From Acutalibacter sp. 1XD8-33 (lineage in GTDB: Bacteria > Bacillota > Clostridia > Oscillospirales > Acutalibacteraceae): a stretch of 64,000 nt of DNA. Under the pieces are notes generated by a model. The model had not been told where the DNA came from, ran no database searches, and worked only from the letters and a program-made list of their open reading frames with translations. The translations under genes and the position numbers were made by a program. Location: assembly GCF_003612555.1 (NCBI RefSeq), contig NZ_RAZF01000008.1:1-64000 (forward strand). The letters run 5' to 3'. This document shows positions 1-64,000 of the stretch, piece after piece (position 1 is the stretch's first letter; every line of letters begins with the position of its first letter).

Positions 1-2
1 GG

Positions 3-59
3 ATTTGTGGTGAAACCATTGTACCAGAAGGGCTGACGGGTCTTCAACTTTCATTTTAG
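3..59 (+). CDS. possible 3' end of an upstream gene
   Basis: An open frame enters from the left edge and stops at a TAG at 57-59, giving an 18-residue tail ending in TGLQLSF. It sits 37 bases before the ricF start. In many Clostridia the gene before ylbF is miaB, but this tail does not clearly match the MiaB TRAM domain, so I do not name it. It may not be coding. Confidence 0.2.
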   Translation: MCGETIVPEGLTGLQLSF

Positions 60-96
60 TTTACAGTACGCTAAAAAATTCGTGGAGGAAATGATA

Positions 97-504
97 ATGG
101 ATATTATTGAGCTGACGAGAGAATTAGGTAAAGCGATCCAGGCAGACCCCAGATATGTGGAGATGCAGCTGGCCCGCCAGCAGAGCGATGAGGACCAGGA
201 GCTCCAGGAGGCCATTGGGGAGTTCAACCTTAAGCGGATGGCCATCAGCAACGAAGCCGCTAAGCCTGACCGGAACGATGAAACCATGCAGCGTCTGAAC
301 AAGGAGTTCCGAGAGGTCTATGGAAAAATTATGACCAATGAGCATATGAAACGATATGATGCGGCCAAGACAGAGTTCGACGCGCTCTTCCAGAGGGTGA
401 CGGGAATTCTAAATCTTTGCGCAGAGGGAGATAATCCGGAAACCTGTGATTACGACGCGGCATCCTGCGGCGGCGACTGTTCCAGCTGTGCCGGATGCCA
501 CTAA
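97..504 (+). CDS. ricF: YlbF/YmcA family protein (RicF-like) with Cys-rich C terminus
   Basis: A 135-residue, mostly helical protein of the YlbF/YmcA family (Com_YlbF). In Bacillus subtilis RicF acts with RicA and RicT as a complex that binds Fe-S clusters and controls RNase Y-dependent mRNA processing, competence and sporulation; that role is inferred here from the family. The body is charged and helical, and the last ten residues hold a cysteine cluster (CGGDCSSCAGCH), a good candidate for Fe-S binding. I chose the ATG at 97 because GGAGG at 84-88 is 8 bases away; GTG 82 and ATG 91 would be too close to the ribosome binding site or overlap it. No ricA or ricT is seen in this window. mutS follows after 74 bases. 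Confidence 0.85.
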   Translation: MDIIELTRELGKAIQADPRYVEMQLARQQSDEDQELQEAIGEFNLKRMAISNEAAKPDRNDETMQRLNKEFREVYGKIMTNEHMKRYDAAKTEFDALFQRVTGILNLCAEGDNPETCDYDAASCGGDCSSCAGCH

Positions 505-578
505 AGCGGGTAGTCACATCGAGGAATACCAATTCCACGCGGGTAGGTTTTAAAATTTACAGATAAGGGGCTGGGAGC

Positions 579-3194
579 ATGGCGGATTATTCCCCGATGA
601 TGAAGCAGTATTTTGAAGTGAAAAAGGAACATCCCAATTCCATTCTGTTTTTTCGGTTGGGAGACTTTTATGAGATGTTCTTCAACGATGCGAAAACTGT
701 CTCCCAAGAGCTGGATTTAACGTTAACTGGAAGAGATTGCGGCCAGGGAGAACGCGCACCCATGTGCGGTATCCCCTTCCACAGTGCCGAGGGGTATATT
801 ACGAAACTCCTGGCAAAAGGATACCGGGTGACAATCTGTGACCAGGTGGAGGATCCAAAATCCGCCAAGGGTTTGGTAAAGCGAGAGATCGTTCGGGTAA
901 TCACGCCCGGCACCGTGTTGGAAGGCAGTATGCTGGACGAGGCCCGGAATAACTATATCTGTTCTATGTACTATTGTCCGGCGGGGGTGGGGTTATGCTT
1001 CGCGGATGTTTCCACAGGAGAACTCCATGCCGGGCAGATGGAGGCTGGGGGACATGACTTTACTCGAGAACTGGAAAACCGTCTGACTCGCTATTCCCCC
1101 AGAGAAATTCTAATCAATCCGCAGTTTACAGATTTGACGGCTGTGGGAAATTTTATCCGGGAACGGCTGCAAAGTTCTTTGGAATGTTTGGATGAAGAGA
1201 TTTTCGCGTTGAATCCTGCCAAGGCAGCTGTGGAAAGGCAGTTCAATGGTAAACCCCTGGCAGAGTTGGGGCTAGAGGACAAACCTCTTACCATAATGGC
1301 GCTGGGGGCTCTGCTGGATTATCTGAGCCGTACCCAAATCACCGGGCTGGAGCGCATCACAGAAGTGGAGCTGGAGACGGACTCCGCCTATATGGCCCTA
1401 GATCTGAGCACCATGCGGAACTTGGAGCTGATTGAAACCATGCGCAATAAAGAGCGCAAGGGTTCGTTGCTTTGGGTCCTGGACCGGACAAAAACCGCTA
1501 TGGGCAAGCGGCTGATTCGCGCTTGGCTGGAACGGCCCCTTTTGAGTCCGGCTAAAATCACATTGCGGTTGAACGCGGTGGAGGAATTGGTCGGGGATCA
1601 GCTCCTGTTGGACGAGCTGGTGGAACAGCTCACCGGCATCCATGATTTGGAGCGTATAATGACCCGTGTTGTTTATGGCTCCGCGAATGGGCGGGAATTG
1701 CGGGCGCTGTGCGCCGCCCTGCAAAAACTGCCTGGGCTGAAACGGGTTCTGGAACGCTGTCAGTCCACGCTGCTGGGAGACCTGAATTTCCAGATTGACA
1801 GCCTGGAGGATGTGGCCCAGCGAATTGACCGGGCGATTGACGAGAATCCTCCTTTTACAATCCGGGAGGGTAAGCTGATCAAAAAGGGGTATAGCCCAGA
1901 GCTGGACGAAATCCGCAGCGATATGAGCGGCGGACAGGCTCTGATCGCTTCTGTGGAAGCCCGGGAGCGGGAGCGCACCGGCATCCCCAAGCTGAAGGTG
2001 GGGTTTAACAAGGTATTCGGCTACTATATAGAGGTAACCAATTCCTATAAAGACCAAGTACCCCAGGATTACATACGCAAACAGACTCTCACCGGCGGGG
2101 AACGATATATTACGCCGGAGCTGAAAGAGCTGGAAAACCGGGTTCTCGGCGCTCACGACCGGTCTATTGAGTTGGAGGGTAAGCTCTTTGAGGAGATCCG
2201 CCGCAGTGTGGCCCAGGAGTTGAATCGGATCCAGCAGAGCGCCAAGGCTGTGGCATCGTTGGATGTGCTGGCGTCCTTTGCTGTGGTTTCCATAAAAAAC
2301 GACTATTCCCGGCCTGTAGTGAATGTAAGCGGCAAGCTGTATCTCAAGGATGGCCGCCATCCGGTGGTGGAAGCGCTGCTTCATGAGTCGCCTTTTGTGC
2401 CCAACGATGTGGACCTGGACATGAACGATACTCGCGTGGCGGTGATCACTGGGCCCAATATGGCGGGGAAATCCACCTATATGCGTCAGATTGCCATCAT
2501 CGCCATTATGGCCCAAATTGGCTGTTTTGTGCCTGCGGCGGTGGCGGAAATCGGCATTGTGGACGGAATCTACACCCGGGTGGGAGCCTCCGACGACCTT
2601 TCGGCGGGGCAGTCCACCTTTATGATTGAGATGAGCGAGGTAGCGGAGATTCTAAGAAATGCTACCTCTCAGAGCCTGATTATCTTTGATGAAATCGGCC
2701 GGGGCACCTCCACGTTTGATGGTATGAGCATTGCCCGGGCCGTGCTGGAATATGTACAGGATCCCAAGCTGTTGGGGGCAAAGACTCTTTTTGCCACCCA
2801 TTACCATGAGCTGACGGAGATGGAAAGCCTCCTGTCTGGAGTTAGAAACTTCAATATCGCGGTGAAGAAGCGGGGAGACGATATCACCTTTTTGCGTCGG
2901 ATTGTGCGGGGTGGAGCAGACGATAGCTTCGGGATCGAAGTGGCCAAGCTGGCCGGTGTGCCGGATAAGGTGATCCGGCGGGCAAAGCAGGTGCTGGCCG
3001 AACTGGAAAGCACAGGCGGAGAGGAAGTCTCCCGTCGGGCGGCGTTCCGCCTACAGGAGGAGCCTGTGCAGCTGACCATAGAGGGCACGGATGGGGAGGT
3101 GCTCCAGAAACTGCGGACCCTGGATGTAAACGCGCTGACCCCCATTCAGTGCATGAACACCCTCTTTGAACTGTGTAATTTGCTGAAAGATTAG
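579..3194 (+). CDS. mutS: DNA mismatch repair protein MutS
   Basis: This 871-residue ATPase recognises base mismatches and small loops and recruits MutL. The mismatch-binding Phe-X-Glu motif is F30-Y31-E32 (in LGDFYEMF), followed by the connector and lever domains. The C-terminal ABC-type ATPase has Walker A GPNMAGKS at 625-632 and Walker B FDEIGRGTS with D704/E705. The length is typical of MutS1, and the C-terminal helix-turn-helix dimerisation part is present. The start at 579 is preceded by a GGGAG box. mutL lies 1.4 kb downstream, with two unrelated-looking genes between, so mutS and mutL probably share an operon. Confidence 0.98.
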   Translation: MADYSPMMKQYFEVKKEHPNSILFFRLGDFYEMFFNDAKTVSQELDLTLTGRDCGQGERAPMCGIPFHSAEGYITKLLAKGYRVTICDQVEDPKSAKGLVKREIVRVITPGTVLEGSMLDEARNNYICSMYYCPAGVGLCFADVSTGELHAGQMEAGGHDFTRELENRLTRYSPREILINPQFTDLTAVGNFIRERLQSSLECLDEEIFALNPAKAAVERQFNGKPLAELGLEDKPLTIMALGALLDYLSRTQITGLERITEVELETDSAYMALDLSTMRNLELIETMRNKERKGSLLWVLDRTKTAMGKRLIRAWLERPLLSPAKITLRLNAVEELVGDQLLLDELVEQLTGIHDLERIMTRVVYGSANGRELRALCAALQKLPGLKRVLERCQSTLLGDLNFQIDSLEDVAQRIDRAIDENPPFTIREGKLIKKGYSPELDEIRSDMSGGQALIASVEARERERTGIPKLKVGFNKVFGYYIEVTNSYKDQVPQDYIRKQTLTGGERYITPELKELENRVLGAHDRSIELEGKLFEEIRRSVAQELNRIQQSAKAVASLDVLASFAVVSIKNDYSRPVVNVSGKLYLKDGRHPVVEALLHESPFVPNDVDLDMNDTRVAVITGPNMAGKSTYMRQIAIIAIMAQIGCFVPAAVAEIGIVDGIYTRVGASDDLSAGQSTFMIEMSEVAEILRNATSQSLIIFDEIGRGTSTFDGMSIARAVLEYVQDPKLLGAKTLFATHYHELTEMESLLSGVRNFNIAVKKRGDDITFLRRIVRGGADDSFGIEVAKLAGVPDKVIRRAKQVLAELESTGGEEVSRRAAFRLQEEPVQLTIEGTDGEVLQKLRTLDVNALTPIQCMNTLFELCNLLKD

Positions 3195-3205
3195 GAGACT
3201 TCTTT

Positions 3206-3961
3206 ATGGATCATTATCAGGATATCAACGCGGCCACCATTGACAGATGGATCGAAGAAGGCTGGGAGTGGGGCATTCCCATTTCCCATGAAGAATATGA
3301 AAGTGCCAGGAATGGCTGTTGGAACGTGCTTTTGAGCCCCACAAAGCCGGTGCCACATGAATGGTTTGGCGATTTAAAGGGGAAGCGGGTGCTGGGGCTT
3401 GCCAGCGGTGGCGGGCAGCAGATGCCTATTTTTGCGGCTCTGGGCGCGGTTTGCACGGTGTTCGACTACTCAGAGCGCCAATTGGAGAGCGAACGGCTGG
3501 TATCAGAGCGGGAGGGCTATGAGATCCGCATTGTCCGGGGGGATATGACCAAGCCCTTGCCTTTTAAGGACGGGGAATTCGATTTGATCTTCCACCCCGT
3601 CTCCAACTGCTATGTGCAAGAGGTCAAGCCTATTTTCAAGGAGTGCTACCGGGTGCTCAAGCCGGGTGGTATTCTGCTTTCCGGACTGGACAATGGAATC
3701 AACTTCCTCTTTGTGGACGAAAACAATCGGGAGGAGCTCTGCACCTTTCCCTTTGACCCCACGAAAGACCCGGGATTGATGGGGCAGATGCTGGAAGCGG
3801 ACGACGGGGTGCAGTTTTCTCACACCATGGAGGAGCAGATTGGCGGCCAGCTGGAGGCAGGCTTCCGCATGACGCATCTCTATGAGGATACGAACGGCGC
3901 GGGTATACTCCACGAGCACAATATTCCTTGCTTTTTGGCCACGCGTGCAGTAAAGGAATGA
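3206..3961 (+). CDS. class I SAM-dependent methyltransferase
   Basis: A 251-residue methyltransferase of the UbiE/Methyltransf_11 type. Motif I is VLGLASGGGQQ near residues 64-74, the acidic residue after strand 2 is in VFDYSERQ, and the post-motif region LIFHPVSNCYVQEVKPIFKE leads to the YRVLKPGG signature. The family alkylates small molecules, proteins or RNA, and the substrate cannot be told from the sequence. It starts 11 bases after mutS, and its stop overlaps an ATG of the next gene (ATGA). Its place between mutS and mutL is not proof of a role in mismatch repair. Confidence 0.85.
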   Translation: MDHYQDINAATIDRWIEEGWEWGIPISHEEYESARNGCWNVLLSPTKPVPHEWFGDLKGKRVLGLASGGGQQMPIFAALGAVCTVFDYSERQLESERLVSEREGYEIRIVRGDMTKPLPFKDGEFDLIFHPVSNCYVQEVKPIFKECYRVLKPGGILLSGLDNGINFLFVDENNREELCTFPFDPTKDPGLMGQMLEADDGVQFSHTMEEQIGGQLEAGFRMTHLYEDTNGAGILHEHNIPCFLATRAVKE

Positions 3962-3966
3962 GTAAG

Positions 3967-4593
3967 ATGGGAAAAAAGAAACCGGAAATTCAGAGAGTTA
4001 ACAGCTATCGTGATTCTCGGTTTTCCCAGAAAGTGCTCGACCAGCATGGCGCCTTTCTGGCAGAGGGCGCGCCCTTTGAGGTGGAGATCCTCAGCGGAAA
4101 TTCCGCCCGGGTATCTGGGGCAAGGCCAGAACTTTACATTGCAGTGATCGAAGCTTTCCGCTTTTATGCAGGGCATATCTATAAGTTCTACAATACCCAG
4201 GGAGAATTGATCCGGGAGTATCCGCCGGTGGAGCTGTTTCCTGTAAAGCTAAAAGACATACAGCCCTCCCAGTTCTATGTGGATGAAGAGAAGCTGGTGG
4301 CGATCCACACTTTCATCAAAAATCCGGAGGATATCGTTATCCCTGTTATGCGGGCGGACGGACGATATATTTCTGGGGACGGGCATACTCGGCTGGCGGC
4401 GGCAGTGGACATGGGATTCGAATCCGTGCTTGCTTTTGCAGCTCCGGCAGGGGATTATCTCGCCGCTTTTGCCAAGGAAGCGAGAAAACGAGGCATTTTT
4501 TCTCCATATGATCTGTCAATCGTTTCTCATCAAGACTACGAAGTAAGATGGAATCAATTTTGTGATGAATTTATAGCAAAACAAAAATTGTGA
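3967..4593 (+). CDS. ParB/sulfiredoxin-fold hypothetical protein
   Basis: A protein of about 208 residues whose central part resembles the ParB N-terminal/Srx fold. The phrase LKDIQPSQFYVDEEKL is followed by a GDGHTRLAAAVDMGF segment, matching the pattern (introducing strand, then GxGHxR and a helix) seen in ParB, in plasmid partition proteins and in SerK-type free-serine kinases. No ParB helix-turn-helix is visible, so it is unlikely to be a chromosome-partition protein. AAAGGA at 3952-3957 favours the ATG at 3967 over the overlapping ATG at 3958. The true reaction (nuclease, nucleotide-binding or kinase) is unknown. It is probably translated together with the methyltransferase before it. 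Confidence 0.6.
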   Translation: MGKKKPEIQRVNSYRDSRFSQKVLDQHGAFLAEGAPFEVEILSGNSARVSGARPELYIAVIEAFRFYAGHIYKFYNTQGELIREYPPVELFPVKLKDIQPSQFYVDEEKLVAIHTFIKNPEDIVIPVMRADGRYISGDGHTRLAAAVDMGFESVLAFAAPAGDYLAAFAKEARKRGIFSPYDLSIVSHQDYEVRWNQFCDEFIAKQKL

Positions 4594-4636
4594 CATTTTT
4601 GGCATGTAAGAAATTCTACCAATAAAGAGGGATGCT

Positions 4637-6535
4637 ATGCCTAAAATACAGGTATTGGACAAACAGGTGGCGGAGTTGATCGCGGCTGGCGAGGTGGTAG
4701 AACGGCCGTCGGCGGTTATCAAGGAACTGGTAGAAAATTCCGTAGACGCGGGGGCCAGCGTCATCACGGTAGAAATCCGCCGGGGTGGCATTACCTATAT
4801 GCGGGTAACGGATAATGGCTGTGGCATTGCTCCCGAGGACGTGCCGGTAGCTTTTTTGCGTCATGCCACCAGCAAGGTGTCCAAGCAGGATGACTTGAAC
4901 GCCATAGGGACCTTGGGCTTTCGAGGCGAAGCTCTGGCGTCGATCTCGGCAGTAGCGCATGTAGAGCTTTTCACGCGGGCCGAAGGTCAGGCTGCTGGCG
5001 TGCGTTATGCTTGTGGAGGAGAGACAGAACCGGAGTGTTCGGAAGCAGGCTGCCCTCAAGGGACAACTATTGTCGTGCGAGATTTATTTTTTAATACCCC
5101 CGCCAGAATGAAATTTCTGAAGAAGGACTCTACTGAAGGGAATTCTGTAGCCGGAGTTCTGGATAAGCTGGCTATGTCCCACCCAGAAATCTCCATTCGC
5201 CTTATCCGGGATGGTAAGGAACAGCTGCATACGCCGGGAGACAATAAGCTGTCCTCCGCAATTTATGCTGTATACGGGCGGGAATTTTCCTCCACATTGA
5301 TTCCGGTGGAATACGATCTGGAGCATGTAAAGGTCAGCGGCTTTATCAGTGCGCCGTCTGGCAGCAGACCCAACCGAAGTATGCAGAATTTTTTCATCAA
5401 TGGACGCTTTATCCGTAGCCGTACCGCCATGGCCGCTTTGGAGGAGGCCTATAAGGGTTCTATCATGGTGGGCAAATTTCCGGCCTGTGCGCTCCACCTG
5501 CAGGTGGCCTGTGGGGCGGTAGATGTTAATGTGCACCCCGCAAAACTGGAAGTGCGGTTTGTTAATGAGAGACCAATTTTTGACGCGGTATATCATGGAG
5601 TGCGATCCGCCTTAACGGCCGGTGATAAACCCAAAGTAATGGAGTTAAAGAGGCCTCCAGCCTCTCCTTATGCGTCGGTTCTGGAAAAGCAGGAACAGAT
5701 TCGTTTTCCGGTTGAACCGGCGGGACATAAGCATACCCTTTTGCGGGACAGTGGGGCTGTAGCGCGAAACCTTTATGAGGAGCCCAATCCAATTTTGGCG
5801 TTGTTGGACCAAACGCCCCGGCCTGTTTCCCCGCCAAAAGAACCGCAGAAGCATATCCCTCGGTCAGTGCCAATGCCTTTGCCTGAACCGGAAGAAAAAC
5901 AGACGGAGCCTCCTCAGCCGGCGGCAGAATCAGATTCTCCGCTTTCGCCAAAAGTGACATCGGATTTTTCCTCCCGCATATTGGGAGAGGCTTTTGGAAC
6001 CTATATCATTGTGGAATATAGCCAGGATGAATTGATGCTGATTGATAAGCACGCCGCCCATGAAAGGCTGCTCTATGAACGGCTGAAGGCCAATGAGAAC
6101 GGTTGTGAGGCGCAGACATTGTTAGAGCCGATAGCGGTTCATTTGGATAAGGACGAATACTCTGCGGTACTAGCGAATGAAGCAAGATTAAGCGAGGCAG
6201 GGTTTGAGGTATCTGATTTTGGCACGGGAACCGTGTTGGTTCGTTCGGCCCCACTGTTGCTGGATGGCCAGGATGCCGCTGCGGCTATGATGGAGATTGC
6301 AGGATACTTAGCTGGTTTTCGGACAGAGATTACTACCGAGCATATGGACTGGGTTTACCATAGTGTGGCTTGCCGTGCCGCAATGAAGGCCGGAGACCAT
6401 ACCAGCCGGAAAGAATTGCTCGCTCTCGCGGCCGAGTTGGAACGCAATCCTCAGGTGCGGTACTGCCCTCATGGCCGGCCGGTATATATCCTGTTGAAAC
6501 GGCGGGAGATTGAAAAACAGTTTGGGAGAACATAA
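4637..6535 (+). CDS. mutL: DNA mismatch repair protein MutL
   Basis: A 632-residue GHKL ATPase that couples MutS to strand incision. The N-terminal ATP site shows ELVENSVDAGA (E30 to A40), DNGCGI and a GFRGEAL loop. A Pro/Glu-rich linker spans roughly residues 340-430. The C-terminal domain has DKHAAHERLLYE starting at D470, which fits the endonuclease motif DQHAx2Ex4E, plus ACRAA and CPHGRP metal-site motifs near the end. It is therefore predicted to be a nicking-type MutL, as expected in a bacterium without MutH. Its stop overlaps the start of miaA (TAATG), so the two are likely translationally coupled. Confidence 0.97.
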   Translation: MPKIQVLDKQVAELIAAGEVVERPSAVIKELVENSVDAGASVITVEIRRGGITYMRVTDNGCGIAPEDVPVAFLRHATSKVSKQDDLNAIGTLGFRGEALASISAVAHVELFTRAEGQAAGVRYACGGETEPECSEAGCPQGTTIVVRDLFFNTPARMKFLKKDSTEGNSVAGVLDKLAMSHPEISIRLIRDGKEQLHTPGDNKLSSAIYAVYGREFSSTLIPVEYDLEHVKVSGFISAPSGSRPNRSMQNFFINGRFIRSRTAMAALEEAYKGSIMVGKFPACALHLQVACGAVDVNVHPAKLEVRFVNERPIFDAVYHGVRSALTAGDKPKVMELKRPPASPYASVLEKQEQIRFPVEPAGHKHTLLRDSGAVARNLYEEPNPILALLDQTPRPVSPPKEPQKHIPRSVPMPLPEPEEKQTEPPQPAAESDSPLSPKVTSDFSSRILGEAFGTYIIVEYSQDELMLIDKHAAHERLLYERLKANENGCEAQTLLEPIAVHLDKDEYSAVLANEARLSEAGFEVSDFGTGTVLVRSAPLLLDGQDAAAAMMEIAGYLAGFRTEITTEHMDWVYHSVACRAAMKAGDHTSRKELLALAAELERNPQVRYCPHGRPVYILLKRREIEKQFGRT

Positions 6536-7491
6536 TGGCAGAGAAGCAAACGGTAGTGGCTATAACCGGCCCTACGGCAACGGGAAAAACTGGGTTAGCC
6601 ATTGCTTTGGCGAAAGAGTGGAATGGTGAGATTATTTCCTGCGATTCCATGCAGATATATCGAGGCCTGGAAATTGGCACTGCCCAGCCGACCGCTCAAG
6701 AACGGGATCAGGTGCCTCACCATCTGATCGGCTTTTTAGATTGGGAAGAAAAATTCAGCGTTTCTGACTATGTTTCTTTGGCAGGCAAGGCTATAATGGA
6801 AATTTGTAGCCAGGGGAAACTGCCCATTCTGGTGGGAGGAACGGGGCTTTACGCCCGGTCCCTGCTGCGAGGATTTACATTTAAAGAGGAATGTCGAAGT
6901 GAAGAGCTGCGGGAACAACTGTTTCACCAGGCTCAGGAATTGGGTCCGGGCGAGATGCACCGCCGTTTGACGGAACTTGATCCAATTTCAGCAGAGATCA
7001 TCCATCCCAATAATACAAAGCGGGTATTGCGGGCCTTGGAGTATACCATACTCTCCGGTGAGCCTTTCTCTCAGCAGGCAGCTCGTTCCCAAAAAGCAGA
7101 ACCAGTCTATAGATATGTTATGCTCTGCCCGGTGTTTCGGGACCGCCAAAAGTTATATGAACGGATTAACTTGCGGGTAGATGAGATGTTGGCCGCAGGA
7201 CTTTTGGAAGAAGCGGTAGCTTTTTTCCGCTTTTGCCAAACCGCAAGGAAGCTGCCAACTGCGGCGCAGTCCATAGGGTATAAGGAACTGTTCCCCTATT
7301 TTCGGGGGAAAATCTCTTTGAATGAGGCGGTTGAAAGCATCAAACAAGAGAGCCGCCGGTATGCGAAAAGACAGCTGACCTGGTTTGCCCGGGAACCGCA
7401 GATACGGTACCTCTATATGGATGAGCTGCACTCCATTCAGGCGGCAAAAAAGATGGCGGTCGAAATATTGAGAGAAGAAGGGGTACTATAA
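6535..7491 (+). CDS. miaA: tRNA dimethylallyltransferase MiaA
   Basis: This 318-residue enzyme transfers a dimethylallyl group to A37 of tRNAs that read UNN codons. The P-loop GPTATGKT is at residues 11-18, followed by the DSMQIYRG and GTAQPT signatures, the HHLIGF motif and VGGTGLYARSL. The SIGYKE motif lies in the C-terminal third. The ATG shares one base with the mutL stop. The pairing mutL-miaA is standard in Firmicutes. Confidence 0.97.
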   Translation: MAEKQTVVAITGPTATGKTGLAIALAKEWNGEIISCDSMQIYRGLEIGTAQPTAQERDQVPHHLIGFLDWEEKFSVSDYVSLAGKAIMEICSQGKLPILVGGTGLYARSLLRGFTFKEECRSEELREQLFHQAQELGPGEMHRRLTELDPISAEIIHPNNTKRVLRALEYTILSGEPFSQQAARSQKAEPVYRYVMLCPVFRDRQKLYERINLRVDEMLAAGLLEEAVAFFRFCQTARKLPTAAQSIGYKELFPYFRGKISLNEAVESIKQESRRYAKRQLTWFAREPQIRYLYMDELHSIQAAKKMAVEILREEGVL

Positions 7492-7548
7492 ATTGTGGCG
7501 ATACCTCTTTTTTAGATAAAAGACGGCAAAGTTGGGAGGTGCTTTTTA

Positions 7549-8859
7549 TTGGATTCGAAAAGAATCGGGACAATGGCCTCAGTTGTAATCGCGCTGCTGC
7601 TCCTTATTTATGTATGCTTTAATGTAGTGAATGGGCAGAGCAATTCAGCCGTTACTACAGAAATTGCCTTATATGGGGAGGTTTCTGATACGCTGCAGGC
7701 TCAAGGCTTTGCGGTTCGGGAAGAGGACGTGATTACACCAAGCTATCAAGGTGTGCTGAACTTTCGGGTGGCAAGCGGCGCCAGGGTTTCAAAAGGCGGC
7801 GTAATCGCAGATGTCTTTCACTCCGAAAGCGACGCGGCAGCTCAAAATATAGCCGACCGGCTCGACCGGGAAATTCAAAGCCTCTCTCCTCTTGCTCAAC
7901 CAATAGATTATTTTGTTTCTGCTTCTGTGTCTACCGGCGATCAAATTTATGACTCTCTTGGCCGCATTCTAGTCAACGTGCAGAGGAATAAGTTTACCAG
8001 TGTAGTCGTGCCAAAGGAGGACTTATTGTCCTCGCTCAGCCGCAAGCAGGTTATTTCTGGAGAAGAAAGCGCGGAAGATTATGCCCAGCGGGTGGAAGAG
8101 CTGGAGGAGGAAAAAATGCAGTTGACTGCCGGCACGGCTCAGGCAGTAGATAGAGTGGAGGCGCCTGGCTCGGGATATTTTGTAGGCTCCACCGATGGAT
8201 TTGAAAATGTGATAGGAGTGGATGATATTCTGGGAATCACTCCGGAAGAAGTGGAAAACCTGCTAGCTCTTCAGCAGGGAACAGGGACCCAGTCCTCAGT
8301 GGGAAAAATATGCTCCAATTTTAAATGGTATCTGGTCTGTGTGCTGGATGAGGACGATATGATGAAGTTTGAGGGAGTGGAGGATGTAAGCCTTGATATT
8401 CCCTTTGCCAGCACGGAGACAATCCCTGCCAAGGTTGCGGCAAAAAATCGAGACATAAAAACCGGAAAAACTGCGGTTGTACTGGAATGCTCCTACATGG
8501 ATGCAGATATTGCCACTGTACGCAACGAAACTGTACAGATCAATGTGAAAAAGTATTCCGGAGTGTTGGTGAACGAGAGAGCTTTACGCTTCTGTGATGT
8601 AGAATATACAGAAGTAGATGAGACCGGAAATTCGGTCACAAAAGTGAGAGAAAATGTAAAAGGCGTATATGTGGTTTTTGGTGGCCAGCTAAAATTTGTA
8701 CAAGTGTTCACCGAAAAGGATGTAAATGGATATGCGGTATGTAAGACGGAATTGAGCGATGGAGAAGAGAAAAATCTGGTTACGGATAGGACCGTGCAGC
8801 TATATGATAAAGTAGTGGTGGGAGGAGTGAACCTATATGATGGAAAAATCATTCAATGA
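7549..8859 (+). CDS. HlyD-like membrane-anchored protein
   Basis: A 436-residue protein with one N-terminal membrane helix (about residues 9-27) and a large outer part. Residues 60-85 (TPSYQGVLNFRVASGARVSKGG) look like a biotinyl/lipoyl-like hairpin of HlyD/RND adaptor proteins, and a coiled segment follows (EDYAQRVEELEEEK). The start is TTG at 7549, 8 bases after GGGAGGT. No transporter partner is adjacent; instead yggS and sepF follow, and the last 23 bases overlap yggS. In a monoderm cell it would face the cell wall. A role in envelope or division physiology is only an inference from position. Confidence 0.65.
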   Translation: MDSKRIGTMASVVIALLLLIYVCFNVVNGQSNSAVTTEIALYGEVSDTLQAQGFAVREEDVITPSYQGVLNFRVASGARVSKGGVIADVFHSESDAAAQNIADRLDREIQSLSPLAQPIDYFVSASVSTGDQIYDSLGRILVNVQRNKFTSVVVPKEDLLSSLSRKQVISGEESAEDYAQRVEELEEEKMQLTAGTAQAVDRVEAPGSGYFVGSTDGFENVIGVDDILGITPEEVENLLALQQGTGTQSSVGKICSNFKWYLVCVLDEDDMMKFEGVEDVSLDIPFASTETIPAKVAAKNRDIKTGKTAVVLECSYMDADIATVRNETVQINVKKYSGVLVNERALRFCDVEYTEVDETGNSVTKVRENVKGVYVVFGGQLKFVQVFTEKDVNGYAVCKTELSDGEEKNLVTDRTVQLYDKVVVGGVNLYDGKIIQ

Positions 8860-9562
8860 GCGCTTTCAAGAGTTCGATGAAAATTATCAGGCGATTAAAG
8901 AGCGGATTGCCAAAGCGGCGTACCGGTCCGGCAGAAGCCATGAAGAGATCACCTTGCTGGCCGCTACAAAAACTGTGCCGGTAGAAATAATCAATTACGC
9001 TGTTTCGCAAGGTCTGACCCATTTGGGAGAAAACCGGGTGCAGGAGTTGTTGGACAAATACAGCGCTTTGGACAAGGAGCATTGCGACCTGCAAATGATC
9101 GGGCAATTGCAAACCAATAAGGTGAAGTATATTGTGGACAAGGTAAGCTGTGTCCAGTCTCTGGACAGCGTAAGGCTTGCCAAGGAGATTTCCCGGCTAT
9201 GCGAAAAGGAAGGCCGGGTGATGAATGTGCTGGTAGAGGTGAACATCGGGAGAGAAGCAAGCAAGGGTGGCGTAGTTCCGGAGGGATTAACTGAGTTCAT
9301 TGATGAGATCCGGCTTTTGCGGGGGATTCATATAAACGGATTAATGGCAATCCCCCCAATATGTAGTGATAAAAAAATTCTTTGCCGCTATTTTTCAGCT
9401 ATGAGGCAATATTATGTTGACATAAAGGCGAAAAGCATGGATAATGTAGATATGATTTGTCTTTCGATGGGGATGTCCTCGGACTTTCCAGAGGCGATAG
9501 AGAATGGAGCGACTATGGTGCGTGTGGGTTCATCGCTGTTTGGAGCGAGGGCCTATCATTAA
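8837..9562 (+). CDS. yggS: YggS family pyridoxal phosphate homeostasis protein
   Basis: A 241-residue PLP-binding TIM-barrel protein (PROSC/PLPBP family) that buffers pyridoxal phosphate and affects amino acid pools. The PLP lysine is in LLAATKTVP, followed by HLGENRVQE, IGQLQTNKVKY and the phosphate-binding C-terminal segment SMGMSSDFPEAIENG with VRVGSSLFG. The start at 8837 lies inside the end of the HlyD-like gene, with GGGAGGAG about 10 bases upstream; ATG 8840 is an alternative. It sits just before sepF, the usual Firmicute arrangement. Confidence 0.93.
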   Translation: MMEKSFNERFQEFDENYQAIKERIAKAAYRSGRSHEEITLLAATKTVPVEIINYAVSQGLTHLGENRVQELLDKYSALDKEHCDLQMIGQLQTNKVKYIVDKVSCVQSLDSVRLAKEISRLCEKEGRVMNVLVEVNIGREASKGGVVPEGLTEFIDEIRLLRGIHINGLMAIPPICSDKKILCRYFSAMRQYYVDIKAKSMDNVDMICLSMGMSSDFPEAIENGATMVRVGSSLFGARAYH

Positions 9563-9579
9563 GGGAGGTTGCGTTATCA

Positions 9580-10086
9580 ATGGCTGGGCTTATGGATAAG
9601 CTGCAAAAAATGTGGAACTCACCAGATGATGAATACGAGTATGAAGATTACCAGGATGAGGAAGAGGCGGAACCCGAGGAGGATTACAGCGCTGGCCGGG
9701 AGGAAACCAGACGGAATGTGACAACATCCTTTTCCTCTTTTTCATCGTATACGCCAAGAGAGAGGAATACTTCTCAAGGCAAAGTGGTAAATATCAATGC
9801 CAAGACACAGCTTCAGGTTGTGGTGTGCAAGCCGGTATCTTTTGGAGACGAGGTGCGCTCCATTGCCGATGAATTGTTACGCCGGCATACTGTGGTGCTG
9901 AATCTGGAAAAAACGGAGAAAGACGTGTCCCGGCGGATTGTGGATTTTTTAAGCGGCGTAGCCTATGCCAATAATGGGAAAATCAAACGTATTGCAACCT
10001 CTACCTTTATCATAACACCCTATACGGTGGACCTGACAGGCGACGATGTGCTGGACGAGCTTGAAAACAACGGACTGTATTTTTAA
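9580..10086 (+). CDS. sepF: cell division protein SepF
   Basis: SepF (168 residues) bundles FtsZ filaments and tethers the Z ring to the membrane. The N-terminal MAGLMDKLQKMWN is an amphipathic membrane-targeting helix, followed by an acidic, low-complexity linker (to about residue 65). The conserved SepF core, VVVCKPVSFGDEVRSIAD to the end, includes VVLNLEKTEKDVSRRIVDFLSG. The ATG at 9580 gives the expected N terminus; an upstream in-frame extension to 9457 would lie inside yggS and is not credible. ftsZ is not in this window. Confidence 0.94.
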   Translation: MAGLMDKLQKMWNSPDDEYEYEDYQDEEEAEPEEDYSAGREETRRNVTTSFSSFSSYTPRERNTSQGKVVNINAKTQLQVVVCKPVSFGDEVRSIADELLRRHTVVLNLEKTEKDVSRRIVDFLSGVAYANNGKIKRIATSTFIITPYTVDLTGDDVLDELENNGLYF

Positions 10087-10088
10087 TC

Positions 10089-10829
10089 ATGGATAATCGC
10101 AGGGATTTACTTTCCGCCAAGCTGAAGGATTGTCTGAGACTGTCTCAGCATAGGCCGTGCTTTCTCGGCTTTCTGGATGAAAACGAAGCTGCTTTTTGCC
10201 AAGATTTCCTTAAGCGGAAACTGGCCCGGAGTCTATTTTGGGGCGGGTATGAAGGAGCGGAACGGGTGATAGCCGGCTTTTTTCCCGATTATATGGAGCC
10301 CTCCGCTGAGGAGTTTCCTTTAGCGGCTCTGTCTTTTATTTATCGCAGGGAGTACTGTCTCGGCCACAGGGACTTTCTGGGCTCTTTGATGGGATTAGGC
10401 ATTGAAAGGAACGTGGTAGGGGATATTTTAGTGGCCGAGGGACGTTGTGTAATCTTTCTTCGAGAAGAAATGAGCCAATATGTTCAAGACCATCTCCAAA
10501 AGATAGGCCATGTGGGGGTAAAAATTGCACAAGGTTTTGAGGAGCCCCTGCCGGAAATTCGAGAGTATAAAGAGATCAAAGGGGTTATCGCCTCCAGCCG
10601 TCTGGACTGTTTGACAGCGCTGTTATGCCGGACCAGTCGGGAAAAGGCCGCCGCAATCATAACCGCCGGATTGGTATCGGTGAATCATCAAGAAGCGGTA
10701 TTGGTGAACAGCCGCATAGGAGAGAACGATATTATTTCTATACGAGGCTATGGAAAGTTTAGAATAGATTCATTCGGACCTTTGACGGGCAAGGGCCGCT
10801 TAACGGTGAAATGTAGGAAATATCAATAG
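10089..10829 (+). CDS. ylmH: S4-domain RNA-binding protein YlmH
   Basis: A 246-residue protein with the YlmH arrangement: an N-terminal part (FLGFLDENEAAF, FIYRREYCLGHRDFLGSLMGLG, VGDILV) and a C-terminal S4 RNA-binding domain (SSRLDCLTALLCRTSREKAAAII). In Firmicutes ylmH lies between sepF (with or without ylmG) and divIVA; family members have been linked to division and to rescue of stalled ribosomes. Here it starts 2 bases after sepF, and ylmG is missing between them. Confidence 0.93.
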   Translation: MDNRRDLLSAKLKDCLRLSQHRPCFLGFLDENEAAFCQDFLKRKLARSLFWGGYEGAERVIAGFFPDYMEPSAEEFPLAALSFIYRREYCLGHRDFLGSLMGLGIERNVVGDILVAEGRCVIFLREEMSQYVQDHLQKIGHVGVKIAQGFEEPLPEIREYKEIKGVIASSRLDCLTALLCRTSREKAAAIITAGLVSVNHQEAVLVNSRIGENDIISIRGYGKFRIDSFGPLTGKGRLTVKCRKYQ

Positions 10830-10844
10830 GGGAGGAACTTCGGA

Positions 10845-12023
10845 ATGCTGACGGTGAAGGAAATCAATGAGATAAGTTTTGGAAAGGCGGGTTTTTCCGG
10901 ATATAAACCAGAAGATGTAGACCGGTTTATCGATCAGGTTGCCGCCTCCTTTCAGGAGTTGCTGGGAGAAAGGGACGCCGCGATGAAGCAGGCTTCAGAT
11001 CTGGCGGCGCTGAATTCAGAATTGGCCGCAAAAAATGCCGACTCTCAGCGAAAGCTCTCTATATTGGCCCAGAAGGTTGAGGCTTACCGGCAGGAGGAAG
11101 AGGGAATCAAAGAGGCGATTTTAAGCGCTCAGCGAATGTCCAAAGATTTGGTCAAGGAGGCCCAAACCAAATCAGACGCGATTTTGCAGGACTCCCGAGC
11201 GCAGGCCGAGGCGAAATTGTTGGAAGCCAACGAAGAGGCCCGGCGCATTACGTATCACGCTGAGGAGGACGCCGCCAAGGCTGCCAAAGAATACGCCCAG
11301 CAGGTCGAGGCGAAAAAAACAGAATTGGAAGAGGTCAAGCGACAGGTAACAGCGTTTCGTTCCTCTCTTTTGGAAATGTATAAAAAGCATTTGGAATGTA
11401 TTGACCATATACCAGTATTCCGTCAAAAGGAAGATCGTTCTGCAAAGCCTGCTCCAAGCCCCAAGCCTGAGCCAGGAAGAGAACCGGATCCTCCTGTGCA
11501 GAACGTGAGACCCGAGCTGGTGGAGGAAGGGGAGTCTGTGCAAGAGGTTCAGGCCCAGGAACCTGTTGCCCCTGCCCCGGCAGTTCGCCAACCTGTATCG
11601 GAAACCATTTCAGAGCCTGATCCGGTTACTTCCGTCCGTATGCCGGAACCTCCCCAGCAACATCAGGCTTCAGCGCCGGGAAGCACTCGGGAGAGAAATG
11701 CCAGCGCCTCGCCACCGGAAGTATATCAAGAGGCCTCTGCCAGACCAACTGTTTCCAGGAACGTGCCTCATACAGATCACCCACGTTATCAGGAGCCTGC
11801 CAGGCGCACGCTGAACGACAGGGTGAACTATGTCCAGGAGCAGCTTCAGCCTTCGGCGCCGCCAGAAAGCTATTTAGGGGAAAACGACCTGTCCTCGGTG
11901 GGAATTGACTTAAATGCCCACAGCAATATACCAGAGGCATTACGCAGGGAAAAAAGCAATCATTATAGCAATCTTCCCTTTGGCGATGGGGTGGAAATTG
12001 ACGATCGCAAACGAAGAAGATAG
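10845..12023 (+). CDS. divIVA: DivIVA family coiled-coil protein with a long Pro/Glu-rich tail
   Basis: The N terminus MLTVKEINEISFGKAGFSGY followed by PEDVDRFIDQV is the membrane-curvature-binding DivIVA domain. Residues 35-190 are coiled coil (AEAKLLEANEEARR, AEEDAAKAAKEYAQQVEAKK). From about residue 195 to 392 there is a long Pro/Glu/Ser-rich and likely disordered region, so the protein is more than twice the length of the 164-residue B. subtilis DivIVA. It is expected at poles and septa. GGGGAGG lies just upstream. A GpsB or SepIVA-type relative is a less likely reading. Confidence 0.9.
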   Translation: MLTVKEINEISFGKAGFSGYKPEDVDRFIDQVAASFQELLGERDAAMKQASDLAALNSELAAKNADSQRKLSILAQKVEAYRQEEEGIKEAILSAQRMSKDLVKEAQTKSDAILQDSRAQAEAKLLEANEEARRITYHAEEDAAKAAKEYAQQVEAKKTELEEVKRQVTAFRSSLLEMYKKHLECIDHIPVFRQKEDRSAKPAPSPKPEPGREPDPPVQNVRPELVEEGESVQEVQAQEPVAPAPAVRQPVSETISEPDPVTSVRMPEPPQQHQASAPGSTRERNASASPPEVYQEASARPTVSRNVPHTDHPRYQEPARRTLNDRVNYVQEQLQPSAPPESYLGENDLSSVGIDLNAHSNIPEALRREKSNHYSNLPFGDGVEIDDRKRRR

Positions 12024-12040
12024 CCCGAAAGGAGACGCCC

Positions 12041-12553
12041 TTGAAACCTCTTTTAAAAAAGTTTGCCGTTTTATTGGCAGCGGTTGTTTTGATTTTTCTC
12101 GATCAGCTTTCAAAAGACTATATTTTCGATATTCTTAAAGCAACAGGCCGGATGCAAATAACCATTATTCCCGGACTGCTTGAATTCACATATCTGGAAA
12201 ACCCCGCGGCAGCCTTTGGCCTTTTTGGCGGGATTATTGGCTTTGTGGCGGTGCTTACCTTGATCGTATCGTTAGGAATTGTTGCCGCGCTGTTTCTATA
12301 CAAGCATCACAGTGTTTTCAGTTATATCTCCTCGGCGCTTTTGTTAGCCGGAGGCCTTGGAAACTTGCTTGACCGTATCACCCTGGGATATGTAGTGGAC
12401 TTTATCCATGTGATGTTCTTTGGATATATTTTTAATGTGGCAGACTGCTGTGTGACAGTCGGCGCGCTATGCCTTGTGGCCCATTATATTGTCTGCATGA
12501 AACGTGAAAAAGATGCCAAAGCTCAGATAGAGAAGGCGGCTCCAAAATGTTGA
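12041..12553 (+). CDS. lspA: lipoprotein signal peptidase LspA
   Basis: A 170-residue membrane aspartic protease that cleaves signal peptides of diacylglyceryl prolipoproteins. Four hydrophobic segments are visible, and the two catalytic aspartates are D111 (GGLGNLLDR) and D135 (FNVAD). The NPAAAFG stretch at 54-60 is also conserved. The start is TTG at 12041 with AAAGGAGA just upstream. It overlaps rluD by 7 bases, as in many Firmicutes where lspA and rluD are coupled. Confidence 0.97.
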   Translation: MKPLLKKFAVLLAAVVLIFLDQLSKDYIFDILKATGRMQITIIPGLLEFTYLENPAAAFGLFGGIIGFVAVLTLIVSLGIVAALFLYKHHSVFSYISSALLLAGGLGNLLDRITLGYVVDFIHVMFFGYIFNVADCCVTVGALCLVAHYIVCMKREKDAKAQIEKAAPKC

Positions 12554-13503
12554 ATGACAAGGAGGCAGGTCAGGAAATCTTTTTGCAGGCACAAGATACG
12601 GATTTGCGGCTAGATAAATGGCTTGCGGCCCAACTGCCTGACATGAGCCGCTCTGCCATACAGAATTTAATTTCCAATGGAATGGTAACGTTGGAGGGAA
12701 AGGCGCTTTCTAAAAGCACAAAACTTGTTTTTGGCAAGGAGATCCGGGTATGGATACCAGAACCAGAAAGCCTGGATGTGGCTGCGGAAAAAATTCCTCT
12801 GGACATTCTCTATGAAGACGCTGATTTGTTGGTGGTCAATAAGCCAAAAGGAATGGTGGTACATCCTGCCCCGGGAAACTACACCGGCACGTTAGTCAAT
12901 GCGTTGTTGGATCACTGCGGTGAAAGCCTTTCTGGAATTAACGGCATATTGCGTCCAGGCATTGTGCATCGAATTGACAAGGACACCAGCGGGCTGCTTT
13001 TGGTTGCCAAAAATGACATGGCGCATCGAGACCTGGCGGCGCAGATCCAAGCCCACAGTCTGGTTCGAGAATATCGGGCCGTAGTTTACGGCAAAATCCA
13101 GGAGGATCAGGGGACTGTCGAAGCACCCATTGGCAGGCATCCGGTTGAACGGAAGAAAATGGCTGTGCGCTGGGGATCCGCTTCTGCGCGGAAGGCGGTT
13201 ACCCATTTTTACGTAGAGGAGCGGTTTCTTGGTTTTACGTATTTGCGGTTGCGCCTGGAGACAGGCCGTACACATCAAATCCGGGTACACATGGCAAGTC
13301 TGGGGCATCCGGTAGCAGGAGATCCGATGTATGGCCCTAAAAAGGTAATTTCTAAGCTGCACGGCCAATGCCTACATGCGGGGCTTTTGGGATTTCTTCA
13401 TCCCAGAACAGGAAAATATTTGGAATTTACCAAAGAACTTCCGGAATATTTTGTGAATTTTTTATCAGAACTTCGTCAAAAGGGAGGGTGGAAGGATGAT
13501 TGA
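12547..13503 (+). CDS. rluD: RluA/RluD family 23S rRNA pseudouridine synthase
   Basis: A 318-residue enzyme that isomerises uridines, most likely in 23S rRNA. The N-terminal S4 domain (LRLDKWLAAQLPDMSRSAIQ) is followed by the catalytic domain with HRIDKDTSG, in which D144 is the expected catalytic aspartate, and the C-terminal RTHQIRVHMASLGHP signature. Specificity within the RluA/C/D group cannot be fixed from sequence alone. Its start overlaps lspA and its end overlaps the next gene by 8 bases. Confidence 0.93.
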   Translation: MLNDKEAGQEIFLQAQDTDLRLDKWLAAQLPDMSRSAIQNLISNGMVTLEGKALSKSTKLVFGKEIRVWIPEPESLDVAAEKIPLDILYEDADLLVVNKPKGMVVHPAPGNYTGTLVNALLDHCGESLSGINGILRPGIVHRIDKDTSGLLLVAKNDMAHRDLAAQIQAHSLVREYRAVVYGKIQEDQGTVEAPIGRHPVERKKMAVRWGSASARKAVTHFYVEERFLGFTYLRLRLETGRTHQIRVHMASLGHPVAGDPMYGPKKVISKLHGQCLHAGLLGFLHPRTGKYLEFTKELPEYFVNFLSELRQKGGWKDD

Positions 13504-13888
13504 AATTTTGCCGATGAAAAATTATGCTGAAGAGCAGGAAATCCTTGCTCAAATAGAAAACGCGGGGCCTGAAGCCAGAGTTTTGGCGATGTGTGAACGG
13601 GGCGCACTTTTAGGCTGGGCTGCCCTGGAATTGGAGGGAGAAATTCTGCGGATTTTACAGATCTATGCGGAAGGATATGATTTTTCCCGTAAGCCCCGGG
13701 GAGAAGAAGTTTTTATTTTAGACTCCCTGATGCGTTCGGCCGCTTCCTACGGCGAAAACTTCGGCGCAAACCAGATTGAAACGGCTTTTCCGGATTTTTA
13801 TGGCTTTTTTAAGGTCAGAGGATTTGACTGCGATGAAAAGCATGCTTTTACCCCCATGTGTACCATTGTAAAATATGAATTTCATTAG
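13496..13888 (+). CDS. small hypothetical protein, possibly GNAT-like
   Basis: A 130-residue acidic protein. The pattern of strands (LAMCERGALLGWAALELEGEILRILQIYA), a central helix (EVFILDSLMRSAASYG) and a final IETAFPDFYGFFKVRGF segment resembles a shortened acetyltransferase fold, as in GNAT enzymes where a helix is followed by 'FYxxxGF'. The acetyl-CoA loop is not convincing, so catalytic activity is doubtful. It has a strong GGGAGGGTGGAAGG ribosome binding site inside the end of rluD. It is the last gene before a terminator. Confidence 0.6.
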   Translation: MIEILPMKNYAEEQEILAQIENAGPEARVLAMCERGALLGWAALELEGEILRILQIYAEGYDFSRKPRGEEVFILDSLMRSAASYGENFGANQIETAFPDFYGFFKVRGFDCDEKHAFTPMCTIVKYEFH

Positions 13889-13893
13889 CGAGG

Positions 13894-13929
13894 GCCTGCG
13901 GCAATTCCCATATGCCGTGGGCTTTTCTT
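13894..13929 (+). terminator. Rho-independent terminator after the divIVA-lspA-rluD operon
   Basis: GCCTGCGGCA pairs with TGCCGTGGGC (10 pairs, two G-U) around a short loop and is followed by TTTTCTT. It starts 6 bases after the stop of the small hypothetical gene. Confidence 0.85.
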
Positions 13930-13958
13930 AAAAATCTATGAAAACTTTGGAAAAGCGG

Positions 13959-13987
13959 TTGCATGAACGCCGGAGAAATGGTAAAAT
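13959..13987 (+). promoter_or_regulatory. SigA-type promoter for the yicC-remA-gmk operon
   Basis: TTGCAT, 17 bases, TAAAAT, placed between the preceding terminator and the yicC start. It is the only good housekeeping promoter seen before a run of closely spaced genes that extends to about 26.8 kb. Confidence 0.75.
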
Positions 13988-14032
13988 TTCTTAGTTAAGG
14001 ATTTTTCGCTTTTGGAGACAGGAGGAGCCGCA

Positions 14033-14911
14033 ATGTTAAGAAGTATGACGGGATATGGCCGGGGCGAAGGTACGGTGGGAGACAGGCATATCGTCTTTGA
14101 AGTAAAGTCGGTAAACCACAAGTATTTTGAACTGAACTCCCGTATTACCAGAGGCTGCCTCTACTTGGAAGATAAGCTGAAGGCTTATCTCCATCAGCGG
14201 GTTTCCAGGGGAAAGCTGGATGTTTTTCTCCAGGTGGAAAATCTGGGAGAAGCCGGCGGAGAGGTACAGGTTAACCATTCTCTGGCTTCTGGATACTATC
14301 AGGCGCTAAGCGAGTTGCAGGAACGCTATCGCTTACCCGATGGTCCCACCTTAGCTCTGCTGAGCAGGTATCAGGACGTGTTCTCGATACACAAAGCTCC
14401 AGATGATGAAGACGCCGTATGGCAGGCAGTGTTGGATGTTGCCGCACCTGCGATAGACTCTTTTTTACAGATGCGTGAGACTGAAGGTGTACGGCTAAAA
14501 ACGGATATTATGAAAAAAGCCCTCAATATTCTGTCCTTGGTGGATAAGGTAGAAGAGCTTTCACCGAATACGGTAAAAGCGTATCGTGAGCGGCTTCAGG
14601 CGAAAATCCAAGAGATGCTGGGAGACAGTCGTTTTGACGAGCAGAGGGTGCTTACCGAGGTAGCGGTATTTGCTGATAAAGTGGCTATTGATGAGGAGAC
14701 GGTTCGGCTCCGCAGTCATTTTGCCCAGTTGGAAAAATTGATGGAATCCAGCGAATCGGTGGGCAGAAAGATTGACTTTCTGGTGCAGGAAATGAACCGG
14801 GAGGCTAATACCATTGGCTCTAAGTCCCAGAATACGGATATTGCTTATCTGGTTGTGGAGATCAAGTCTGAAATTGAGAAAATTCGAGAACAGGTACAAA
14901 ATGTCGAATAG
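14033..14911 (+). CDS. yicC: YicC family endoribonuclease-like protein
   Basis: A 292-residue protein with the diagnostic N terminus MLRSMTGYGRGEG and the C-terminal DUF1732 segment (IDFLVQEMNREANTIGSKSQN). Members of the family are reported as endoribonucleases; the cellular substrate here is unknown. AGGAGG lies 8 bases before ATG 14033, which gives the family-typical start; a longer form from 14012 would place the start ahead of that site. yicC-remA-gmk-rpoZ-priA is a conserved Firmicute series. Confidence 0.93.
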   Translation: MLRSMTGYGRGEGTVGDRHIVFEVKSVNHKYFELNSRITRGCLYLEDKLKAYLHQRVSRGKLDVFLQVENLGEAGGEVQVNHSLASGYYQALSELQERYRLPDGPTLALLSRYQDVFSIHKAPDDEDAVWQAVLDVAAPAIDSFLQMRETEGVRLKTDIMKKALNILSLVDKVEELSPNTVKAYRERLQAKIQEMLGDSRFDEQRVLTEVAVFADKVAIDEETVRLRSHFAQLEKLMESSESVGRKIDFLVQEMNREANTIGSKSQNTDIAYLVVEIKSEIEKIREQVQNVE

Positions 14912-14962
14912 ATTCTAACAGTATGCGTAAGAATGAAATTCTGTCATCAGGAGGCGCCGAGC

Positions 14963-15226
14963 TTGAAATTGGTGAATATTGGCTTTGGCAATATGGTTTC
15001 TGCGGCAAAGGTGGTGGCGATTGTAAGCAACGAGTCTGCGCCTATCAAACGCTTGGTACAAGAGGCGAAAGAACGAGGAGCGGTGATTGACGCTACGTTT
15101 GGCCGAAAGACAAAAACCGTAATCATTATGGATAGCGGCAGCGTGGTTTTGTCCGCCATTATGCCGGAAACTGTGGCCGGGCGTTTTAACGGCAAGGATG
15201 ACGGGGAGGAATATAAAAATGAGTAA
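14963..15226 (+). CDS. remA: RemA/DUF370 family DNA-binding regulator
   Basis: An 87-residue protein nearly identical in pattern to Rem[44 protein letters not shown] and PETVAGRF. In B. subtilis RemA forms rings that bind DNA and activates matrix and osmoprotection genes; in other Firmicutes the role is less clear. The start is TTG 14963, 8 bases after GGAGG; an upstream ATG at 14933 would add ten residues not seen in the family. Its last 8 bases overlap gmk. Confidence 0.93.
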
Positions 15227-15824
15227 GGGGCTTCTACTTGTGGTTTCCGCTCCCTCTGCGGGAGGCAAAGGAACCATTTTGAAAGAGCTGTTTCAGCAGG
15301 ACCCCAATTTGCGTATGTCAGTTTCAGCTACTACCCGGAAGCCCAGGCCTGGAGAAGAGCATGGAAAACACTACTATTTTGTAACCCGGGAAGAATTTCA
15401 GGAAATGGTCGACGATGGAAATATGCTGGAATATGCGGAATATGTCGGTAACTGCTATGGTACGCCCAAGGGGCCGGTAGAGCGATGGAGAGCAGATGGT
15501 CTAGATGTGGTTTTAGAGATTGAAGTTCAAGGTGGAGCACAGATCAAGTGTGTTGCCCCAGATTGCGTTTCAATCTTCATTGCCCCTCCCAGCATGGAAG
15601 TATTGGAAAAAAGGTTGAGGGGCCGGGGCACTGAGGACGAGGAAACCATACAGAAGCGACTGGAAACTGCCCGAAAAGAAATTCCACATGGGAAAAATTA
15701 CGATTATATTGTAGTAAACGATCGCCTGGAGGACGCAGTAGCAGATGTGCGGGCGATTTTGCGCAGTGAGAAAATGAAATCCGAACGAAATGCAGAATTG
15801 ATTGAAAAGCTGTTAGCGCCCTAA
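15219..15824 (+). CDS. gmk: guanylate kinase
   Basis: A 201-residue kinase converting GMP to GDP. The P-loop [12 protein letters not shown] is near residues 8-19, followed by the GMP-binding [32 protein letters not shown] and the [10 protein letters not shown] strand. P-loop position GGKG replaces the more usual GVGK, which still fits the family. GGGGAGGA precedes ATG 15219. It ends just before rpoZ. Confidence 0.95.
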
Positions 15825-15880
15825 GTTTTGGGCTATAATATTTGAAAATATCGAACAATAAGGAAAGGTATGTGTTGTTT

Positions 15881-16087
15881 ATGCTGAAACCCTCCGCAAA
15901 CATTATCAAGACTCCCCATATGAATCAATACTCCTTGGTGATTGCCGTGGCAAAACGGGCCAGGCAGATTTCGGAAAAGGCCGAGAACGAGGGGGCAAAA
16001 TTACCTGATAAGCCCGTAGATATTGCCGTTCAGGACTTTGTTCAGGAACGTTATCGCATTGTCGAGCCAGAAAGTCTGGAAGAATGA
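15881..16087 (+). CDS. rpoZ: DNA-directed RNA polymerase omega subunit
   Basis: A 68-residue omega subunit that stabilises the beta-prime subunit. The typical YSLVIAVAKRARQI motif is followed by KPVDIAVQDF. ATG 15881 gives the usual MLKPS start; AAGGAAAGG is 12 bases away, and in-frame GTG 15872 or TTG 15875 are better spaced and could be used instead. TATAAT at 15834-15839 upstream might be a -10 box, but its -35 is poor. The stop overlaps the priA start (ATGA). Confidence 0.9.
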   Translation: MLKPSANIIKTPHMNQYSLVIAVAKRARQISEKAENEGAKLPDKPVDIAVQDFVQERYRIVEPESLEE

Positions 16088-18528
16088 CAGCCTTGGCTCA
16101 GGTCGCGGTAGAAAGCACCGTTTATCATTTTGACAAGCTATTTACCTATCGGGTGCCAGAGCGTTTTCAGATGCAACTTCTTCCCGGAATGAGAGTCACC
16201 GTGCCATTTGGGGCAGGAAATCGAGAACGGATAGGCGTGGTTTTTGCCCTGGGGGGCCAGGACGGCAACGGACTGAAGGAAATTGCCTCTCTGCTGGATA
16301 AGGAGCCTATGCTGAATCAGAGCTTTTTGGAATTAGCGTGCTGGATGAAAGACCGGTATTACTGTACTCTGTTCGAGGCAGTTAAACTGATGATTCCCGC
16401 TGGCCTGCAGTTCCACCTGAAAAACAGCTATGTATTAAGCGGTGGCTTTACCGATTTTGACCGGGAGGAGTATGACGATCTTTCCTGGCGGATTATTTTA
16501 ACACTGCGAAAGGCCGGAAAGGCGGTCCCTTTTGAGAAGCTGGTGGATTCATTCGGAATCTCGCAGGAATGTCCAGAATTTCAAACGCTTTTGAAAAAGG
16601 GTGTTGTCTGTAAAGTGAATCTGGCGATGAGCAAAATAGGCGACGCGACATCCAAGATGGTGCGCCCAATTGTTGATTTTTCTGGAAAACTGACGGCCAG
16701 GCAGAAAGATGTATACCAGGTGCTTACCGATGTGGGCGAGGTTTCTGAGAAAGAACTCTGTTACTTTACCGGTGCGTCTGCCTCGGTGGTAAAAGCATTG
16801 GCAGATAAGGGCGCGGCGGAAATTTTTCAATATGAAGTATACCGTCGGCCAGAGCGCTTGTATCAGCCGAATGAAGATAGAAAGTGGACGCTCTCTCTGT
16901 CTCAGCAACAAGTGCTGGAGGCGCTGATCAAAGAATACATTGGCGCAGGAAAAGGCAGCCGTTGCGGGCTATTATACGGCGTTACCGGCAGCGGGAAAAC
17001 TTCTGTATTCTTAAAGCTTATAGAATATGTGCTGCAAGAGGGACGGGGAGCAATTGTGATGGTCCCCGAGATCTCTCTGACTGCGCAGACTCTCCGGCAG
17101 TTCCAGCAGCTCTTTGGAGACCAGGTCGCGGTGTTTCACAGCGGGCTTTCTCTGGGCGAGCGCATGGATGAATGGAAACGGGTCCGCCGAGGCGAGGCAA
17201 AAATTGCTGTGGGTACCCGTTCGGCAGTTTTTGCTCCGGTTCAGAAGCTAGGGCTTGTCGTTATTGATGAAGAGCAGGAACACACCTATAAATCGGAAGC
17301 CAGCCCTCGTTTTGACGCACGAGAAGTTGCACGATACCGCTGCGCAAAAGAGAACGCTTTTTGTCTGCTATGTTCGGCCACCCCATCTTTGGATACCTAT
17401 CGAATGGCTCAAGACGGTAAGTTCCGGTTCCACCGGCTGGACGACCGATTCGGACATGCAAAAATACCACAGGTTGATTTGGTTGATTTAAATCAGGACT
17501 ATTATCCGGGGGAAGAACATGCCATTGGGTCTGTGCTGGGTGATGCCTTGGTCAAGAATTATCAGCAGAAAAAACAGTCTATCGTGCTACTGAACCGGCG
17601 CGGATACCATACGTTTGCCAGCTGCCGTGCCTGCCAGGAGGTGGTAAGCTGCCCCAACTGTAGTATTTCCCTCATATACCACAGCGCAAACCGGCGGCTG
17701 ATGTGTCATTACTGTGGATATTCTGTACCGTTGCTCAAAAAATGTCCTTCCTGTGGAAGCGAGAGCCTTGCTTTTCGGGGAATAGGGACCCAAAGGGCGG
17801 AAGAACAGCTTCAGGAGCTGCTGCCAGAAGCCAGAATTTTACGTGTGGATACCGATTCCATGTCTGCCAGATATTCCCTGGAGCGGCGGCTAGATGAGTT
17901 TGCAAAAGGTGCGTACGACGTCATGATAGGGACGCAAATGGTGGCGAAGGGGCTGGATTTTGAAAATGTAACTTTGGTGGGAGTTGTTTCGGCCGACCAA
18001 TCTCTCTTCAGCGACGACTTCCGCAGCAATGAGCGTACATTTGATTTGTTGACTCAAGTGGTAGGGCGGGCAGGACGAGGAAGCCTACCTGGACGTGCCA
18101 TTATTCAAACCTTTGCGCCGGAGAATCCGGTGCTTCATCTGGCAGCCAGGCAAGACTATTTTTCCTTTGCAAAGCGCGAATTAGCCTACCGAAGAGCCCT
18201 GCTTTATCCGCCTTTTGTGGATATACTGGTAATCGGGTTTGTCGGTACAGACGACCGGTTGGCACGTCAATCTGCAGAACGCTTTTTGCAGGAATTGAGC
18301 TTTCTGGCAGAGAGGGAATACCGTGAGCTTCCCCTGCGCGTGCTTCGGCCGTCCCCGGCCACTGTGGCCCGGGTAAGTGGGAAATACCGCTACAAATTGA
18401 TTATAAAATGCAAAAATACGCCTCGCTTTCGGGAACTGATTGCCCGACTTCTTACCAGTTTTGCATCTATTCGAGACTATCAGGCAATCACGGTATATGC
18501 GGACCCAAATCCAAACAGAATACTCTGA
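16084..18528 (+). CDS. priA: primosomal protein N' (replication restart helicase PriA)
   Basis: An 814-residue superfamily 2 helicase that reloads the replicative helicase at stalled forks. The N-terminal DNA-binding domain (VESTVYHFDKLFTYRVPE) leads to Walker A GVTGSGKTS starting at G299 and the Walker B box IDEEQEHTYKSE, which has DEEQ in place of the more usual DEEH. Eight cysteines in the CRACQEVVSCPNC and CHYCGYSVPLLKKCPSC stretch form the zinc-binding region. Helicase motifs VLLNRRGYH, GTQMVAKGLDF and QVVGRAGR follow. Start 16084 overlaps rpoZ. Confidence 0.96.
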   Translation: MTALAQVAVESTVYHFDKLFTYRVPERFQMQLLPGMRVTVPFGAGNRERIGVVFALGGQDGNGLKEIASLLDKEPMLNQSFLELACWMKDRYYCTLFEAVKLMIPAGLQFHLKNSYVLSGGFTDFDREEYDDLSWRIILTLRKAGKAVPFEKLVDSFGISQECPEFQTLLKKGVVCKVNLAMSKIGDATSKMVRPIVDFSGKLTARQKDVYQVLTDVGEVSEKELCYFTGASASVVKALADKGAAEIFQYEVYRRPERLYQPNEDRKWTLSLSQQQVLEALIKEYIGAGKGSRCGLLYGVTGSGKTSVFLKLIEYVLQEGRGAIVMVPEISLTAQTLRQFQQLFGDQVAVFHSGLSLGERMDEWKRVRRGEAKIAVGTRSAVFAPVQKLGLVVIDEEQEHTYKSEASPRFDAREVARYRCAKENAFCLLCSATPSLDTYRMAQDGKFRFHRLDDRFGHAKIPQVDLVDLNQDYYPGEEHAIGSVLGDALVKNYQQKKQSIVLLNRRGYHTFASCRACQEVVSCPNCSISLIYHSANRRLMCHYCGYSVPLLKKCPSCGSESLAFRGIGTQRAEEQLQELLPEARILRVDTDSMSARYSLERRLDEFAKGAYDVMIGTQMVAKGLDFENVTLVGVVSADQSLFSDDFRSNERTFDLLTQVVGRAGRGSLPGRAIIQTFAPENPVLHLAARQDYFSFAKRELAYRRALLYPPFVDILVIGFVGTDDRLARQSAERFLQELSFLAEREYRELPLRVLRPSPATVARVSGKYRYKLIIKCKNTPRFRELIARLLTSFASIRDYQAITVYADPNPNRIL

Positions 18529-18607
18529 TTGGCAAGTTAAAAATTTGGGGGACATTTTTATCCGTTTGGCTATATAAACCTATTTTGAAAGGATCGTGTA
18601 TACAAAA

Positions 18608-19087
18608 ATGGCAATTCGAAACATTGTGCTATTCGGGGATGACATACTGAAAAAAGAGTGCCGCCCGGTAGAAAAGTTCGACAGAAAGCTGCATCAGCTG
18701 TTAGACGATATGCAGGATACGCTCTACGATGCCAACGGCGCAGGGCTGGCAGCACCCCAAGTAGGTGTGCTGCGACAAATATGTATTGTGGATGTGGGGG
18801 AAGGCCCTATTGAACTGATCAATCCGGAAATTATTGCCACAGAAGGAAATCAGATTGGACCAGAAGGCTGCCTGTCTTTGCCCAATGAATGGGGAGAGGT
18901 TTCCCGTCCTATGAAGGTTACGGTGAGGGCACAAAACCGAAAGGGAAAATGGTTTGAAATCTCCGGTGAGGAATTGTGCGCCAGGGCATTCTGTCACGAG
19001 ATCGACCATCTACATGGAATTGTTTTTACTGAGAAAGCCAACCGGATGCTGACGCCTGAAGAGCTGGAGGCTATGAAAGAAAAATAA
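18608..19087 (+). CDS. def: peptide deformylase
   Basis: A 159-residue metalloenzyme that removes the formyl group from nascent N termini. All three motifs are present: GAGLAAPQVG, EGCLSLP and the metal-binding HEIDHLHG. ATG 18608 gives the family start MAIRNIVLFGD; AAAGGA lies 14 bases upstream, rather far, and a GTG at 18596 is too near it. fmt follows after 12 bases, so formylation and deformylation genes are adjacent as usual. Confidence 0.96.
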   Translation: MAIRNIVLFGDDILKKECRPVEKFDRKLHQLLDDMQDTLYDANGAGLAAPQVGVLRQICIVDVGEGPIELINPEIIATEGNQIGPEGCLSLPNEWGEVSRPMKVTVRAQNRKGKWFEISGEELCARAFCHEIDHLHGIVFTEKANRMLTPEELEAMKEK

Positions 19088-19099
19088 TGGAGGGGTTTC

Positions 19100-20023
19100 G
19101 TGCGTATTATTTTTATGGGGACGCCGGATTTTGCTGTTCCGGCTTTACAGCGCCTAATAGATCGAAAGGATCAAATCTGCGGGGTATTCACCCAGCCAGA
19201 CAAACCGAAAGGACGTGGCCATAAGATGCAATTTTCGCCTGTAAAGGAATTGGCATTACAGTATGGACTTTCGGTATATCAGCCAGATTCTTTGCGGGAT
19301 GAATCAGTGCAGTCGAAAATACAGCAGTTGGGCGCTGATATTATTGTTGTGGTAGCATATGGAAAAATTTTGCCAAAGTCAATTTTGGATGCTCCTGCCT
19401 TGGGGTGTATCAATGTTCACGGTTCACTGCTACCAAGATATCGGGGGGCCGCGCCGATTCAATGGATGGTAATAAACGGGGAGAAAACCGGCGGAATAAC
19501 CACGATGCTTTTGGGAGACGGTCCGGTGGATTCTGGGGACATATTATTAACAGCGGAAACAGAAATTGGGCCAGAGGAAACAGCGGGGGAGCTTTTTGAC
19601 CGCTTGAAACTGCTGGGTGCTGATTTGCTAGATGAGACTTTGGAGCGGCTGGAGCAAGGAACGCTAAAAAGGATTCCCCAAAACCATCAAGAGGCGACAT
19701 TGGCGCCTATGTTAACAAAGGAGATGTCAATAATTAACTGGGAGCAGCCGGCCAAAAAGATCCATGATCTAATTCGCGGGCTAAATCCGTGGCCCTGCGC
19801 GGCGGTAAAGTGGAACGATACACGGCTAAAGCTGCTGGCCACGCAGGTTATGGAAGGCGGCGGCTTCCCAGGAAGAATTTCCTGTCAAGCGGGTGAATTA
19901 GTTGTGGACTGCGGCCAGGGAGCTTTGCGAATTACCGAATTACAGGCGGAAAATGGTAAGCGAATGAACGGAAGAGATTATCTTTTGGGGCATCCCCTGG
20001 TCAAAGATTCTTATTTTCAATAG
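19100..20023 (+). CDS. fmt: methionyl-tRNA formyltransferase
   Basis: A 307-residue enzyme that formylates initiator methionyl-tRNA. The N terminus IIFMGTPDFAVPALQ is typical, VFTQPDKPKGRG is the flexible loop region, and INVHGSLLPRYRGAAPIQW is the active-site segment with the catalytic N-H-D set (D in LLGDGPVDSGDIL). The C-terminal OB-like domain starts near residue 205. The start is GTG at 19100 with GGAGGGG upstream. Confidence 0.96.
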   Translation: MRIIFMGTPDFAVPALQRLIDRKDQICGVFTQPDKPKGRGHKMQFSPVKELALQYGLSVYQPDSLRDESVQSKIQQLGADIIVVVAYGKILPKSILDAPALGCINVHGSLLPRYRGAAPIQWMVINGEKTGGITTMLLGDGPVDSGDILLTAETEIGPEETAGELFDRLKLLGADLLDETLERLEQGTLKRIPQNHQEATLAPMLTKEMSIINWEQPAKKIHDLIRGLNPWPCAAVKWNDTRLKLLATQVMEGGGFPGRISCQAGELVVDCGQGALRITELQAENGKRMNGRDYLLGHPLVKDSYFQ

Positions 20024-20074
20024 TATATTCAAAGCATTTCAAGGCTCATAGCTTTACACAGAGAGGGTCAGTCC

Positions 20075-21427
20075 ATGAAACAGCGAACGCAGACGCCGAG
20101 AACGGCAGCGCTTCAAGCTCTTATACAAATGAATCAGAACACGGGCTACTCAAATATTGTGCTGGATCATGTGTTAACCTGTTCCGAGCTAAACGAGCAG
20201 GACAAAGCTCTGGCCTCCGTAATTTTTTATGGTGTATTGGAGCGCCGGTTAACCCTGGACTACTTTCTTCAACAATGCCTTGCTGATCCCAAGAAGAGGC
20301 TTGATATCACCGTTCAAGAAGCCTTGCGGTGTGGTGCGTACCAAATTATATATTTGAATCGAGTGCCGGATTCCGCGGCAGTAAACGAGACGGTAACCGC
20401 GCTGAAATTGATTGGAAAACCTCAATTTTCTGGCTTAACAAATGGAGTTTTGCGGAACTTGACTCGTCGGAAAGCGGAACTAAAACTGCCTGAGGGAGAG
20501 GACTTATTTGCGCAAAGTGTCCAATACTCCGTACCAGTAGACTTAATCCGTTTGTGGCGGAATTCTTATGGAAGGGCGGTAACAAAAGCTCTGCTGGATA
20601 GTCTTTCCACAAAGTCGAAGATATTTATCCGGGTAAATGAAATGAGATGTACTGCGGAACTGTTGCGTTCGGAACTGCAAGAGGGCGGTGTGGAGTTCAA
20701 TGACTTGCCGGAGCTTCCTGGCGCGGGAATTCTCTCCCGGTGCGGCGCACCGGATGAGCTGAAGACCTTTCAAGATGGCCTCTTCCATGTTCAGGATCTT
20801 TCGGCGCAATGGATCTGTAAAATATTGGATCCACAGCCTGGCGAGACAGTATGCGACTGCTGTGCGGCTCCTGGCGGAAAGAGCTTTACAATTGCGCAAA
20901 TGGTGGGCGGCGGGGGAACAGTATACGCTTTTGACCTCTACGAAAACAGGGTCTGGCTCATCCGTCAAGGTGCAGAACGATTGGGACTACACAATATTAA
21001 AGCTCTTATAAATGACAGTGCAAAAGGCTTTGACCATAATATGCCGCAGGTTGATAAAATGCTCTGTGATGTGCCATGCTCCGGATTTGGGGTGATACGG
21101 CGCAAGCCAGAGATTCGTTATAAGAAATTGGATTCCTTAAAAGAATTACCGCGGTTACAATACAAAATTTTGTCTCAGGCAGCGCAAATGGTGAGGCCTG
21201 GCGGTAGGTTGCTCTATTCTACATGTACACTGAATCCAGCGGAAAATCAGGATATTGCGGAAAAATTTTTACAGGAGAATAACGGCTTTGAGCCGCTTAC
21301 GATAGATATTGGGCTTCCTCATGTTATAGACGAACCCGCATATATGTTGACAATGACGCCTTTTTCTGGAGCTTCTGATGGCTTTTTCACGGCGGCGTTC
21401 CAGAAAAAACAGAATGGGAGCAGATAG
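20075..21427 (+). CDS. rsmB: 16S rRNA (cytosine-5) methyltransferase RsmB
   Basis: A 450-residue enzyme predicted to methylate C967 (E. coli numbering) of 16S rRNA. Residues 1-140 form the NusB-like RNA-binding domain (RTAALQALIQMNQNTGYSN). The methyltransferase domain shows DCCAAPGGKSF as motif I and the two catalytic cysteines in DVPCSGFG and YSTCTLNPAENQ. ATG 20075 is preceded by GAGAGGG. The TTG of rlmN follows directly after its TAG. Confidence 0.95.
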   Translation: MKQRTQTPRTAALQALIQMNQNTGYSNIVLDHVLTCSELNEQDKALASVIFYGVLERRLTLDYFLQQCLADPKKRLDITVQEALRCGAYQIIYLNRVPDSAAVNETVTALKLIGKPQFSGLTNGVLRNLTRRKAELKLPEGEDLFAQSVQYSVPVDLIRLWRNSYGRAVTKALLDSLSTKSKIFIRVNEMRCTAELLRSELQEGGVEFNDLPELPGAGILSRCGAPDELKTFQDGLFHVQDLSAQWICKILDPQPGETVCDCCAAPGGKSFTIAQMVGGGGTVYAFDLYENRVWLIRQGAERLGLHNIKALINDSAKGFDHNMPQVDKMLCDVPCSGFGVIRRKPEIRYKKLDSLKELPRLQYKILSQAAQMVRPGGRLLYSTCTLNPAENQDIAEKFLQENNGFEPLTIDIGLPHVIDEPAYMLTMTPFSGASDGFFTAAFQKKQNGSR

Positions 21428-22471
21428 TTGGAAAAGATTGACATTAAATCAAAGACTCCCCAAGAATTGCATCAGGAGTTTGTTGAAACGAAATTACCCA
21501 AATATCGCGCTGGTCAGGTCTTTCGTTGGCTGCATCAGGGTGTGGGTTCGTTTGAAGAAATGACAGATATCCCGAAAGACTTGCGGGCGGCTTTGGCAGA
21601 AAGTTATGAAATTTTCCAGGCACAGCCTTTACAAAAACGGATTTCCCGGGATGGGACGATAAAATACCTCTTTCAGATGAATGATGGCGAACTGGTAGAG
21701 TCGGTGCTGATGAACTATCACCACGGATACTCCATTTGCATTTCTACCCAGGTAGGGTGCAAAATGAATTGCAGCTTTTGCGCCACAGGAAAAGGCGGTT
21801 TTTCTCGCAACCTATTGCCATCCGAAATGCTCGCTCAGATTCAGTCTGCGCAAAAAGACGCGGAAGTGCGGATTTCCAACGTTGTGTTGATGGGAATGGG
21901 AGAGCCGTTAGACAATTATGAGAATGTACTGAAGTTTTTAGAGCTGGTTTCCCATCCTCAAGGAATGAATATTGGAATGCGGCATATTTCGCTGTCTACC
22001 TGTGGTATTGTGGATAAGATCTATCATCTGGCTGAAAAGAAATTACAGCTGACCTTGTCAGTATCCTTACACGCTCCCAATGATCAAATACGAGCGCGCA
22101 CAATGCCGGTAAGCCGCCGTTGGAATGTGGAGCAATTGTTGGCTGCCTGCCGGTACTATGCCAAGACAACCGGACGGCGGATCTCTTTTGAATACGCGAT
22201 GATAAGCGGTGTAAATGACACCGATGAATGCGCCAAAGAGCTGGCCGTCAGGCTGAAAGGAATGCCGGCGCATGTTAATTTGATCCCAGTGAACGATGTA
22301 ACCGGTTCGGGTTATCAGAAAAGTAATTTGCAGAGGCAAAAAAGATTTATTTCCATTTTGGAATCTGGTGGCTGTACAGCTACAGTGCGAAGGACGCTAG
22401 GGTCAGATATCGAGGCTTCTTGTGGGCAGCTTCGTGGGAAATACGAAGGAGGAAACGAATATGAGAGTTGA
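21428..22471 (+). CDS. rlmN: dual-specificity RNA methyltransferase RlmN
   Basis: A 347-residue radical SAM enzyme that makes 2-methyladenosine in 23S rRNA and in some tRNAs. The cluster cysteines are C111, C115 and C118 (CKMNCSFC), followed by VLMGMGEPLDNYENV. The C-terminal TLGSDIEASCGQL carries the cysteine that forms the methyl-linked intermediate. The start is TTG 21428, directly after the rsmB stop with GGGAG upstream. The end overlaps the phosphatase gene by 11 bases. Confidence 0.96.
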   Translation: MEKIDIKSKTPQELHQEFVETKLPKYRAGQVFRWLHQGVGSFEEMTDIPKDLRAALAESYEIFQAQPLQKRISRDGTIKYLFQMNDGELVESVLMNYHHGYSICISTQVGCKMNCSFCATGKGGFSRNLLPSEMLAQIQSAQKDAEVRISNVVLMGMGEPLDNYENVLKFLELVSHPQGMNIGMRHISLSTCGIVDKIYHLAEKKLQLTLSVSLHAPNDQIRARTMPVSRRWNVEQLLAACRYYAKTTGRRISFEYAMISGVNDTDECAKELAVRLKGMPAHVNLIPVNDVTGSGYQKSNLQRQKRFISILESGGCTATVRRTLGSDIEASCGQLRGKYEGGNEYES

Positions 22472-23198
22472 TTTTGCAACTGACACCGGTCCGGTACGGA
22501 GCTCTAATCAGGATGCCTGCCGGTGTGGTCTTTTCTCAAATGGAAGTGCGTGGGCGGTTGTTTGCGATGGCATGGGCGGCGCTAATGGGGGCAATATCGC
22601 CAGTACGATTGCCGTAAACGAGATAGAAACTTTCCTGAAAAGTGGATTCTCTGAAACGATGAGTTCAGGAAGCATGAAAAGCCTTGTAATAAACTCGATT
22701 CAACGGGCAAATACTGCTATATTTGAAAAAGCTGGTAAGCAAACTGAGCTTCAAGGAATGGGTACTACCGCTGTCGTGCTGCTGGCCGCTCATAGCCAGC
22801 TACATGTGGCACATGTAGGAGACAGCCGGGCCTATCTTCAAAGCGACGGAAGTCTCAACCAGATCACTATGGACCATTCTTATGTACAGGATCTAGTAAA
22901 TTTAGGGCAGATTACCAAAGAGCAAGCTCGAACCCATCCTCGGAGGAATATCATTACCCGTGTGTTGGGGGTCCACGATCATGTAGCTGCCGACTATGCC
23001 GTATGGGATTTTCATAAAGGTGATATGGCCTTGGCCTGCACAGACGGACTGACCAACTATGTAGAGGAGGGCCTTATGGAGTCTTATATGGAAAAGCACA
23101 GGGCAAACAGCGGCGCTTTGGTAAAAGAATTGATTGGATATGCCGTAAAAAACGGCGGTTCGGATAATATCACCATAGCTGTCGTCCATAATATCTGA
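22461..23198 (+). CDS. prpC: PP2C family serine/threonine phosphatase (Stp/PrpC)
   Basis: A 245-residue metal-dependent phosphatase, the partner of the PASTA kinase that follows. Motifs are SNQDAC near the N terminus, VVCDGMGGANGG with the metal aspartate, AHVGDSRAYL, CTDGLTNYV and GGSDNITIAVV. Start 22461 follows AAGGAGG and overlaps the end of rlmN. The kinase starts 24 bases after its stop; phosphatase/kinase pairs like this are conserved in Firmicutes, where they control growth and germination. Confidence 0.95.
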   Translation: MRVDFATDTGPVRSSNQDACRCGLFSNGSAWAVVCDGMGGANGGNIASTIAVNEIETFLKSGFSETMSSGSMKSLVINSIQRANTAIFEKAGKQTELQGMGTTAVVLLAAHSQLHVAHVGDSRAYLQSDGSLNQITMDHSYVQDLVNLGQITKEQARTHPRRNIITRVLGVHDHVAADYAVWDFHKGDMALACTDGLTNYVEEGLMESYMEKHRANSGALVKELIGYAVKNGGSDNITIAVVHNI

Positions 23199-23221
23199 TA
23201 GAAAGTTGAGGATAACGAAGT

Positions 23222-25282
23222 ATGGATAAATTCATCGGAAAACGGCTGGATGGTAAGTATGAGATACACAACCTGCTAGGCATGGGCGGCATGGCCTATG
23301 TTTACCGCGCCTATGACCGGGTGGAGGACCGCTGGGTCGCTATCAAAATTTTAAAAGAGGAATTCTCGGACAATAGCGATTTCCTGCGGCGGTTTCGTAA
23401 CGAGGCAAAAGCGATCACACTGCTTTCCCATCCTAATATCGTGGATGTGTTCGATGTCAGTTTTGGCGACCGGCTGCAGTATATCGTGATGGAATATATT
23501 GATGGTATTACGTTGAAACAGTATATCGAGCAGGAAGGGGCCATCCGTTGGGATGAAGCTCTACATTTTACGATTCAGATTTTGATGGCCTTGGAACACG
23601 CCCATGAGAAAGGAATTATCCACCGGGATATTAAGCCACAAAATGTAATGCTTCTTCAAGATGGTAGCATTAAAGTGACAGATTTTGGCATCGCTCGGTT
23701 TTCACAAAGTGAAACCCAGACGATGACAGACAAAGCGATTGGATCGGTACACTACATCGCGCCGGAACAGGCCAGAGGAGACTATATTACCGACAAGGCC
23801 GATATTTATTCCGTAGGCGTCATGTTGTATGAAATGATTACTGGTAGATTGCCTTTTGTAGCGGACAGCGCGGTTTCAGTTGCATTGATGCAGCTACAGG
23901 CCAAGCCAGTTATGCCCCGAGAGCTGAACCCAAATCTACCCAGAGGTTTGGAACAGATTACCATGCGGGCGATGGAGAAGAACCCTGTAGACCGGTTCCA
24001 GTCGGCGGGAGAAATGCTGGATGATATTGATCGGTTCCGGCACAATCCAGGGATGGTTTTCCACTATGATTTGCAGACCGGCAGAACCAATTTTGAGCCC
24101 TCTCGGGATATTGAATCCTACGACTCTGCACGATTCAAACCCAATTATAACGACAGCTACGAGTATGAAGAAGAATATGTGCGTTCCCGGCGGGGAGCAC
24201 GAGGCGCCATGGTGGTGAAGGGAATTATTGCCGCTGCGGTTATTATTGTCCTGGCGGTGAGCGCCGTGTGGCTGCTGAAGAATTGGGATACCATGCTGAA
24301 GCCGGAAGAGGACGAACAGGTGGAAATGCCCAATTTTGTGGGACAGATCTATGAGGAGATCTTGGCCAATCCGGAGTACGCGGAGAACTTCCGCTTTAAG
24401 ACAACCCAGGGGAATGATCCGGACCTGCAGCCAGGCCAGGTGATGCAGCAAACACCCAATAAGGGTATTTTGGTGAAGAAGGGCTCTGAGGTGGAATTGC
24501 TGGTAAACGGCACTATTGAACAGGTTGAAGTGCCGGATATGAAAAACTACACGCAGGCGGACGCCATTGCCTTGTTGAAGGAATATAACTTGAAGTCAAA
24601 GGCGGAGTCGGTAGCGGATGATGAGATTGAGGTCGGCCATGTGGTGGGAACGGATCCCCAGGCCCACACCATGGTGGACGTAGGCACCACAATCACTTTG
24701 AAGGTCAGCAAGGGCCCCGCTACCAAAAAGACCCGGGTTCCCAATGATCTGGTGGGAAAGTTGAAATATGACGTGACCGCCCGCCTGGAGGAAGCCAAGC
24801 TCAAAGTGGGTTCCATTACCGAGGACGACACCAGTGAGCTGGGTAAGGACATTGTTATCAGCGTCAATCCCGCTTCCGGTTCTGAGGTATCCGAGGGCGC
24901 TTCTGTAGATATTGTTGTCAGCTCCGGCAAGGGCGCTAGTAAAACGGTGAGCAAGGATATCTCCCTGCCCAGCGGTGTGGATATGGATATTGCCGTCAAA
25001 GTATACCGAAACGGCTCTGTCGTGGTGGAGGACACGGTAAATCCCATGTATGCTGGGAGCTATCCGCTTTCTTTCTCAAAAACTTCTGGGACAGATACCG
25101 TTGTCGTCAAGCTGAACGATCAGGACTATATGTATCTTACCTTTAACTATGATACGCAGGAAGCCACCATAACGCAGACTTTTGAATTTATCCCTCCCAA
25201 TGGCGGCGGAGATGAGCCCGATCCCAGCAGCGGCGAAGAGGGCAACGGGAACGGCGGCGATATTCAGCCGTCAGGAGATTGA
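23222..25282 (+). CDS. prkC: PASTA-domain serine/threonine kinase PrkC
   Basis: A 686-residue membrane kinase that senses wall muropeptides. The kinase domain has the Gly-rich loop LGMGGMAYVY, K42 (VAIKIL), catalytic D136 in HRDIKPQN, the DFG motif DFGIAR and GSVHYIAPEQ. One membrane helix lies around residues 330-355. Outside are at least three PASTA repeats (starting VEMPNFVGQ, VEVPDMKNY and TRVPNDLVG). After them comes a beta-rich segment (about 580-655) and a Gly/Glu/Pro tail, which are not part of standard PrkC. It likely modifies division and translation proteins. Confidence 0.95.
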   Translation: MDKFIGKRLDGKYEIHNLLGMGGMAYVYRAYDRVEDRWVAIKILKEEFSDNSDFLRRFRNEAKAITLLSHPNIVDVFDVSFGDRLQYIVMEYIDGITLKQYIEQEGAIRWDEALHFTIQILMALEHAHEKGIIHRDIKPQNVMLLQDGSIKVTDFGIARFSQSETQTMTDKAIGSVHYIAPEQARGDYITDKADIYSVGVMLYEMITGRLPFVADSAVSVALMQLQAKPVMPRELNPNLPRGLEQITMRAMEKNPVDRFQSAGEMLDDIDRFRHNPGMVFHYDLQTGRTNFEPSRDIESYDSARFKPNYNDSYEYEEEYVRSRRGARGAMVVKGIIAAAVIIVLAVSAVWLLKNWDTMLKPEEDEQVEMPNFVGQIYEEILANPEYAENFRFKTTQGNDPDLQPGQVMQQTPNKGILVKKGSEVELLVNGTIEQVEVPDMKNYTQADAIALLKEYNLKSKAESVADDEIEVGHVVGTDPQAHTMVDVGTTITLKVSKGPATKKTRVPNDLVGKLKYDVTARLEEAKLKVGSITEDDTSELGKDIVISVNPASGSEVSEGASVDIVVSSGKGASKTVSKDISLPSGVDMDIAVKVYRNGSVVVEDTVNPMYAGSYPLSFSKTSGTDTVVVKLNDQDYMYLTFNYDTQEATITQTFEFIPPNGGGDEPDPSSGEEGNGNGGDIQPSGD

Positions 25283-25291
25283 TAAAGGAAT

Positions 25292-26188
25292 ATGGAATTC
25301 GAAGGTTTTGTAACAACGTGTTTGGGGGGGTTTTATACTGTCCGAACAGAGCACGGGGTTTTTATCTGTCGGGCGAGGGGGCGCTTTCGAAAGGAAGGCA
25401 TTTCTCCGTGCGCTGGAGATTGGGTGATAATTGAAACAGAAAATGGAAAGACAGGGGCCTTGACAAAAATAAAACCCCGGAAAAACCATTTCACGCGTCC
25501 TCCCGTTGCCAATGTAGACCGGCTTTTTATCGTAGCTTCTCTCTTGGAACCAACGGTCAACACTCTGCTTATTGACAAAGCTCTTGCCGTAGCAGAGCTG
25601 AATGGTGTGCAGCCAGTTGTTGTCTTTACAAAAACGGATTTGGGAGATGTAGAACCTCTTAGAAAGATCTACAGTTTAGCCGGTATTCCATGCTGTGGAG
25701 TATCCTCCCAAACCGGAATGGGGATTGAGAAAATACGAGAACTGGTCAGAGCACAGGTTTCGGCATTTATTGGGAATTCCGGGGTAGGAAAGTCTACGCT
25801 GCTCAACATGGCCTTTCCCGGGCTGGACCTGCAGACAGGTGAAATTAGCCATAAGCTGGGGCGGGGCCGCCATACCACCCGTCAGGTGGAGTTCTTTCCC
25901 TTGCCGGAGGGAGGTTGGATAGCGGATACGCCAGGTTTTTCTACCTTTGATATGGAACGATACTGCCTGACGGATAAAAGCCGCCTGGTGGAAGGATTTC
26001 GGGAAATGAATGCCTTTGCGCAGAAGTGTCAGTTTACCTCATGCTCGCACACCTGCGAAAAAGGTTGCGCCGTACTGCAGGCCTTGCACGAAGAAAAGAT
26101 AGCCAGATCGCGTTTTGAAAGCTATCTTTCCATGTATCAAGAGATAAAGGGTGTAAAAAAATGGGAGCAGAAAAGCAAGCATGTATGA
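25292..26188 (+). CDS. rsgA: ribosome small subunit GTPase RsgA
   Basis: A 298-residue circularly permuted GTPase that helps mature the 30S subunit. An OB domain (residues 1-65) comes first, then G4 VFTKTDLG, then the P-loop GNSGVGKST at 161-169, G3 DTPGFS, and the zinc motif with C/H residues in CQFTSCSHTCEKGCAV. The ATG at 25292 follows AAAGGA. The end overlaps thiN by 28 bases; prkC-rsgA-thiN is the standard Firmicute order (rpe is missing here). Confidence 0.95.
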   Translation: MEFEGFVTTCLGGFYTVRTEHGVFICRARGRFRKEGISPCAGDWVIIETENGKTGALTKIKPRKNHFTRPPVANVDRLFIVASLLEPTVNTLLIDKALAVAELNGVQPVVVFTKTDLGDVEPLRKIYSLAGIPCCGVSSQTGMGIEKIRELVRAQVSAFIGNSGVGKSTLLNMAFPGLDLQTGEISHKLGRGRHTTRQVEFFPLPEGGWIADTPGFSTFDMERYCLTDKSRLVEGFREMNAFAQKCQFTSCSHTCEKGCAVLQALHEEKIARSRFESYLSMYQEIKGVKKWEQKSKHV

Positions 26189-26802
26189 TTATTGGGGCGG
26201 CACCTATTGATAGCCGCCGCGTCTTTAAAGAGTTTGATCCCAGACATTATTATGTGATCTGCGCTGACGCAGGATATGAAACCGCGCTGAAAGCAGGAAT
26301 CCAGCCAGACTTGATTGTAGGAGATTTTGACTCTGCCAAAGAACCGCCTCCAGAAACCGTAAAGTGTCTTACCTTACCGGTTGAGAAGGATATAACGGAC
26401 ACGATGTATGCCGTATTGAAAGGATTCAGCCGGGGACTTCGTAGTTTTTTGCTGCTAGGCTGTCTGGGTGGAAGCCGCTTTGACCACACGCTGGCCAATT
26501 TGGAAGTGCTCCAATATATTCGAGAGCACGGCGGACATGGGATTATGGCGGACAAAGGCACGAAGATTTTTTTGCTGCATGATGAAAAGCTGAAAATGAC
26601 TGGCATGATGGGGGCGGCGGTATCCGTCTTTCCTTATAACGGCTCGTCCTGTACGGTAAGTTATTCTGGGTTGAAATATCCGTTGAATCGAGAACAGCTT
26701 ACTTGCGGCGGATTTCCCATGGGTGTCAGCAATCAGGTGATTGATGATCCAGCCGAAGTTCGAATACATAATGGAACCGCTTTGGTTGTTGTGGACCAGT
26801 AA
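26161..26802 (+). CDS. thiN: thiamine pyrophosphokinase
   Basis: A 213-residue enzyme that converts thiamine to thiamine diphosphate. Motifs are ICADAGYETALKAG, PDLIVGDFDS, EKDITDTMYAV and LGCLGGSRFDHTLANL, with GVSNQV near the C terminus. Start 26161 has AAAGGG about 9 bases upstream and lies inside rsgA. In B. subtilis the next gene is spoVM, and the same is almost true here (one miniprotein gene between). Confidence 0.93.
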   Translation: MGAEKQACMIIGAAPIDSRRVFKEFDPRHYYVICADAGYETALKAGIQPDLIVGDFDSAKEPPPETVKCLTLPVEKDITDTMYAVLKGFSRGLRSFLLLGCLGGSRFDHTLANLEVLQYIREHGGHGIMADKGTKIFLLHDEKLKMTGMMGAAVSVFPYNGSSCTVSYSGLKYPLNREQLTCGGFPMGVSNQVIDDPAEVRIHNGTALVVVDQ

Positions 26803-26827
26803 CATTTTTAGGACCGCTGTGTATACT
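26799..26827 (+). promoter_or_regulatory. possible promoter for the Cys-rich miniprotein and spoVM
   Basis: GTAACA, 17 bases, TATACT fits a weak SigA promoter. An overlapping reading, TAACATT, 15 bases, TATACTGG, partly resembles SigE (KHATAHT and CATACAHT). The sequence cannot decide between them. It overlaps the thiN stop. Confidence 0.4.
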
Positions 26828-26865
26828 GGAATAACGAGTTCATCAGCCGGGGAGGTTTGGTTTCC

Positions 26866-27039
26866 ATGTCAAAGCATAAGTTCAGGTGTACGTGTATGAA
26901 AGACCGGGACTGTAGAAATATGTGTACTGTCTGCTTTGGACTAGGACTGACCGTCTCCTGCTTTTGCCCTATAGGCTTTGCCATGTTTCTCTCCGCAGTA
27001 ATCTTGGTGGCCTTGGGCGTCTCGTTATTACGGAATTGA
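26866..27039 (+). CDS. small Cys-rich membrane protein, unknown function
   Basis: A 57-residue protein with seven cysteines, of which five lie in a basic N-terminal half (CTCMKDRDCRNMCTVC), followed by a hydrophobic helix (about 28-53) and a short basic end. GGGGAGG lies 10 bases before ATG 26866. I do not recognise a named family. It lies just upstream of the SpoVM-like gene and downstream of thiN, so a sporulation role is possible from position only. The cysteines could bind metal or form disulfides. Confidence 0.55.
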   Translation: MSKHKFRCTCMKDRDCRNMCTVCFGLGLTVSCFCPIGFAMFLSAVILVALGVSLLRN

Positions 27040-27054
27040 AGCGGGGGTTTTAAC

Positions 27055-27144
27055 ATGAAAGTAATCATTCTGGAAAAGCGCAAAGGTTTTTGGGGATTCT
27101 TCCTGCGGAAGTTCTATGGAATACGAAAAACGGAAGAGGCGTAA
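27055..27144 (+). CDS. spoVM: SpoVM-like spore coat anchoring peptide
   Basis: A 29-residue peptide starting MKVIILEKRKGFWGFFLRK and ending in GIRKTEEA. The plan matches SpoVM: a short beta-like start, an amphipathic helix with a run of hydrophobic and basic residues (F-x-x-F-L-R-K-F-x-G-I-R-K) and a charged tail. Bacillus SpoVM has 26 residues; clostridial forms commonly end in a similar 'FGIKK' element. SpoVM recognises the curved forespore membrane and recruits SpoIVA. The position after thiN is conserved in B. subtilis. GGGGG lies 7 bases upstream. It is too short for usual gene calls. A strong terminator follows. Confidence 0.8.
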   Translation: MKVIILEKRKGFWGFFLRKFYGIRKTEEA

Positions 27145-27161
27145 AGCCTAAATACTTACGA

Positions 27162-27203
27162 AAGCTGTTCGGTGAGAAAAGTTTCGCCGAACAGCTTTTC
27201 CTT
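27162..27203 (+). terminator. Rho-independent terminator after spoVM
   Basis: AAGCTGTTCGGTGA pairs with TCGCCGAACAGCTT (one G-U) around an 8-base loop, followed by TTCCTTT. It separates the thiN-spoVM side from the sipL operon. Confidence 0.9.
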
Positions 27204-27214
27204 TGGGGAAGCCC

Positions 27215-27242
27215 GCATATTTCTCTTATGGCTGCATACATA
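27215..27242 (+). promoter_or_regulatory. SigE-type (mother-cell sporulation) promoter for sipL-spoIVA
   Basis: GCATATT, 13 bases, CATACATA: all seven positions match the SigE -35 consensus (KHATAHT) and seven of eight match CATACAHT. It lies between a terminator and sipL, 32 bases before the start codon. SipL and SpoIVA are made in the mother cell in other species, which agrees. Confidence 0.8.
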
Positions 27243-27274
27243 TTAGGTAAGAAAGACAAAGGAGAGGATGCTGT

Positions 27275-28810
27275 ATGCAGGCCCAAATTAAGACCGCGCC
27301 TTACGAATACTTTGACCCCATATTTGACGGCCGTTATGAAGCGCCGGTTGACGCTGAATACAATTTACCGGATTACTGTGCGGATATCCAAAAAATACTA
27401 AAATGCAGAATGGTCCCGGAGATATCATCGTATATTATTTCTGGGGACACTCTAACCTGCGATGGTGTGTGTGACATTCGGGTTCTTTATCTAGACGGCA
27501 AGGGAGATACTGTTCGCTGTTGTGATTTCACAAAAGACTTCACCGCCAGCATCAAGCTGAAGAGCTCTGAGGAAAAAGCTGTCGCCTGCGTGCAGGCCTC
27601 TATCGCGCATTTGACTTGCCGGGCAGTTAGCGCCAGGAGGGTGGATTTACATGCCGCTATCTGCCTGCAGGTGTTAGCTGTGGTGCAGAAAAAAGAGCTG
27701 ATCACATGTAGCCTGGAGGATGAAACCATTGAAAAACGAGGAGAGAGTTTTCAGGCCCATCAAGCTGTAAACGCGGTCTGCCATCAGTTTACCATTGAGG
27801 ACACATTACCTGTCAAAAACGGAAAACCTCCTATTGAAACGATCCTCCGCCGGGATGTTTCCTGCCGGGTCATAGAAAGCAGGATTAGTGAAGAGCGTTT
27901 GACAGTAAACGGTACGGCGGACATTTCTTTCTTGTACACATCTGCTGTCGATAGCAATACTGTGGAAAAGCTGTCGTCTTCCATTGATTTCAGCCAAGTA
28001 ATCGAATGTGCCGGAGCGGAGGAAAGCTGTGTTTGCGACCTGCGTATCGTAACGGGAGAAAGCAGCATACAGCCAAGAGAGGACGACGTGGGAGAATATA
28101 ACAGCGTTAGCGTTGTCATAAAAGTATTCCTTATGGCATTCCTCTATAAATCATGTGAGGTCGAAATTATCGATGACGCCTACTCTGTGAAAGCGCCTTT
28201 GGAACTGCGGTATTCTCAGAGCGTTTTTACACAAATTCATGGAATAACCTCTGAGACACTGAAAAAGAAATGCAGCTTGACAGTTTCTGATGATGAGATT
28301 CAAAAGGTGCTGGATATTTGGTGCGAACAGGATTTGGTCCAGACCATTTGTGAAAAGGCGAAGCTGAACTATCGGGTGAAATATACAGTTTGCATGCTTT
28401 ATATGAATGCACAAGGCAGGATTCTCTATATAGAAAAGCAGTTCGACCACAATTTTACCACAGAGATGGAGAATCCCTTAATTAAGAGGGCTGATACCAC
28501 CTGGCATACTGACATGTGGGAGTACCGGATTGCAGACAGAAACACCGTCGAGGTTTCTGTGGAAACATCCGTAGTTTCTACGCTCTTAAGCCTGAATACT
28601 GTTAAATATCTGACCTCTGCGGCAACAGATGAAAACACAAAGGACTTTGACCTACGGCCTAGGTTCTTAGTATATTACGCTTCACAGGGCGAAAAGCTAT
28701 GGGATATTGCCAAGGGTCATCGGGCGATGCTCTCGGATATTCGGAATCAGAACGAGCTTTTTGACGATATTGTGCCTGAGCCCCGGCCTATTATCATTTG
28801 CAACCGATAA
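27275..28810 (+). CDS. sipL: SipL-like spore coat morphogenetic protein (DUF3794/SPOCS and LysM)
   Basis: A 511-residue protein with repeated SPOCS (DUF3794) segments; each has a 'D..C.V.G..' strand pattern, e.g. LPDYCADIQKIL and GTADISFLY. A C-terminal LysM-like domain occupies the last 50 residues (YYASQGEKLWDIAKGH to PEPRPIII). SipL of Clostridioides difficile binds SpoIVA through its LysM domain and is needed to localise the coat around the forespore. Here spoIVA is the next gene, 33 bases downstream, which strongly supports that job. ATG 27275 follows AAAGGAGAGG. Confidence 0.9.
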   Translation: MQAQIKTAPYEYFDPIFDGRYEAPVDAEYNLPDYCADIQKILKCRMVPEISSYIISGDTLTCDGVCDIRVLYLDGKGDTVRCCDFTKDFTASIKLKSSEEKAVACVQASIAHLTCRAVSARRVDLHAAICLQVLAVVQKKELITCSLEDETIEKRGESFQAHQAVNAVCHQFTIEDTLPVKNGKPPIETILRRDVSCRVIESRISEERLTVNGTADISFLYTSAVDSNTVEKLSSSIDFSQVIECAGAEESCVCDLRIVTGESSIQPREDDVGEYNSVSVVIKVFLMAFLYKSCEVEIIDDAYSVKAPLELRYSQSVFTQIHGITSETLKKKCSLTVSDDEIQKVLDIWCEQDLVQTICEKAKLNYRVKYTVCMLYMNAQGRILYIEKQFDHNFTTEMENPLIKRADTTWHTDMWEYRIADRNTVEVSVETSVVSTLLSLNTVKYLTSAATDENTKDFDLRPRFLVYYASQGEKLWDIAKGHRAMLSDIRNQNELFDDIVPEPRPIIICNR

Positions 28811-28843
28811 AATATAGGGAACAGCCCAGAAAGGAACGAGAGC

Positions 28844-30319
28844 ATGGAGAACTTTAACGTATATAAAGATATACAAGACCGTACCAACGGGGAAATATAT
28901 ATAGGAGTGGTGGGGCCTGTACGCACCGGAAAATCTACGTTTATCAAGAAGTTTATGGACACTGTGGTGATTCCCAATATTCCAGACGGGCTTCAGCGAG
29001 AACGGGCGGTTGATGAACTACCGCAATCTTCAGCAGGGCGTACCATTATGACAACCGAGCCCAAATTTATCCCAGAGCAGGCTGTTTCGGTGCAGATTGA
29101 TAACGAAGCCATGTTTAGTGTGCGGATGATCGATTGTGTGGGATATATTGTGCCCAGCGCCATAGGCTACATAGAAGAGGATCAGCCCCGCATGGTACGC
29201 ACCCCTTGGTTTGATGAGCCCATCCCTTTTAATATGGCTGCGGAAATCGGCACAAAAAAGGTGATTACAGAGCACTCTACGATTGGGTTGGTCATTACCA
29301 CTGATGGCAGCATCAGCGACATTCCCCGGGAAGAGTATGAAGAGGCGGAAGAAAGGGTTATTGATGAGTTGAACCAAACCAACCGTCCTTTTGTCATTCT
29401 ACTGAACTGCGTGGACCCAGGGAATCCGGAATCCAGAGCTCTAGGAGCAAGGCTGTCCGAAAAGTACGGGGTGCCTGTATTGCCAGTAAACTGCATCGAT
29501 ATTACAGAACAGGGCATCAAAGACATCATTGCAAGCCTTCTATATCAATTCCCTGTACGGGAGGTTGCGCTGAATGTGCCAGGCTGGGTAGCCTCTCTGG
29601 GAGCGGATCATTGGCTATATTCTTCTGTATTCGGCATAATCAAGGATTCCTGCGGAATTACTCGTATGCGGGAAGTAAAGTCTATGCTGGAAAGTGTGCG
29701 TGCCTGTGATTCCATTCAAAGTCTCAATGTACGAAAAATTGATCTGGGCAGTGGCTGCGCCCATGTGGACCTGATATTCGATCAGTCTCTGTTCTACAAA
29801 ATCCTCAGTGAAAAGACCGAACTGGATATCAGGGACGAATCAGAGCTTCTGGCTCAACTGATTGAGATGACGCAAATCAAAAAGACCTTCCAAAAACTGA
29901 GCCAGGCATACGACGATGTCCTGGAGTCCGGCTATGGAATTGTTATGCCCGATGTGGAGGAGCTCACCCTGGAAGAGCCCCAAATTTTGAAACAGAATGG
30001 CAAATACGGCATCCGCCTGAAAGCCACGGCGCCATCCATCCATATGCTGAGAACTCAAATTAATACGGAAATTACGCCTATCGTTGGGTCAGAACAGCAG
30101 TCAGAGGAATTGGTATTATACCTATTAAAAGAATTTGAGGAGAATCCTGTAAAGATATGGGAGTCCAATATATTTGGAAAATCCCTGCATTCGCTGGTCA
30201 ATGAAGGAATGCACAATAAGCTATACCGAATGCCCAATGATGCCCGGGAAAAGGTACGCGAAACAATCGAACGCATTATCAACGACGGCTGCAGCGGCCT
30301 GATCTGTATCATACTATAA
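28844..30319 (+). CDS. spoIVA: stage IV sporulation protein A (spore coat ATPase)
   Basis: A 491-residue ATPase that polymerises irreversibly on the forespore surface to form the base of the coat. Walker A is GPVRTGKST at 24-32 (K30), within GVVGPVRTGKSTFIKKFMD, and the Walker B-like MIDCVGY lies near residue 90. The length and the end GLICIIL match B. subtilis SpoIVA (492 residues). AAAGGA precedes the start. It ends in a TAATG overlap with a small membrane protein gene, suggesting coupled translation. Confidence 0.97.
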   Translation: MENFNVYKDIQDRTNGEIYIGVVGPVRTGKSTFIKKFMDTVVIPNIPDGLQRERAVDELPQSSAGRTIMTTEPKFIPEQAVSVQIDNEAMFSVRMIDCVGYIVPSAIGYIEEDQPRMVRTPWFDEPIPFNMAAEIGTKKVITEHSTIGLVITTDGSISDIPREEYEEAEERVIDELNQTNRPFVILLNCVDPGNPESRALGARLSEKYGVPVLPVNCIDITEQGIKDIIASLLYQFPVREVALNVPGWVASLGADHWLYSSVFGIIKDSCGITRMREVKSMLESVRACDSIQSLNVRKIDLGSGCAHVDLIFDQSLFYKILSEKTELDIRDESELLAQLIEMTQIKKTFQKLSQAYDDVLESGYGIVMPDVEELTLEEPQILKQNGKYGIRLKATAPSIHMLRTQINTEITPIVGSEQQSEELVLYLLKEFEENPVKIWESNIFGKSLHSLVNEGMHNKLYRMPNDAREKVRETIERIINDGCSGLICIIL

Positions 30320-30663
30320 TGCAGGATCCAGAGAAGCTGCGGGAAATTGACAGCCTGGGCGAAGAGTTCGATGATTCTTTCCAGGAAGAGGATTGGGAAG
30401 GGCCTGAGGAAAAGTCCCATTGGGGAGGAGCGCTTTTGCTGCAATCGGTAATCTGCGCCCTTGCTATGCTGGCGCTGGTATTTTTTCGGATAACAGACGA
30501 TGAAAGATATCAGGAAATTGCGCAGTGGTATGGGCGGGAGATGTCCCAGGAAATTGAACTGCCTCAATTACAGCGAACAGTCTCAGAGCCGGATCCTACT
30601 CCGGAACCATCGCCTAGTGCTTCTCCGCTAGATTTAGACGGCGCTTCCCAACAATTACTATAA
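30319..30663 (+). CDS. single-helix membrane protein of unknown function
   Basis: A 114-residue protein: an acidic N-terminal part (about 1-40, rich in E and D), one membrane helix (about 42-57, ALLLQSVICALAMLALVFF), then a segment with a conserved-looking YQEIAQWYGREM and a Pro/Ser tail. Its start overlaps the spoIVA stop and its stop overlaps the start of the M50 protease (both TAATG). In B. subtilis the SpoIVFB protease is held by SpoIVFA. This protein has no LytM domain, but its location and topology make it a candidate partner or substrate of the protease. Function is not established. Confidence 0.6.
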   Translation: MQDPEKLREIDSLGEEFDDSFQEEDWEGPEEKSHWGGALLLQSVICALAMLALVFFRITDDERYQEIAQWYGREMSQEIELPQLQRTVSEPDPTPEPSPSASPLDLDGASQQLL

Positions 30664-31265
30664 TGATCAGATTTGCGATTGGACCATGCCCCATAGAAAT
30701 TCATTTTTCCTGTTTCGCGCTGTTTGCTTTTTGCTGTATTTTTACGGGAATGGGCGGCAGCGCGATTTGTTTTGTGTCAGTACTTCTCCATGAGTCCGCC
30801 CATCTGGGAGCAATGTTGAGCTTGCATATGGCGCCAGCCAGGATTATCTTGTCAGCGTTAGGATGCCGGGTGGTCCTGAATAGAGGATGTCATCTATCTG
30901 ATTGGAAACAAGCGATCATTTCGTTGTCCGGGCCTGCCGCAAATTGGCTGGTATTTTTATCCACTTTGATTTTGGGGTTCGCTGACAGTCCTTTGGCAAT
31001 GGTAAATTTGGCCCTTGGCCTAACACATATCCTACCCATAGAACCGTTAGATGGGGGATTCGCATTGAGATACATCCTTCGCAGCCAGTTCGGCGAAGAA
31101 AAAGCAGACAGCGTTAGTAAAGGGATTTCCGTGCTTTTTTTGCTTCCATTGGCTCTATTGGGATTTTATATTCTCCTTCGTACCCAATATAATTACTCTC
31201 TTTTGGCTCTTAGCATCTATCTCATGCTATATTTGGTGTTGGGAAAGGATGAGGCAGCTCCTTAG
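30663..31265 (+). CDS. spoIVFB: M50 site-2 protease, SpoIVFB-like
   Basis: A 200-residue intramembrane metalloprotease with five or six hydrophobic segments. The zinc site is H43-E44-S-A-H47 (LLHESAH), and the third ligand is D130 in LPIEPLDGG. SpoIVFB of B. subtilis (288 residues) cleaves pro-SigK and carries a CBS domain at its C terminus; that domain is missing here, so regulation must differ or the substrate may be another protein. It is translated with the small membrane protein before it and sits in the spoIVA operon, so a sporulation role is probable but the substrate is unknown. Confidence 0.75.
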   Translation: MIRFAIGPCPIEIHFSCFALFAFCCIFTGMGGSAICFVSVLLHESAHLGAMLSLHMAPARIILSALGCRVVLNRGCHLSDWKQAIISLSGPAANWLVFLSTLILGFADSPLAMVNLALGLTHILPIEPLDGGFALRYILRSQFGEEKADSVSKGISVLFLLPLALLGFYILLRTQYNYSLLALSIYLMLYLVLGKDEAAP

Positions 31266-31268
31266 GAC

Positions 31269-31297
31269 TTGCAAAAACGAGAAGAATCCATTATAAT
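31269..31297 (+). promoter_or_regulatory. SigA-type promoter for the radical SAM gene
   Basis: TTGCAA, 17 bases, TATAAT (perfect -10), 24 bases before the start at 31321. It separates the sporulation block from the next genes. Confidence 0.8.
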
Positions 31298-31320
31298 AAG
31301 CAAAAAAGCATGGAAAAGAG

Positions 31321-33171
31321 ATGGATATGTATCCCAAAGAAGTAGAAAGGCTTTTGCAGAAAGTGCAAAAGCCCGGCCGGTATGTAGGTGGAGAGACAAA
31401 ATCAGTTGTAAAAGACAAAAAAGATGTTGACGTGCGCTTTGCTTTTTGCTTTCCCGATCTCTATGAAATTGGAATGTCCCATTTGGGAATCAAAATCCTG
31501 TATGGCGCAATGAATGAGATCCCATATTTTTGGTGCGAGAGGGTGTTCGCTCCTTGGGTGGATATGGAAGCCCAGCTGCGGGAAAATAATATCCCTCTTT
31601 ATGCGCTGGAAAGCGGAGATGCTGTAAAGGATTTTGACTTCATTGGGTTCACTTTGCAATATGAATTAAGCTATACGAATGTGCTGAATATGTTGCGTCT
31701 GGCGGGAATCCCTCTACGCAGCGCGGACCGTACCGAACTCTTCCATATTGTTGTGGGAGGAGGTCCTTGTGCATGCAATCCCGAGCCTTTAGCGGATTTC
31801 TTTGATATCTTCTTTCTTGGCGATGGTGAGGAAGTTGACATAGAGGTGATGGAGCTCTACCGGCAGTGCAAAAAGGAAGGGAGGGACAAACACAATTTCC
31901 TCCTAAGAGCAGCACAAATTGAAGGCGTATACGTTCCATCCCTATATGATGTGGAGTATAATCCCGATGGCACCGTAAAAGCGTATTTTCCCAAGGAAGG
32001 CGCGCCAGCAAAAGTTCGGAAGCGTGTGGTCAATGACATGGACAGTGCCTACTTTCCGGAATCCTTCCCCGTACCTTTGATCGATATTGTCCACGACCGG
32101 GTTTCCGTAGAGGTTCTGCGGGGATGTATACGCGGGTGCCGATTCTGTCAAGCTGGATTTCTTTACAGACCTTTTCGGGAGCGGAGTATTGAAACTATAG
32201 ATAAGCACTGTCGGGCAATGTGCGCTTCCACAGGATATGACGAGATCTCTCTTTCTTCTTTAAGCACCAACGACTATGGCCGGCTGAATGAGCTGCTGGA
32301 CTATTTACACCGTTGGACAGAAACAGAAAAGGTGAGCTTATCACTGCCTTCTTTGCGAGTAGACAATTTCTCTCCTGAGCTGATGAAACGAGTAAACTCG
32401 GTGAGAAAAAGCGGACTTACCTTTGCTCCCGAGGCTGGATCTCAGCGGCTGAGAGACGTAATCAACAAGAATGTGACAGAGGAGGAGCTTCTGCGTACGG
32501 TTAACGTGGCCTTTACCGAAGGCTGGACTCGGATCAAGCTGTACTTTATGATCGGCCTGCCGACAGAAACCATGGAGGATGTTCTGGAAATTGTGGAACT
32601 GGGGAAGAAGGTTGTGGACGCTTTTTATCGCAACAAGGAAAAGCCAAAAGGAAAAGGAGTGGAGGTTTCCCTAAGTGCAGCGGCTTTTGTGCCAAAACCC
32701 TTTACACCTTTCCAGTGGTTCGGTCAGGATACCATGGAAACTTTGCAGGAGAAGCAGCGAGGATTAAAATCTGGAAATCATTCAAAACGAGTGAATGTGA
32801 GCTATCACGGAGCACAGACCAGCTTTTTGGAAGCTGTTTTTGCCCGGGGCGACCGGCGTCTTGGAGGTGTGTTGGAAAACGCATTGAATCGGGGCCTGCA
32901 CTTTGATGGTTGGGATGAGTGTTTTGATTTTGACAGCTGGATGGAATCGTTTGCTGTCTGCGGTGTAGATCCTGCTTTCTACGCCACCCGGACTCGTGCT
33001 TTTGATGAAATCTTTCCCTGGGACCATCTGGACTATGGAATTAGCAAAGAATTTTTGCAGGAGGAATGCAGGCGGGCTTATGAAGCCCAAACCACACCAA
33101 ATTGTCGGGAAGCATGCTCGGGATGCGGCGCTGCTTGCTTTAAAGGAGGGCTTTGCCTTGAAAAACGTTAG
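31321..33171 (+). CDS. radical SAM protein with B12-binding-like N domain (TIGR03960)
   Basis: A 616-residue protein. The N-terminal half resembles a B12-binding domain (VRFAFCFPDLYEIGMSHLG, VVGGGPCACNPEPLADF, FFLGDGEE). The radical SAM cluster ligands are C269, C273 and C276 (CIRGCRFC), followed by the strand FAPEAGSQRLRDVINK. The C terminus has extra cysteines (CREACSGCGAACFKGGLC) that may bind another cluster. The reaction is unknown. In many Clostridia the same pair with DUF2344 lies near ribosomal or RNase genes, and here it is followed by rplS. Confidence 0.85.
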   Translation: MDMYPKEVERLLQKVQKPGRYVGGETKSVVKDKKDVDVRFAFCFPDLYEIGMSHLGIKILYGAMNEIPYFWCERVFAPWVDMEAQLRENNIPLYALESGDAVKDFDFIGFTLQYELSYTNVLNMLRLAGIPLRSADRTELFHIVVGGGPCACNPEPLADFFDIFFLGDGEEVDIEVMELYRQCKKEGRDKHNFLLRAAQIEGVYVPSLYDVEYNPDGTVKAYFPKEGAPAKVRKRVVNDMDSAYFPESFPVPLIDIVHDRVSVEVLRGCIRGCRFCQAGFLYRPFRERSIETIDKHCRAMCASTGYDEISLSSLSTNDYGRLNELLDYLHRWTETEKVSLSLPSLRVDNFSPELMKRVNSVRKSGLTFAPEAGSQRLRDVINKNVTEEELLRTVNVAFTEGWTRIKLYFMIGLPTETMEDVLEIVELGKKVVDAFYRNKEKPKGKGVEVSLSAAAFVPKPFTPFQWFGQDTMETLQEKQRGLKSGNHSKRVNVSYHGAQTSFLEAVFARGDRRLGGVLENALNRGLHFDGWDECFDFDSWMESFAVCGVDPAFYATRTRAFDEIFPWDHLDYGISKEFLQEECRRAYEAQTTPNCREACSGCGAACFKGGLCLEKR

Positions 33172-33808
33172 AGTATGGTTCCAAAAAATTGGCACAGTAA
33201 AGTATATTTCCCATTTGGACCTCACTCGCTGTATGGCTCGAGCCCTCAAACTTTCCAGACTGCCGGTCTGGTATACAGAGGGATTTAACCCACGGATTTA
33301 TATGTCCTTCGCAATGCCCCTGTCTTTAGGCGTCAGCGGAGAAAGGGAGTGCATGGATGTCCGTTTTATGGAAGATGCCGATTTGACGGAGGCAGCCTCC
33401 CGGTTAAGGACATATCTGCCGGAGGACCTTTCTATTTTGGAGATGACCGAGCCTCTTATGACATTTGAGTCCATTGCCTTTGCCGAATATGAATTCCGAA
33501 TAGAGGCGGAAGAACCTTCTCAATTGGCGGAAACGATTGACAGACTTCTGTCATCAGACTCTGTCCTGGTAAAAAAGCATAGCAAAAAAGGCGATAGGGA
33601 AGTAGACATTAAGCCCAGTTTCTCAAATATGAAAAAAAGCATTACAGAAGAAGCACTGGTTCTTCAGGTGCCGCTTCCCTGCACTTTAGAGGGGAGTGTG
33701 AACCCAAATCTGCTTTTAGAGGCATTGAAGTCGCATTGCGGTCTGGACCTCTATGCCCAAATTATCCGCAAACGGCTGCTTACAAAAGATTTTTCCGATA
33801 TTCGGTAA
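33158..33808 (+). CDS. TIGR03936 family protein (DUF2344)
   Basis: A 216-residue protein with the family start VRVWFQKIGTVKYISHLDLTRCMARAL and LSRLPVWYTEGFNPRIYMSFAMPLSLGV. The TTG at 33158 lies 7 bases after AAAGGAGG, inside the end of the radical SAM gene (14-base overlap). The conserved overlap suggests the two proteins act in one pathway, possibly RNA modification, but the function is unknown. It ends 180 bases before rplS. Confidence 0.85.
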   Translation: MKNVRVWFQKIGTVKYISHLDLTRCMARALKLSRLPVWYTEGFNPRIYMSFAMPLSLGVSGERECMDVRFMEDADLTEAASRLRTYLPEDLSILEMTEPLMTFESIAFAEYEFRIEAEEPSQLAETIDRLLSSDSVLVKKHSKKGDREVDIKPSFSNMKKSITEEALVLQVPLPCTLEGSVNPNLLLEALKSHCGLDLYAQIIRKRLLTKDFSDIR

Positions 33809-33815
33809 AAAAATC

Positions 33816-33844
33816 TTGCCATTTACTACAAGTTGTGGTATACT
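33816..33844 (+). promoter_or_regulatory. SigA-type promoter for rplS
   Basis: TTGCCA, 17 bases, TATACT. The predicted start of transcription is near 33851, leaving a leader of about 138 bases. Confidence 0.8.
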
Positions 33845-33850
33845 ATTTTA

Positions 33851-33988
33851 GCATTTGAAGTTCCGCGGGTTTTCTCTTGAGAGGCTTGCCCGTGGGGATC
33901 TCAGCGCGGTATCCCGCGCAAGAAGCGGACAGTCCGCTGCCTTTGCCGGCATGAATGTCTGAAATTATAAATTTGGAGGAATTATCAA
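33851..33988 (+). ncRNA. structured rplS leader (L19-type candidate)
   Basis: The leader contains several hairpins: CCGCGGG pairing with CCCGTGG around a 19-base loop, then GCGCGG/CCGCGC and AGCGGA/TCCGCT, before GGAGGAA at the start codon. Firmicutes are known to carry a conserved leader before rplS, probably for autoregulation by L19. I did not compare it with the known consensus, so the family is only a suggestion. Confidence 0.5.
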
Positions 33989-34333
33989 ATGGACGCAATC
34001 AAACTGATCTCGCAGGACTCTCTAAAGGCTGAAGCGCCAAAATTCAATATTGGCGATACAATCCGAGTGGATGTGAATATCCGCGAAGGAGAGCGGGAAA
34101 GGATTCAGCAGTTTGAAGGAACTGTAATTGCCCGCAAGGGCAGTGGCGTCAGCGAAACCTTTACTGTACGCCGGGTGTCCTATGGCGTTGGCGTAGAGAG
34201 GGTCTTTCCCCTGCATTCTCCTAATGTAAAGGCTGTCCGGGTGGTGCGCCAGGGCCGCGTACGCCGAGCCAAGCTCTATTACCTGCGCAATCGTGTGGGT
34301 AAGGCTGCTAAAGTAAAAGAGCAGATAAAGTAA
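33989..34333 (+). CDS. rplS: 50S ribosomal protein L19
   Basis: A 114-residue protein with the typical L19 segments: [58 protein letters not shown] and [13 protein letters not shown]19 sits at the interface between the ribosomal subunits. The start has GGAGG 9 bases upstream. It is followed by a clear terminator, so it is probably mostly monocistronic with its own promoter. Confidence 0.98.
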
Positions 34334-34354
34334 AATTGAAAATTCATTTGGGAG

Positions 34355-34376
34355 AAGGGACGTTTCGTCCCTTTTT
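34355..34376 (+). terminator. Rho-independent terminator after rplS
   Basis: AAGGGACG pairs with CGTCCCTT around a TTT loop, followed by a T run. Confidence 0.93.
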
Positions 34377-34447
34377 CTATATCTTTCTTTGATCTGTGAG
34401 CGGGTGCAAACAGGCTGGAAGTTGCTAAAAAAGTGTCCGCATCGAAG

Positions 34448-34475
34448 TTGACTTTGGCTTTGATTGCTGTATAGC
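34448..34475 (+). promoter_or_regulatory. probable SigA promoter for lepB and following genes
   Basis: TTGACT, 16 bases, TATAGC, about 105 bases before lepB in an otherwise featureless 204-base gap. The -10 box is imperfect. Confidence 0.5.
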
Positions 34476-34580
34476 AGGAATCATTAGCGGGAGATCCTCG
34501 GTAAAACGATTTGGCGACTATCTTCGCTGAGTCATTTTGGAGAGATCGACCAGAGAATTCAAAGGAGAGGAGGCGTTGCA

Positions 34581-35180
34581 TTGGACGAGAAAGCAGAAAA
34601 TGCTGTCATAGAAAAGGAACTACAGCAGAAACCACGCCGTTCCTTTCGAAAATGGGCATTAGAGTGGCTTGAAACCATTGTAGCCGCTTTTGCCTTGGTG
34701 ACAGTGGTATTTACCTTTGTGGCGCGGGTGATTACAGTTGACGGTATTTCCATGGAACCTACCTACTTTGACGGTAACCGGGTCTTAGTGACTGCTTTGG
34801 CCGGAGAAGCACAGCAGGGGGATGTGGTGATTATTGTTCATGCCCTGGAAGATACCATTATCAAGCGTGTGGTGGCGACAGAAGGCCAATGGGTAGATTT
34901 TGACCCTGAATTGGGTGAGCTCACAGTAGATGGAGTTCCCCTTTTTGGTGAAAAATATGGGATCGAAAACGGTATCACACAAATCCCCCAGCGTCCTGGT
35001 CTCGTAATGGATTTTCCCCAGCAAGTGCCGGAGGGTTGTGTCTTTGTGTTGGGGGATAACCGAGGCGCATCTACGGATAGCCGGTATTTAGCGGTGGGAA
35101 TGATTGACCGACGTAATATTTTGGGCAAGGTGGTGTTTGATCTATACCCGTTTTCCAAGCCGGGACAGGCTCGTGAATAG
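34581..35180 (+). CDS. lepB: signal peptidase I
   Basis: A 199-residue membrane protease that removes signal peptides from secreted proteins. One membrane helix (about 28-49) is followed by VDGISMEPT with catalytic S57, and the general base K95 lies in TIIKRVVA. The C-terminal box VLGDNRGASTDSR completes the family pattern. The start is TTG 34581 after GGAGAGGAGG. rbgA follows in the usual Firmicute order rplS-lepB-rbgA-rnhB. Confidence 0.96.
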   Translation: MDEKAENAVIEKELQQKPRRSFRKWALEWLETIVAAFALVTVVFTFVARVITVDGISMEPTYFDGNRVLVTALAGEAQQGDVVIIVHALEDTIIKRVVATEGQWVDFDPELGELTVDGVPLFGEKYGIENGITQIPQRPGLVMDFPQQVPEGCVFVLGDNRGASTDSRYLAVGMIDRRNILGKVVFDLYPFSKPGQARE

Positions 35181-35193
35181 GAGAGAGAAAGAT

Positions 35194-36057
35194 ATGGTAC
35201 AGCCGGTACAGTGGTTTCCGGGCCATATGGCAAAGACCCGGAGAAAGATTGCGGAAGATTTGAAATTGGTGGATATTGTCCTAGAACTGTTGGATGCCCG
35301 AATTCCGATCAGCAGCTCCAATCCGATGCTCCGGGAGATTATTCAAAACAAGCCCAGAATCGTGGTCCTCAATAAACGGGACCTAGCGGATGCATCGCAA
35401 ACTGCGCATTGGGTTGTCAAATATGAACAGCAGGGACTAAATGCCGTTCCAGTTGATAGTAAAACAGGAAAAGGATTTCCCGCTCTTTTTAGCACGATCC
35501 GAGAAGAGCTAAAAGATCAGATTGCAAACTGGAATAAAAAGGGAATGACAGGCAGGCCCATTCGAATTATGGTGCTGGGAGTTCCCAATGTGGGTAAGTC
35601 TTCGATCATTAACCGTATGCTTCTCGGCGGCGGTGCGGGAAAAGCAGAAGTGCGTGATAAGCCTGGCGTTACCCGGCGGAATCGTTGGTTCACAGTAGGA
35701 AAGGGCTTTGAGCTTTTGGATACCCCTGGCGTGCTTTGGCCGAAGTTTGAGGATCCTGTGGTTGGGGAATATTTGGCTTTTACAGGAGCGATTCGGGATG
35801 AAATCTTAGACACGGAAGAACTGGCCGGACGTCTGCTGGAAGTTCTGGCTGAACGGTATCCGCAAGCAATTGCCACTCGGTATAAACTTGTTTTACCGCT
35901 ATCCCCAGCAGAAGGCCATAGGATGTTGGAGCAGGTGGCGCGGAAACGGGGTATGCTGCTTTCCGGTGGAATGATTGATTTAGAACGGGCAGCCATTATG
36001 ATATTGGATGAATTTCGAGGCGGTAAATTAGGTCCGCTCACTTTGGAGTGGGTATAA
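35194..36057 (+). CDS. rbgA: ribosome biogenesis GTPase RbgA (YlqF)
   Basis: A 287-residue circularly permuted GTPase needed for late 50S assembly. QWFPGHMAKTRR opens the protein, G4 VLNKRDL precedes the P-loop GVPNVGKSS at 129-137, and G3 is DTPGVLWP. ATG 35194 follows GGAGAGAG and gives the family start; an upstream reading from 35104 would lie inside lepB. rnhB starts two bases after its stop. Confidence 0.95.
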   Translation: MVQPVQWFPGHMAKTRRKIAEDLKLVDIVLELLDARIPISSSNPMLREIIQNKPRIVVLNKRDLADASQTAHWVVKYEQQGLNAVPVDSKTGKGFPALFSTIREELKDQIANWNKKGMTGRPIRIMVLGVPNVGKSSIINRMLLGGGAGKAEVRDKPGVTRRNRWFTVGKGFELLDTPGVLWPKFEDPVVGEYLAFTGAIRDEILDTEELAGRLLEVLAERYPQAIATRYKLVLPLSPAEGHRMLEQVARKRGMLLSGGMIDLERAAIMILDEFRGGKLGPLTLEWV

Positions 36058-36058
36058 C

Positions 36059-36664
36059 ATGACAGATGGATATGCGGTTCAAAGGAGAACAGAAGAGCAG
36101 GGATTCCGTTATATATGTGGGATTGACGAAGCGGGACGTGGCCCTTTGGCGGGTCCAGTCTGCGCCGCCTCGGTAATTTTACCTATGGACTGCCAAATAG
36201 AAGGGCTGAATGATTCCAAAAAGTTAAGTGAAAAAAAACGCGAGGCTCTTTATCCGCTCATTATAGAGCAAGCCGTCTCCTATGGAATTGGCTGGGCAGA
36301 TGAAGAAGAGATTGATGAGAAAAATATTTTGCAGGCTACCTTTTTAGCAATGCTGCGAGCAGTTGAGAGTATGAAAATTTCGGCAGACTATGCCCTGGTA
36401 GACGGGAATCGAATGCCCACCTTAGATATTCCAGGTGAAGCTATTGTTAAAGGCGATGAGGTCTGCGCCTGTATTGCGGCGGCTTCCATTTTGGCAAAAG
36501 TCAGCCGGGACCGTTTCCTTTTGGAGCTGGATAAGCGTTATCCGGAATATGGGTTTGCCCAGCACAAGGGGTATGGTACAAAAGCGCATTATTCTGCTAT
36601 TAAAACTTATGGCATTCTACCTGTCCACCGGCGTAGCTTTTTGCGGAATCTTTCAGAAAAATAG
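36059..36664 (+). CDS. rnhB: ribonuclease HII
   Basis: A 201-residue enzyme that cuts RNA in RNA-DNA hybrids, including single ribonucleotides in DNA. The catalytic D23-E24 are in GIDEAGRGPLAGPV; further motifs are LNDSKKLSEKKRE, DYALVDGNR (third acidic site) and AAASILAKVSRDR. The order rbgA-rnhB-yraN is conserved in Firmicutes. Confidence 0.96.
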   Translation: MTDGYAVQRRTEEQGFRYICGIDEAGRGPLAGPVCAASVILPMDCQIEGLNDSKKLSEKKREALYPLIIEQAVSYGIGWADEEEIDEKNILQATFLAMLRAVESMKISADYALVDGNRMPTLDIPGEAIVKGDEVCACIAAASILAKVSRDRFLLELDKRYPEYGFAQHKGYGTKAHYSAIKTYGILPVHRRSFLRNLSEK

Positions 36665-36706
36665 CATGGAAAGGCATCCACCTTTTCTCAAAGGGACGAT
36701 TCAACT

Positions 36707-37060
36707 ATGTCGCAATCAGTTGGCCAGGCAGGAGAAGAGTACACGGCAGAATGGCTAAGTCATCATGGGTATCGCGTTATTGAGCGAAACTATCATTCCA
36801 GATTTGGGGAAATAGACATTATTGCGGTAAATTCGCAATACATTGTATTTGTAGAAGTGAAAACACGCCAAAGCAATGGAATGGTTTCAGCTCTGGAAGC
36901 GATAACTTTGCAAAAGCAGCAGAAAATTATTACTACTGCTCAGGTCTATCTGTCGCAATATCAAGGTAATCTACAGCCGAGATTTGATGTAGCTGCGGTA
37001 ACAGCCCAAGGTGGAAAGCCTCTGGGTCTGAAATATTTTCCTAATGCCTTTGGATCCTGA
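36707..37060 (+). CDS. yraN: YraN family (UPF0102) nuclease-like protein
   Basis: A 117-residue protein with the family core: GEEYTAEWLSHHGYRVIERNYHSRFGEIDIIAV, then VFVEVKTRQS. The spaced E, D and ExK residues form the restriction-enzyme-like metal site, so it may be a nuclease; the role is not known. It follows rnhB at 42 bases and lies 13 bases before the dipeptidase. Confidence 0.92.
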   Translation: MSQSVGQAGEEYTAEWLSHHGYRVIERNYHSRFGEIDIIAVNSQYIVFVEVKTRQSNGMVSALEAITLQKQQKIITTAQVYLSQYQGNLQPRFDVAAVTAQGGKPLGLKYFPNAFGS

Positions 37061-37073
37061 GAGGAGAATGGCA

Positions 37074-38003
37074 ATGCGCTATTTCGATTTGCACTGTGAC
37101 ACCATAACACAATGCTTTACCCAGAACAAGGATCTGACAGAGAATGATTTACAGATTGATTTAAAGCGGGCGGAATTTTTAGATGCCTATACTCAGTGTT
37201 ATGCAGTATGGTTGCCTGACCAGTTTCGTGGCCAAGCGGCGTTTGAGCGCTTTTTCGCTGTAGCAACATATCTTTCCCAAGAAATTGAAAAAAACAGTAA
37301 TTCGATTTGCTGGCAAAATAGCGTGGACAATTTGAGCCAGAACCCCTGTCAAGCGGTTTTAACAGTTGAAAACGCTTCTGCTCTAGGCGGAAACATCGAA
37401 AATGTAGAGGTCTTTCGACGCTTAGGCGTGAAGCTGTGCAGCTTAACATGGAATGGGGAAAATGAGTTGGGCAGAGGTGTTATGTCTCCAGGGAATACTG
37501 GGATCACGCCATTTGGAAGAGAAGTTGTCGCTCAACTGGAGAAGAACGAAATATGCATTGACATTTCCCATGCCAGTCCAGAGCTCTTTTGGGATGTTAT
37601 TTCGATTGCGGAAAGGCCGGTTGTAGCAACTCATTCCAATGCCAAACATGTTTGCGCGCATCCAAGGAATCTCACAGATCAGCAATTTGAAGCGATTAAG
37701 GTATCTGAAGGTTTGGTCGGGTTGAATCTTTATAGAGGCTTTCTCAACGATGATTCTCAAAAGGCTAGTTATGAGGACATTCTTCGCCATACGGAACATT
37801 TTCTCAATCTGGGAGGAGAAGACATATTGGCCTTTGGCGCGGATTGGGATGGTAGCGCAAGGAGAGATTTTGTCGCCACAGGGATTGAAGCTGTAGCGGA
37901 ATTATATGAAATGTTCTGCCGGTATAATTACAGCGAGACGTTAATAGACAAGATTTTTTATAAAAACGCTGCGGATTTTTTTGAAAGGCAGAAATCCCAC
38001 TAA
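37074..38003 (+). CDS. membrane dipeptidase (peptidase family M19)
   Basis: A 309-residue zinc enzyme that hydrolyses dipeptides, including L-D forms in some members. The metal motif FDLHCDT is near residue 8; VLTVENASALGG supplies the bridging glutamate, and VDISHASPELFWDV with ATHSNAKHVC provide the histidines. GAGGAG is 7 bases before ATG 37074, so the nearer ATG 37068 is less likely. It is cytosolic as judged by the lack of a signal sequence. Confidence 0.88.
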   Translation: MRYFDLHCDTITQCFTQNKDLTENDLQIDLKRAEFLDAYTQCYAVWLPDQFRGQAAFERFFAVATYLSQEIEKNSNSICWQNSVDNLSQNPCQAVLTVENASALGGNIENVEVFRRLGVKLCSLTWNGENELGRGVMSPGNTGITPFGREVVAQLEKNEICIDISHASPELFWDVISIAERPVVATHSNAKHVCAHPRNLTDQQFEAIKVSEGLVGLNLYRGFLNDDSQKASYEDILRHTEHFLNLGGEDILAFGADWDGSARRDFVATGIEAVAELYEMFCRYNYSETLIDKIFYKNAADFFERQKSH

Positions 38004-38010
38004 ATTTTCT

Positions 38011-38039
38011 TTGACAGATAGCACAGATTGCGGTATAGT
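38011..38039 (+). promoter_or_regulatory. SigA consensus promoter for thrC
   Basis: TTGACA (perfect), 17 bases, TATAGT, 34 bases before ATG 38074. It is one of the two best housekeeping promoters in the window. Confidence 0.9.
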
Positions 38040-38073
38040 GATGTTAGCGAAATAAAGCGATAGGGTGATAGAA

Positions 38074-39579
38074 ATGCAGTATAAAAGCACTAGGGATTCG
38101 AAAATCCGTCTGGAGGCATCGCAGGTAATCGCACAGGGAATTTCGGCAGAAGGAGGTTTGTTCGTTCCCGAAACGTTGCCAAGTGTTCAAGATAAGCTGC
38201 CTCAATTGTTGAAAATGGGTTATCGCCAGCTGGCGGAAGAAATTTTTACGCTTTTCTTGACGGATTTCTCTCGTGATCAGATTGCGGATTGTGTAAAAAT
38301 GGCTTATACAGAAGAAAAATTTGGCGCCTCTCCCGTAAAGGTTGTCGGCCTGTCAGCAAGTGTAGGGAACCCATATCTTCTGGAACTTTGGCATGGGCCA
38401 ACCTGTGCGTTCAAGGATATGGCCCTGCAAATTTTGCCCCATTTTTTGACGGAGTCTTTAAAAAAATCTGTGCCGGGAAAAGAGGCTGTCATTTTGGTTG
38501 CCACCTCGGGAGACACCGGGAAAGCAGCTTTAGAGGGGTTCCGGGATGTGCGGGGAACAAAAGTAATTGTGTTCTACCCGCAGGACGGTGTAAGTCCTAT
38601 GCAAAAACGGCAGATGGCCACACAGGAAGGGGGAAATGTATCTGTTTGCGCGATTAACGGCAACTTTGACGACGCTCAGACAGCAGTTAAGAAAATTTTC
38701 ACTGACAAAAAGATGGACCGCGCTTTAGCGGAGCATAATTTTTTGTTCTCTAGCGCCAATTCTATTAATTGGGGTAGGCTTTTGCCGCAGATCGTTTACT
38801 ATTTTTACGCCTATTTCCAGCTTTGCCGCGATGGCAGGATTTCCCTGGGAGAATCTATAAATGTGGCGGTGCCCACAGGCAATTTCGGAAATATTTTAGC
38901 GGCATATTATGCTCGGGAAATGGGATTGCCAATCCAGCGATTTATTTGTGCCTCCAATTCCAACAAGGTCCTTGCCGACTTTATTGCGACCGGAATATAT
39001 GACCGCAGGAGGGAATTTTTTGCCACTTCATCGCCCTCTATGGATATTCTGATCTCCAGCAATTTGGAGCGGCTTTTGTATGCTCTGTCTGGAGAAAACA
39101 GCGAGGTTCTTTCCGTATGGATGGAGAGCTTGGCTCAAGAAGGACATTATGATGTGGGAGATATGGTTCGGAAAAAGGTTCAGACTCTCTTTTTCGGTGG
39201 CTTCTGTAATGACGAAGATACCACAAAAACAATTGCGGAAGTGTGGAAAAGAGAGAATTATCTTTGCGATACACACACCGCTGTTGCTGTAAATGTTTAC
39301 GCACAATATGTTCAAAAAACCGGCGACAGCGCAACGCCAACCATTATTGCGTCTACCGCCAGTCCCTACAAATTTGTGAAAGATGTTCTGGGTGCTTTAG
39401 AGCCTGTAGCCGCCCAGGATGAATTTATGAATATTGCCCGGCTGGAAACGTTGACTGGAACATCGGCGCCTTCCCAGCTAAAAGAACTAGAAGATAAGCC
39501 TGTCCGATTCCATACAGTTCTGGAAAAAAATCAGTCTGCCAAATATATTTTGGAAACGCTGGGAATCGATGAGGGATGA
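38074..39579 (+). CDS. thrC: threonine synthase
   Basis: A 501-residue PLP enzyme that makes threonine from O-phosphohomoserine. The PLP lysine is in GPTCAFKDMALQ, followed by VATSGDTGKAALEGF and SANSINWGRLLPQ. Its length and N-terminal segment (YKSTRDSKIRLEASQVI) fit the long form of ThrC found in E. coli and Clostridia. I see no T-box or riboswitch before it. The stop overlaps ATGA of the phosphoesterase. Confidence 0.96.
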   Translation: MQYKSTRDSKIRLEASQVIAQGISAEGGLFVPETLPSVQDKLPQLLKMGYRQLAEEIFTLFLTDFSRDQIADCVKMAYTEEKFGASPVKVVGLSASVGNPYLLELWHGPTCAFKDMALQILPHFLTESLKKSVPGKEAVILVATSGDTGKAALEGFRDVRGTKVIVFYPQDGVSPMQKRQMATQEGGNVSVCAINGNFDDAQTAVKKIFTDKKMDRALAEHNFLFSSANSINWGRLLPQIVYYFYAYFQLCRDGRISLGESINVAVPTGNFGNILAAYYAREMGLPIQRFICASNSNKVLADFIATGIYDRRREFFATSSPSMDILISSNLERLLYALSGENSEVLSVWMESLAQEGHYDVGDMVRKKVQTLFFGGFCNDEDTTKTIAEVWKRENYLCDTHTAVAVNVYAQYVQKTGDSATPTIIASTASPYKFVKDVLGALEPVAAQDEFMNIARLETLTGTSAPSQLKELEDKPVRFHTVLEKNQSAKYILETLGIDEG

Positions 39580-39581
39580 AT

Positions 39582-40271
39582 ATGGCTCTATTTGTAATTG
39601 CTGACCTGCATCTTTCCCTTGGGACGGACAAGCCGATGGACGTTTTCCCCGGATGGCAGGATTACACGCAACGATTGGCAGATAACTGGCGTTCTTTGGT
39701 GTCTCCCCAGGATACTGTAATCATCGCGGGCGACATTTCCTGGGCTATGAAGTTGGAGGACTGTACAGCAGATTTCGCCTTCATTCATTCGCTGCCAGGA
39801 GAAAAGCTGCTGATGAAAGGGAACCACGATTATTGGTGGGGTACACGGAATAAAATTGATACCTTCCTTATGGAAAATAAATTTTATTCTATGCATATTC
39901 TGCATAATTGTGGATATCGGGTAGGAAATCGGGCAATATGCGGAACTCGAGGCTGGCTCTATAATTCTGAAACAGCGGAGGACCGCAAAATTGTCAGCCG
40001 GGAGGCGGGTAGATTGCTTGCCTCTATGGAACAGGCCAAAAGCCTTGGGGGTAAATTAACCGCATTTCTGCACTATCCTCCCATATATGGTGGCATGGAA
40101 TGCCAGAAAATATTGGATATTCTGGTGGAAAATCAGGTTTCTGACTGCTATTTTGGACATATCCACGGTCGATATGCTGCCCAAAAGGCCTTGACCGGCG
40201 ATTATCAGGGGATAAAAATGCACTTAATCTCTTGTGACTACGTAGGATTTTGCCCGGTTTTAGTAGAATAA
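39582..40271 (+). CDS. metallophosphoesterase
   Basis: A 229-residue calcineurin-like phosphoesterase with DLHLS, AGDISWAMK, GNHDYWW, FLHYPP and FGHIHGR metal-site motifs. The substrate is unknown. GAGGG at 39571-39575 favours ATG 39582 over the overlapping ATG 39576. It is predicted to be translated together with thrC. Confidence 0.9.
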   Translation: MALFVIADLHLSLGTDKPMDVFPGWQDYTQRLADNWRSLVSPQDTVIIAGDISWAMKLEDCTADFAFIHSLPGEKLLMKGNHDYWWGTRNKIDTFLMENKFYSMHILHNCGYRVGNRAICGTRGWLYNSETAEDRKIVSREAGRLLASMEQAKSLGGKLTAFLHYPPIYGGMECQKILDILVENQVSDCYFGHIHGRYAAQKALTGDYQGIKMHLISCDYVGFCPVLVE

Positions 40272-40311
40272 GCGTTCCGGGAATTTCCTAAGATTATTTA
40301 CGAAGAAAGTA

Positions 40312-40340
40312 TAGATTCTTCGCTTATATTGTGCTATAAT
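40312..40340 (+). promoter_or_regulatory. extended -10 promoter for tig
   Basis: TATAAT with an upstream TG (TGCTATAAT) and a weak -35 (TAGATT) 17 bases away. It is about 75 bases before tig; a small hairpin (CGGCG/CGCCG at 40361-40375) lies in the leader. Confidence 0.7.
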
Positions 40341-40414
40341 AGACCAGATATTGAAAAGCACGGCGCTTACCGCCGGGTTGAGTATAAAGTTTAACTTTGA
40401 GAGGGAAAATCGAA

Positions 40415-41737
40415 ATGAATCTGAAATCATCGAACAACGTGGAAATCAACAAGTACGAACTGGAACTGGAAGTTACTCCCGAAGAGCTAAACCAGGCAAT
40501 CAACGAGGTATGCAAGCGGGAAAGCAAGAAAATGAACGTTCCAGGATTCCGTAAGGGCAAAGCTCCCAGAGCTTATATTGAAAAGTATTATGGCGAGGAC
40601 GTGTTTTTTCAATCTGCGGTAGATCATTTATATAATCCTATGATGAATGCTGCTATTGAGCAATCCGGATTAGAAGTTGTGGGGGTAACCAGCTACCGTA
40701 TTGAGGAAATCAAGAAGGAAACCGGTATTCTGGCAAAGCTGACGGTTACCGTTCAACCCGAAGTGAAGATCGAAGGCTACAAGGGGATTGAGGTAATTAA
40801 GGAGTCGACCGAGCCTACTTCCACCGAAGTGGATGATGAAATTGAGAGGATCCGCCAGCGCAATTCCCGCATGGTCACAGTAGAGGACCGTGCGGCGGAA
40901 AACGGAGATATCGTAGTCATTGATTTCGACGGTTATACGGATGGGAAACAATTTGACGGCGGCAAAGCGGAGAATTTTGATTTGACCTTGGGCTCCGGAC
41001 AGTTTATCCCCGGTTTTGAGGAGCAGGTAGTCGGTCATAACGCAGGGGATGAGTTTGATGTAAACGTGAAGTTCCCGGAGGAGTATCACGCGGAAGAGCT
41101 GAAGGGGAAGGACGCCGTGTTTAAGATCAAACTTCATGAGATCAAACGTCGGGAACTGCCGGAGCTTGATGATGAGTTTGTGAAGGATGTCAGCGAATTC
41201 GACACGGTGGAGGAATACCGCAAAGACCTGAAAAATACAGTGCGCAGCCGTAAAGAGCGGGCGGCGGAGTCCAATGTGGAGCAGCAACTGATCAAAGCTA
41301 TTGTAGACAAAGTGGAATCTGAGATTCCTGATATGATGGTAGAGCGGGAGGTTGATGAAATTATCAATTCCTTCGATATGCAGTTGCGGGACCAAGGCAT
41401 GAATCTGGAGACTTACTTAAAGTATACCCAGGGCACGGTAGAAAGCCTGCGGGAGCAGTATCATGAGCGGGCAGAACAGCAGATCCGGGTACGCCTGGGG
41501 CTGGCTAAGATCGCAGAACTGGAAAACCTAGAAATCACTGAGGAAGAAATTGAGGAAGAATATAAGAAGGTTGCTGACGCCTATGGCGTACCCCTGGAAA
41601 ATGTAAAAAATCTGGTGCGTGGCAAGGATATCCGCAAGGACATCGCCAACCAGAAGGCCATGGATCTGGTAAAGGACAATGCCGTTTTCACCGAAAAGTT
41701 GCCTGAGCCAGAAGAAGAAAAATCCTCTGAAGAGTAA
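40415..41737 (+). CDS. tig: trigger factor (ribosome-associated chaperone)
   Basis: A 440-residue chaperone and prolyl isomerase that meets nascent chains. The ribosome-binding tail has PGFRKGKAPRAYIEKYYG in the N-terminal 100 residues. The FKBP-like domain is at about 150-240 (ENGDIVVIDFDGYTDGKQFDGG), then a long helical C-terminal domain ends in a Glu-rich tail. ATG 40415 follows GAGAGGG. clpP-clpX-lon come next, a proteostasis series common in Firmicutes. Confidence 0.96.
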   Translation: MNLKSSNNVEINKYELELEVTPEELNQAINEVCKRESKKMNVPGFRKGKAPRAYIEKYYGEDVFFQSAVDHLYNPMMNAAIEQSGLEVVGVTSYRIEEIKKETGILAKLTVTVQPEVKIEGYKGIEVIKESTEPTSTEVDDEIERIRQRNSRMVTVEDRAAENGDIVVIDFDGYTDGKQFDGGKAENFDLTLGSGQFIPGFEEQVVGHNAGDEFDVNVKFPEEYHAEELKGKDAVFKIKLHEIKRRELPELDDEFVKDVSEFDTVEEYRKDLKNTVRSRKERAAESNVEQQLIKAIVDKVESEIPDMMVEREVDEIINSFDMQLRDQGMNLETYLKYTQGTVESLREQYHERAEQQIRVRLGLAKIAELENLEITEEEIEEEYKKVADAYGVPLENVKNLVRGKDIRKDIANQKAMDLVKDNAVFTEKLPEPEEEKSSEE

Positions 41738-41829
41738 AAACCGGGGCTAAATTTACTGGATATGGAATAAATCTTATTGTTTGTATTCATAATAAAAAAT
41801 GCGTCTTGTGAAAGGAGCAATCTGAAACG

Positions 41830-42411
41830 ATGAGCCTAGTACCGTACGTAGTAGAACAGACCAACAGGGGCGAACGCTCCTATGATATTTTTTCCCGACT
41901 GTTGAACGACCGTATTGTTATGCTGAACGAGGATGTAAACAGCGCCTCTGCAGGCGTAGTTGTGGCCCAACTACTGTATTTGGAAGGCCAGGATCCTGAA
42001 AAGGACATCGCCCTCTATATCAACAGTCCTGGCGGTGTTATCACAGACGGCATGGCTATTTATGATACTATGCAGTATATTAAATGCGATGTGTCTACGA
42101 TATGCATTGGTATGGCGGCCAGTATGGGAGCTTTCCTTTTGGCTGCCGGAGCCAAGGGAAAACGGTTTGCCCTTCCTAATAGTGAAATCATGATTCATCA
42201 GCCTAGCGGCGGCGCAAAAGGCCAGGCTACGGATATCAGCATCCACGCCAATCATATTCTGCGTACTAAGAAGCGGCTGAATCAGATTTTATCTGAACGT
42301 ACCGGCCAGCCTTTGGAAGTTGTGGAACGGGACACCGAACGGGATAATTTCCTGACTGCCCAAGAGGCTCTTGAGTATGGATTGATCGACAAGGTGATTG
42401 ATAAGAGATAA
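41830..42411 (+). CDS. clpP: ATP-dependent Clp protease proteolytic subunit ClpP
   Basis: A 193-residue serine protease that forms the barrel of the ClpXP machine. The triad residues are S98 (GMAASMGA), H123 (MIHQPSGG) and D172 (DTERDNF), the same numbering as in B. subtilis. GAAAGGAG is 11 bases upstream. clpX follows after 18 bases. No CIRCE or CtsR site is obvious in the gap between tig and clpP. Confidence 0.98.
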
Positions 42412-42429
42412 CAGAAAGGAAGCGGATGG

Positions 42430-43734
42430 ATGGCTGTGAATAACGAAAACGATATTGCCTGTTCTTTTTGTGGCAAGCCGCAAGTCATGGCTGGACAACT
42501 GATTGCTGGTGCGGGAGTGTATATCTGCGACTCCTGCGTACGGTTATGCATGTCAATTATCAGTGACGAGGATCGCTTAAAGCGGGGAAAAACCAGCGAG
42601 CATGACGGCAGCATCCTTTTACCTAAGCCTGTTGAAATCAAGCGTAAATTGGATGAATACGTTGTGGGGCAGGATGAAGCAAAAATTGCCCTTTCCGTGG
42701 CGGTTTATAACCATTATAAGCGTATCTACTTTTCTGGGGATGGTGGAGTAGAGCTTTCTAAAAGCAATGTTCTGCTCTTGGGGCCAACTGGCGTAGGTAA
42801 AACCTATCTGGCTCAGACATTGGCGAAGCTGCTGGACGTACCCTTCGCAATAGCGGATGCTACTACGTTAACAGAAGCCGGCTATGTGGGCGACGATGTG
42901 GAAAATATTCTGCTCCGGCTGATTCAGGCTGCGGATTATGATATTTTCCGGGCAGAGCGAGGCATCATTTATATTGATGAGATTGATAAGATTTCCCGTA
43001 AATCGGAAAATCAGTCTATTACTAGGGATGTCAGCGGCGAAGGCGTTCAACAGGCCTTGCTGAAGATTTTAGAAGGCACTGTCGCCAGCGTGCCACCTAA
43101 AGGCGGGCGAAAGCATCCCCAGCAAGAAGCCATCAATATTGATACGTCTAATATCCTCTTTATTTGCGGCGGGGCTTTTGACGGTCTGGAAAAGGTTGTG
43201 CAGAAGCGAATGGCAGCCAGCTCATTGGGGTTTGGCGGCGAAGTTCATGGGAAAAGAGAATTGGATGAAAAAAACTGGATGCGGGATGTAACGCCTCATG
43301 ATTTAGTGAAGTATGGCCTAATTCCGGAACTTGTGGGCCGCATCCCGGTGATTTCTTCCCTGGAGGCTTTGGATGAGGAAGCTCTTGTCCGCATTTTGAA
43401 GGAACCCAAAAATTCTTTGATACAACAGTATCAGAGGTTGTTCGACTTAGACCGAGTAGATTTGGAGTTCACTGATGAAGCGCTGGTTTCTGTTGCAAAG
43501 AAAACACTGGAGCGCAAAACAGGCGCTCGTGGGTTACGCTCCATTTTAGAAGATCTGCTCATGCCGGTTATGTATCAAGTTCCCAGCGACTATACCGTTG
43601 AGAAAGTAGTGGTAACGAAGGACATGGTAGAAAAGAGCACTGGTCCGGATATCACCTATAACAAAGATCGTAAGCCAATGAAGATTCGCATTACAACACC
43701 CAAACGCAGAGAACGCCGGGATTCGGCGTCGTGA
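42430..43734 (+). CDS. clpX: ATP-dependent Clp protease ATP-binding subunit ClpX
   Basis: A 434-residue AAA+ unfoldase that feeds ClpP. The zinc-binding domain CSFCGKPQ...CDSCVRLC is at the N terminus; Walker [10 protein letters not shown], Walker [10 protein letters not shown], the GYVGDDVEN and [10 protein letters not shown] segments follow. The loop IGF-type ClpP-binding site is less obvious than usual and would be in the region after Walker B. It ends before a hairpin that separates it from lon. Confidence 0.97.
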
Positions 43735-43736
43735 AA

Positions 43737-43792
43737 ACCAAACAGCTCGAAGGCTGCCGCCATAAGAATGGCTGCAGTCTTTCGCTGGTTTT
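43737..43792 (+). terminator. imperfect hairpin between clpX and lon
   Basis: An outer arm AACCA pairs with TGGTT and an inner CGAAGGCTGC pairs with GCAGTCTTTCG with one bulge, followed by TTTT just before the lon ribosome binding site. It may weaken transcription into lon rather than stop it. Confidence 0.4.
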
Positions 43793-43803
43793 AGGAGAAC
43801 ATC

Positions 43804-46260
43804 ATGCAAAATTTAACAGAATCCAATGAAAAGAATGATACAAATATTACTTTGCCTGTTTTGGCAGTTCGTGGCCTGGTCTTTTTTCCGGGGATGATGC
43901 TGCAGTTCGACATCACTCGAAAAAAATCCGTATTGGCCGCTTCAGAGTCAATCTCGAGGGACAGACTTATTTTCTTGGTTTCTCAGGTTCATATGGCCGA
44001 TACGGAACCGGTAGGGGAGGATCTTTATAAAGTCGGGGTAATTGCCCGGATTAAGCAAGTACTTCACCATTCTGAGGATGGCGCCAAGCTGCATGTGGAA
44101 GGAATCTGTCGGGGAGAGATTGTCTCCCTTGTCCAAGAAGAGCCCTATTTGCTGGGGAATATCCTAAAATGTCCAGTGCTGACTTATAAGAAATCGATTA
44201 AGTCAGAGGCTTTGATTCGGATTATCCATGAAAAATTCGACGAATATCTCAGGCTCTTTAAGCATGTTCCTCCAGACGTCCTGTTAGGTGTGTTGCAAGA
44301 AAAAGACTGCGGCCGCTTAGCGGATTATATTGCCTCCAACATCTCCATTGATTTTGAGCGCAAGCAGTTTGTCCTGGATGAATTGCGTCCGCTGAAACGG
44401 ATGCAAAAGCTTATTGCAGTGCTCACAGAAGAAATTCAGATTTTAGAAGTGGAGAACGAAATCAACCAGAAAGCCCAAGCGCAGATTGATGAAAACCAGC
44501 GGGAATACTTTTTAAAAGAACAGCTTCGGGCAATTACCAGTGAATTAGGTGAGGACGACAATCCGCAGCAGGAAGCTGATGAGTTAAAAGAAAAGGTTCT
44601 TGCCTTACATCTACCGCAGATCTGTGAGGAAAAGTTGTTGAAAGAATGCGACAAACTTTTTCATATGCCCACCGGCTCTCATGAAGCCAGTGTTATTCGT
44701 CTATATCTGGATACCTGCTTGGAATTACCCTGGAATAAGGTATCCAAAGAAAGATTAGATCTTAAGCATGCCCAAAAAATCATGGACAGGGACCATTATG
44801 GCCTAAAGAAAGTAAAGGAGCGTTTTATTGAGATTCTGGCTGTTAAAAAATTAGCGCCTGCACCAAGCGGACAGATTATCTGCTTGGTTGGCCCTCCTGG
44901 TGTGGGAAAGACATCGATTGCCCGTTCAATTGCGCAAGCTACCGGACGAAAGTACGCGCGGGTTTCTCTGGGAGGAGTAAGCGACGAAGCGGAGATTATG
45001 GGACACCGGAAAACCTATGTAGGTTCTATGCCAGGACGCATCATTAATGCTGTAAAACAGGCTGGTGTAAAAAATCCGCTCCTTTTATTAGACGAGATTG
45101 ATAAATTGGGTGCAAACTTTAAAGGCGACCCTGCTTCCGCTCTTTTGGAGGTTTTGGATCCGGAACAAAATGCGGAGTTTACAGACCATTACATAGATAT
45201 GCCATTTGATCTGAGTCAGGTGCTGTTTATTACTACCGCTAATGATGCCTCTCGAATTCCTGGCCCTCTATACGACCGTATGGATATCATTGAGCTGGGA
45301 AGTTACACTCTGGAAGAGAAAATGAATATCGCCACAAAGCACTTGGTTAAAAAGCAGTTGGATAAGCATGGGATTAAGCCCACTCAGCTGAAATTCTCCA
45401 AACCGGCTATGCGGCTGCTCATTGATGGATACACCAGAGAGGCAGGGGTACGTACTTTAGAGCGCAATATTGCAGCCATTTGCCGTAAAGTGGCAAAAAT
45501 GATTGTTCTGGAAGAAGATTTTGAGAGCTACGCTGTGAAACCTAATCTGTTAGAGGAGCTCCTGGGCCCCCAAAAATATACAAGGGACAATGCATCAAAA
45601 GAGGACACCATTGGCCTGGTGAACGGGCTGGCCTGGACCAGTGTGGGAGGTGAACTGCTCCCCATAGAAGTAGCTGTAATGTCCGGCACGGGGAAGATTC
45701 AGCTCACCGGTTCTCTCGGCGACGTTATGAAGGAATCCGCCAATGCCGCGATTACCTGCATTCGTACTCGGATAAATATGCTGGGAATCTCTCCAAAGTT
45801 TTATGAAAAATGTGATATTCATGTTCATGCGCCGGAAGGAGCGGTTCCAAAGGATGGGCCTTCCGCCGGAATTGCCATGGCAACTGCCATTACTTCCGCG
45901 CTGTGCGGAATACCGATTCGTCACGATGTGGCCATGACCGGAGAAATTACCCTCCAGGGAAGGGTTCTTCCCATTGGAGGACTAAAGGAAAAGTCCATGG
46001 CCGCATATAAAAATGGAGTTCACACGGTAATCATCCCCGCCGATAATGTACCGGACCTTGCCGAAGTGGATCAGGTTGTAAAGGATCATGTGCAGTTTGT
46101 GCCTGTTAAACGCATTGATACTGTTTTTGAGTATGCTCTACAGTATATGCCTCGGCCAATGCCCCAAGAGCCGGCAGCCGTACTTCAGGCCGAAGTTTCC
46201 AAGCAGCCCGCATCAGGATACGCCTGTGACAGCAGCTCTCAGCAAAGGAGTTACCAGTGA
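43804..46260 (+). CDS. lon: ATP-dependent protease Lon
   Basis: An 818-residue AAA+ protease. The N-terminal substrate-binding domain (LPVLAVRGLVFFPGMMLQFD) is followed by a coiled-coil region, Walker A GPPGVGKTS and the protease domain with S687 (DGPSAG) and K730 (GGLKEK), the expected dyad spacing of 43. It degrades misfolded and regulatory proteins. The last 4 bases overlap engB. The short tail after residue 785 (Pro/Ser/Gln) is not conserved. Confidence 0.97.
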   Translation: MQNLTESNEKNDTNITLPVLAVRGLVFFPGMMLQFDITRKKSVLAASESISRDRLIFLVSQVHMADTEPVGEDLYKVGVIARIKQVLHHSEDGAKLHVEGICRGEIVSLVQEEPYLLGNILKCPVLTYKKSIKSEALIRIIHEKFDEYLRLFKHVPPDVLLGVLQEKDCGRLADYIASNISIDFERKQFVLDELRPLKRMQKLIAVLTEEIQILEVENEINQKAQAQIDENQREYFLKEQLRAITSELGEDDNPQQEADELKEKVLALHLPQICEEKLLKECDKLFHMPTGSHEASVIRLYLDTCLELPWNKVSKERLDLKHAQKIMDRDHYGLKKVKERFIEILAVKKLAPAPSGQIICLVGPPGVGKTSIARSIAQATGRKYARVSLGGVSDEAEIMGHRKTYVGSMPGRIINAVKQAGVKNPLLLLDEIDKLGANFKGDPASALLEVLDPEQNAEFTDHYIDMPFDLSQVLFITTANDASRIPGPLYDRMDIIELGSYTLEEKMNIATKHLVKKQLDKHGIKPTQLKFSKPAMRLLIDGYTREAGVRTLERNIAAICRKVAKMIVLEEDFESYAVKPNLLEELLGPQKYTRDNASKEDTIGLVNGLAWTSVGGELLPIEVAVMSGTGKIQLTGSLGDVMKESANAAITCIRTRINMLGISPKFYEKCDIHVHAPEGAVPKDGPSAGIAMATAITSALCGIPIRHDVAMTGEITLQGRVLPIGGLKEKSMAAYKNGVHTVIIPADNVPDLAEVDQVVKDHVQFVPVKRIDTVFEYALQYMPRPMPQEPAAVLQAEVSKQPASGYACDSSSQQRSYQ

Positions 46261-46844
46261 ATTTTCAAAATGCAGAGTTTGAACTGGCAGCAGGTACGGT
46301 CAATCAGTTGCCCAAGCCCCAATTGCCGGAGATTGTGTTTTCTGGGCGATCAAATGTGGGCAAGTCTTCGCTGCTCAATAAACTTGTAAATCGAAAGGCA
46401 CTTGCGCGCACAAGTGCTACTCCGGGTAAAACGGCAACAATTAATTTCTTTCGGTTAGATCATTGTCGTTTTATAGATTTACCTGGCTACGGCTACGCCA
46501 AAGTTTCAAAAAGTGAAAAGGAGCGGTGGGCTACTTTGGTCAATGGCTATTTCGCCCAAGAACGTCCCATTGCATTGGTTCTGCAGTTGGTAGACATGCG
46601 CCATAAACCAACTGCGGACGATATGCAAATGATAGACTTTTTGTCGGCAAGCGGATTACCTTTCGCCGTAATATGCACGAAAAGCGATAAGCTGAACCAA
46701 AGTGAAACGCAAAAACAGATGGAACTTTTCCAGAATATTTTCGGAAGTATTGGACTGGTGTTTTATCCGTTTTCTTCAATAAAGGGCACGGGATTAAAAG
46801 ATATTCAGGAAAAGATATGCGATTCAATCCAGGGAATAAGCTAA
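46257..46844 (+). CDS. engB: ribosome biogenesis GTPase EngB (YsxC/YihA)
   Basis: A 195-residue GTPase needed for 50S assembly. G1 GRSNVGKSSLLN is near residue 28, G2 TPGKTATINFF, G3 DLPGYGYAK and G4 CTKSDK. The start is GTG 46257, overlapping the lon stop, with AAAGGAG upstream. The lon-engB order is conserved in Bacillus and Clostridia. Confidence 0.96.
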   Translation: MNFQNAEFELAAGTVNQLPKPQLPEIVFSGRSNVGKSSLLNKLVNRKALARTSATPGKTATINFFRLDHCRFIDLPGYGYAKVSKSEKERWATLVNGYFAQERPIALVLQLVDMRHKPTADDMQMIDFLSASGLPFAVICTKSDKLNQSETQKQMELFQNIFGSIGLVFYPFSSIKGTGLKDIQEKICDSIQGIS

Positions 46845-46853
46845 GAGAAGGGA

Positions 46854-48158
46854 ATGGTTTATATTTATTCGCCATGCTTAAAGGTTAACGAAAAAGGTCA
46901 TCTATCGATTAGCGATTGTGACACAATAGATTTGGCTCAACAATATGGCACGCCACTCTATGTGATGAGTGAGGACGAGATCCGCCGGGTATGCAGAAGT
47001 TATGTAGAGTCTTTTCAAGAATTTTATGGGGGGAATGGCCGTCCCATTTATGCCAGCAAAGCATTCTGCTGCAAAGAAATGTGCCGTATTGTCTCCAGCG
47101 AAGGATTGGATATTGAAGTTGTCTCTGGCGGGGAACTATACACCGCTCTGAAAGCCGGTATTTCTGGCGCAAATATTCATTTTCAAGGAAACAACAAAAG
47201 CACAGCTGAATTAGAATTTGCCCTGGAAAATAATGTGGGCGATATTGTAGTCGATAATTTCTCAGAATTGGAACAATTAGGAAAGATCGCTGCTGAAAAA
47301 GAAAAGGTCGCCTTGATCTCTCTAAGAGTAAAACCAGGAATCGATGCTCATACCCATGAATTCATTCGTACAGGACAGATTGACTCCAAATTTGGCTTAG
47401 ACCTGGCCAGCGGTGAAGCTTTTCAAGCGGCAAAGCATTCTTTGGAATTGCCAGGTGTAAAGTTGATAGGTTTGCACTGCCACATTGGATCGCAAATTAT
47501 GGAGAAACTTCCTTTTGTTCACGCGGCAGAAGTCATGCTGAATCTTTACAATCAGATAAAGCAGGAGCTGGGTGTGGAGTTGGATCATCTTAATTTAGGT
47601 GGCGGATTTGGAATCCACTACACAGAAAAGGACGATTTTATTCCGTATCATGAGTACATGAAAGCGGTTTCTGCCGTAATTCATGAAAAATGTACAGAGT
47701 TGGGATTGAGTCTTCCCAAAATCTATATTGAACCTGGTCGTTCGATTGTCGGCGAGTCTGGGATAACGCTTTACACCGTGGGAAATATCCGAGAAATCCT
47801 TCAGGTGCGGAACTATGTGGCAATTGATGGAGGAATGTTTGAGAATCCTCGATATGCTCTCTATCAATCTGACTATACCTGTCTGATCGCCAATAAAGCC
47901 GCTCAGCCTGCAGCGTATACTGCCACGATAGCAGGAAAATGTTGTGAAAGTGGAGATTTGATTCAAGAACATACACTTATACAGCCGCCAGAAGAGGGGG
48001 ACATCTTGGCAGTGCTTTCTACCGGAGCTTACAATTATTCAATGGCTTCCAACTATAACCGTAACTTGCGTCCGCCTTGTATAATGGTGAGCCATGGACA
48101 GAGTCGCGTAATTATAAAGGGAGAAACTTATGAGGATTTGTTAAGAAATGACATATAA
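46854..48158 (+). CDS. lysA: diaminopimelate decarboxylase
   Basis: A 434-residue PLP enzyme that makes lysine from meso-diaminopimelate. The PLP lysine is K69 (YASKAFCC), the Gly-rich phosphate loop is LNLGGGFGIHY, EPGRSIVGESG lies in the second half, and KCCESGD holds the catalytic cysteine. GAAGGG precedes the ATG. No lysine riboswitch or T-box is seen before it. A separate promoter starts the next gene. Confidence 0.95.
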   Translation: MVYIYSPCLKVNEKGHLSISDCDTIDLAQQYGTPLYVMSEDEIRRVCRSYVESFQEFYGGNGRPIYASKAFCCKEMCRIVSSEGLDIEVVSGGELYTALKAGISGANIHFQGNNKSTAELEFALENNVGDIVVDNFSELEQLGKIAAEKEKVALISLRVKPGIDAHTHEFIRTGQIDSKFGLDLASGEAFQAAKHSLELPGVKLIGLHCHIGSQIMEKLPFVHAAEVMLNLYNQIKQELGVELDHLNLGGGFGIHYTEKDDFIPYHEYMKAVSAVIHEKCTELGLSLPKIYIEPGRSIVGESGITLYTVGNIREILQVRNYVAIDGGMFENPRYALYQSDYTCLIANKAAQPAAYTATIAGKCCESGDLIQEHTLIQPPEEGDILAVLSTGAYNYSMASNYNRNLRPPCIMVSHGQSRVIIKGETYEDLLRNDI

Positions 48159-48162
48159 ATCA

Positions 48163-48191
48163 TTTACTTTTTTGGGGTTTTGTGTTATAAT
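48163..48191 (+). promoter_or_regulatory. SigA-type promoter for the TrpR-like gene
   Basis: TTTACT, 17 bases, TATAAT, 51 bases before ATG 48242, right after the lysA stop. Confidence 0.8.
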
Positions 48192-48241
48192 CAGCATTAT
48201 ACCGCATGATCCGCCTTGAAGGCTAAGACCGGGGAGATGAA

Positions 48242-48550
48242 ATGCATATGAAAGAAAAATTGCAAGACGAAAACATTGATACACTTTTTCAAGCGGTTCT
48301 GTCGTTAAAAACCCCAGAAGAATGTTATCATTTTTTTGAGGATTTGTGTACGGTTCCTGAATTGAAAGCAATGTCTCAGCGGATTGCTGTGGCACAGATG
48401 CTCATGGAAGGACACATATATGCGGATATTGTTGCTAAGACAGGCGCATCCACCGCGACAATCAGTCGGGTTGCCCGAGCCCTAAACTATGGAAGCGATG
48501 GCTATCATTTGGTTTTTGAGCGCATGGGAATTCCCGGACAAGAGAATTAG
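48242..48550 (+). CDS. TrpR-like (YerC/YecD family) DNA-binding protein
   Basis: A 102-residue helical protein with a helix-turn-helix (AQMLMEGHIYADIVAKTGASTATISRVARAL) and the FFEDLCTVPELKAMSQRI segment typical of the YerC/YecD group. The group is related to the tryptophan repressor; targets in Firmicutes are not well defined. GGGGAG at 48231-48236 supports ATG 48242; ATG 48248 is possible. The methyltransferase starts right after its stop. Confidence 0.85.
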   Translation: MHMKEKLQDENIDTLFQAVLSLKTPEECYHFFEDLCTVPELKAMSQRIAVAQMLMEGHIYADIVAKTGASTATISRVARALNYGSDGYHLVFERMGIPGQEN

Positions 48551-48551
48551 C

Positions 48552-49298
48552 ATGGCTGGATATTCTGTATTTGCGGAGTTTTATGATGAATTAACCATAA
48601 ATGCTGAATATTCTCGTAGAGCGGAATATTTTTTGGTATTGCTGAAACGCTTGGGTCACAAACCTGTTTTGGCATTGGATTTGGCGTGTGGCACTGGTTC
48701 CTTGACTTTAGAACTGTATCGTAAAGGCATTGACATTTACGGTGTGGATGCATCCGTGGAAATGCTCTCTCGAGCAAGGGAAAAGTGCATAGACGCTGGG
48801 GCTGACATTCTGTTTTTACAGCAAAAGATGCAGGATCTGGATTTATATGGCACGGTTGACACGGTTTTTTGTTCTTTAGATAGTATAAACCATCTTCAGG
48901 GAAAGGAAGAGGTGCAAAAAGCCTTTCAAAAGGTCGCACTTTTTCTGGAACCGCGCGGATACTTTGTCTTTGATTTGAATACCCTGTATAAGCATGAAAA
49001 AATATTGGGGTCAAATACTTATATCTATGATATGGAGCGAATATACTGTGTCTGGCAGAACCGTTTTATTTCCAGTACAGGTAGGGTGGATATTTCTCTA
49101 GACTTTTTCCATCGGGAAGGAGATTTATATCATCGAAGCAGGGAACGATTCTCTGAGTTTGCCTATCCAATTCAGTATATTACACACTGGCTACAGATGG
49201 CGGGCTTTGATAAGATACATCTATTTGATGAGCTGAGTTTTGAGCCCCCTAGAAAAGACAGCCAACGAGTGGTGGTCGCCGCAAGAAAAGGATGTTAA
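48552..49298 (+). CDS. class I SAM-dependent methyltransferase
   Basis: A 248-residue enzyme. MAGYSVFAEFYDELT is the typical opening of this group, motif I is ALDLACGTGSLTLEL, then IYGVDASVEML, FCSLDSINHL and the PRGYFVFDLNTLYK segment. The substrate is not known. It follows the TrpR-like gene by one base and precedes hslO. A weak ribosome binding site is consistent with translation coupled to the gene before. Confidence 0.88.
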   Translation: MAGYSVFAEFYDELTINAEYSRRAEYFLVLLKRLGHKPVLALDLACGTGSLTLELYRKGIDIYGVDASVEMLSRAREKCIDAGADILFLQQKMQDLDLYGTVDTVFCSLDSINHLQGKEEVQKAFQKVALFLEPRGYFVFDLNTLYKHEKILGSNTYIYDMERIYCVWQNRFISSTGRVDISLDFFHREGDLYHRSRERFSEFAYPIQYITHWLQMAGFDKIHLFDELSFEPPRKDSQRVVVAARKGC

Positions 49299-49309
49299 GG
49301 AGCGCAATT

Positions 49310-50206
49310 ATGGACCGCATTATTCGTACAATTACCTCAGACGGGAGTTTGATGGCATCTGCCATAGATTCTTCAGAGCTTGTCTATACCGCACAGCGTC
49401 TACACGGGTTGACAAAAACCTCTTGTGCGGCTTTGGGCAGGCTGCTTACAGGAGCTTCTTTGATGGGAGCGATGCTGAAAGAAGCCCATGCCACACTTAC
49501 CTTAAAAATTGCTGGTGACGGTCCTTTGGGGAATCTGTTGGCCTTAGCAGATAGTAAGGGGAATGTGCGTGGCTATGTAGATCATCCAGGCGTGGAGCTG
49601 CCTTTAAGATCCGACGGAAAACTGGATGTTGGAGGAGCTGTTGGCCATCATGGAAGACTGGCAGTAATCCGGGATTTTGGAACGGGTGAGCCGTATTCCG
49701 GGCAGGTAGAGCTTGTAAGCGGAGAAATCGCAGAAGACTTAACAAATTACTATGCTACCAGTGAGCAAACTCCTACCGCTTGCGCTTTGGGTGTTCTGGT
49801 GGATAAGGAGACTGGGGAGTCTATGCTGGCAGGCGGCCTGCTTATTCAGGCGCTGCCCGGCGCGGATGAAGCGGTGCTGTCACAGCTAGAGAATAATCTG
49901 GCAAAGTTGGACTCAGTTACGACTATGCTGGCAAAAGGCTTCGGGCCGGAAGAAATGTGCCGATGCACCCTCAATGGTTTCCATGTGGAAAAGTTGGATG
50001 AATTTCAGATAGATTATGCTTGTAATTGCAGCAAGGACCGGTTTTCTCGTGTGCTATTAACTTTGGGGGCGAAAGAATTGGCATCACTGCCTCTTAATGA
50101 TCAGGGAATGGCAGAAACAGTCTGTCAGTATTGTAATCGGAAATACTATTTCTCCAAAGATGAGCTGGATGTGTTGGCAAAAAGATCTCAAAAAAAAGAT
50201 AAATAA
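49310..50206 (+). CDS. hslO: redox-regulated chaperone Hsp33
   Basis: A 298-residue chaperone activated by oxidation. The C-terminal zinc-binding redox switch shows C238 and C240 (CNC) and C272 and C275 (CQYC), the four-cysteine set of the family. The N-terminal domain opens with MDRIIRTITSDGSLMASAID. AAGGAG lies 7 bases before ATG 49310; the ATG at 49292 would overlap the preceding gene and gives an untypical start. Confidence 0.95.
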   Translation: MDRIIRTITSDGSLMASAIDSSELVYTAQRLHGLTKTSCAALGRLLTGASLMGAMLKEAHATLTLKIAGDGPLGNLLALADSKGNVRGYVDHPGVELPLRSDGKLDVGGAVGHHGRLAVIRDFGTGEPYSGQVELVSGEIAEDLTNYYATSEQTPTACALGVLVDKETGESMLAGGLLIQALPGADEAVLSQLENNLAKLDSVTTMLAKGFGPEEMCRCTLNGFHVEKLDEFQIDYACNCSKDRFSRVLLTLGAKELASLPLNDQGMAETVCQYCNRKYYFSKDELDVLAKRSQKKDK

Positions 50207-50221
50207 TTTTGAATTTTCCTA

Positions 50222-50250
50222 TTGACAAATCCGGCCAAATCTTGTAAAAT
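50222..50250 (+). promoter_or_regulatory. SigA consensus promoter for the tRNA cluster
   Basis: TTGACA (perfect), 17 bases, TAAAAT, 41 bases before the first tRNA gene. Confidence 0.9.
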
Positions 50251-50291
50251 AATAAACGTCGCCGGGGAAGATTGCTTTGAAAGGCGCATGA

Positions 50292-50368
50292 GGGGGCATA
50301 GCTCAGCTGGTTAGAGCACCTGCCTTACAAGCAGGGGGTCATAGGTTCGAGTCCTATTGTCCCCACCA
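50292..50368 (+). tRNA. tRNA-Val (TAC)
   Basis: A full cloverleaf of 77 bases with encoded CCA. Acceptor arm GGGGGCA pairs with TGTCCCC; anticodon loop CTTACAA gives anticodon TAC, which reads GUA. The T arm has GGTTCGAGTCC. Confidence 0.96.
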
Positions 50369-50379
50369 TATTTAAATTT

Positions 50380-50456
50380 GGCCCGGTAGTTCAGTTGGTT
50401 AGAACGCTAGCCTGTCACGCTAGAGGTCGACGGTTCGAGCCCGTTCCGGGTCGCCA
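50380..50456 (+). tRNA. tRNA-Asp (GTC)
   Basis: A 77-base cloverleaf with CCA. Acceptor GGCCCGG pairs with CCGGGTC (one G-U); loop CTGTCAC gives anticodon GTC. Confidence 0.96.
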
Positions 50457-50457
50457 A

Positions 50458-50477
50458 ATAGTTCCTTTGGGAACTAT
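50458..50477 (+). repeat. perfect hairpin between tRNA-Asp and tRNA-Phe
   Basis: ATAGTTCC and GGAACTAT (8 pairs) around a TTTG loop, filling most of the spacer. There is no T run, so it is likely to aid processing rather than end transcription. Confidence 0.7.
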
Positions 50478-50481
50478 ATTT

Positions 50482-50557
50482 GCCTCTGTAGCTCAGTTGG
50501 TAGAGCAGGGGACTGAAAATCCCCGTGTCATTGGTTCGATTCCGATCGGAGGCACCA
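50482..50557 (+). tRNA. tRNA-Phe (GAA)
   Basis: A 76-base cloverleaf with CCA. Acceptor GCCTCTG pairs with CGGAGGC (one G-U); loop CTGAAAA gives anticodon GAA. Confidence 0.96.
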
Positions 50558-50560
50558 TTT

Positions 50561-50636
50561 GCGGGCGTAGCTCATCTGGTAGAGCGCCACCTTGCCAAGG
50601 TGGAGGTAGCGAGTTCGAGCCTCGTCGTCCGCTCCA
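50561..50636 (+). tRNA. tRNA-Gly (GCC)
   Basis: A 76-base cloverleaf with CCA. Acceptor GCGGGCG pairs with CGTCCGC; loop TTGCCAA gives anticodon GCC. It lies three bases after tRNA-Phe. Confidence 0.96.
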
Positions 50637-50642
50637 GGAATG

Positions 50643-50678
50643 AGAAAAGACGCACCTTTTTGTAGGAGCGTCTTTTCT
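50643..50678 (+). terminator. hairpin between tRNA-Gly and tRNA-Cys
   Basis: AGAAAAGACGC pairs perfectly with GCGTCTTTTCT (11 pairs). The 3' arm is itself T-rich, so it could end part of the transcripts after the first four tRNAs, or be a processing site before tRNA-Cys. Confidence 0.65.
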
Positions 50679-50685
50679 TGAAAGT

Positions 50686-50760
50686 GGTGACATAGCCAAG
50701 TGGTAAGGCAAAGGTCTGCAAAACCTTCATTCCCCGGTTCAAATCCGGGTGTCACCTCCA
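50686..50760 (+). tRNA. tRNA-Cys (GCA)
   Basis: A 75-base cloverleaf with CCA. Acceptor GGTGACA pairs with TGTCACC; loop CTGCAAA gives anticodon GCA. Confidence 0.96.
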
Positions 50761-50764
50761 AAAA

Positions 50765-50795
50765 CGCTATGGACATTTTGTCTGTAGCGCTTTTT
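50765..50795 (+). terminator. Rho-independent terminator of the tRNA operon
   Basis: CGCTATGGACA pairs with TGTCTGTAGCG (two G-U) around TTT, followed by CTTTTTATTTT. Confidence 0.9.
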
Positions 50796-50821
50796 ATTTT
50801 AGAAAAGGGGGAGAAGAGTAC

Positions 50822-51340
50822 ATGACATTAAAAACGGAAAGATTGATCTTGCGGGAATTGACAGAGAATGATTTTGGTTCGCTTTTTGAGATTCTCTCTG
50901 ATCGGGAAACCATGCAGTTTTATCCAAATCCCTTTAATGAGGAGAAAGTGGCAGACTGGATCCGCTGGAATCAAGAAAATTACCGCATTTTTGGTTTTGG
51001 ACTCTGGGCCGTGGTTTTGCAGGAAAACAACCGCTTAATTGGAGACTGCGGCATCACTATGCAGCAAATTGGGAGACGAATTAAGCCGGAGATAGGCTAC
51101 CATATTCATAAAGAGTACTGGCGCAGAGGATATGCCTGCGAAGCCGCGCGGGCTTGTCGGAATTGGCTCTTTGAGAATACCCCTTTTCAAATGGTTTTTT
51201 CTTACATGAATCATACCAACACTGCCTCTTGTGCCACAGCAGCTGCCAATGGAATGCGTCTTTTGGAGGAATTTTCAGACGAGGTCAATACGATTACCAA
51301 GGTTTATGGAATCACGAGAGAGGAGTGGGAAAAGATATGA
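50822..51340 (+). CDS. GNAT family N-acetyltransferase (RimJ/RimL type)
   Basis: A 172-residue acetyltransferase. The start MTLKTERLILRELTENDF is typical of the RimL group, and the acetyl-CoA site is around IGYHIHKEYWRRGYACEAARA. The substrate may be a protein N terminus or a small amine. GGGGGAG precedes the ATG. Its stop overlaps the next gene's ATG (ATGA). I see no promoter between the tRNA terminator and this gene. Confidence 0.88.
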   Translation: MTLKTERLILRELTENDFGSLFEILSDRETMQFYPNPFNEEKVADWIRWNQENYRIFGFGLWAVVLQENNRLIGDCGITMQQIGRRIKPEIGYHIHKEYWRRGYACEAARACRNWLFENTPFQMVFSYMNHTNTASCATAAANGMRLLEEFSDEVNTITKVYGITREEWEKI

Positions 51341-52128
51341 GGGATCTTGACTGGGGGATCCCAACATTATTGGAGGCTACAGACCTAGAACATGCCGCAG
51401 CTTTGTGCCGGACGCTAGGATTTCAATTTGTGGAATTGAATATGAACTTGCCGGAATACCAGAAATGGGATATTCCTCTACTTCAAGGTGTGGCAAGCTG
51501 CCATCAAATTTATTTTACAATCCATCTGGATGAGAATTTAGATATGTGTAATTTTAATGTAAGGATTGCGGACGCCTATTTGCAGACACTGCTTGAGACA
51601 ATCAAAATAGCTGGAGTGCTTGGGGTCCCTATTCTTAATATGCATTTGCTGCCCGGAGTATATTTTACGCTTCCTGAGAAAAAGATGTATCTTTATAATA
51701 TGTATAAAGATCGGTTTCTAGATCGCCTGCGGGAAGTAATTGAATTGTGCGAGGCAGCTGCACAGGGGTGTAATCTCTCTATTTGTATTGAGAATACCGG
51801 GAATTTTGCACTGCCCTTTTTGCAGGAGGCATTGGAGCTGCTCTTGCAAAGCCCGCTATTTCAACTAACATTCGATATTGGACACAATCATAGTGCTCAG
51901 AATGCGGACAGGCCTTTTTTACTCCAACATGAAAATAGGCTGCGTCATTTCCACATTCACGACGCTTTGGGTGGAAAAAATCATCTGGCTTTAGGTTCCG
52001 GTGAACTGGATCTACTTTGGCATATCGATTTGGCTAAGAAAACTCATAGCCGGGCGGTGTTGGAGGTAAAAACTGTTCAGGCACTCCTGGAATCTGTAGA
52101 CTGGCTACATCAACATGACTCACGATGA
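51337..52128 (+). CDS. xylose isomerase-like TIM-barrel protein
   Basis: A 263-residue protein of the AP_endonuc_2 / sugar phosphate isomerase superfamily. Metal-site elements are LNMHLLPGV, SICIENTGNF, TFDIGHNH and HIHDALGGKNHLALGSGELD. The fold fits epimerases, isomerases and endonuclease IV, and the substrate is not clear. It is probably translated together with the acetyltransferase before it (4-base overlap). Confidence 0.82.
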   Translation: MRDLDWGIPTLLEATDLEHAAALCRTLGFQFVELNMNLPEYQKWDIPLLQGVASCHQIYFTIHLDENLDMCNFNVRIADAYLQTLLETIKIAGVLGVPILNMHLLPGVYFTLPEKKMYLYNMYKDRFLDRLREVIELCEAAAQGCNLSICIENTGNFALPFLQEALELLLQSPLFQLTFDIGHNHSAQNADRPFLLQHENRLRHFHIHDALGGKNHLALGSGELDLLWHIDLAKKTHSRAVLEVKTVQALLESVDWLHQHDSR

Positions 52129-52165
52129 AAAGACAATAGATTTCCAGGGAAAACACTACGATAAG

Positions 52166-52209
52166 AAAAGGCCCAGTAGGGAGAAACTCCTCCAGACTGG
52201 GCCTTTTTT
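52166..52209. terminator. bidirectional terminator between TIM-barrel gene and metH
   Basis: AAAAGGCCCAGT pairs with ACTGGGCCTTTT around a loop; both strands have T runs. It serves two converging genes. Confidence 0.92.
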
Positions 52210-52262
52210 AATACCGCTTTTCTTTAATATAGTCAATTGAAGCCTTTTTACTATATAGTAAT

Positions 52263-54641
52263 TTATAGCTCGTTTGCCAAGCTCATTGCATATCGCACAG
52301 AGGCCATCGCATCCGCACCGTAAAAATCCGCACCGATCATGTCGGCGTATTCTTGCGTGAGCACCGCGCCGCCTACCATAATCTTAGCCCAAGGAGTCTC
52401 CTGACGAAGAAGCTGTATGGTTTCTTTCATATTCACTACAGTAGTCGTCATCAGTGCGCTAAGGCCTACCAATCCAGCCCGCTCTCTCTTGACAGTATCT
52501 ACTACCACTTCGTGAGGAACATCCTTCCCTAAATCGATTACATGAAAGCCATAATTCTCTAAAAGCACCTTTACGATATTTTTTCCAATGTCATGGACGT
52601 CTCCTTTCACCGTCGCAATAATAATCGTCAATTTGCTTTGTTCAGAGCTTTGACCGCCTATATGGGACTTGATAACGTCAAAGGCAGCTTTTGCGGCATC
52701 CGCACTCATAAGCAGCTGGGGCAGAAACAACGTTTTCGCCTCAAATTTTCGGCCGACTTCATCCAAAGCAGGAATGATTTCCTGATCAATTAGTTCTAGG
52801 CCTGACATATTTTTCTCCGCTTTCTGAGCAGCCAGGGCTGCGGCATCTTTTAGTCCTTTCTCAATGGCTTCCCGTAGGGAATAATCAGCTACAGCCGTAA
52901 CAGGCGCGGAAGGGGATTGCTGTGTATACGCATCAATATAGGCCATACAGTTTTCATCATAGCCGGAAAGAGCGCAGAAGGCCCGGTAAGCACGCATCAT
53001 TCCTTCTGAAAGGGGGTTCATAATTGCAGCGTTCAATCCTGATTGCAAAGCCATAAGAAAGAACGCTGCTGTCACGTTTTCTCGTTGCGGCAGACCAAAG
53101 GAAACGTTTGAAACTCCCAAAGACGTATATACCCCTAATTCCTGACGGATTCGAGCCAGCGCCTCCAATGTAACAAGCGCCGCATTCTTTCCCGCGCTGA
53201 CTGCCATAGTAAGGGGATCAATAATAATATCTCTTTTTGTGATTCCGTAGGTTTCGGCAGTTTCAATGATATGCCGCGCGGCATCTACACGGCCCTGTAC
53301 AGTTTCAGGAATGCCCGCTTCTGTGATGGTTAGACCAATGACAACTCCGCCATACTTTTTTACCAAAGGAAAGATCGCCTCCATGGAACTCTGTTTTGCT
53401 GTCACAGAGTTTACCAGTGGCTTCCCATTATAAATCCTCATGGCGCTTTCCATAACTTCAGGATCAGAAGTGTCAATTTGCAAAGGCAGAGGGGAGAGGG
53501 ACTGCAATTCTGTCACTGTCTGGCACATGATGTCCTGTTCGTCAATCTCAGGCAACCCCACATTAACGTCCAAAATGTGTGCTCCCGCGTCCTGCTGTGC
53601 AATCCCTTCCCGCAAAATATATGGCAAATCATTGTTCCGAAGAGCTTGTTTAAATCTGGACTTTCCTGTTGGATTGATACGCTCGCCGATAATTACAGGA
53701 AAATTGCCGAATTCTACCGTCTGGCTTCCAGATGTCACCACAGTAGAATGGACTTCAGGCAGCTTCTGACAAGGTATCGTGTTACAAAGAGAAACTGTCT
53801 GGCGCAAATGGTCCGGTGTGGTCCCGCAGCATCCGCCAATCGCCCAGGCGCCAGCCTTTACGATCTCCTTCATCAATAAAGAAAATTCCTCGGGACCTAC
53901 ATCATACAAGGTCTTTCCTTCCTGCTCCCTGGGCAACCCCGCATTGGGATTCACTATCAATGGCAGCGAAGTGATCGCACGAAGCTCCTGAATTAATCCC
54001 AACATTTGTGCAGGGCCTAATCCACAGTTCATTCCCATTGCATCTGCACCAAGGCCTTCTAATACCGCTGCCGCAGTTCTAATATCTCCTCCAGTAAGCA
54101 GTTTACCCTGCTCATCAAATGTCAATGTTACAAAAGCTGGAAGTGAAGTGGTCTCCTTTACAGCCAGAAGAGCAGCCTTTGCTTCATATAAATCATTCAT
54201 TGTTTCAATCAAAACGCAGTCTGCACCAGCGGCTGTTCCGGCTTGCGCCATCTGAGAAAAGGCTTGAACCGCCTCCTCAAAGGGCAGTTCACCCAATGGG
54301 GCCAGCAACTTTCCTGTTGGGCCCATATCCAAAGCAACCATCCCATGGCCAGCCTGAGCGACTGCCTGACGGGCTAACTGAACCCCTGAAGAGACTACAG
54401 TTTTTAGGTCAGTATGGTTATCATGGCATTTAAAAGGATTTGCACCAAATGTATTTGCTTTAAGAATATCCGCTCCAGCTTTTAAATAAGAAAGATGGAC
54501 CTCCCGGACTTTTTCAGGATAGCTTAGATTCCATAGCTCGGGCGCTTCACCGGCAGCTAATCCCATACTTTGTAGGATGGTGCCCATAGCGCCGTCAAAG
54601 AAGAGGACTTTTTTTCCGAAATTTTCCAGAATAGAATCCAT
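52263..54641 (-). CDS. metH: cobalamin-dependent methionine synthase (without reactivation domain)
   Basis: A 792-residue enzyme that transfers a methyl group from methyltetrahydrofolate to homocysteine. The homocysteine domain (1-290) has the zinc cysteines in MNCGLG and GGCCGTTP; the folate (pterin) domain spans about 310-570 (GERINPTGKSRFK); the cobalamin domain near the end has DVHDIGKNIV, with the cobalt-binding histidine. The usual C-terminal reactivation domain is missing, but the next gene upstream encodes it as a separate protein. Start at 54641, with AGGAGG about 10 bases away on this strand. Confidence 0.95.
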   Translation of the reverse strand: MDSILENFGKKVLFFDGAMGTILQSMGLAAGEAPELWNLSYPEKVREVHLSYLKAGADILKANTFGANPFKCHDNHTDLKTVVSSGVQLARQAVAQAGHGMVALDMGPTGKLLAPLGELPFEEAVQAFSQMAQAGTAAGADCVLIETMNDLYEAKAALLAVKETTSLPAFVTLTFDEQGKLLTGGDIRTAAAVLEGLGADAMGMNCGLGPAQMLGLIQELRAITSLPLIVNPNAGLPREQEGKTLYDVGPEEFSLLMKEIVKAGAWAIGGCCGTTPDHLRQTVSLCNTIPCQKLPEVHSTVVTSGSQTVEFGNFPVIIGERINPTGKSRFKQALRNNDLPYILREGIAQQDAGAHILDVNVGLPEIDEQDIMCQTVTELQSLSPLPLQIDTSDPEVMESAMRIYNGKPLVNSVTAKQSSMEAIFPLVKKYGGVVIGLTITEAGIPETVQGRVDAARHIIETAETYGITKRDIIIDPLTMAVSAGKNAALVTLEALARIRQELGVYTSLGVSNVSFGLPQRENVTAAFFLMALQSGLNAAIMNPLSEGMMRAYRAFCALSGYDENCMAYIDAYTQQSPSAPVTAVADYSLREAIEKGLKDAAALAAQKAEKNMSGLELIDQEIIPALDEVGRKFEAKTLFLPQLLMSADAAKAAFDVIKSHIGGQSSEQSKLTIIIATVKGDVHDIGKNIVKVLLENYGFHVIDLGKDVPHEVVVDTVKRERAGLVGLSALMTTTVVNMKETIQLLRQETPWAKIMVGGAVLTQEYADMIGADFYGADAMASVRYAMSLANEL

Positions 54642-54642
54642 A

Positions 54643-55296
54643 TTAATATTTTTTCCTCCTAAATGGACAATTTTTCATAGAACAAGACATACATTTATTA
54701 ATGTGACAAAGAGAGGGATCCCTAGAAAGTCCGATTATCGCTGTTATCGATTTAAACGGAACCATTAAAAAATTTTCTGTGAGCGTGACCCCAATTTTCT
54801 TTGAGATTTCCAGCATATTAAATACTATGCGTTGATTTTCCAGCTGAAAATCTCCATAGCCAGGACTATACCTGGGACGAAGATACATTTTGTTCTGTTC
54901 GGCATAGTCCTCCAATTCTTTCTGTGCTATATCCGTATAATGCTCAATATAAGCTGCTGCAACAGCCTGCACTACAGGAAGCATAGGAACATTTGTAATG
55001 CTATATCGCTTTACAAGTGAGTCAACACCAACCCCTAAAGTACTGGCAAAAAGAAAACCTTGCTGACATCCCTCCAAATGCTGCGATAAATCTCTACTCT
55101 TTATTGGCGTTCCGTCTAAGATTATGCAATCTTCAGAGGCGATCACTTCTATAGAGACAAGACGCGCAATATGTTTTGGCCGAGATGTCCGAATCACTTC
55201 ATCTTCTGCCCGGTTAATCATGGAATTTATTGTGTCATTATTCTGTGCAGCCCCTATATACCGAAGAACTTCATCTCTATCCAGCATAACGTTCAC
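54643..55296 (-). CDS. methionine synthase activation-domain protein
   Basis: A 217-residue protein resembling the reactivation domain of MetH. The segment RPRYSPGYGDFQLENQR, then IGVTLTENFLMVPFKSITAII matches the 'RPAPGYP...IGVxLTExxAMxPxASV' pattern of that domain. A C-terminal cysteine set, CHINKCMSC and CPFRR, may hold a metal or Fe-S cluster. It lies between metF and metH and overlaps metF by 4 bases, so the three act in one operon. It would reduce and re-methylate inactive cobalamin on MetH using SAM. Confidence 0.85.
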   Translation of the reverse strand: MNVMLDRDEVLRYIGAAQNNDTINSMINRAEDEVIRTSRPKHIARLVSIEVIASEDCIILDGTPIKSRDLSQHLEGCQQGFLFASTLGVGVDSLVKRYSITNVPMLPVVQAVAAAYIEHYTDIAQKELEDYAEQNKMYLRPRYSPGYGDFQLENQRIVFNMLEISKKIGVTLTENFLMVPFKSITAIIGLSRDPSLCHINKCMSCSMKNCPFRRKKY

Positions 55297-56156
55297 CTTA
55301 AAATATGGTCGAGATTATGAAGAATCTTTTCTGCCGTTGTGGGCCGGTTCATTGTATACAAGTGAATATGCTTTACACCATTGGCAATCAAGTCAACAAT
55401 TTGATCTGTAGCATAGGCCACCCCCGCCTGTTCCATTGCCTGGGGATTATCTGAAAACTTGTCCGCAATAGCAAGAAAACGCGCGGGCATAGCTGCACCA
55501 GATAGCTCTGCAGAGCGCTTGACCTGTTTGGCATTGATAATTGGCATAATTCCAGGGATAATTGGAACACGAATTCCGACGGCTAAGGCCCTGTAGAGAA
55601 AATTATAGAAAAGATTGTTATCAAAAAACATCTGTGTGGTTAAGAAGTCCACCCCCGCGTCTACCTTTTCTTTTAAGTAAAGAAGATCTTCTTTTTTATG
55701 AGAACACTCTACATGGCCCTCAGGATAGCAGGCGCCACCGATACAAAAATCACCGTTGCGGCGAATATCCCGAATCAGCTCTATGGCATGGCTGTATTGA
55801 CCAGGGCCTGCAAAATCGACTGGCTTATCACCACGCAAAGCCATAATGTTTTCAATGCCGCAGTTCTTTAGTCCTTCTAGGTGGTCATGGATATGCCTTT
55901 GCGTGGAATCAATACAGGTAAGGTGAGCAAGTGCAGTTGTTCTGCACTGATTTTGAATATAGGAGGCAACTTCTGTCGTTTTTTTAGAAGTGCTTCCGCC
56001 GGCGCCATAGGTTACACTTATAAAATCTACCCCCATTGCGCTGATACGATCTACAACCTGAAAAACTTCGTTGAAATTTCCCTCCTTTTTGGGCGGAAAT
56101 ATTTCACAGGAAAATGTTATTTTATTTTCCTCTTTCAGTAGATCTCGAATCTTCAT
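55293..56156 (-). CDS. metF: methylenetetrahydrofolate reductase
   Basis: A 287-residue flavoenzyme that makes 5-methyltetrahydrofolate, the methyl donor for MetH. Motifs are FSCEIFPPKKEG, SVTYGAGGST, HLTCIDSTQ, ALRGDKPVD and FLTTQMFFDN. It is the first gene of the minus-strand operon metF - activation protein - metH, with AGGGGA before the start. No SAM riboswitch is visible in the 128-base upstream gap. Confidence 0.95.
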   Translation of the reverse strand: MKIRDLLKEENKITFSCEIFPPKKEGNFNEVFQVVDRISAMGVDFISVTYGAGGSTSKKTTEVASYIQNQCRTTALAHLTCIDSTQRHIHDHLEGLKNCGIENIMALRGDKPVDFAGPGQYSHAIELIRDIRRNGDFCIGGACYPEGHVECSHKKEDLLYLKEKVDAGVDFLTTQMFFDNNLFYNFLYRALAVGIRVPIIPGIMPIINAKQVKRSAELSGAAMPARFLAIADKFSDNPQAMEQAGVAYATDQIVDLIANGVKHIHLYTMNRPTTAEKILHNLDHILR

Positions 56157-56205
56157 ACGTATTCATCCCCTTATATCTCTCTACAAACAGAAATTTCACG
56201 CGTTT

Positions 56206-56234
56206 ATTATATCATAATTTGCTCATTTTGAAAA
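56206..56234 (-). promoter_or_regulatory. SigA-type promoter for metF operon
   Basis: On the minus strand: TTTTCA (56229-56234), 17 bases, TATAAT (56206-56211). Confidence 0.75.
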
Positions 56235-56236
56235 GA

Positions 56237-56265
56237 GAATACTTTTTCCCTTGATAACATAGCTA
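56237..56265 (+). promoter_or_regulatory. SigE-type promoter for cwlD
   Basis: GAATACT (all seven match KHATAHT), 14 bases, CATAGCTA (five of eight match CATACAHT), 19 bases before ATG 56285. cwlD is expressed during sporulation in B. subtilis. Its -35 is two bases from the metF -35 on the other strand. Confidence 0.6.
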
Positions 56266-56284
56266 TTTCCAGGAGGGAGTTTAA

Positions 56285-57040
56285 ATGAAACACAAGTTTG
56301 TAGTCTCGCTTTTGTTCGCTGCGTCCATTGCTCTTTTTGCCATGCAAACCTTGCAGGCCTTTGGAATTGTGGCATTTCATGCAGACTTTTTTAAGAAAAA
56401 AGGCACCATTGTTCTGGATGCTGGTCACGGAGGAGAGGATGGAGGCGCGGTGGGAACAAATGGTGTGCTGGAAAAGGAGATCAACCTGGCTATCGCGTTG
56501 GAATTAGAAAAAAATTTACGACAAAATAATTTTGATGTGATTATGATTCGAGGCAGTGACTGTTCTGTGGGTGACCAGAGTCTGGGCACGATTGCAGAAC
56601 GGAAGCGCTCTGATACCAAAGCGAGACTCCGCATGGTCGAGGAAGCTGGAGATTGCCTGTTTATCAGCATCCATCAAAATCATTTTTCTCAAAGCCGCTA
56701 TAATGGAGCGCAAGTGTTCTATTCAGCGAACCGGCCTGAAAGTGCCAGCCTGGCCGAAGCAGTCCGCCAGAATATTGTGAGCTCCCTTCAGCCAGACAAC
56801 AAAAGAGAAAATAAGCAAGCAGATAAAAACATCTATATTTTGCATCATTGTCAGGTTCCCGCCATATTGGTAGAGTGCGGCTTCTTGTCAAATCCTGTCG
56901 AAAATGAAAAATTGTGCCTGGAAAGCTATCAAAAGGAAATGGCCGCAGCTATTTACAATGGTGTAATCGACTATCTACAAAATGATAAAAATACAGAAAT
57001 GACAGTCAAGTCAGAAATTCAAGGCTTGGCAAATACTTAA
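56285..57040 (+). CDS. cwlD: N-acetylmuramoyl-L-alanine amidase CwlD
   Basis: A 251-residue zinc amidase (Amidase_3). An N-terminal membrane helix or signal (about 4-24) precedes VLDAGHGGEDGGAVG with the first zinc histidine, VLEKEINLAIALEL with the glutamate, FISIHQNHF with the second histidine, and VECGFLSNP with the catalytic glutamate. In spores CwlD trims peptides from cortex peptidoglycan before muramic lactam formation, a step needed for germination. AGGAGGGAG is a strong ribosome binding site. Confidence 0.92.
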   Translation: MKHKFVVSLLFAASIALFAMQTLQAFGIVAFHADFFKKKGTIVLDAGHGGEDGGAVGTNGVLEKEINLAIALELEKNLRQNNFDVIMIRGSDCSVGDQSLGTIAERKRSDTKARLRMVEEAGDCLFISIHQNHFSQSRYNGAQVFYSANRPESASLAEAVRQNIVSSLQPDNKRENKQADKNIYILHHCQVPAILVECGFLSNPVENEKLCLESYQKEMAAAIYNGVIDYLQNDKNTEMTVKSEIQGLANT

Positions 57041-57054
57041 ATTCATGCTATACT
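57026..57054 (+). promoter_or_regulatory. SigA-type promoter for radA
   Basis: TTGGCA, 17 bases, TATACT. It overlaps the last codons of cwlD, so radA does not depend on sporulation. Confidence 0.8.
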
Positions 57055-57111
57055 TTATAAAATGAAAGGTGTCTATCTAAAATCCAATTATTATGAAAAA
57101 GGAGCCGTTGA

Positions 57112-58491
57112 ATGGCCGGAAAGACAAAACTGATTTATCAATGCACTCAATGTGGATATGAATGCCCAAAATGGACTGGAAAATGTCCTGGCTGTGGTGA
57201 ATGGAATACCTTATTGGAGGTCATTAAGGAACCTATAGCAACTTCACGCAATGGGTCTGCAAAAGCAGGGGGAAATGTTTCCCGGCCAATGGCTATCAAC
57301 GAAATCAGCACTACTGACGAGCATCGATACCATACTGGACTTTCTGAATTAGACCGAGTATTGGGCGGCGGTATCGTGAAAGGATCTTTGGTATTGATTA
57401 GCGGAGATCCAGGTATCGGGAAATCGACAATTTTACTGCAAATCTGTGAATATCTTGGAAAAAATCTACAAATCCTTTATGTTTCCGGAGAAGAGTCCGC
57501 CCGACAGATCAAACTGCGCGCCTCCCGGCTGGGCGTACAAAGTCCCAACCTAAAAATTCTTACAGAAACAGACGTACAATATGTCATTGAGCAAATCCGG
57601 AGTGAATCCCCTAACTTGGTTATGATCGATTCTATCCAGACCATGAATCATACAGAACTGACTTCTTCACCAGGCAGTGTAACCCAGGTAAGAGAATGCA
57701 CCAATACTATGATGCGCTGTGCTAAGGCGCTGGATATTCCAATTATTGTGGTCGGACATGTGAATAAAGACGGCGCGATAGCCGGCCCAAAAGTACTGGA
57801 ACATATTGTAGACGCCGTTCTTCTTTTTGAAGGCGACCGGCAGATGACATATCGGATATTACGAGCTGTCAAAAACCGCTATGGCTCCACCAATGAGATC
57901 GGCGTGTTCGATATGGGAGATAAAGGTCTACAGCAGGTGGAGAATCCATCTCTGGCTATGCTTTCTGGCCGTCCCAAGGACGCCTCCGGAACCTGTGTCA
58001 CGTCTGTAATGGAAGGGTCTCGGCCGCTTCTGGCAGAAATTCAAGGACTTGCAACCACCTCTGGGTTTGGTACGCCCCGGCGTATGGCTACGGGATTTGA
58101 CTATAACCGGCTGGCACTGATTTTAGCTGTGTTGGAAAAACGCGCTGGATACTATTTTTCCAATTTAGACACCTATATCAATGTGGTCGGAGGTTTGCGA
58201 CTGGATGAACCTGCCGTAGACCTGGCAGTAGCAATGGCGTTGGTTTCCAGCTTAAAAGATACTCCCGTTCGGGAAGATACCGTAGTTTTTGGAGAGATCG
58301 GCCTTGCGGGAGAACTTCGCAGCATCAGCCACAGCGACTTGCGGATTTCTGAAGCGGGACGTCTTGGCTTCACCCGGTGTATTTTGCCATATCATGGGTT
58401 AAAAAATCTAGCGGGTAAAACCTTTGATGGAATTGAAGTCATCGGTGCCAAAAATATCCGGCAGGCATTTGAAGCGGCCACATGTGGATGA
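57112..58491 (+). CDS. radA: DNA repair protein RadA
   Basis: A 459-residue RecA-like helicase that promotes branch migration. The zinc finger CTQCGYECPKWTGKCPGC opens the protein, Walker A GDPGIGKST follows, and the RadA-specific motif KNRYGSTNEIGVF is present. The C-terminal third resembles the Lon protease fold (VVGGLRLDEPAVDLAVA). GGAGCC is 8 bases from ATG. Its end overlaps the next gene by 10 bases. Confidence 0.95.
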   Translation: MAGKTKLIYQCTQCGYECPKWTGKCPGCGEWNTLLEVIKEPIATSRNGSAKAGGNVSRPMAINEISTTDEHRYHTGLSELDRVLGGGIVKGSLVLISGDPGIGKSTILLQICEYLGKNLQILYVSGEESARQIKLRASRLGVQSPNLKILTETDVQYVIEQIRSESPNLVMIDSIQTMNHTELTSSPGSVTQVRECTNTMMRCAKALDIPIIVVGHVNKDGAIAGPKVLEHIVDAVLLFEGDRQMTYRILRAVKNRYGSTNEIGVFDMGDKGLQQVENPSLAMLSGRPKDASGTCVTSVMEGSRPLLAEIQGLATTSGFGTPRRMATGFDYNRLALILAVLEKRAGYYFSNLDTYINVVGGLRLDEPAVDLAVAMALVSSLKDTPVREDTVVFGEIGLAGELRSISHSDLRISEAGRLGFTRCILPYHGLKNLAGKTFDGIEVIGAKNIRQAFEAATCG

Positions 58492-59207
58492 CCCGGCTGC
58501 CAGAAGTGCCAGTAAAAGCAGTGCTGGTTTCTGGGGAATACCCCCGGCTGATCTCTGCTTTACAGCGGCTGGGAATCACAACGATTTCCACTAAAAGGGA
58601 TTTCCGTCTGCCCGAGCCGGTTTCTTGGCACCCTGATATGCAGGTCTGCCTGTTAAAAGAAAAGATGTTTGTTTTGCGGGCCTCTCCTACAAAAGAAATC
58701 CTGTGGCAAGCTGGGCTACCCGCCCAAGAAACAGAAAAATCACCTGGCAAATGGTATCCACAAGATGTATTATGCAATGTGTTGGCATGGGACAACTATG
58801 TTATGGGAAATCTTAAGACTGCCGATCCCAATATTGTATCCATGGCGGACAAGCTGGGAATGCAATGGCTTGCGGTAAAACAAGGATACACAGCCTGTTC
58901 CACCGTGCTTGTTGATCATTCCTCCGCCATTACTGCGGATTTAGGCGTTTCACGGCAACTAAATAGAAACGGAATGCGGGTGTTGGAGATTCAACCGGGC
59001 TGCATTGGTTTACCGGGGTATGATACTGGACTCTTGGGCGGCTGCTGTGGGAAGATTGCCCCAGACAAGCTGGTATTCTCCGGACAATTGGACAGCCACC
59101 CGGAAGGTTGGATAATACGAGAATTCTTAGCCTCCAGAGAGATTCAGGCAATTGAACTGCTTCCAGGTGAATTGATTGATGTGGGTGGAATCATGGCAGT
59201 GCTCTGA
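58482..59207 (+). CDS. DUF6873-like protein (GME-fold candidate)
   Basis: A 241-residue protein with a repeated alpha/beta pattern and conserved-looking segments SMADKLGMQWLAVKQGYTACST, QPGCIGLPGYDTGLLGGCCG and FSGQLDSHPEG. The patterns suggest the amidinotransferase-like (GME) fold, but the catalytic residues cannot be assigned safely. It overlaps radA by 10 bases; ATG 58488 is an alternative start. Function unknown; the cysteine-rich GGCCGK element may be the active site. Confidence 0.65.
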   Translation: MWMTRLPEVPVKAVLVSGEYPRLISALQRLGITTISTKRDFRLPEPVSWHPDMQVCLLKEKMFVLRASPTKEILWQAGLPAQETEKSPGKWYPQDVLCNVLAWDNYVMGNLKTADPNIVSMADKLGMQWLAVKQGYTACSTVLVDHSSAITADLGVSRQLNRNGMRVLEIQPGCIGLPGYDTGLLGGCCGKIAPDKLVFSGQLDSHPEGWIIREFLASREIQAIELLPGELIDVGGIMAVL

Positions 59208-59239
59208 AATTACGTTCGATAAAATAGGGGAGGAATTCA

Positions 59240-59869
59240 ATGGAAAACCCATGGAAGCAAGTTCCATTATCAAGTTATGAGTTGCATATGAGCCAAAAAA
59301 ATGTGGCTCAATTGCAAATATTAAATAAAATTATGGAAAAACAGTTCAAAGTTTGCGCCAAATCTTCCGATGCAGCAGTACTAGGGGTAGCGGGCGGCAA
59401 CGGCCTGGAACACTGTCACCTTAAAAAAGTGTATGGGATTGATATTAATCCTCAATATTTGCAAGCATGTGCGGCAAGGTTTCAGGGTAGTTTGGACAGT
59501 CAGCTCGAGCTTTGGGAAATGGATTTAAGAGAACCTTTTGCCAAACTGCCTAAGGTGGATCTCGTTCTAGCCAATCTGCTGGTGGAATACATCGGCATAG
59601 AAATTTTTTGTGAAAAGATAGCGGAAGCGCTACCCAAGCATGTTTCATGCGTGATACAAAAAGTAACTGGAGATTTGGATTTTGTATCACGATCTCCATA
59701 TCAAGACCAGTTGCAACCGATCGGACGTCTGCACAGTGATATAGATAAGGCCAAACTGACGCTCAAGATGAGAGAAATTGGATATTCTTTGGTTTTAAGC
59801 GAAATCTGGGCGTTACCGGATGGAAAGCAGCTGCTTCGTTTGGACTACCAATCCAATATGAAAATATGA
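59240..59869 (+). CDS. class I SAM-dependent methyltransferase
   Basis: A 209-residue enzyme. Motif I is AVLGVAGGNGLEHC near residue 48, followed by VYGIDINPQYLQAC and VDLVLANLLVEYIG. The Gly-rich loop is GVAGGNG in place of GxGxG. The substrate is not known. GGGGAGG precedes the ATG, about 10 bases away. It lies 32 bases after the DUF6873-like gene and before a palindrome and xerC. Confidence 0.82.
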   Translation: MENPWKQVPLSSYELHMSQKNVAQLQILNKIMEKQFKVCAKSSDAAVLGVAGGNGLEHCHLKKVYGIDINPQYLQACAARFQGSLDSQLELWEMDLREPFAKLPKVDLVLANLLVEYIGIEIFCEKIAEALPKHVSCVIQKVTGDLDFVSRSPYQDQLQPIGRLHSDIDKAKLTLKMREIGYSLVLSEIWALPDGKQLLRLDYQSNMKI

Positions 59870-59898
59870 ATAGGTAAGGGAAGAAAATGAACCATTGG

Positions 59899-59930
59899 CA
59901 ATTATACAAAATGAATATTTTGTATAATTG
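59899..59930. repeat. perfect 14-bp inverted repeat before xerC
   Basis: CAATTATACAAAAT, GAAT, ATTTTGTATAATTG. The right arm contains TATAAT (59923-59928), which would be the xerC -10 box, although its -35 is not recognisable. The palindrome is 14 bases before the start codon and could be an operator, or a hairpin that includes the -10 region. Confidence 0.7.
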
Positions 59931-59944
59931 AGGGGGGCAAAAAA

Positions 59945-60958
59945 ATGAGCTTTTCCATTAAGGATGAAATGCCGGATCTCGTTCAACAGTATGCCATGTA
60001 TCTAAGAAATATCAAGGGATTATCTGGCAAAACGGTAGAAAGCTATTGCATGGATTTGCGAACATTTTTCCGATTTCTAAAGCATAGCCAAGGTCTCGTG
60101 TGCACTGAACTTCCATTGGATGAAATTTCAATACGGGATATTGATCTAGACTTTATTCGTGGCATTACTACTTATCAGATTTTTGAATTTATGAACTATG
60201 TTGCAGATGAACGAAACAATCTCAGTTCTACCCGCCAACGAAAATCTTCCTCCTTGAAGTCCTTTTTCAAATACTTGACGATCCATGAAAAGCTTTTAAG
60301 CGAAAACCCCACAGATAATCTAACTCCGCCAAAATCTAAAAAGGCTCTTCCCCATTTTCTTTCTCTCGAACAAAGTGTCGAACTCCTTCAAGCGGTGGAA
60401 GGCCCAGACCAAGAGCGAGATCGCTGTATGCTCACGCTGTTTTTAAATTGCGGAATGCGTCTCTCAGAACTGGTAAGTATCAATATTTCAGATGTATTGC
60501 GAAACAATAATACACTACGCATCCTTGGAAAAGGTAATAAAGAACGAATTGTATATTTGAACCAAGCCTGTCTAGAAGCTATTGACAGCTATCTGGCTGT
60601 ACGCCCGAAAGACGGTGTAATTGATCGGAATGCCTTATTTCTTAGCAGTCGCAAGCAGCGGATCAGTCCTAAAACCGTGCAGTTTATTGTGAAAAAGTAT
60701 TTAGCAAAAATCGGTTTGGAAGGTCCTGGATATTCCGTACATAAGCTGCGGCATACAGCAGCAACGCTTATGTATCGCTATGGCGACGTAGACATTCGAG
60801 TTTTGCAGGACATCTTAGGGCATGAGAATCTGGGTACCACAGAAATATATACACATACCTCTAACGAACAAATGGAAGCGGCTGTTAATTCTAACCCGCT
60901 GGCAAAAATAACTCCACAAAAATCTCGAAAAGATCCTGCAAAGGATAACGACGACTAA
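59945..60958 (+). CDS. xerC: tyrosine recombinase XerC-like
   Basis: A 337-residue recombinase. The catalytic set is R172 (CGMRLSEL), H266 and R269 (SVHKLRHTAA), H293 (LGHENLG) and Y302 (TEIYTHT). The N-terminal SAM-like DNA-binding domain is present. The C-terminal end is short and basic. Together with xerD 1.1 kb away it is a likely chromosome-dimer resolution pair acting at dif, but a phage-type integrase role cannot be excluded. GGGGGG precedes ATG 59945. Confidence 0.88.
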   Translation: MSFSIKDEMPDLVQQYAMYLRNIKGLSGKTVESYCMDLRTFFRFLKHSQGLVCTELPLDEISIRDIDLDFIRGITTYQIFEFMNYVADERNNLSSTRQRKSSSLKSFFKYLTIHEKLLSENPTDNLTPPKSKKALPHFLSLEQSVELLQAVEGPDQERDRCMLTLFLNCGMRLSELVSINISDVLRNNNTLRILGKGNKERIVYLNQACLEAIDSYLAVRPKDGVIDRNALFLSSRKQRISPKTVQFIVKKYLAKIGLEGPGYSVHKLRHTAATLMYRYGDVDIRVLQDILGHENLGTTEIYTHTSNEQMEAAVNSNPLAKITPQKSRKDPAKDNDD

Positions 60959-60970
60959 TTTCATACATAC

Positions 60971-61008
60971 AAAAAGTACTGGAGAGAAAGTCTCTCCAGT
61001 ACTTTTTT
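60971..61008. terminator. bidirectional terminator between xerC and the YesL-like gene
   Basis: AAAAAGTACTGGAGAGA pairs with TCTCTCCAGTACTTTTT (17 pairs) around a three-base loop. T runs lie on both strands, serving two converging genes. Confidence 0.95.
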
Positions 61009-61063
61009 CTTGCGACCAAACCGCAAGCTAAACAGGGCTCGTCCCTTCCATAAAAAACTTTAT

Positions 61064-62077
61064 CTAGTTCTCTCGTTCCTGTTCTCCCTTTTTTAGTTCA
61101 GACTTCTTGACCAACTTTCCATTAACATATACATACTTGTCTTCTCCCTCATCGTCCTCTTCTATAGGCTGTGAAAACAACCCAGGAAACTCTTCTTCAA
61201 AGGACTGCGCCGGAGCTTCTTCCTCTGGTTCTCCTTTCTGCATTCGATTATAAGGCTGTATCAGATATTTATCTATCACAGGATACACGGTAAAATTGAT
61301 CAGATAGGAGAAGAAGGAAAACAAAATGAAAAGAAGCAAAAGGATATAGATCAGCAAAGTGATATTCAAAAGCGGCACACTGATAAGAAGAATAACCAAT
61401 CCCGCTATAATTGCGGTAAGAAGAAGATTTCGTCCCAAACCAGCCGCAGTAAAGATAAGTGCATTCTTATAGGCATGGGTAAACTTTAGATCAAAAGTGA
61501 TAAACATAACCGGCAGATAATACTGGGCAAATAGAAATATAAGCGCCACAACTATGCACAGCCAAAGCGGAATGTAAAACAGCCACTCAGATAACGCCAT
61601 ATTGTAATAATATATAACAGAAAAGCCCAGGATATTAAAGACAAGATAAACGATTAAACCGTTTAACAGAAAGTACTTCCAATTTCCCTTTACAGCATCC
61701 CAGAAATCCGACCAGACAAAAGCATGCTCTTCTCTAGCAAAATTTCGAGTCACATAGGTCAAGCCAGCAGTAAAAGGACTCAGAAAGACAAGAGGCAGCG
61801 GCACCACAAAGGTCGCCCATCCATCCAACTGAATCACGCCGGAAATCTGTATGGCAAAATGCGTAGGAAATAAATAAACAAGAAACATAAGTACGCAGGT
61901 TACCAAAGTAGGGATAAAAAAGATCAGATTGAGCTGTACTAACTTTGAAAATTTGCGGAACAAGATTTCGAAGAATCGTACTGGCGCAGCCTTAGGAGGC
62001 TCATCTTTATTAACCCCAGGACCCGGCTTGTCGTAATTCCCAAATAATCCTAAAAAAGCCAAAAAACCAACTCCCAA
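61064..62077 (-). CDS. YesL-like (DUF624) membrane protein
   Basis: A 337-residue integral membrane protein with about six hydrophobic segments (for example NLIFFIPTLVTCVLMFLVYLF and LLTAIIAGLVILLISVPLL). The layout and the FVWSDFWDAVKGNWKYFLLNG loop resemble DUF624/YesL proteins, whose role is unknown; some neighbour sugar transporters. The C-terminal 60 residues form an acidic tail ending with KYVYVNGKLVKKSELKKG. It follows xerD on the same strand at 13 bases. Confidence 0.72.
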   Translation of the reverse strand: MGVGFLAFLGLFGNYDKPGPGVNKDEPPKAAPVRFFEILFRKFSKLVQLNLIFFIPTLVTCVLMFLVYLFPTHFAIQISGVIQLDGWATFVVPLPLVFLSPFTAGLTYVTRNFAREEHAFVWSDFWDAVKGNWKYFLLNGLIVYLVFNILGFSVIYYYNMALSEWLFYIPLWLCIVVALIFLFAQYYLPVMFITFDLKFTHAYKNALIFTAAGLGRNLLLTAIIAGLVILLISVPLLNITLLIYILLLLFILFSFFSYLINFTVYPVIDKYLIQPYNRMQKGEPEEEAPAQSFEEEFPGLFSQPIEEDDEGEDKYVYVNGKLVKKSELKKGEQEREN

Positions 62078-62090
62078 CTAATTCATTTGA

Positions 62091-62981
62091 TTAACCTAAT
62101 TTCGCTTTCGGATGGCAGTCCTGATACACTTGCCGAACATGGTTGTCCAACAACTGTACATAAACTTGTGTAGAAGAAATGTCAGCATGTCCCATCATGG
62201 TTTGTATATCTTTCACCGACGCGCCGTTTTCCAGCAAATGCAGCGCGAAGGAATGGCGAATAGTGTGAGGAGTAATCTCTTTTGTGATACCTGCTTCCAC
62301 AGCGTAACTCTTTACGATCTTCCAAAACCCCTGGCGGGTCAGGCGTCCGCCATTTAAATTCACAAAGAGAGCGCTTCCCCCATCTGGCCCAGCAATTAAC
62401 CCGCGCATCCGATAAATATAATCAGATACAGCCACTATTGCAGAGGGATAAACCGGAATAGAACGAACTCCTTTATTTCCCCGGCAATAAAGAACACCTG
62501 AACGTAGATTGATATCCGGAATATCCAAATTGATCAATTCGGATGCCCGAATGCCTGTGGCATAGAGCAGTTCCAACATGGCCTTATCCCTGCAACCTTT
62601 TGGTTCTGTAATATCTGGCTGAGAAAGCAACAATTCAATTTCATCCCCCTGCAACACTTGAGGTAGTTTTTTCTCGGCTTTCCCAACTTTTATGCCCTTG
62701 GCCGGATTATGATCCAGCATGCCTTGGAAAATAAGGAATTTATAAAAACATCTTACCGAAGCCAGATTTCGAGATATCGTTGTAGGAGAGCGATCTAAAT
62801 CTTGCAAACGATCCACAAACCCCTGGACATCTCTCTCATCAGCCTCCAAAGGCGTAATATCAATTTCAGAAAGATAAGAAAGATAATTCATGGTATCCCG
62901 TAGATAAGATTCCCGTGTATTATTAGAGTTTGCTTTCTGTTCAGATAGATACTCACTAAACATAGAGTAAAAATCATGCAT
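62091..62981 (-). CDS. xerD: tyrosine recombinase XerD
   Basis: A 296-residue recombinase (the usual XerD length). Catalytic residues lie in ATGIRASEL (first Arg), PHTIRHSFA (His and second Arg), GHADISST and QVYVQL (Tyr). The N-terminal domain is typical (YLRDTMNYLSYLSE). In B. subtilis xerD also lies near spoIIM, which supports the name. Start at 62981; spoIIM ends 84 bases upstream. Confidence 0.9.
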   Translation of the reverse strand: MHDFYSMFSEYLSEQKANSNNTRESYLRDTMNYLSYLSEIDITPLEADERDVQGFVDRLQDLDRSPTTISRNLASVRCFYKFLIFQGMLDHNPAKGIKVGKAEKKLPQVLQGDEIELLLSQPDITEPKGCRDKAMLELLYATGIRASELINLDIPDINLRSGVLYCRGNKGVRSIPVYPSAIVAVSDYIYRMRGLIAGPDGGSALFVNLNGGRLTRQGFWKIVKSYAVEAGITKEITPHTIRHSFALHLLENGASVKDIQTMMGHADISSTQVYVQLLDNHVRQVYQDCHPKAKLG

Positions 62982-63005
62982 AAATTTTGACCACCTTCCT
63001 CATTC

Positions 63006-63055
63006 CAATTGCAAAAGTAACCTTTTTCATAAAGAATTTCAAGTTACTTTCAATT
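63006..63055. repeat. inverted repeat between spoIIM and xerD
   Basis: AAAGTAAC (63014-63021) and GTTACTTT (63043-63050), extended by AATTG and CAATT with a short bulge. It may be a weak attenuator or processing hairpin in the spoIIM-xerD gap. Confidence 0.5.
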
Positions 63056-63065
63056 CCCATTAGCA

Positions 63066-63674
63066 CTAAACAAATAAACTGGATAGCATTGTGAAAATTG
63101 TTCCCAAAAAAGAAAACAAAACAGCAAAACAGAGAAAAGCACGAAAATCTTTAAAATAGAACTGAAAGTCAAGACTCTCCTGCTGGGATGAAAAACCTGC
63201 CTTTACTAAAGAGTTGGAGAAAATCAAGGCCCTGGTTGCAAAAAGTAATAGGAGCAAGGATGTACAAGCTGCTCCAGGCGTATAGCATAAGGCAACATAC
63301 CCAAGAGCCGTGCGATTTCCGTCTACTAAAAGAAGTTGAACAGATATACCAAGTGAAACTCCTTTACACAGAAGGAAACAAGGTATCCCAAAAGCTCCAA
63401 ACGCAGTGACTCCCAAAAGGAACAGTAAAATCAAGCCTATCACGGCGTTGAGCAAAATGGTTGAAAAACAAGGGAAAAATCCTTTTTGTGGAGAAGGAAT
63501 TCCAGAGAATAGCAAAGGCATTGCTGTTTGTTGTTGAAAGAAGTCCAGGCTTTCTACTGCTGAAGATCCCAAAAGAATTCCAACAAAAAAGACGCCTAAT
63601 AAGGGTATGAGAATTCTTTTTCTGGAAAAACGTTGTAAAAATGGTGTTCCAAATAATGCATTCGCTCTTTCCAT
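63066..63674 (-). CDS. spoIIM: stage II sporulation protein M
   Basis: A 202-residue membrane protein with about five helices, of the SpoIIM (DUF95) family: LIPLLGVFFVGILLGSSAV, then NAVIGLILLFLLGVTAFG, LLCKGVSLGISVQLL and the final FAVLFSFLGTIFTML. With SpoIID and SpoIIP it drives septal peptidoglycan removal and engulfment in the mother cell. The start has GAGGAG upstream on this strand. The Lys/Arg-rich start (FSRKRIL) fits a cytoplasmic N terminus. Confidence 0.92.
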   Translation of the reverse strand: MERANALFGTPFLQRFSRKRILIPLLGVFFVGILLGSSAVESLDFFQQQTAMPLLFSGIPSPQKGFFPCFSTILLNAVIGLILLFLLGVTAFGAFGIPCFLLCKGVSLGISVQLLLVDGNRTALGYVALCYTPGAACTSLLLLLFATRALIFSNSLVKAGFSSQQESLDFQFYFKDFRAFLCFAVLFSFLGTIFTMLSSLFV

Positions 63675-63726
63675 AAAGTCTACTCCTCTGCAATTTGGTA
63701 GAAAATATATCTTTCCACACTAAGTA

Positions 63727-63755
63727 TAAGTATGAGTCTAAGAGAAGAAGTATTC
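63727..63755 (-). promoter_or_regulatory. SigE-type promoter for spoIIM
   Basis: On the minus strand GAATACT (63749-63755; all seven match KHATAHT), 14 bases, CATACTTA (63727-63734; six of eight match CATACAHT), about 50 bases before the start. SpoIIM is a SigE gene in B. subtilis. Confidence 0.75.
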
Positions 63756-64000
63756 AATATTTAAAGAGCAAAAGCATATACAAAATACTTATTTGAAACC
63801 TTAGTTTCAATAGTAATCTTAATATTCAAGAACCATACACAAACAGAAGAAACCAAAAGCCGGAATGCAACATATCTGAATTGATAGCTGAAAAATTATC
63901 AGTATTTTATAGAGAAAGACTGCTGCTAAAAAATCAAAAACCTTTGTTTTCCCAGAGTTTGCGCTGTTTTCAACATTTCAACAAGCCAATGTGAAATCTA
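63756..64000. other. AT-rich gap at the right edge
   Basis: I see no gene in this stretch. A short inverted repeat, TTGAAAC CTTA GTTTCAA, lies at 63793-63810; it could be an operator, but nothing else supports this. Confidence 0.4.

Follow-up and report, generated by a model that had tools for sequence, protein, structure and literature searches.

In the window, by which we mean the whole 64,000-nucleotide stretch of Acutalibacter sp. 1XD8-33 DNA that was analyzed, four genes lie head to tail between positions 27275 and 31265 and encode, in this order, SipL, SpoIVA, a small one-helix membrane protein, and an M50 intramembrane protease (Table 1). The junctions of the small gene with spoIVA and with the M50 gene are both TAATG overlaps. 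An earlier note, made from the sequence by itself, had proposed this gene set together with the overlaps, and both are borne out by the open reading frames and family matches. The start of the region in that note, position 26866, falls at a Cys-rich peptide, which the note omitted, and not at spoVM.

Table 1. Features of the sipL-spoIVA region in window coordinates
Feature	Position	Strand	Remarks
Cys-rich one-helix membrane peptide, 56 aa	26869..27039	+	Without family match; kept in 22/26 other genus loci; neighbor
SpoVM-like peptide, 29 aa	27055..27144	+	17.4 bits, short of the NCBIfam cut-off (31); in 22/26 other genus loci; neighbor, outside the unit
Hairpin terminator at the spoVM/sipL boundary	27161..27198	+	-28.2 kcal/mol, z -6.5
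SigE-type promoter GCATATT-N13-CATACATA	27215..27242	+	14/15 consensus positions
sipL, 511 aa, SPOCS domains	27275..28810	+	PF12673, two stretches, E 2.9e-30
spoIVA, 491 aa, full-length equivalog	28844..30319	+	TIGR02836, 696.7 bits vs cut-off 459.9
Mini-SpoIVFA-like one-helix protein, 114 aa	30319..30663	+	Profile built from N-termini of M23-bearing partners: 23.0 bits, E 4.7e-5
SpoIVFB-type M50 intramembrane protease, 200 aa	30663..31265	+	PF02163, 34.8 bits vs cut-off 27.2; HESAH and LDGG

Conservation of the gene order

The gene order, whose comparison across relatives the earlier note had proposed, is not private to the window genome: the M50 gene follows spoIVA within 1.5 kb in all 27 loci of the genus (Acutalibacter/Neglectibacter). 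spoIVA lies directly 3' of sipL in 26 of these, the exception (L070) ending with the contig, and thiN is found within 6 kb upstream in 21. Among 80 named loci, 72 have sipL immediately 5' of spoIVA, and the M50 gene is found together with sipL-spoIVA in some other families as well (L118, L119, and L150). In many relatives, including most of the order-level M50 loci, the protease gene and its partner are located away from spoIVA; in Anaeromassilibacillus (L246 and L248), they lie more than 4.6 kb downstream of it.

What stands of the earlier proposal is a conserved unit joining coat-basement genes and a membrane protease; SpoVM, which had been counted among its members, drops out. A strong terminator separates spoVM from sipL, and three genus loci whose upstream sequence extends for about 7 kb (L064, L075, and L076) match neither spoVM nor thiN, yet keep sipL-spoIVA-small gene-M50, so that SpoVM is separable from the unit and is ruled out as a needed member. 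In L078, spoVM is kept and thiN is absent.

Transcription signals

The SigE-type promoter and the terminator named in the earlier note both held up under scoring. For the promoter, located 32 bp before sipL, we scored against a 15-position SigE consensus; none of 500 shuffles was equally good. Of the 27 genus loci taken up, 22 could be anchored, and at least 13 positions matched in 18 of these. The best SigE-type match upstream of spoIVA reached 12/15 (p 0.028), and those upstream of the small gene and the M50 gene (8/15 and 10/15, respectively) were no better than shuffles. The earlier note had named a promoter of their own for the last two genes, combined with absent sporulation expression, as something that would speak against the unit; no separate SigE-type promoter was found upstream of either gene. 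The terminator forms a 17-pair stem, which none of 200 shuffles equaled. An automatic promoter and terminator scan of the window returned 9 and 3 elements, vs 8.0 and 4.6 in shuffles, which is no excess, and left out this hairpin, probably because the T run lies inside the stem. sipL, spoIVA, the small gene, and the M50 gene are presumably carried on a shared transcript.

The M50 protease

A profile of 50 members of this M50 family retrieved B. subtilis SpoIVFB from the PDB as first match (E 7.7e-21), with MjS2P (4e-15) ranking lower. H43, E44, H47, D130, G131, and G132 are invariant in 50 sequences of the family. The predicted model (pLDDT 93.5) matches both MjS2P and SpoIVFB; MjS2P ranks first in Foldseek and also scores above SpoIVFB in the single-sequence comparison. 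The window genome contains two other M50 genes, and a second small M50 family, which from its neighbors we take to be the one beside scpA/scpB, gives an about equally good SpoIVFB match when single sequences are compared. At the profile level, SpoIVFB scored 78.7 bits with the family studied here vs 18.2 bits with the scpAB-linked family, the latter profile comprising only the 9 of 30 loci extracted by a strict motif; five equal-sized samples of the former gave 58.5 to 78.2 bits. A tree intended to place SpoIVFB among the M50 families gave no placement, the SpoIVFB branch being long. By profile, the protease is nearer to SpoIVFB than to other M50 families, and we class it as SpoIVFB-type. We use this qualified name because the interdomain linker and CBS domain are absent: the chain stops just past its last helix, and in all 115 M50 loci scored, with positions anchored on HExxH, 108 to 186 aa follow that motif.

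The small partner protein

The 114-aa protein is modeled with a short tail, a transmembrane helix at residues 36 to 59, a juxtamembrane helix at 61 to 75, and a disordered Pro/Ser-rich tail; against Pfam it gave no match and no M23 domain. Directly upstream of the same M50 gene, 20 of 85 nonredundant loci encode a one-helix protein that carries an M23 domain, for example, in C. sporosphaeroides, C. minihomine, and Faecalispora, and Pfam confirmed M23 in all three such partners tested. NCBIfam assigned no SpoIVFA label, even to three M23-bearing partners. The window genome has five M23 matches elsewhere.

Reciprocal profiles, built on the transmembrane and juxtamembrane stretch and run against 19,060 open reading frames, connect the two forms, in counts that include some genomes twice and, for L080 and L222, use the better-scoring transmembrane candidate as partner. 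At E<1e-3, the profile of 19 M23-bearing N-termini found 84 of 92 M23-less partners and no other open reading frame. The profile of 65 M23-less partners found 12 of 21 M23-bearing ones at E<1e-3 and 18 of 21 at E<10; the one other open reading frame that it matched, L245_13, itself lies upstream of an M50 gene. The transmembrane and juxtamembrane core was present upstream of the M50 gene in 113 of the 115 loci scored. Q42, C46, and Y71 occur in at least 90% of 46 partner sequences, and the tail is poorly conserved (mean column identity, 16%). On the M50 tree, where long branches meet and gain is not separable from loss, the M23 state changes nine times, only two of which are forced by starred branches. 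The best interpretation of the small protein is a SpoIVFA reduced to its membrane core; because the M23/LytM domain is absent, we call it SpoIVFA-like and not SpoIVFA.

Parts of the sigma-K pathway

BofA and SpoIVB are encoded in the window genome, as is sigK, which is split by a skin element and carries a hydrophobic pro-sequence. A hydrophobic stretch was found at the sigK N-terminus in all 27 readable loci (of 30), 26 of which have an FP-type site, and also in the split sigK of G000 and G022. Among 29 genomes of the genus, BofA was matched in 29, SpoIVB in 28, and this M50 protease in 27, the two genomes without it being 60 to 63% complete. In the 1.3-Mb genome G033, M50, BofA, and SpoIVB are absent and the sigma match is weak only. 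Across 60 relatives, co-occurrence is loose: BofA was matched in 47, some genomes have the M50 gene without a BofA match (e.g., G032, G045, and G058), and G048 matches sigK, BofA, and SpoIVB without M50. The BofA search with PF07441 gave no match in the B. subtilis control genome and hence misses a true BofA. In 27 of the 29 genus genomes, the match does not begin before profile position 15; in the window genome, it begins at position 7, and in G006, it runs across stops. A BofA without its first helix is thus only indicated for the genus.

Discussion

We propose, with a probability of roughly 0.7, that sipL-spoIVA-mini-spoIVFA-spoIVFB is one mother-cell unit, in which the last two products act as a SpoIVFA/SpoIVFB-type pair. 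This reading rests on the family profile, which ranks SpoIVFB first in the PDB, on the resemblance of the small gene to the M23-bearing partners, and on the presence of sigK, BofA, and SpoIVB in the genome. One SigE-type promoter would drive all four genes in the mother cell, and the place of the pair behind sipL-spoIVA would provide coexpression and perhaps coupled translation. In the outer forespore membrane, the helices of the partner might rest on the protease together with BofA and hold it inactive. Once engulfment is over, forespore-derived SpoIVB would cut the tail of the partner in the intermembrane space. Inhibition of the protease by its partner, clipping of the partner by SpoIVB, and pro-sigma-K as the substrate are predicted here from sequence.

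Processing of pro-sigma-K, and not assembly of the coat, is most likely what the pair controls. The earlier note had suggested that the protease may sense or shape the coat base; in such a role, it might cut SpoIVA, SipL, or a further coat factor, and the small protein would serve as its adaptor. The constant position of the M50 gene after spoIVA in the genus, and its recurrence in L118, L119, and L150, speak for such a role, but the location of M50 and partner far from spoIVA in many relatives, such as L246 and L248, indicates that the pair is independent of the coat genes, and we consider this role very unlikely. A general site-2 protease acting on another membrane substrate, such as an anti-sigma factor or signal peptides, with a different M50 protein cutting pro-sigma-K, would agree with the missing linker and CBS domain and with the two further M50 genes, the scpAB-linked one giving an equally good single-sequence match to SpoIVFB. 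Against this stand the profile scores with SpoIVFB and the place behind an M23-type partner and a SigE-type promoter, which fits sporulation, and make a general role quite improbable.

The small protein could also be a decaying remnant or a mere chaperone beside a true pro-sigma-K protease, which would then be unregulated or controlled by BofA alone. Loss of regulation in some clostridia has been proposed (PMC9042235), and the absent M23 domain, the variable tail, and the repeated changes of M23 state on the M50 tree would suit it. Against decay speak a core whose Q42, C46, and Y71 are kept over wide divergence, its near-constant presence upstream of the protease gene, and BofA in every genus genome; we regard this explanation as improbable.

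A more far-reaching version of the regulated SpoIVFA/SpoIVFB-type pair is rather unlikely. In it, the sigma-K checkpoint of the genus would be naturally pared down, with a SpoIVFA without LytM, a SpoIVFB without linker and CBS domain, and a BofA apparently without its first helix; in the absence of a LytM anchor, the SipL/SpoIVA coat base, produced from the shared transcript, might hold the complex at the forespore, so that coat assembly, and not the engulfment zipper, would place or time sigma-K release.

Clostridia are stated to lack a recognizable spoIVFA in most cases, and the question has been raised of whether their SpoIVFB is under control and by what means (PMC9042235, PMC12632252). 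The locus described here names a concrete partner gene, LytM-bearing or LytM-less in relatives. It suggests a natural loss of the linker and CBS domain from the protease and of LytM from the partner with retention of the membrane core, which is of use for understanding the gating of intramembrane proteases. The gene arrangement further hints that formation of the coat base and release of sigma-K may be linked through expression. The small proteins (114, 200, and 58 aa) suit the existing E. coli cleavage assay, and this group of gut bacteria offers a route to testing how the switch into the last stage of spore formation is restrained in organisms other than Bacillus.

Comparison with known systems

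SipL and SpoIVA are both present in C. difficile as they are here. The two genes lie apart in C. difficile, unlike in the Acutalibacter window, where sipL immediately precedes spoIVA. In B. subtilis, spoIVFA lies upstream of spoIVFB. The small protein resembles B. subtilis SpoIVFA in its single transmembrane helix and in the position of its gene upstream of a SpoIVFB-type gene, and the protease resembles B. subtilis SpoIVFB in its site-2 protease core, which includes the HExxH and LDGG motifs, and in the location of its gene directly 3' of that for a one-helix partner. Unlike SpoIVFB, whose 288-aa chain extends about 245 aa beyond HExxH (PDB 8vjl/8vjm), the 200-aa protease has no linker or CBS domain and is encoded in a sipL-spoIVA unit. 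In B. subtilis, removal of linker and CBS domain was reported to abolish pro-sigma-K processing (PMC11486902), so that docking of the substrate must differ here if pro-sigma-K is cut. The BofA of the window genome shares the PF07441 match and the GVPG turn with that of B. subtilis, but it has 58 aa from its ATG and matches from profile position 21, so that the first transmembrane segment, to which a minor role is ascribed in B. subtilis (PMC9042235), may be absent.

The modeled B. subtilis inhibition complex uses SpoIVFA residues 65 to 111, and the SpoIVFA transmembrane segment touches BofA (PMC9042235, PMC12632252); the core kept in the small protein corresponds in position to this part of SpoIVFA. 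Unlike B. subtilis SpoIVFA, the partner lacks the M23/LytM domain across the genus, and the sequence link is drawn via the clostridial M23-bearing partners. Clostridial LytM proteins at the spoIVFA position were described by Galperin in 2012 as nonorthologous, with unrelated N-termini (PMC3533761), and in the portions of the SpoIVFA/SpoIVFB literature consulted, we found no description of an M23-less form at this position. Like these LytM proteins, the M23-bearing relatives of the small protein occupy the position upstream of the M50 gene, and they carry the same transmembrane and juxtamembrane core as the small protein; in contrast to them, the genus and several related lineages keep the core alone.

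Organization and conservation of the locus

The window's genome was placed in the Acutalibacter/Neglectibacter group (here, the genus); for its SpoIVA, Acutalibacter sp. 1XD8-36 (92%) and Neglectibacter timonensis (84%) are among the closest named relatives. The features of the locus are preceded by genes that we read as prkC and rsgA and by thiN, and are followed by a TIGR03960 radical SAM gene, a DUF2344 gene, and a gene that we take to be rplS. TAATG overlaps join spoIVA, the gene of the one-helix protein, and the M50 gene.

Features of the sipL-spoIVA locus in the window
Feature	Position	Remark
Cys-rich membrane peptide	26869-27039	56 aa
SpoVM-like peptide	27055-27144	
SigE-type promoter	27215-27242	3' of hairpin, 32 bp before sipL
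sipL	27275-28810	
spoIVA	28844-30319	
One-helix protein	30319-30663	114 aa
M50 protease	30663-31265	

The compact neighborhood described in the earlier note is real and conserved. Across 27 genus loci (the window and the 26 further genomes in which M50 was matched), sipL lies directly upstream of spoIVA in 26, the remaining one (L070) being cut at a contig end, and M50 follows spoIVA within 1.5 kb in all 27. The longer order from thiN and spoVM onward, which the note had proposed to compare, held only in part. thiN is upstream in only 21 of the 27 loci; two of the other six are cut short, but its absence is real in four (L064, L075, L076, and L078), three of which also have no spoVM match. A radical SAM match was not seen downstream in eleven loci, two of them ending at a contig edge and nine (L075-L081, L083, and L088) having 2-4 kb in which to show it. 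Since these flanking genes vary, the invariant part of the locus is sipL-spoIVA-small gene-M50. The Cys-rich one-helix peptide encoded between thiN and spoVM is kept in 22 of the 26 other genus loci and occurs in four family loci without a spoVM match (L092, L093, L095, and L096); a family search with it gave zero matches.

A 17-pair hairpin (-28.2 kcal/mol, z -6.5) separates spoVM from sipL. Among the 27 genus loci taken up for promoter comparison, five (L069, L070, L072, L077, and L087) were not anchorable; the SigE-type promoter agrees with the consensus at 13 or more of 15 positions in 18 of the remaining 22 and is weaker, scoring 11-12, in L074, L075, L082, and L085. A separate promoter for the last two genes, which together with a lack of sporulation expression would have refuted the single unit of the earlier note, was looked for, and the best SigE-type sites ahead of each of these genes were no better than shuffles. 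Because a 12/15 site (p 0.028) precedes spoIVA, a second transcription start ahead of this gene is possible.

In the 80 named loci, sipL was found directly upstream of spoIVA in 72, and M50 within 1.5 kb downstream in 36 of the 80, 72 of which had room for it. In 40 loci from other families of the order, drawn from 119 SpoIVA matches, sipL was detectable upstream in 16 and M50 lay downstream in 2 (L118 and L119). Thus, sipL-spoIVA adjacency is common among nearer relatives, and linkage to the M50 pair is less common. L119 carries the run prkC, rsgA, thiN, spoIVA, M23 gene, M50, radical SAM, DUF2344, and rplS, with a full M23 protein in its middle, and L150, found via its M50, represents another family, the third, in which spoIVA precedes a partner-M50 pair. 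In these three families (f12, f13, and f18), an M23-bearing partner and M50 stand directly behind spoIVA, either as an old arrangement or through joining more than once.

The small partner and the M50 protease

Relatives carry, immediately 5' of the same M50 gene and often with a similar overlap, a gene for a one-helix protein that bears an M23 domain (Pfam M23 in three tested partners, E 1.6e-28 to 1.9e-27). A partner gene was identified in 113 of 115 M50 loci; under the selection rules used, no candidate was found in L144 and L245. M23 is present in 20 of 85 non-redundant partner genes and absent from 65, and Q-x3-C occurs in 12 of the former and 52 of the latter. In profile tests, in which some genomes were counted twice, as named and unnamed copies, a profile of the transmembrane and juxtamembrane stretch of 19 M23-bearing partners matched, at E<1e-3, 84 of the 92 partners lacking M23; of the other ORFs in a set of 19,060 none passed, the best reaching E 0.0011. 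The window's 114-aa protein scored 23.0 bits (E 4.7e-5). The reverse profile, built from M23-less partners, recovered 12 of 21 M23-bearing ones at E<1e-3 and 18 of 21 at E<10, and the single non-partner ORF passing was L245_13, the gene upstream of the L245 M50, with a short start. The small protein is modeled with a transmembrane helix (36-59), a second helix (61-75), and low-confidence tails (mean pLDDT 74).

On the M50 tree, parsimony requires nine changes of M23 state, two of them forced by starred branches, and gain is not distinguishable from loss. The M23-bearing partners of Clostridium minihomine, C. sporosphaeroides, and Faecalispora (L230, L240, and L241) nest within an otherwise M23-less group, which may reflect a regain of the domain or its loss on many occasions.

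The protease keeps H43, E44, H47, D130, G131, and G132 in 50 of 50 aligned family sequences. Foldseek with its AlphaFold2 model (pLDDT 93.5) retrieved four PDB chains at E<0.001, two of the site-2 protease MjS2P, ranked top, and two of SpoIVFB, and the family profile ranked B. subtilis SpoIVFB first among all PDB chains (E 7.7e-21) and MjS2P second (4e-15). The window's genome has two other M50 frames, of 373 aa on C72 and of 258 aa on C39, the latter beside genes that we read as scpA and scpB. SpoIVFB scored 78.7 bits with the profile of the present family (58.5-78.2 in five equal-sized samples) but 18.2 bits with that of the scpA/scpB-side family, built from the 9 of 30 loci passing a strict motif. 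On the opposing side, single-sequence searches did not separate the two families, and tree building failed to place SpoIVFB.

Probable role in pro-sigma-K control

The earlier note linked the protease to coat assembly, as possibly sensing or shaping the coat base; a SpoIVFA/SpoIVFB-type pair, most likely acting in sigma-K control, is better supported and replaces that reading. In the window's genome, sigK is split (C50, 179927-180262 and 189790-190140), a large serine recombinase with Resolvase, Recombinase, and zinc-ribbon domains adjoins its second half, and its N-terminus is hydrophobic, followed by NSFPKALS. Among 30 sigK loci of relatives, 27 were readable (14 in the genus); a hydrophobic stretch, whose best 15-residue mean ranges over 1.19-2.41, occurs in all 27 N-termini, and an FP-type site in 26. 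Matches were found in 29 (BofA), 28 (SpoIVB, some in pieces), and 27 (M50) of 29 genus genomes and in 47, 56, and 54 of all 60 relatives. The gaps do not line up across genomes: M50 was not found in G048, which has matches for BofA and SpoIVB, a BofA match was not found in G032, G045, and G058, which have M50, and the 1.3-Mb genome of family member G033 gave no match for any of the three and only a weak sigma match. We put the probability that the pair works like SpoIVFA-SpoIVFB at roughly 70%.

The skin-like element within sigK spans about 9.5 kb in the window's genome (C50:179927-190140, L197) and about 13 kb in G022 (L198); in both, a large serine recombinase lies next to the second half of sigK, and split sigK matches occur in three further genus genomes (G009, G010, and G018). 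The BofA homolog of the window's genome (C14:5888-6061; L203:1540-1716) has only 58 aa counted from its ATG, and its match begins at profile position 21, as though the first transmembrane segment were missing; the match begins at position 15 or beyond in 27 of the 29 genus genomes and at 1-5 in 15 of 18 other matched genomes.

In their treatment of SpoIVFB, PMC9042235 and PMC12632252 regard its control in clostridia as an open question and model an inhibition complex with the SpoIVFA transmembrane region and BofA. For spoIVFA, Galperin et al. 2012 (PMC3533761) report no clostridial ortholog and describe LytM proteins with unrelated N-termini at its position, and a survey cited in PMC12632252 recognized spoIVFA in two spore-forming Clostridia. 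Among papers retrieved by full-text search, judged by title and abstract opening and with most subscription journals outside this scope, none described an M23-less SpoIVFA or a sipL-spoIVA-spoIVFAB run.

Strict SpoIVFA/SpoIVFB membership fails on two defining domains. In contrast to SpoIVFA, the small protein has no LytM domain. Unlike B. subtilis SpoIVFB, in which removal of the CBS domain and linker abolishes pro-sigma-K processing according to PMC11486902, the M50 protein stops just past its last helix; with only 108-186 aa after HExxH in the 115 scored loci, the whole set lacks linker and CBS domain. A trimmed version of the SpoIVFA/SpoIVFB pair, encoded within the coat-basement unit, most likely controls sigma-K in these bacteria.
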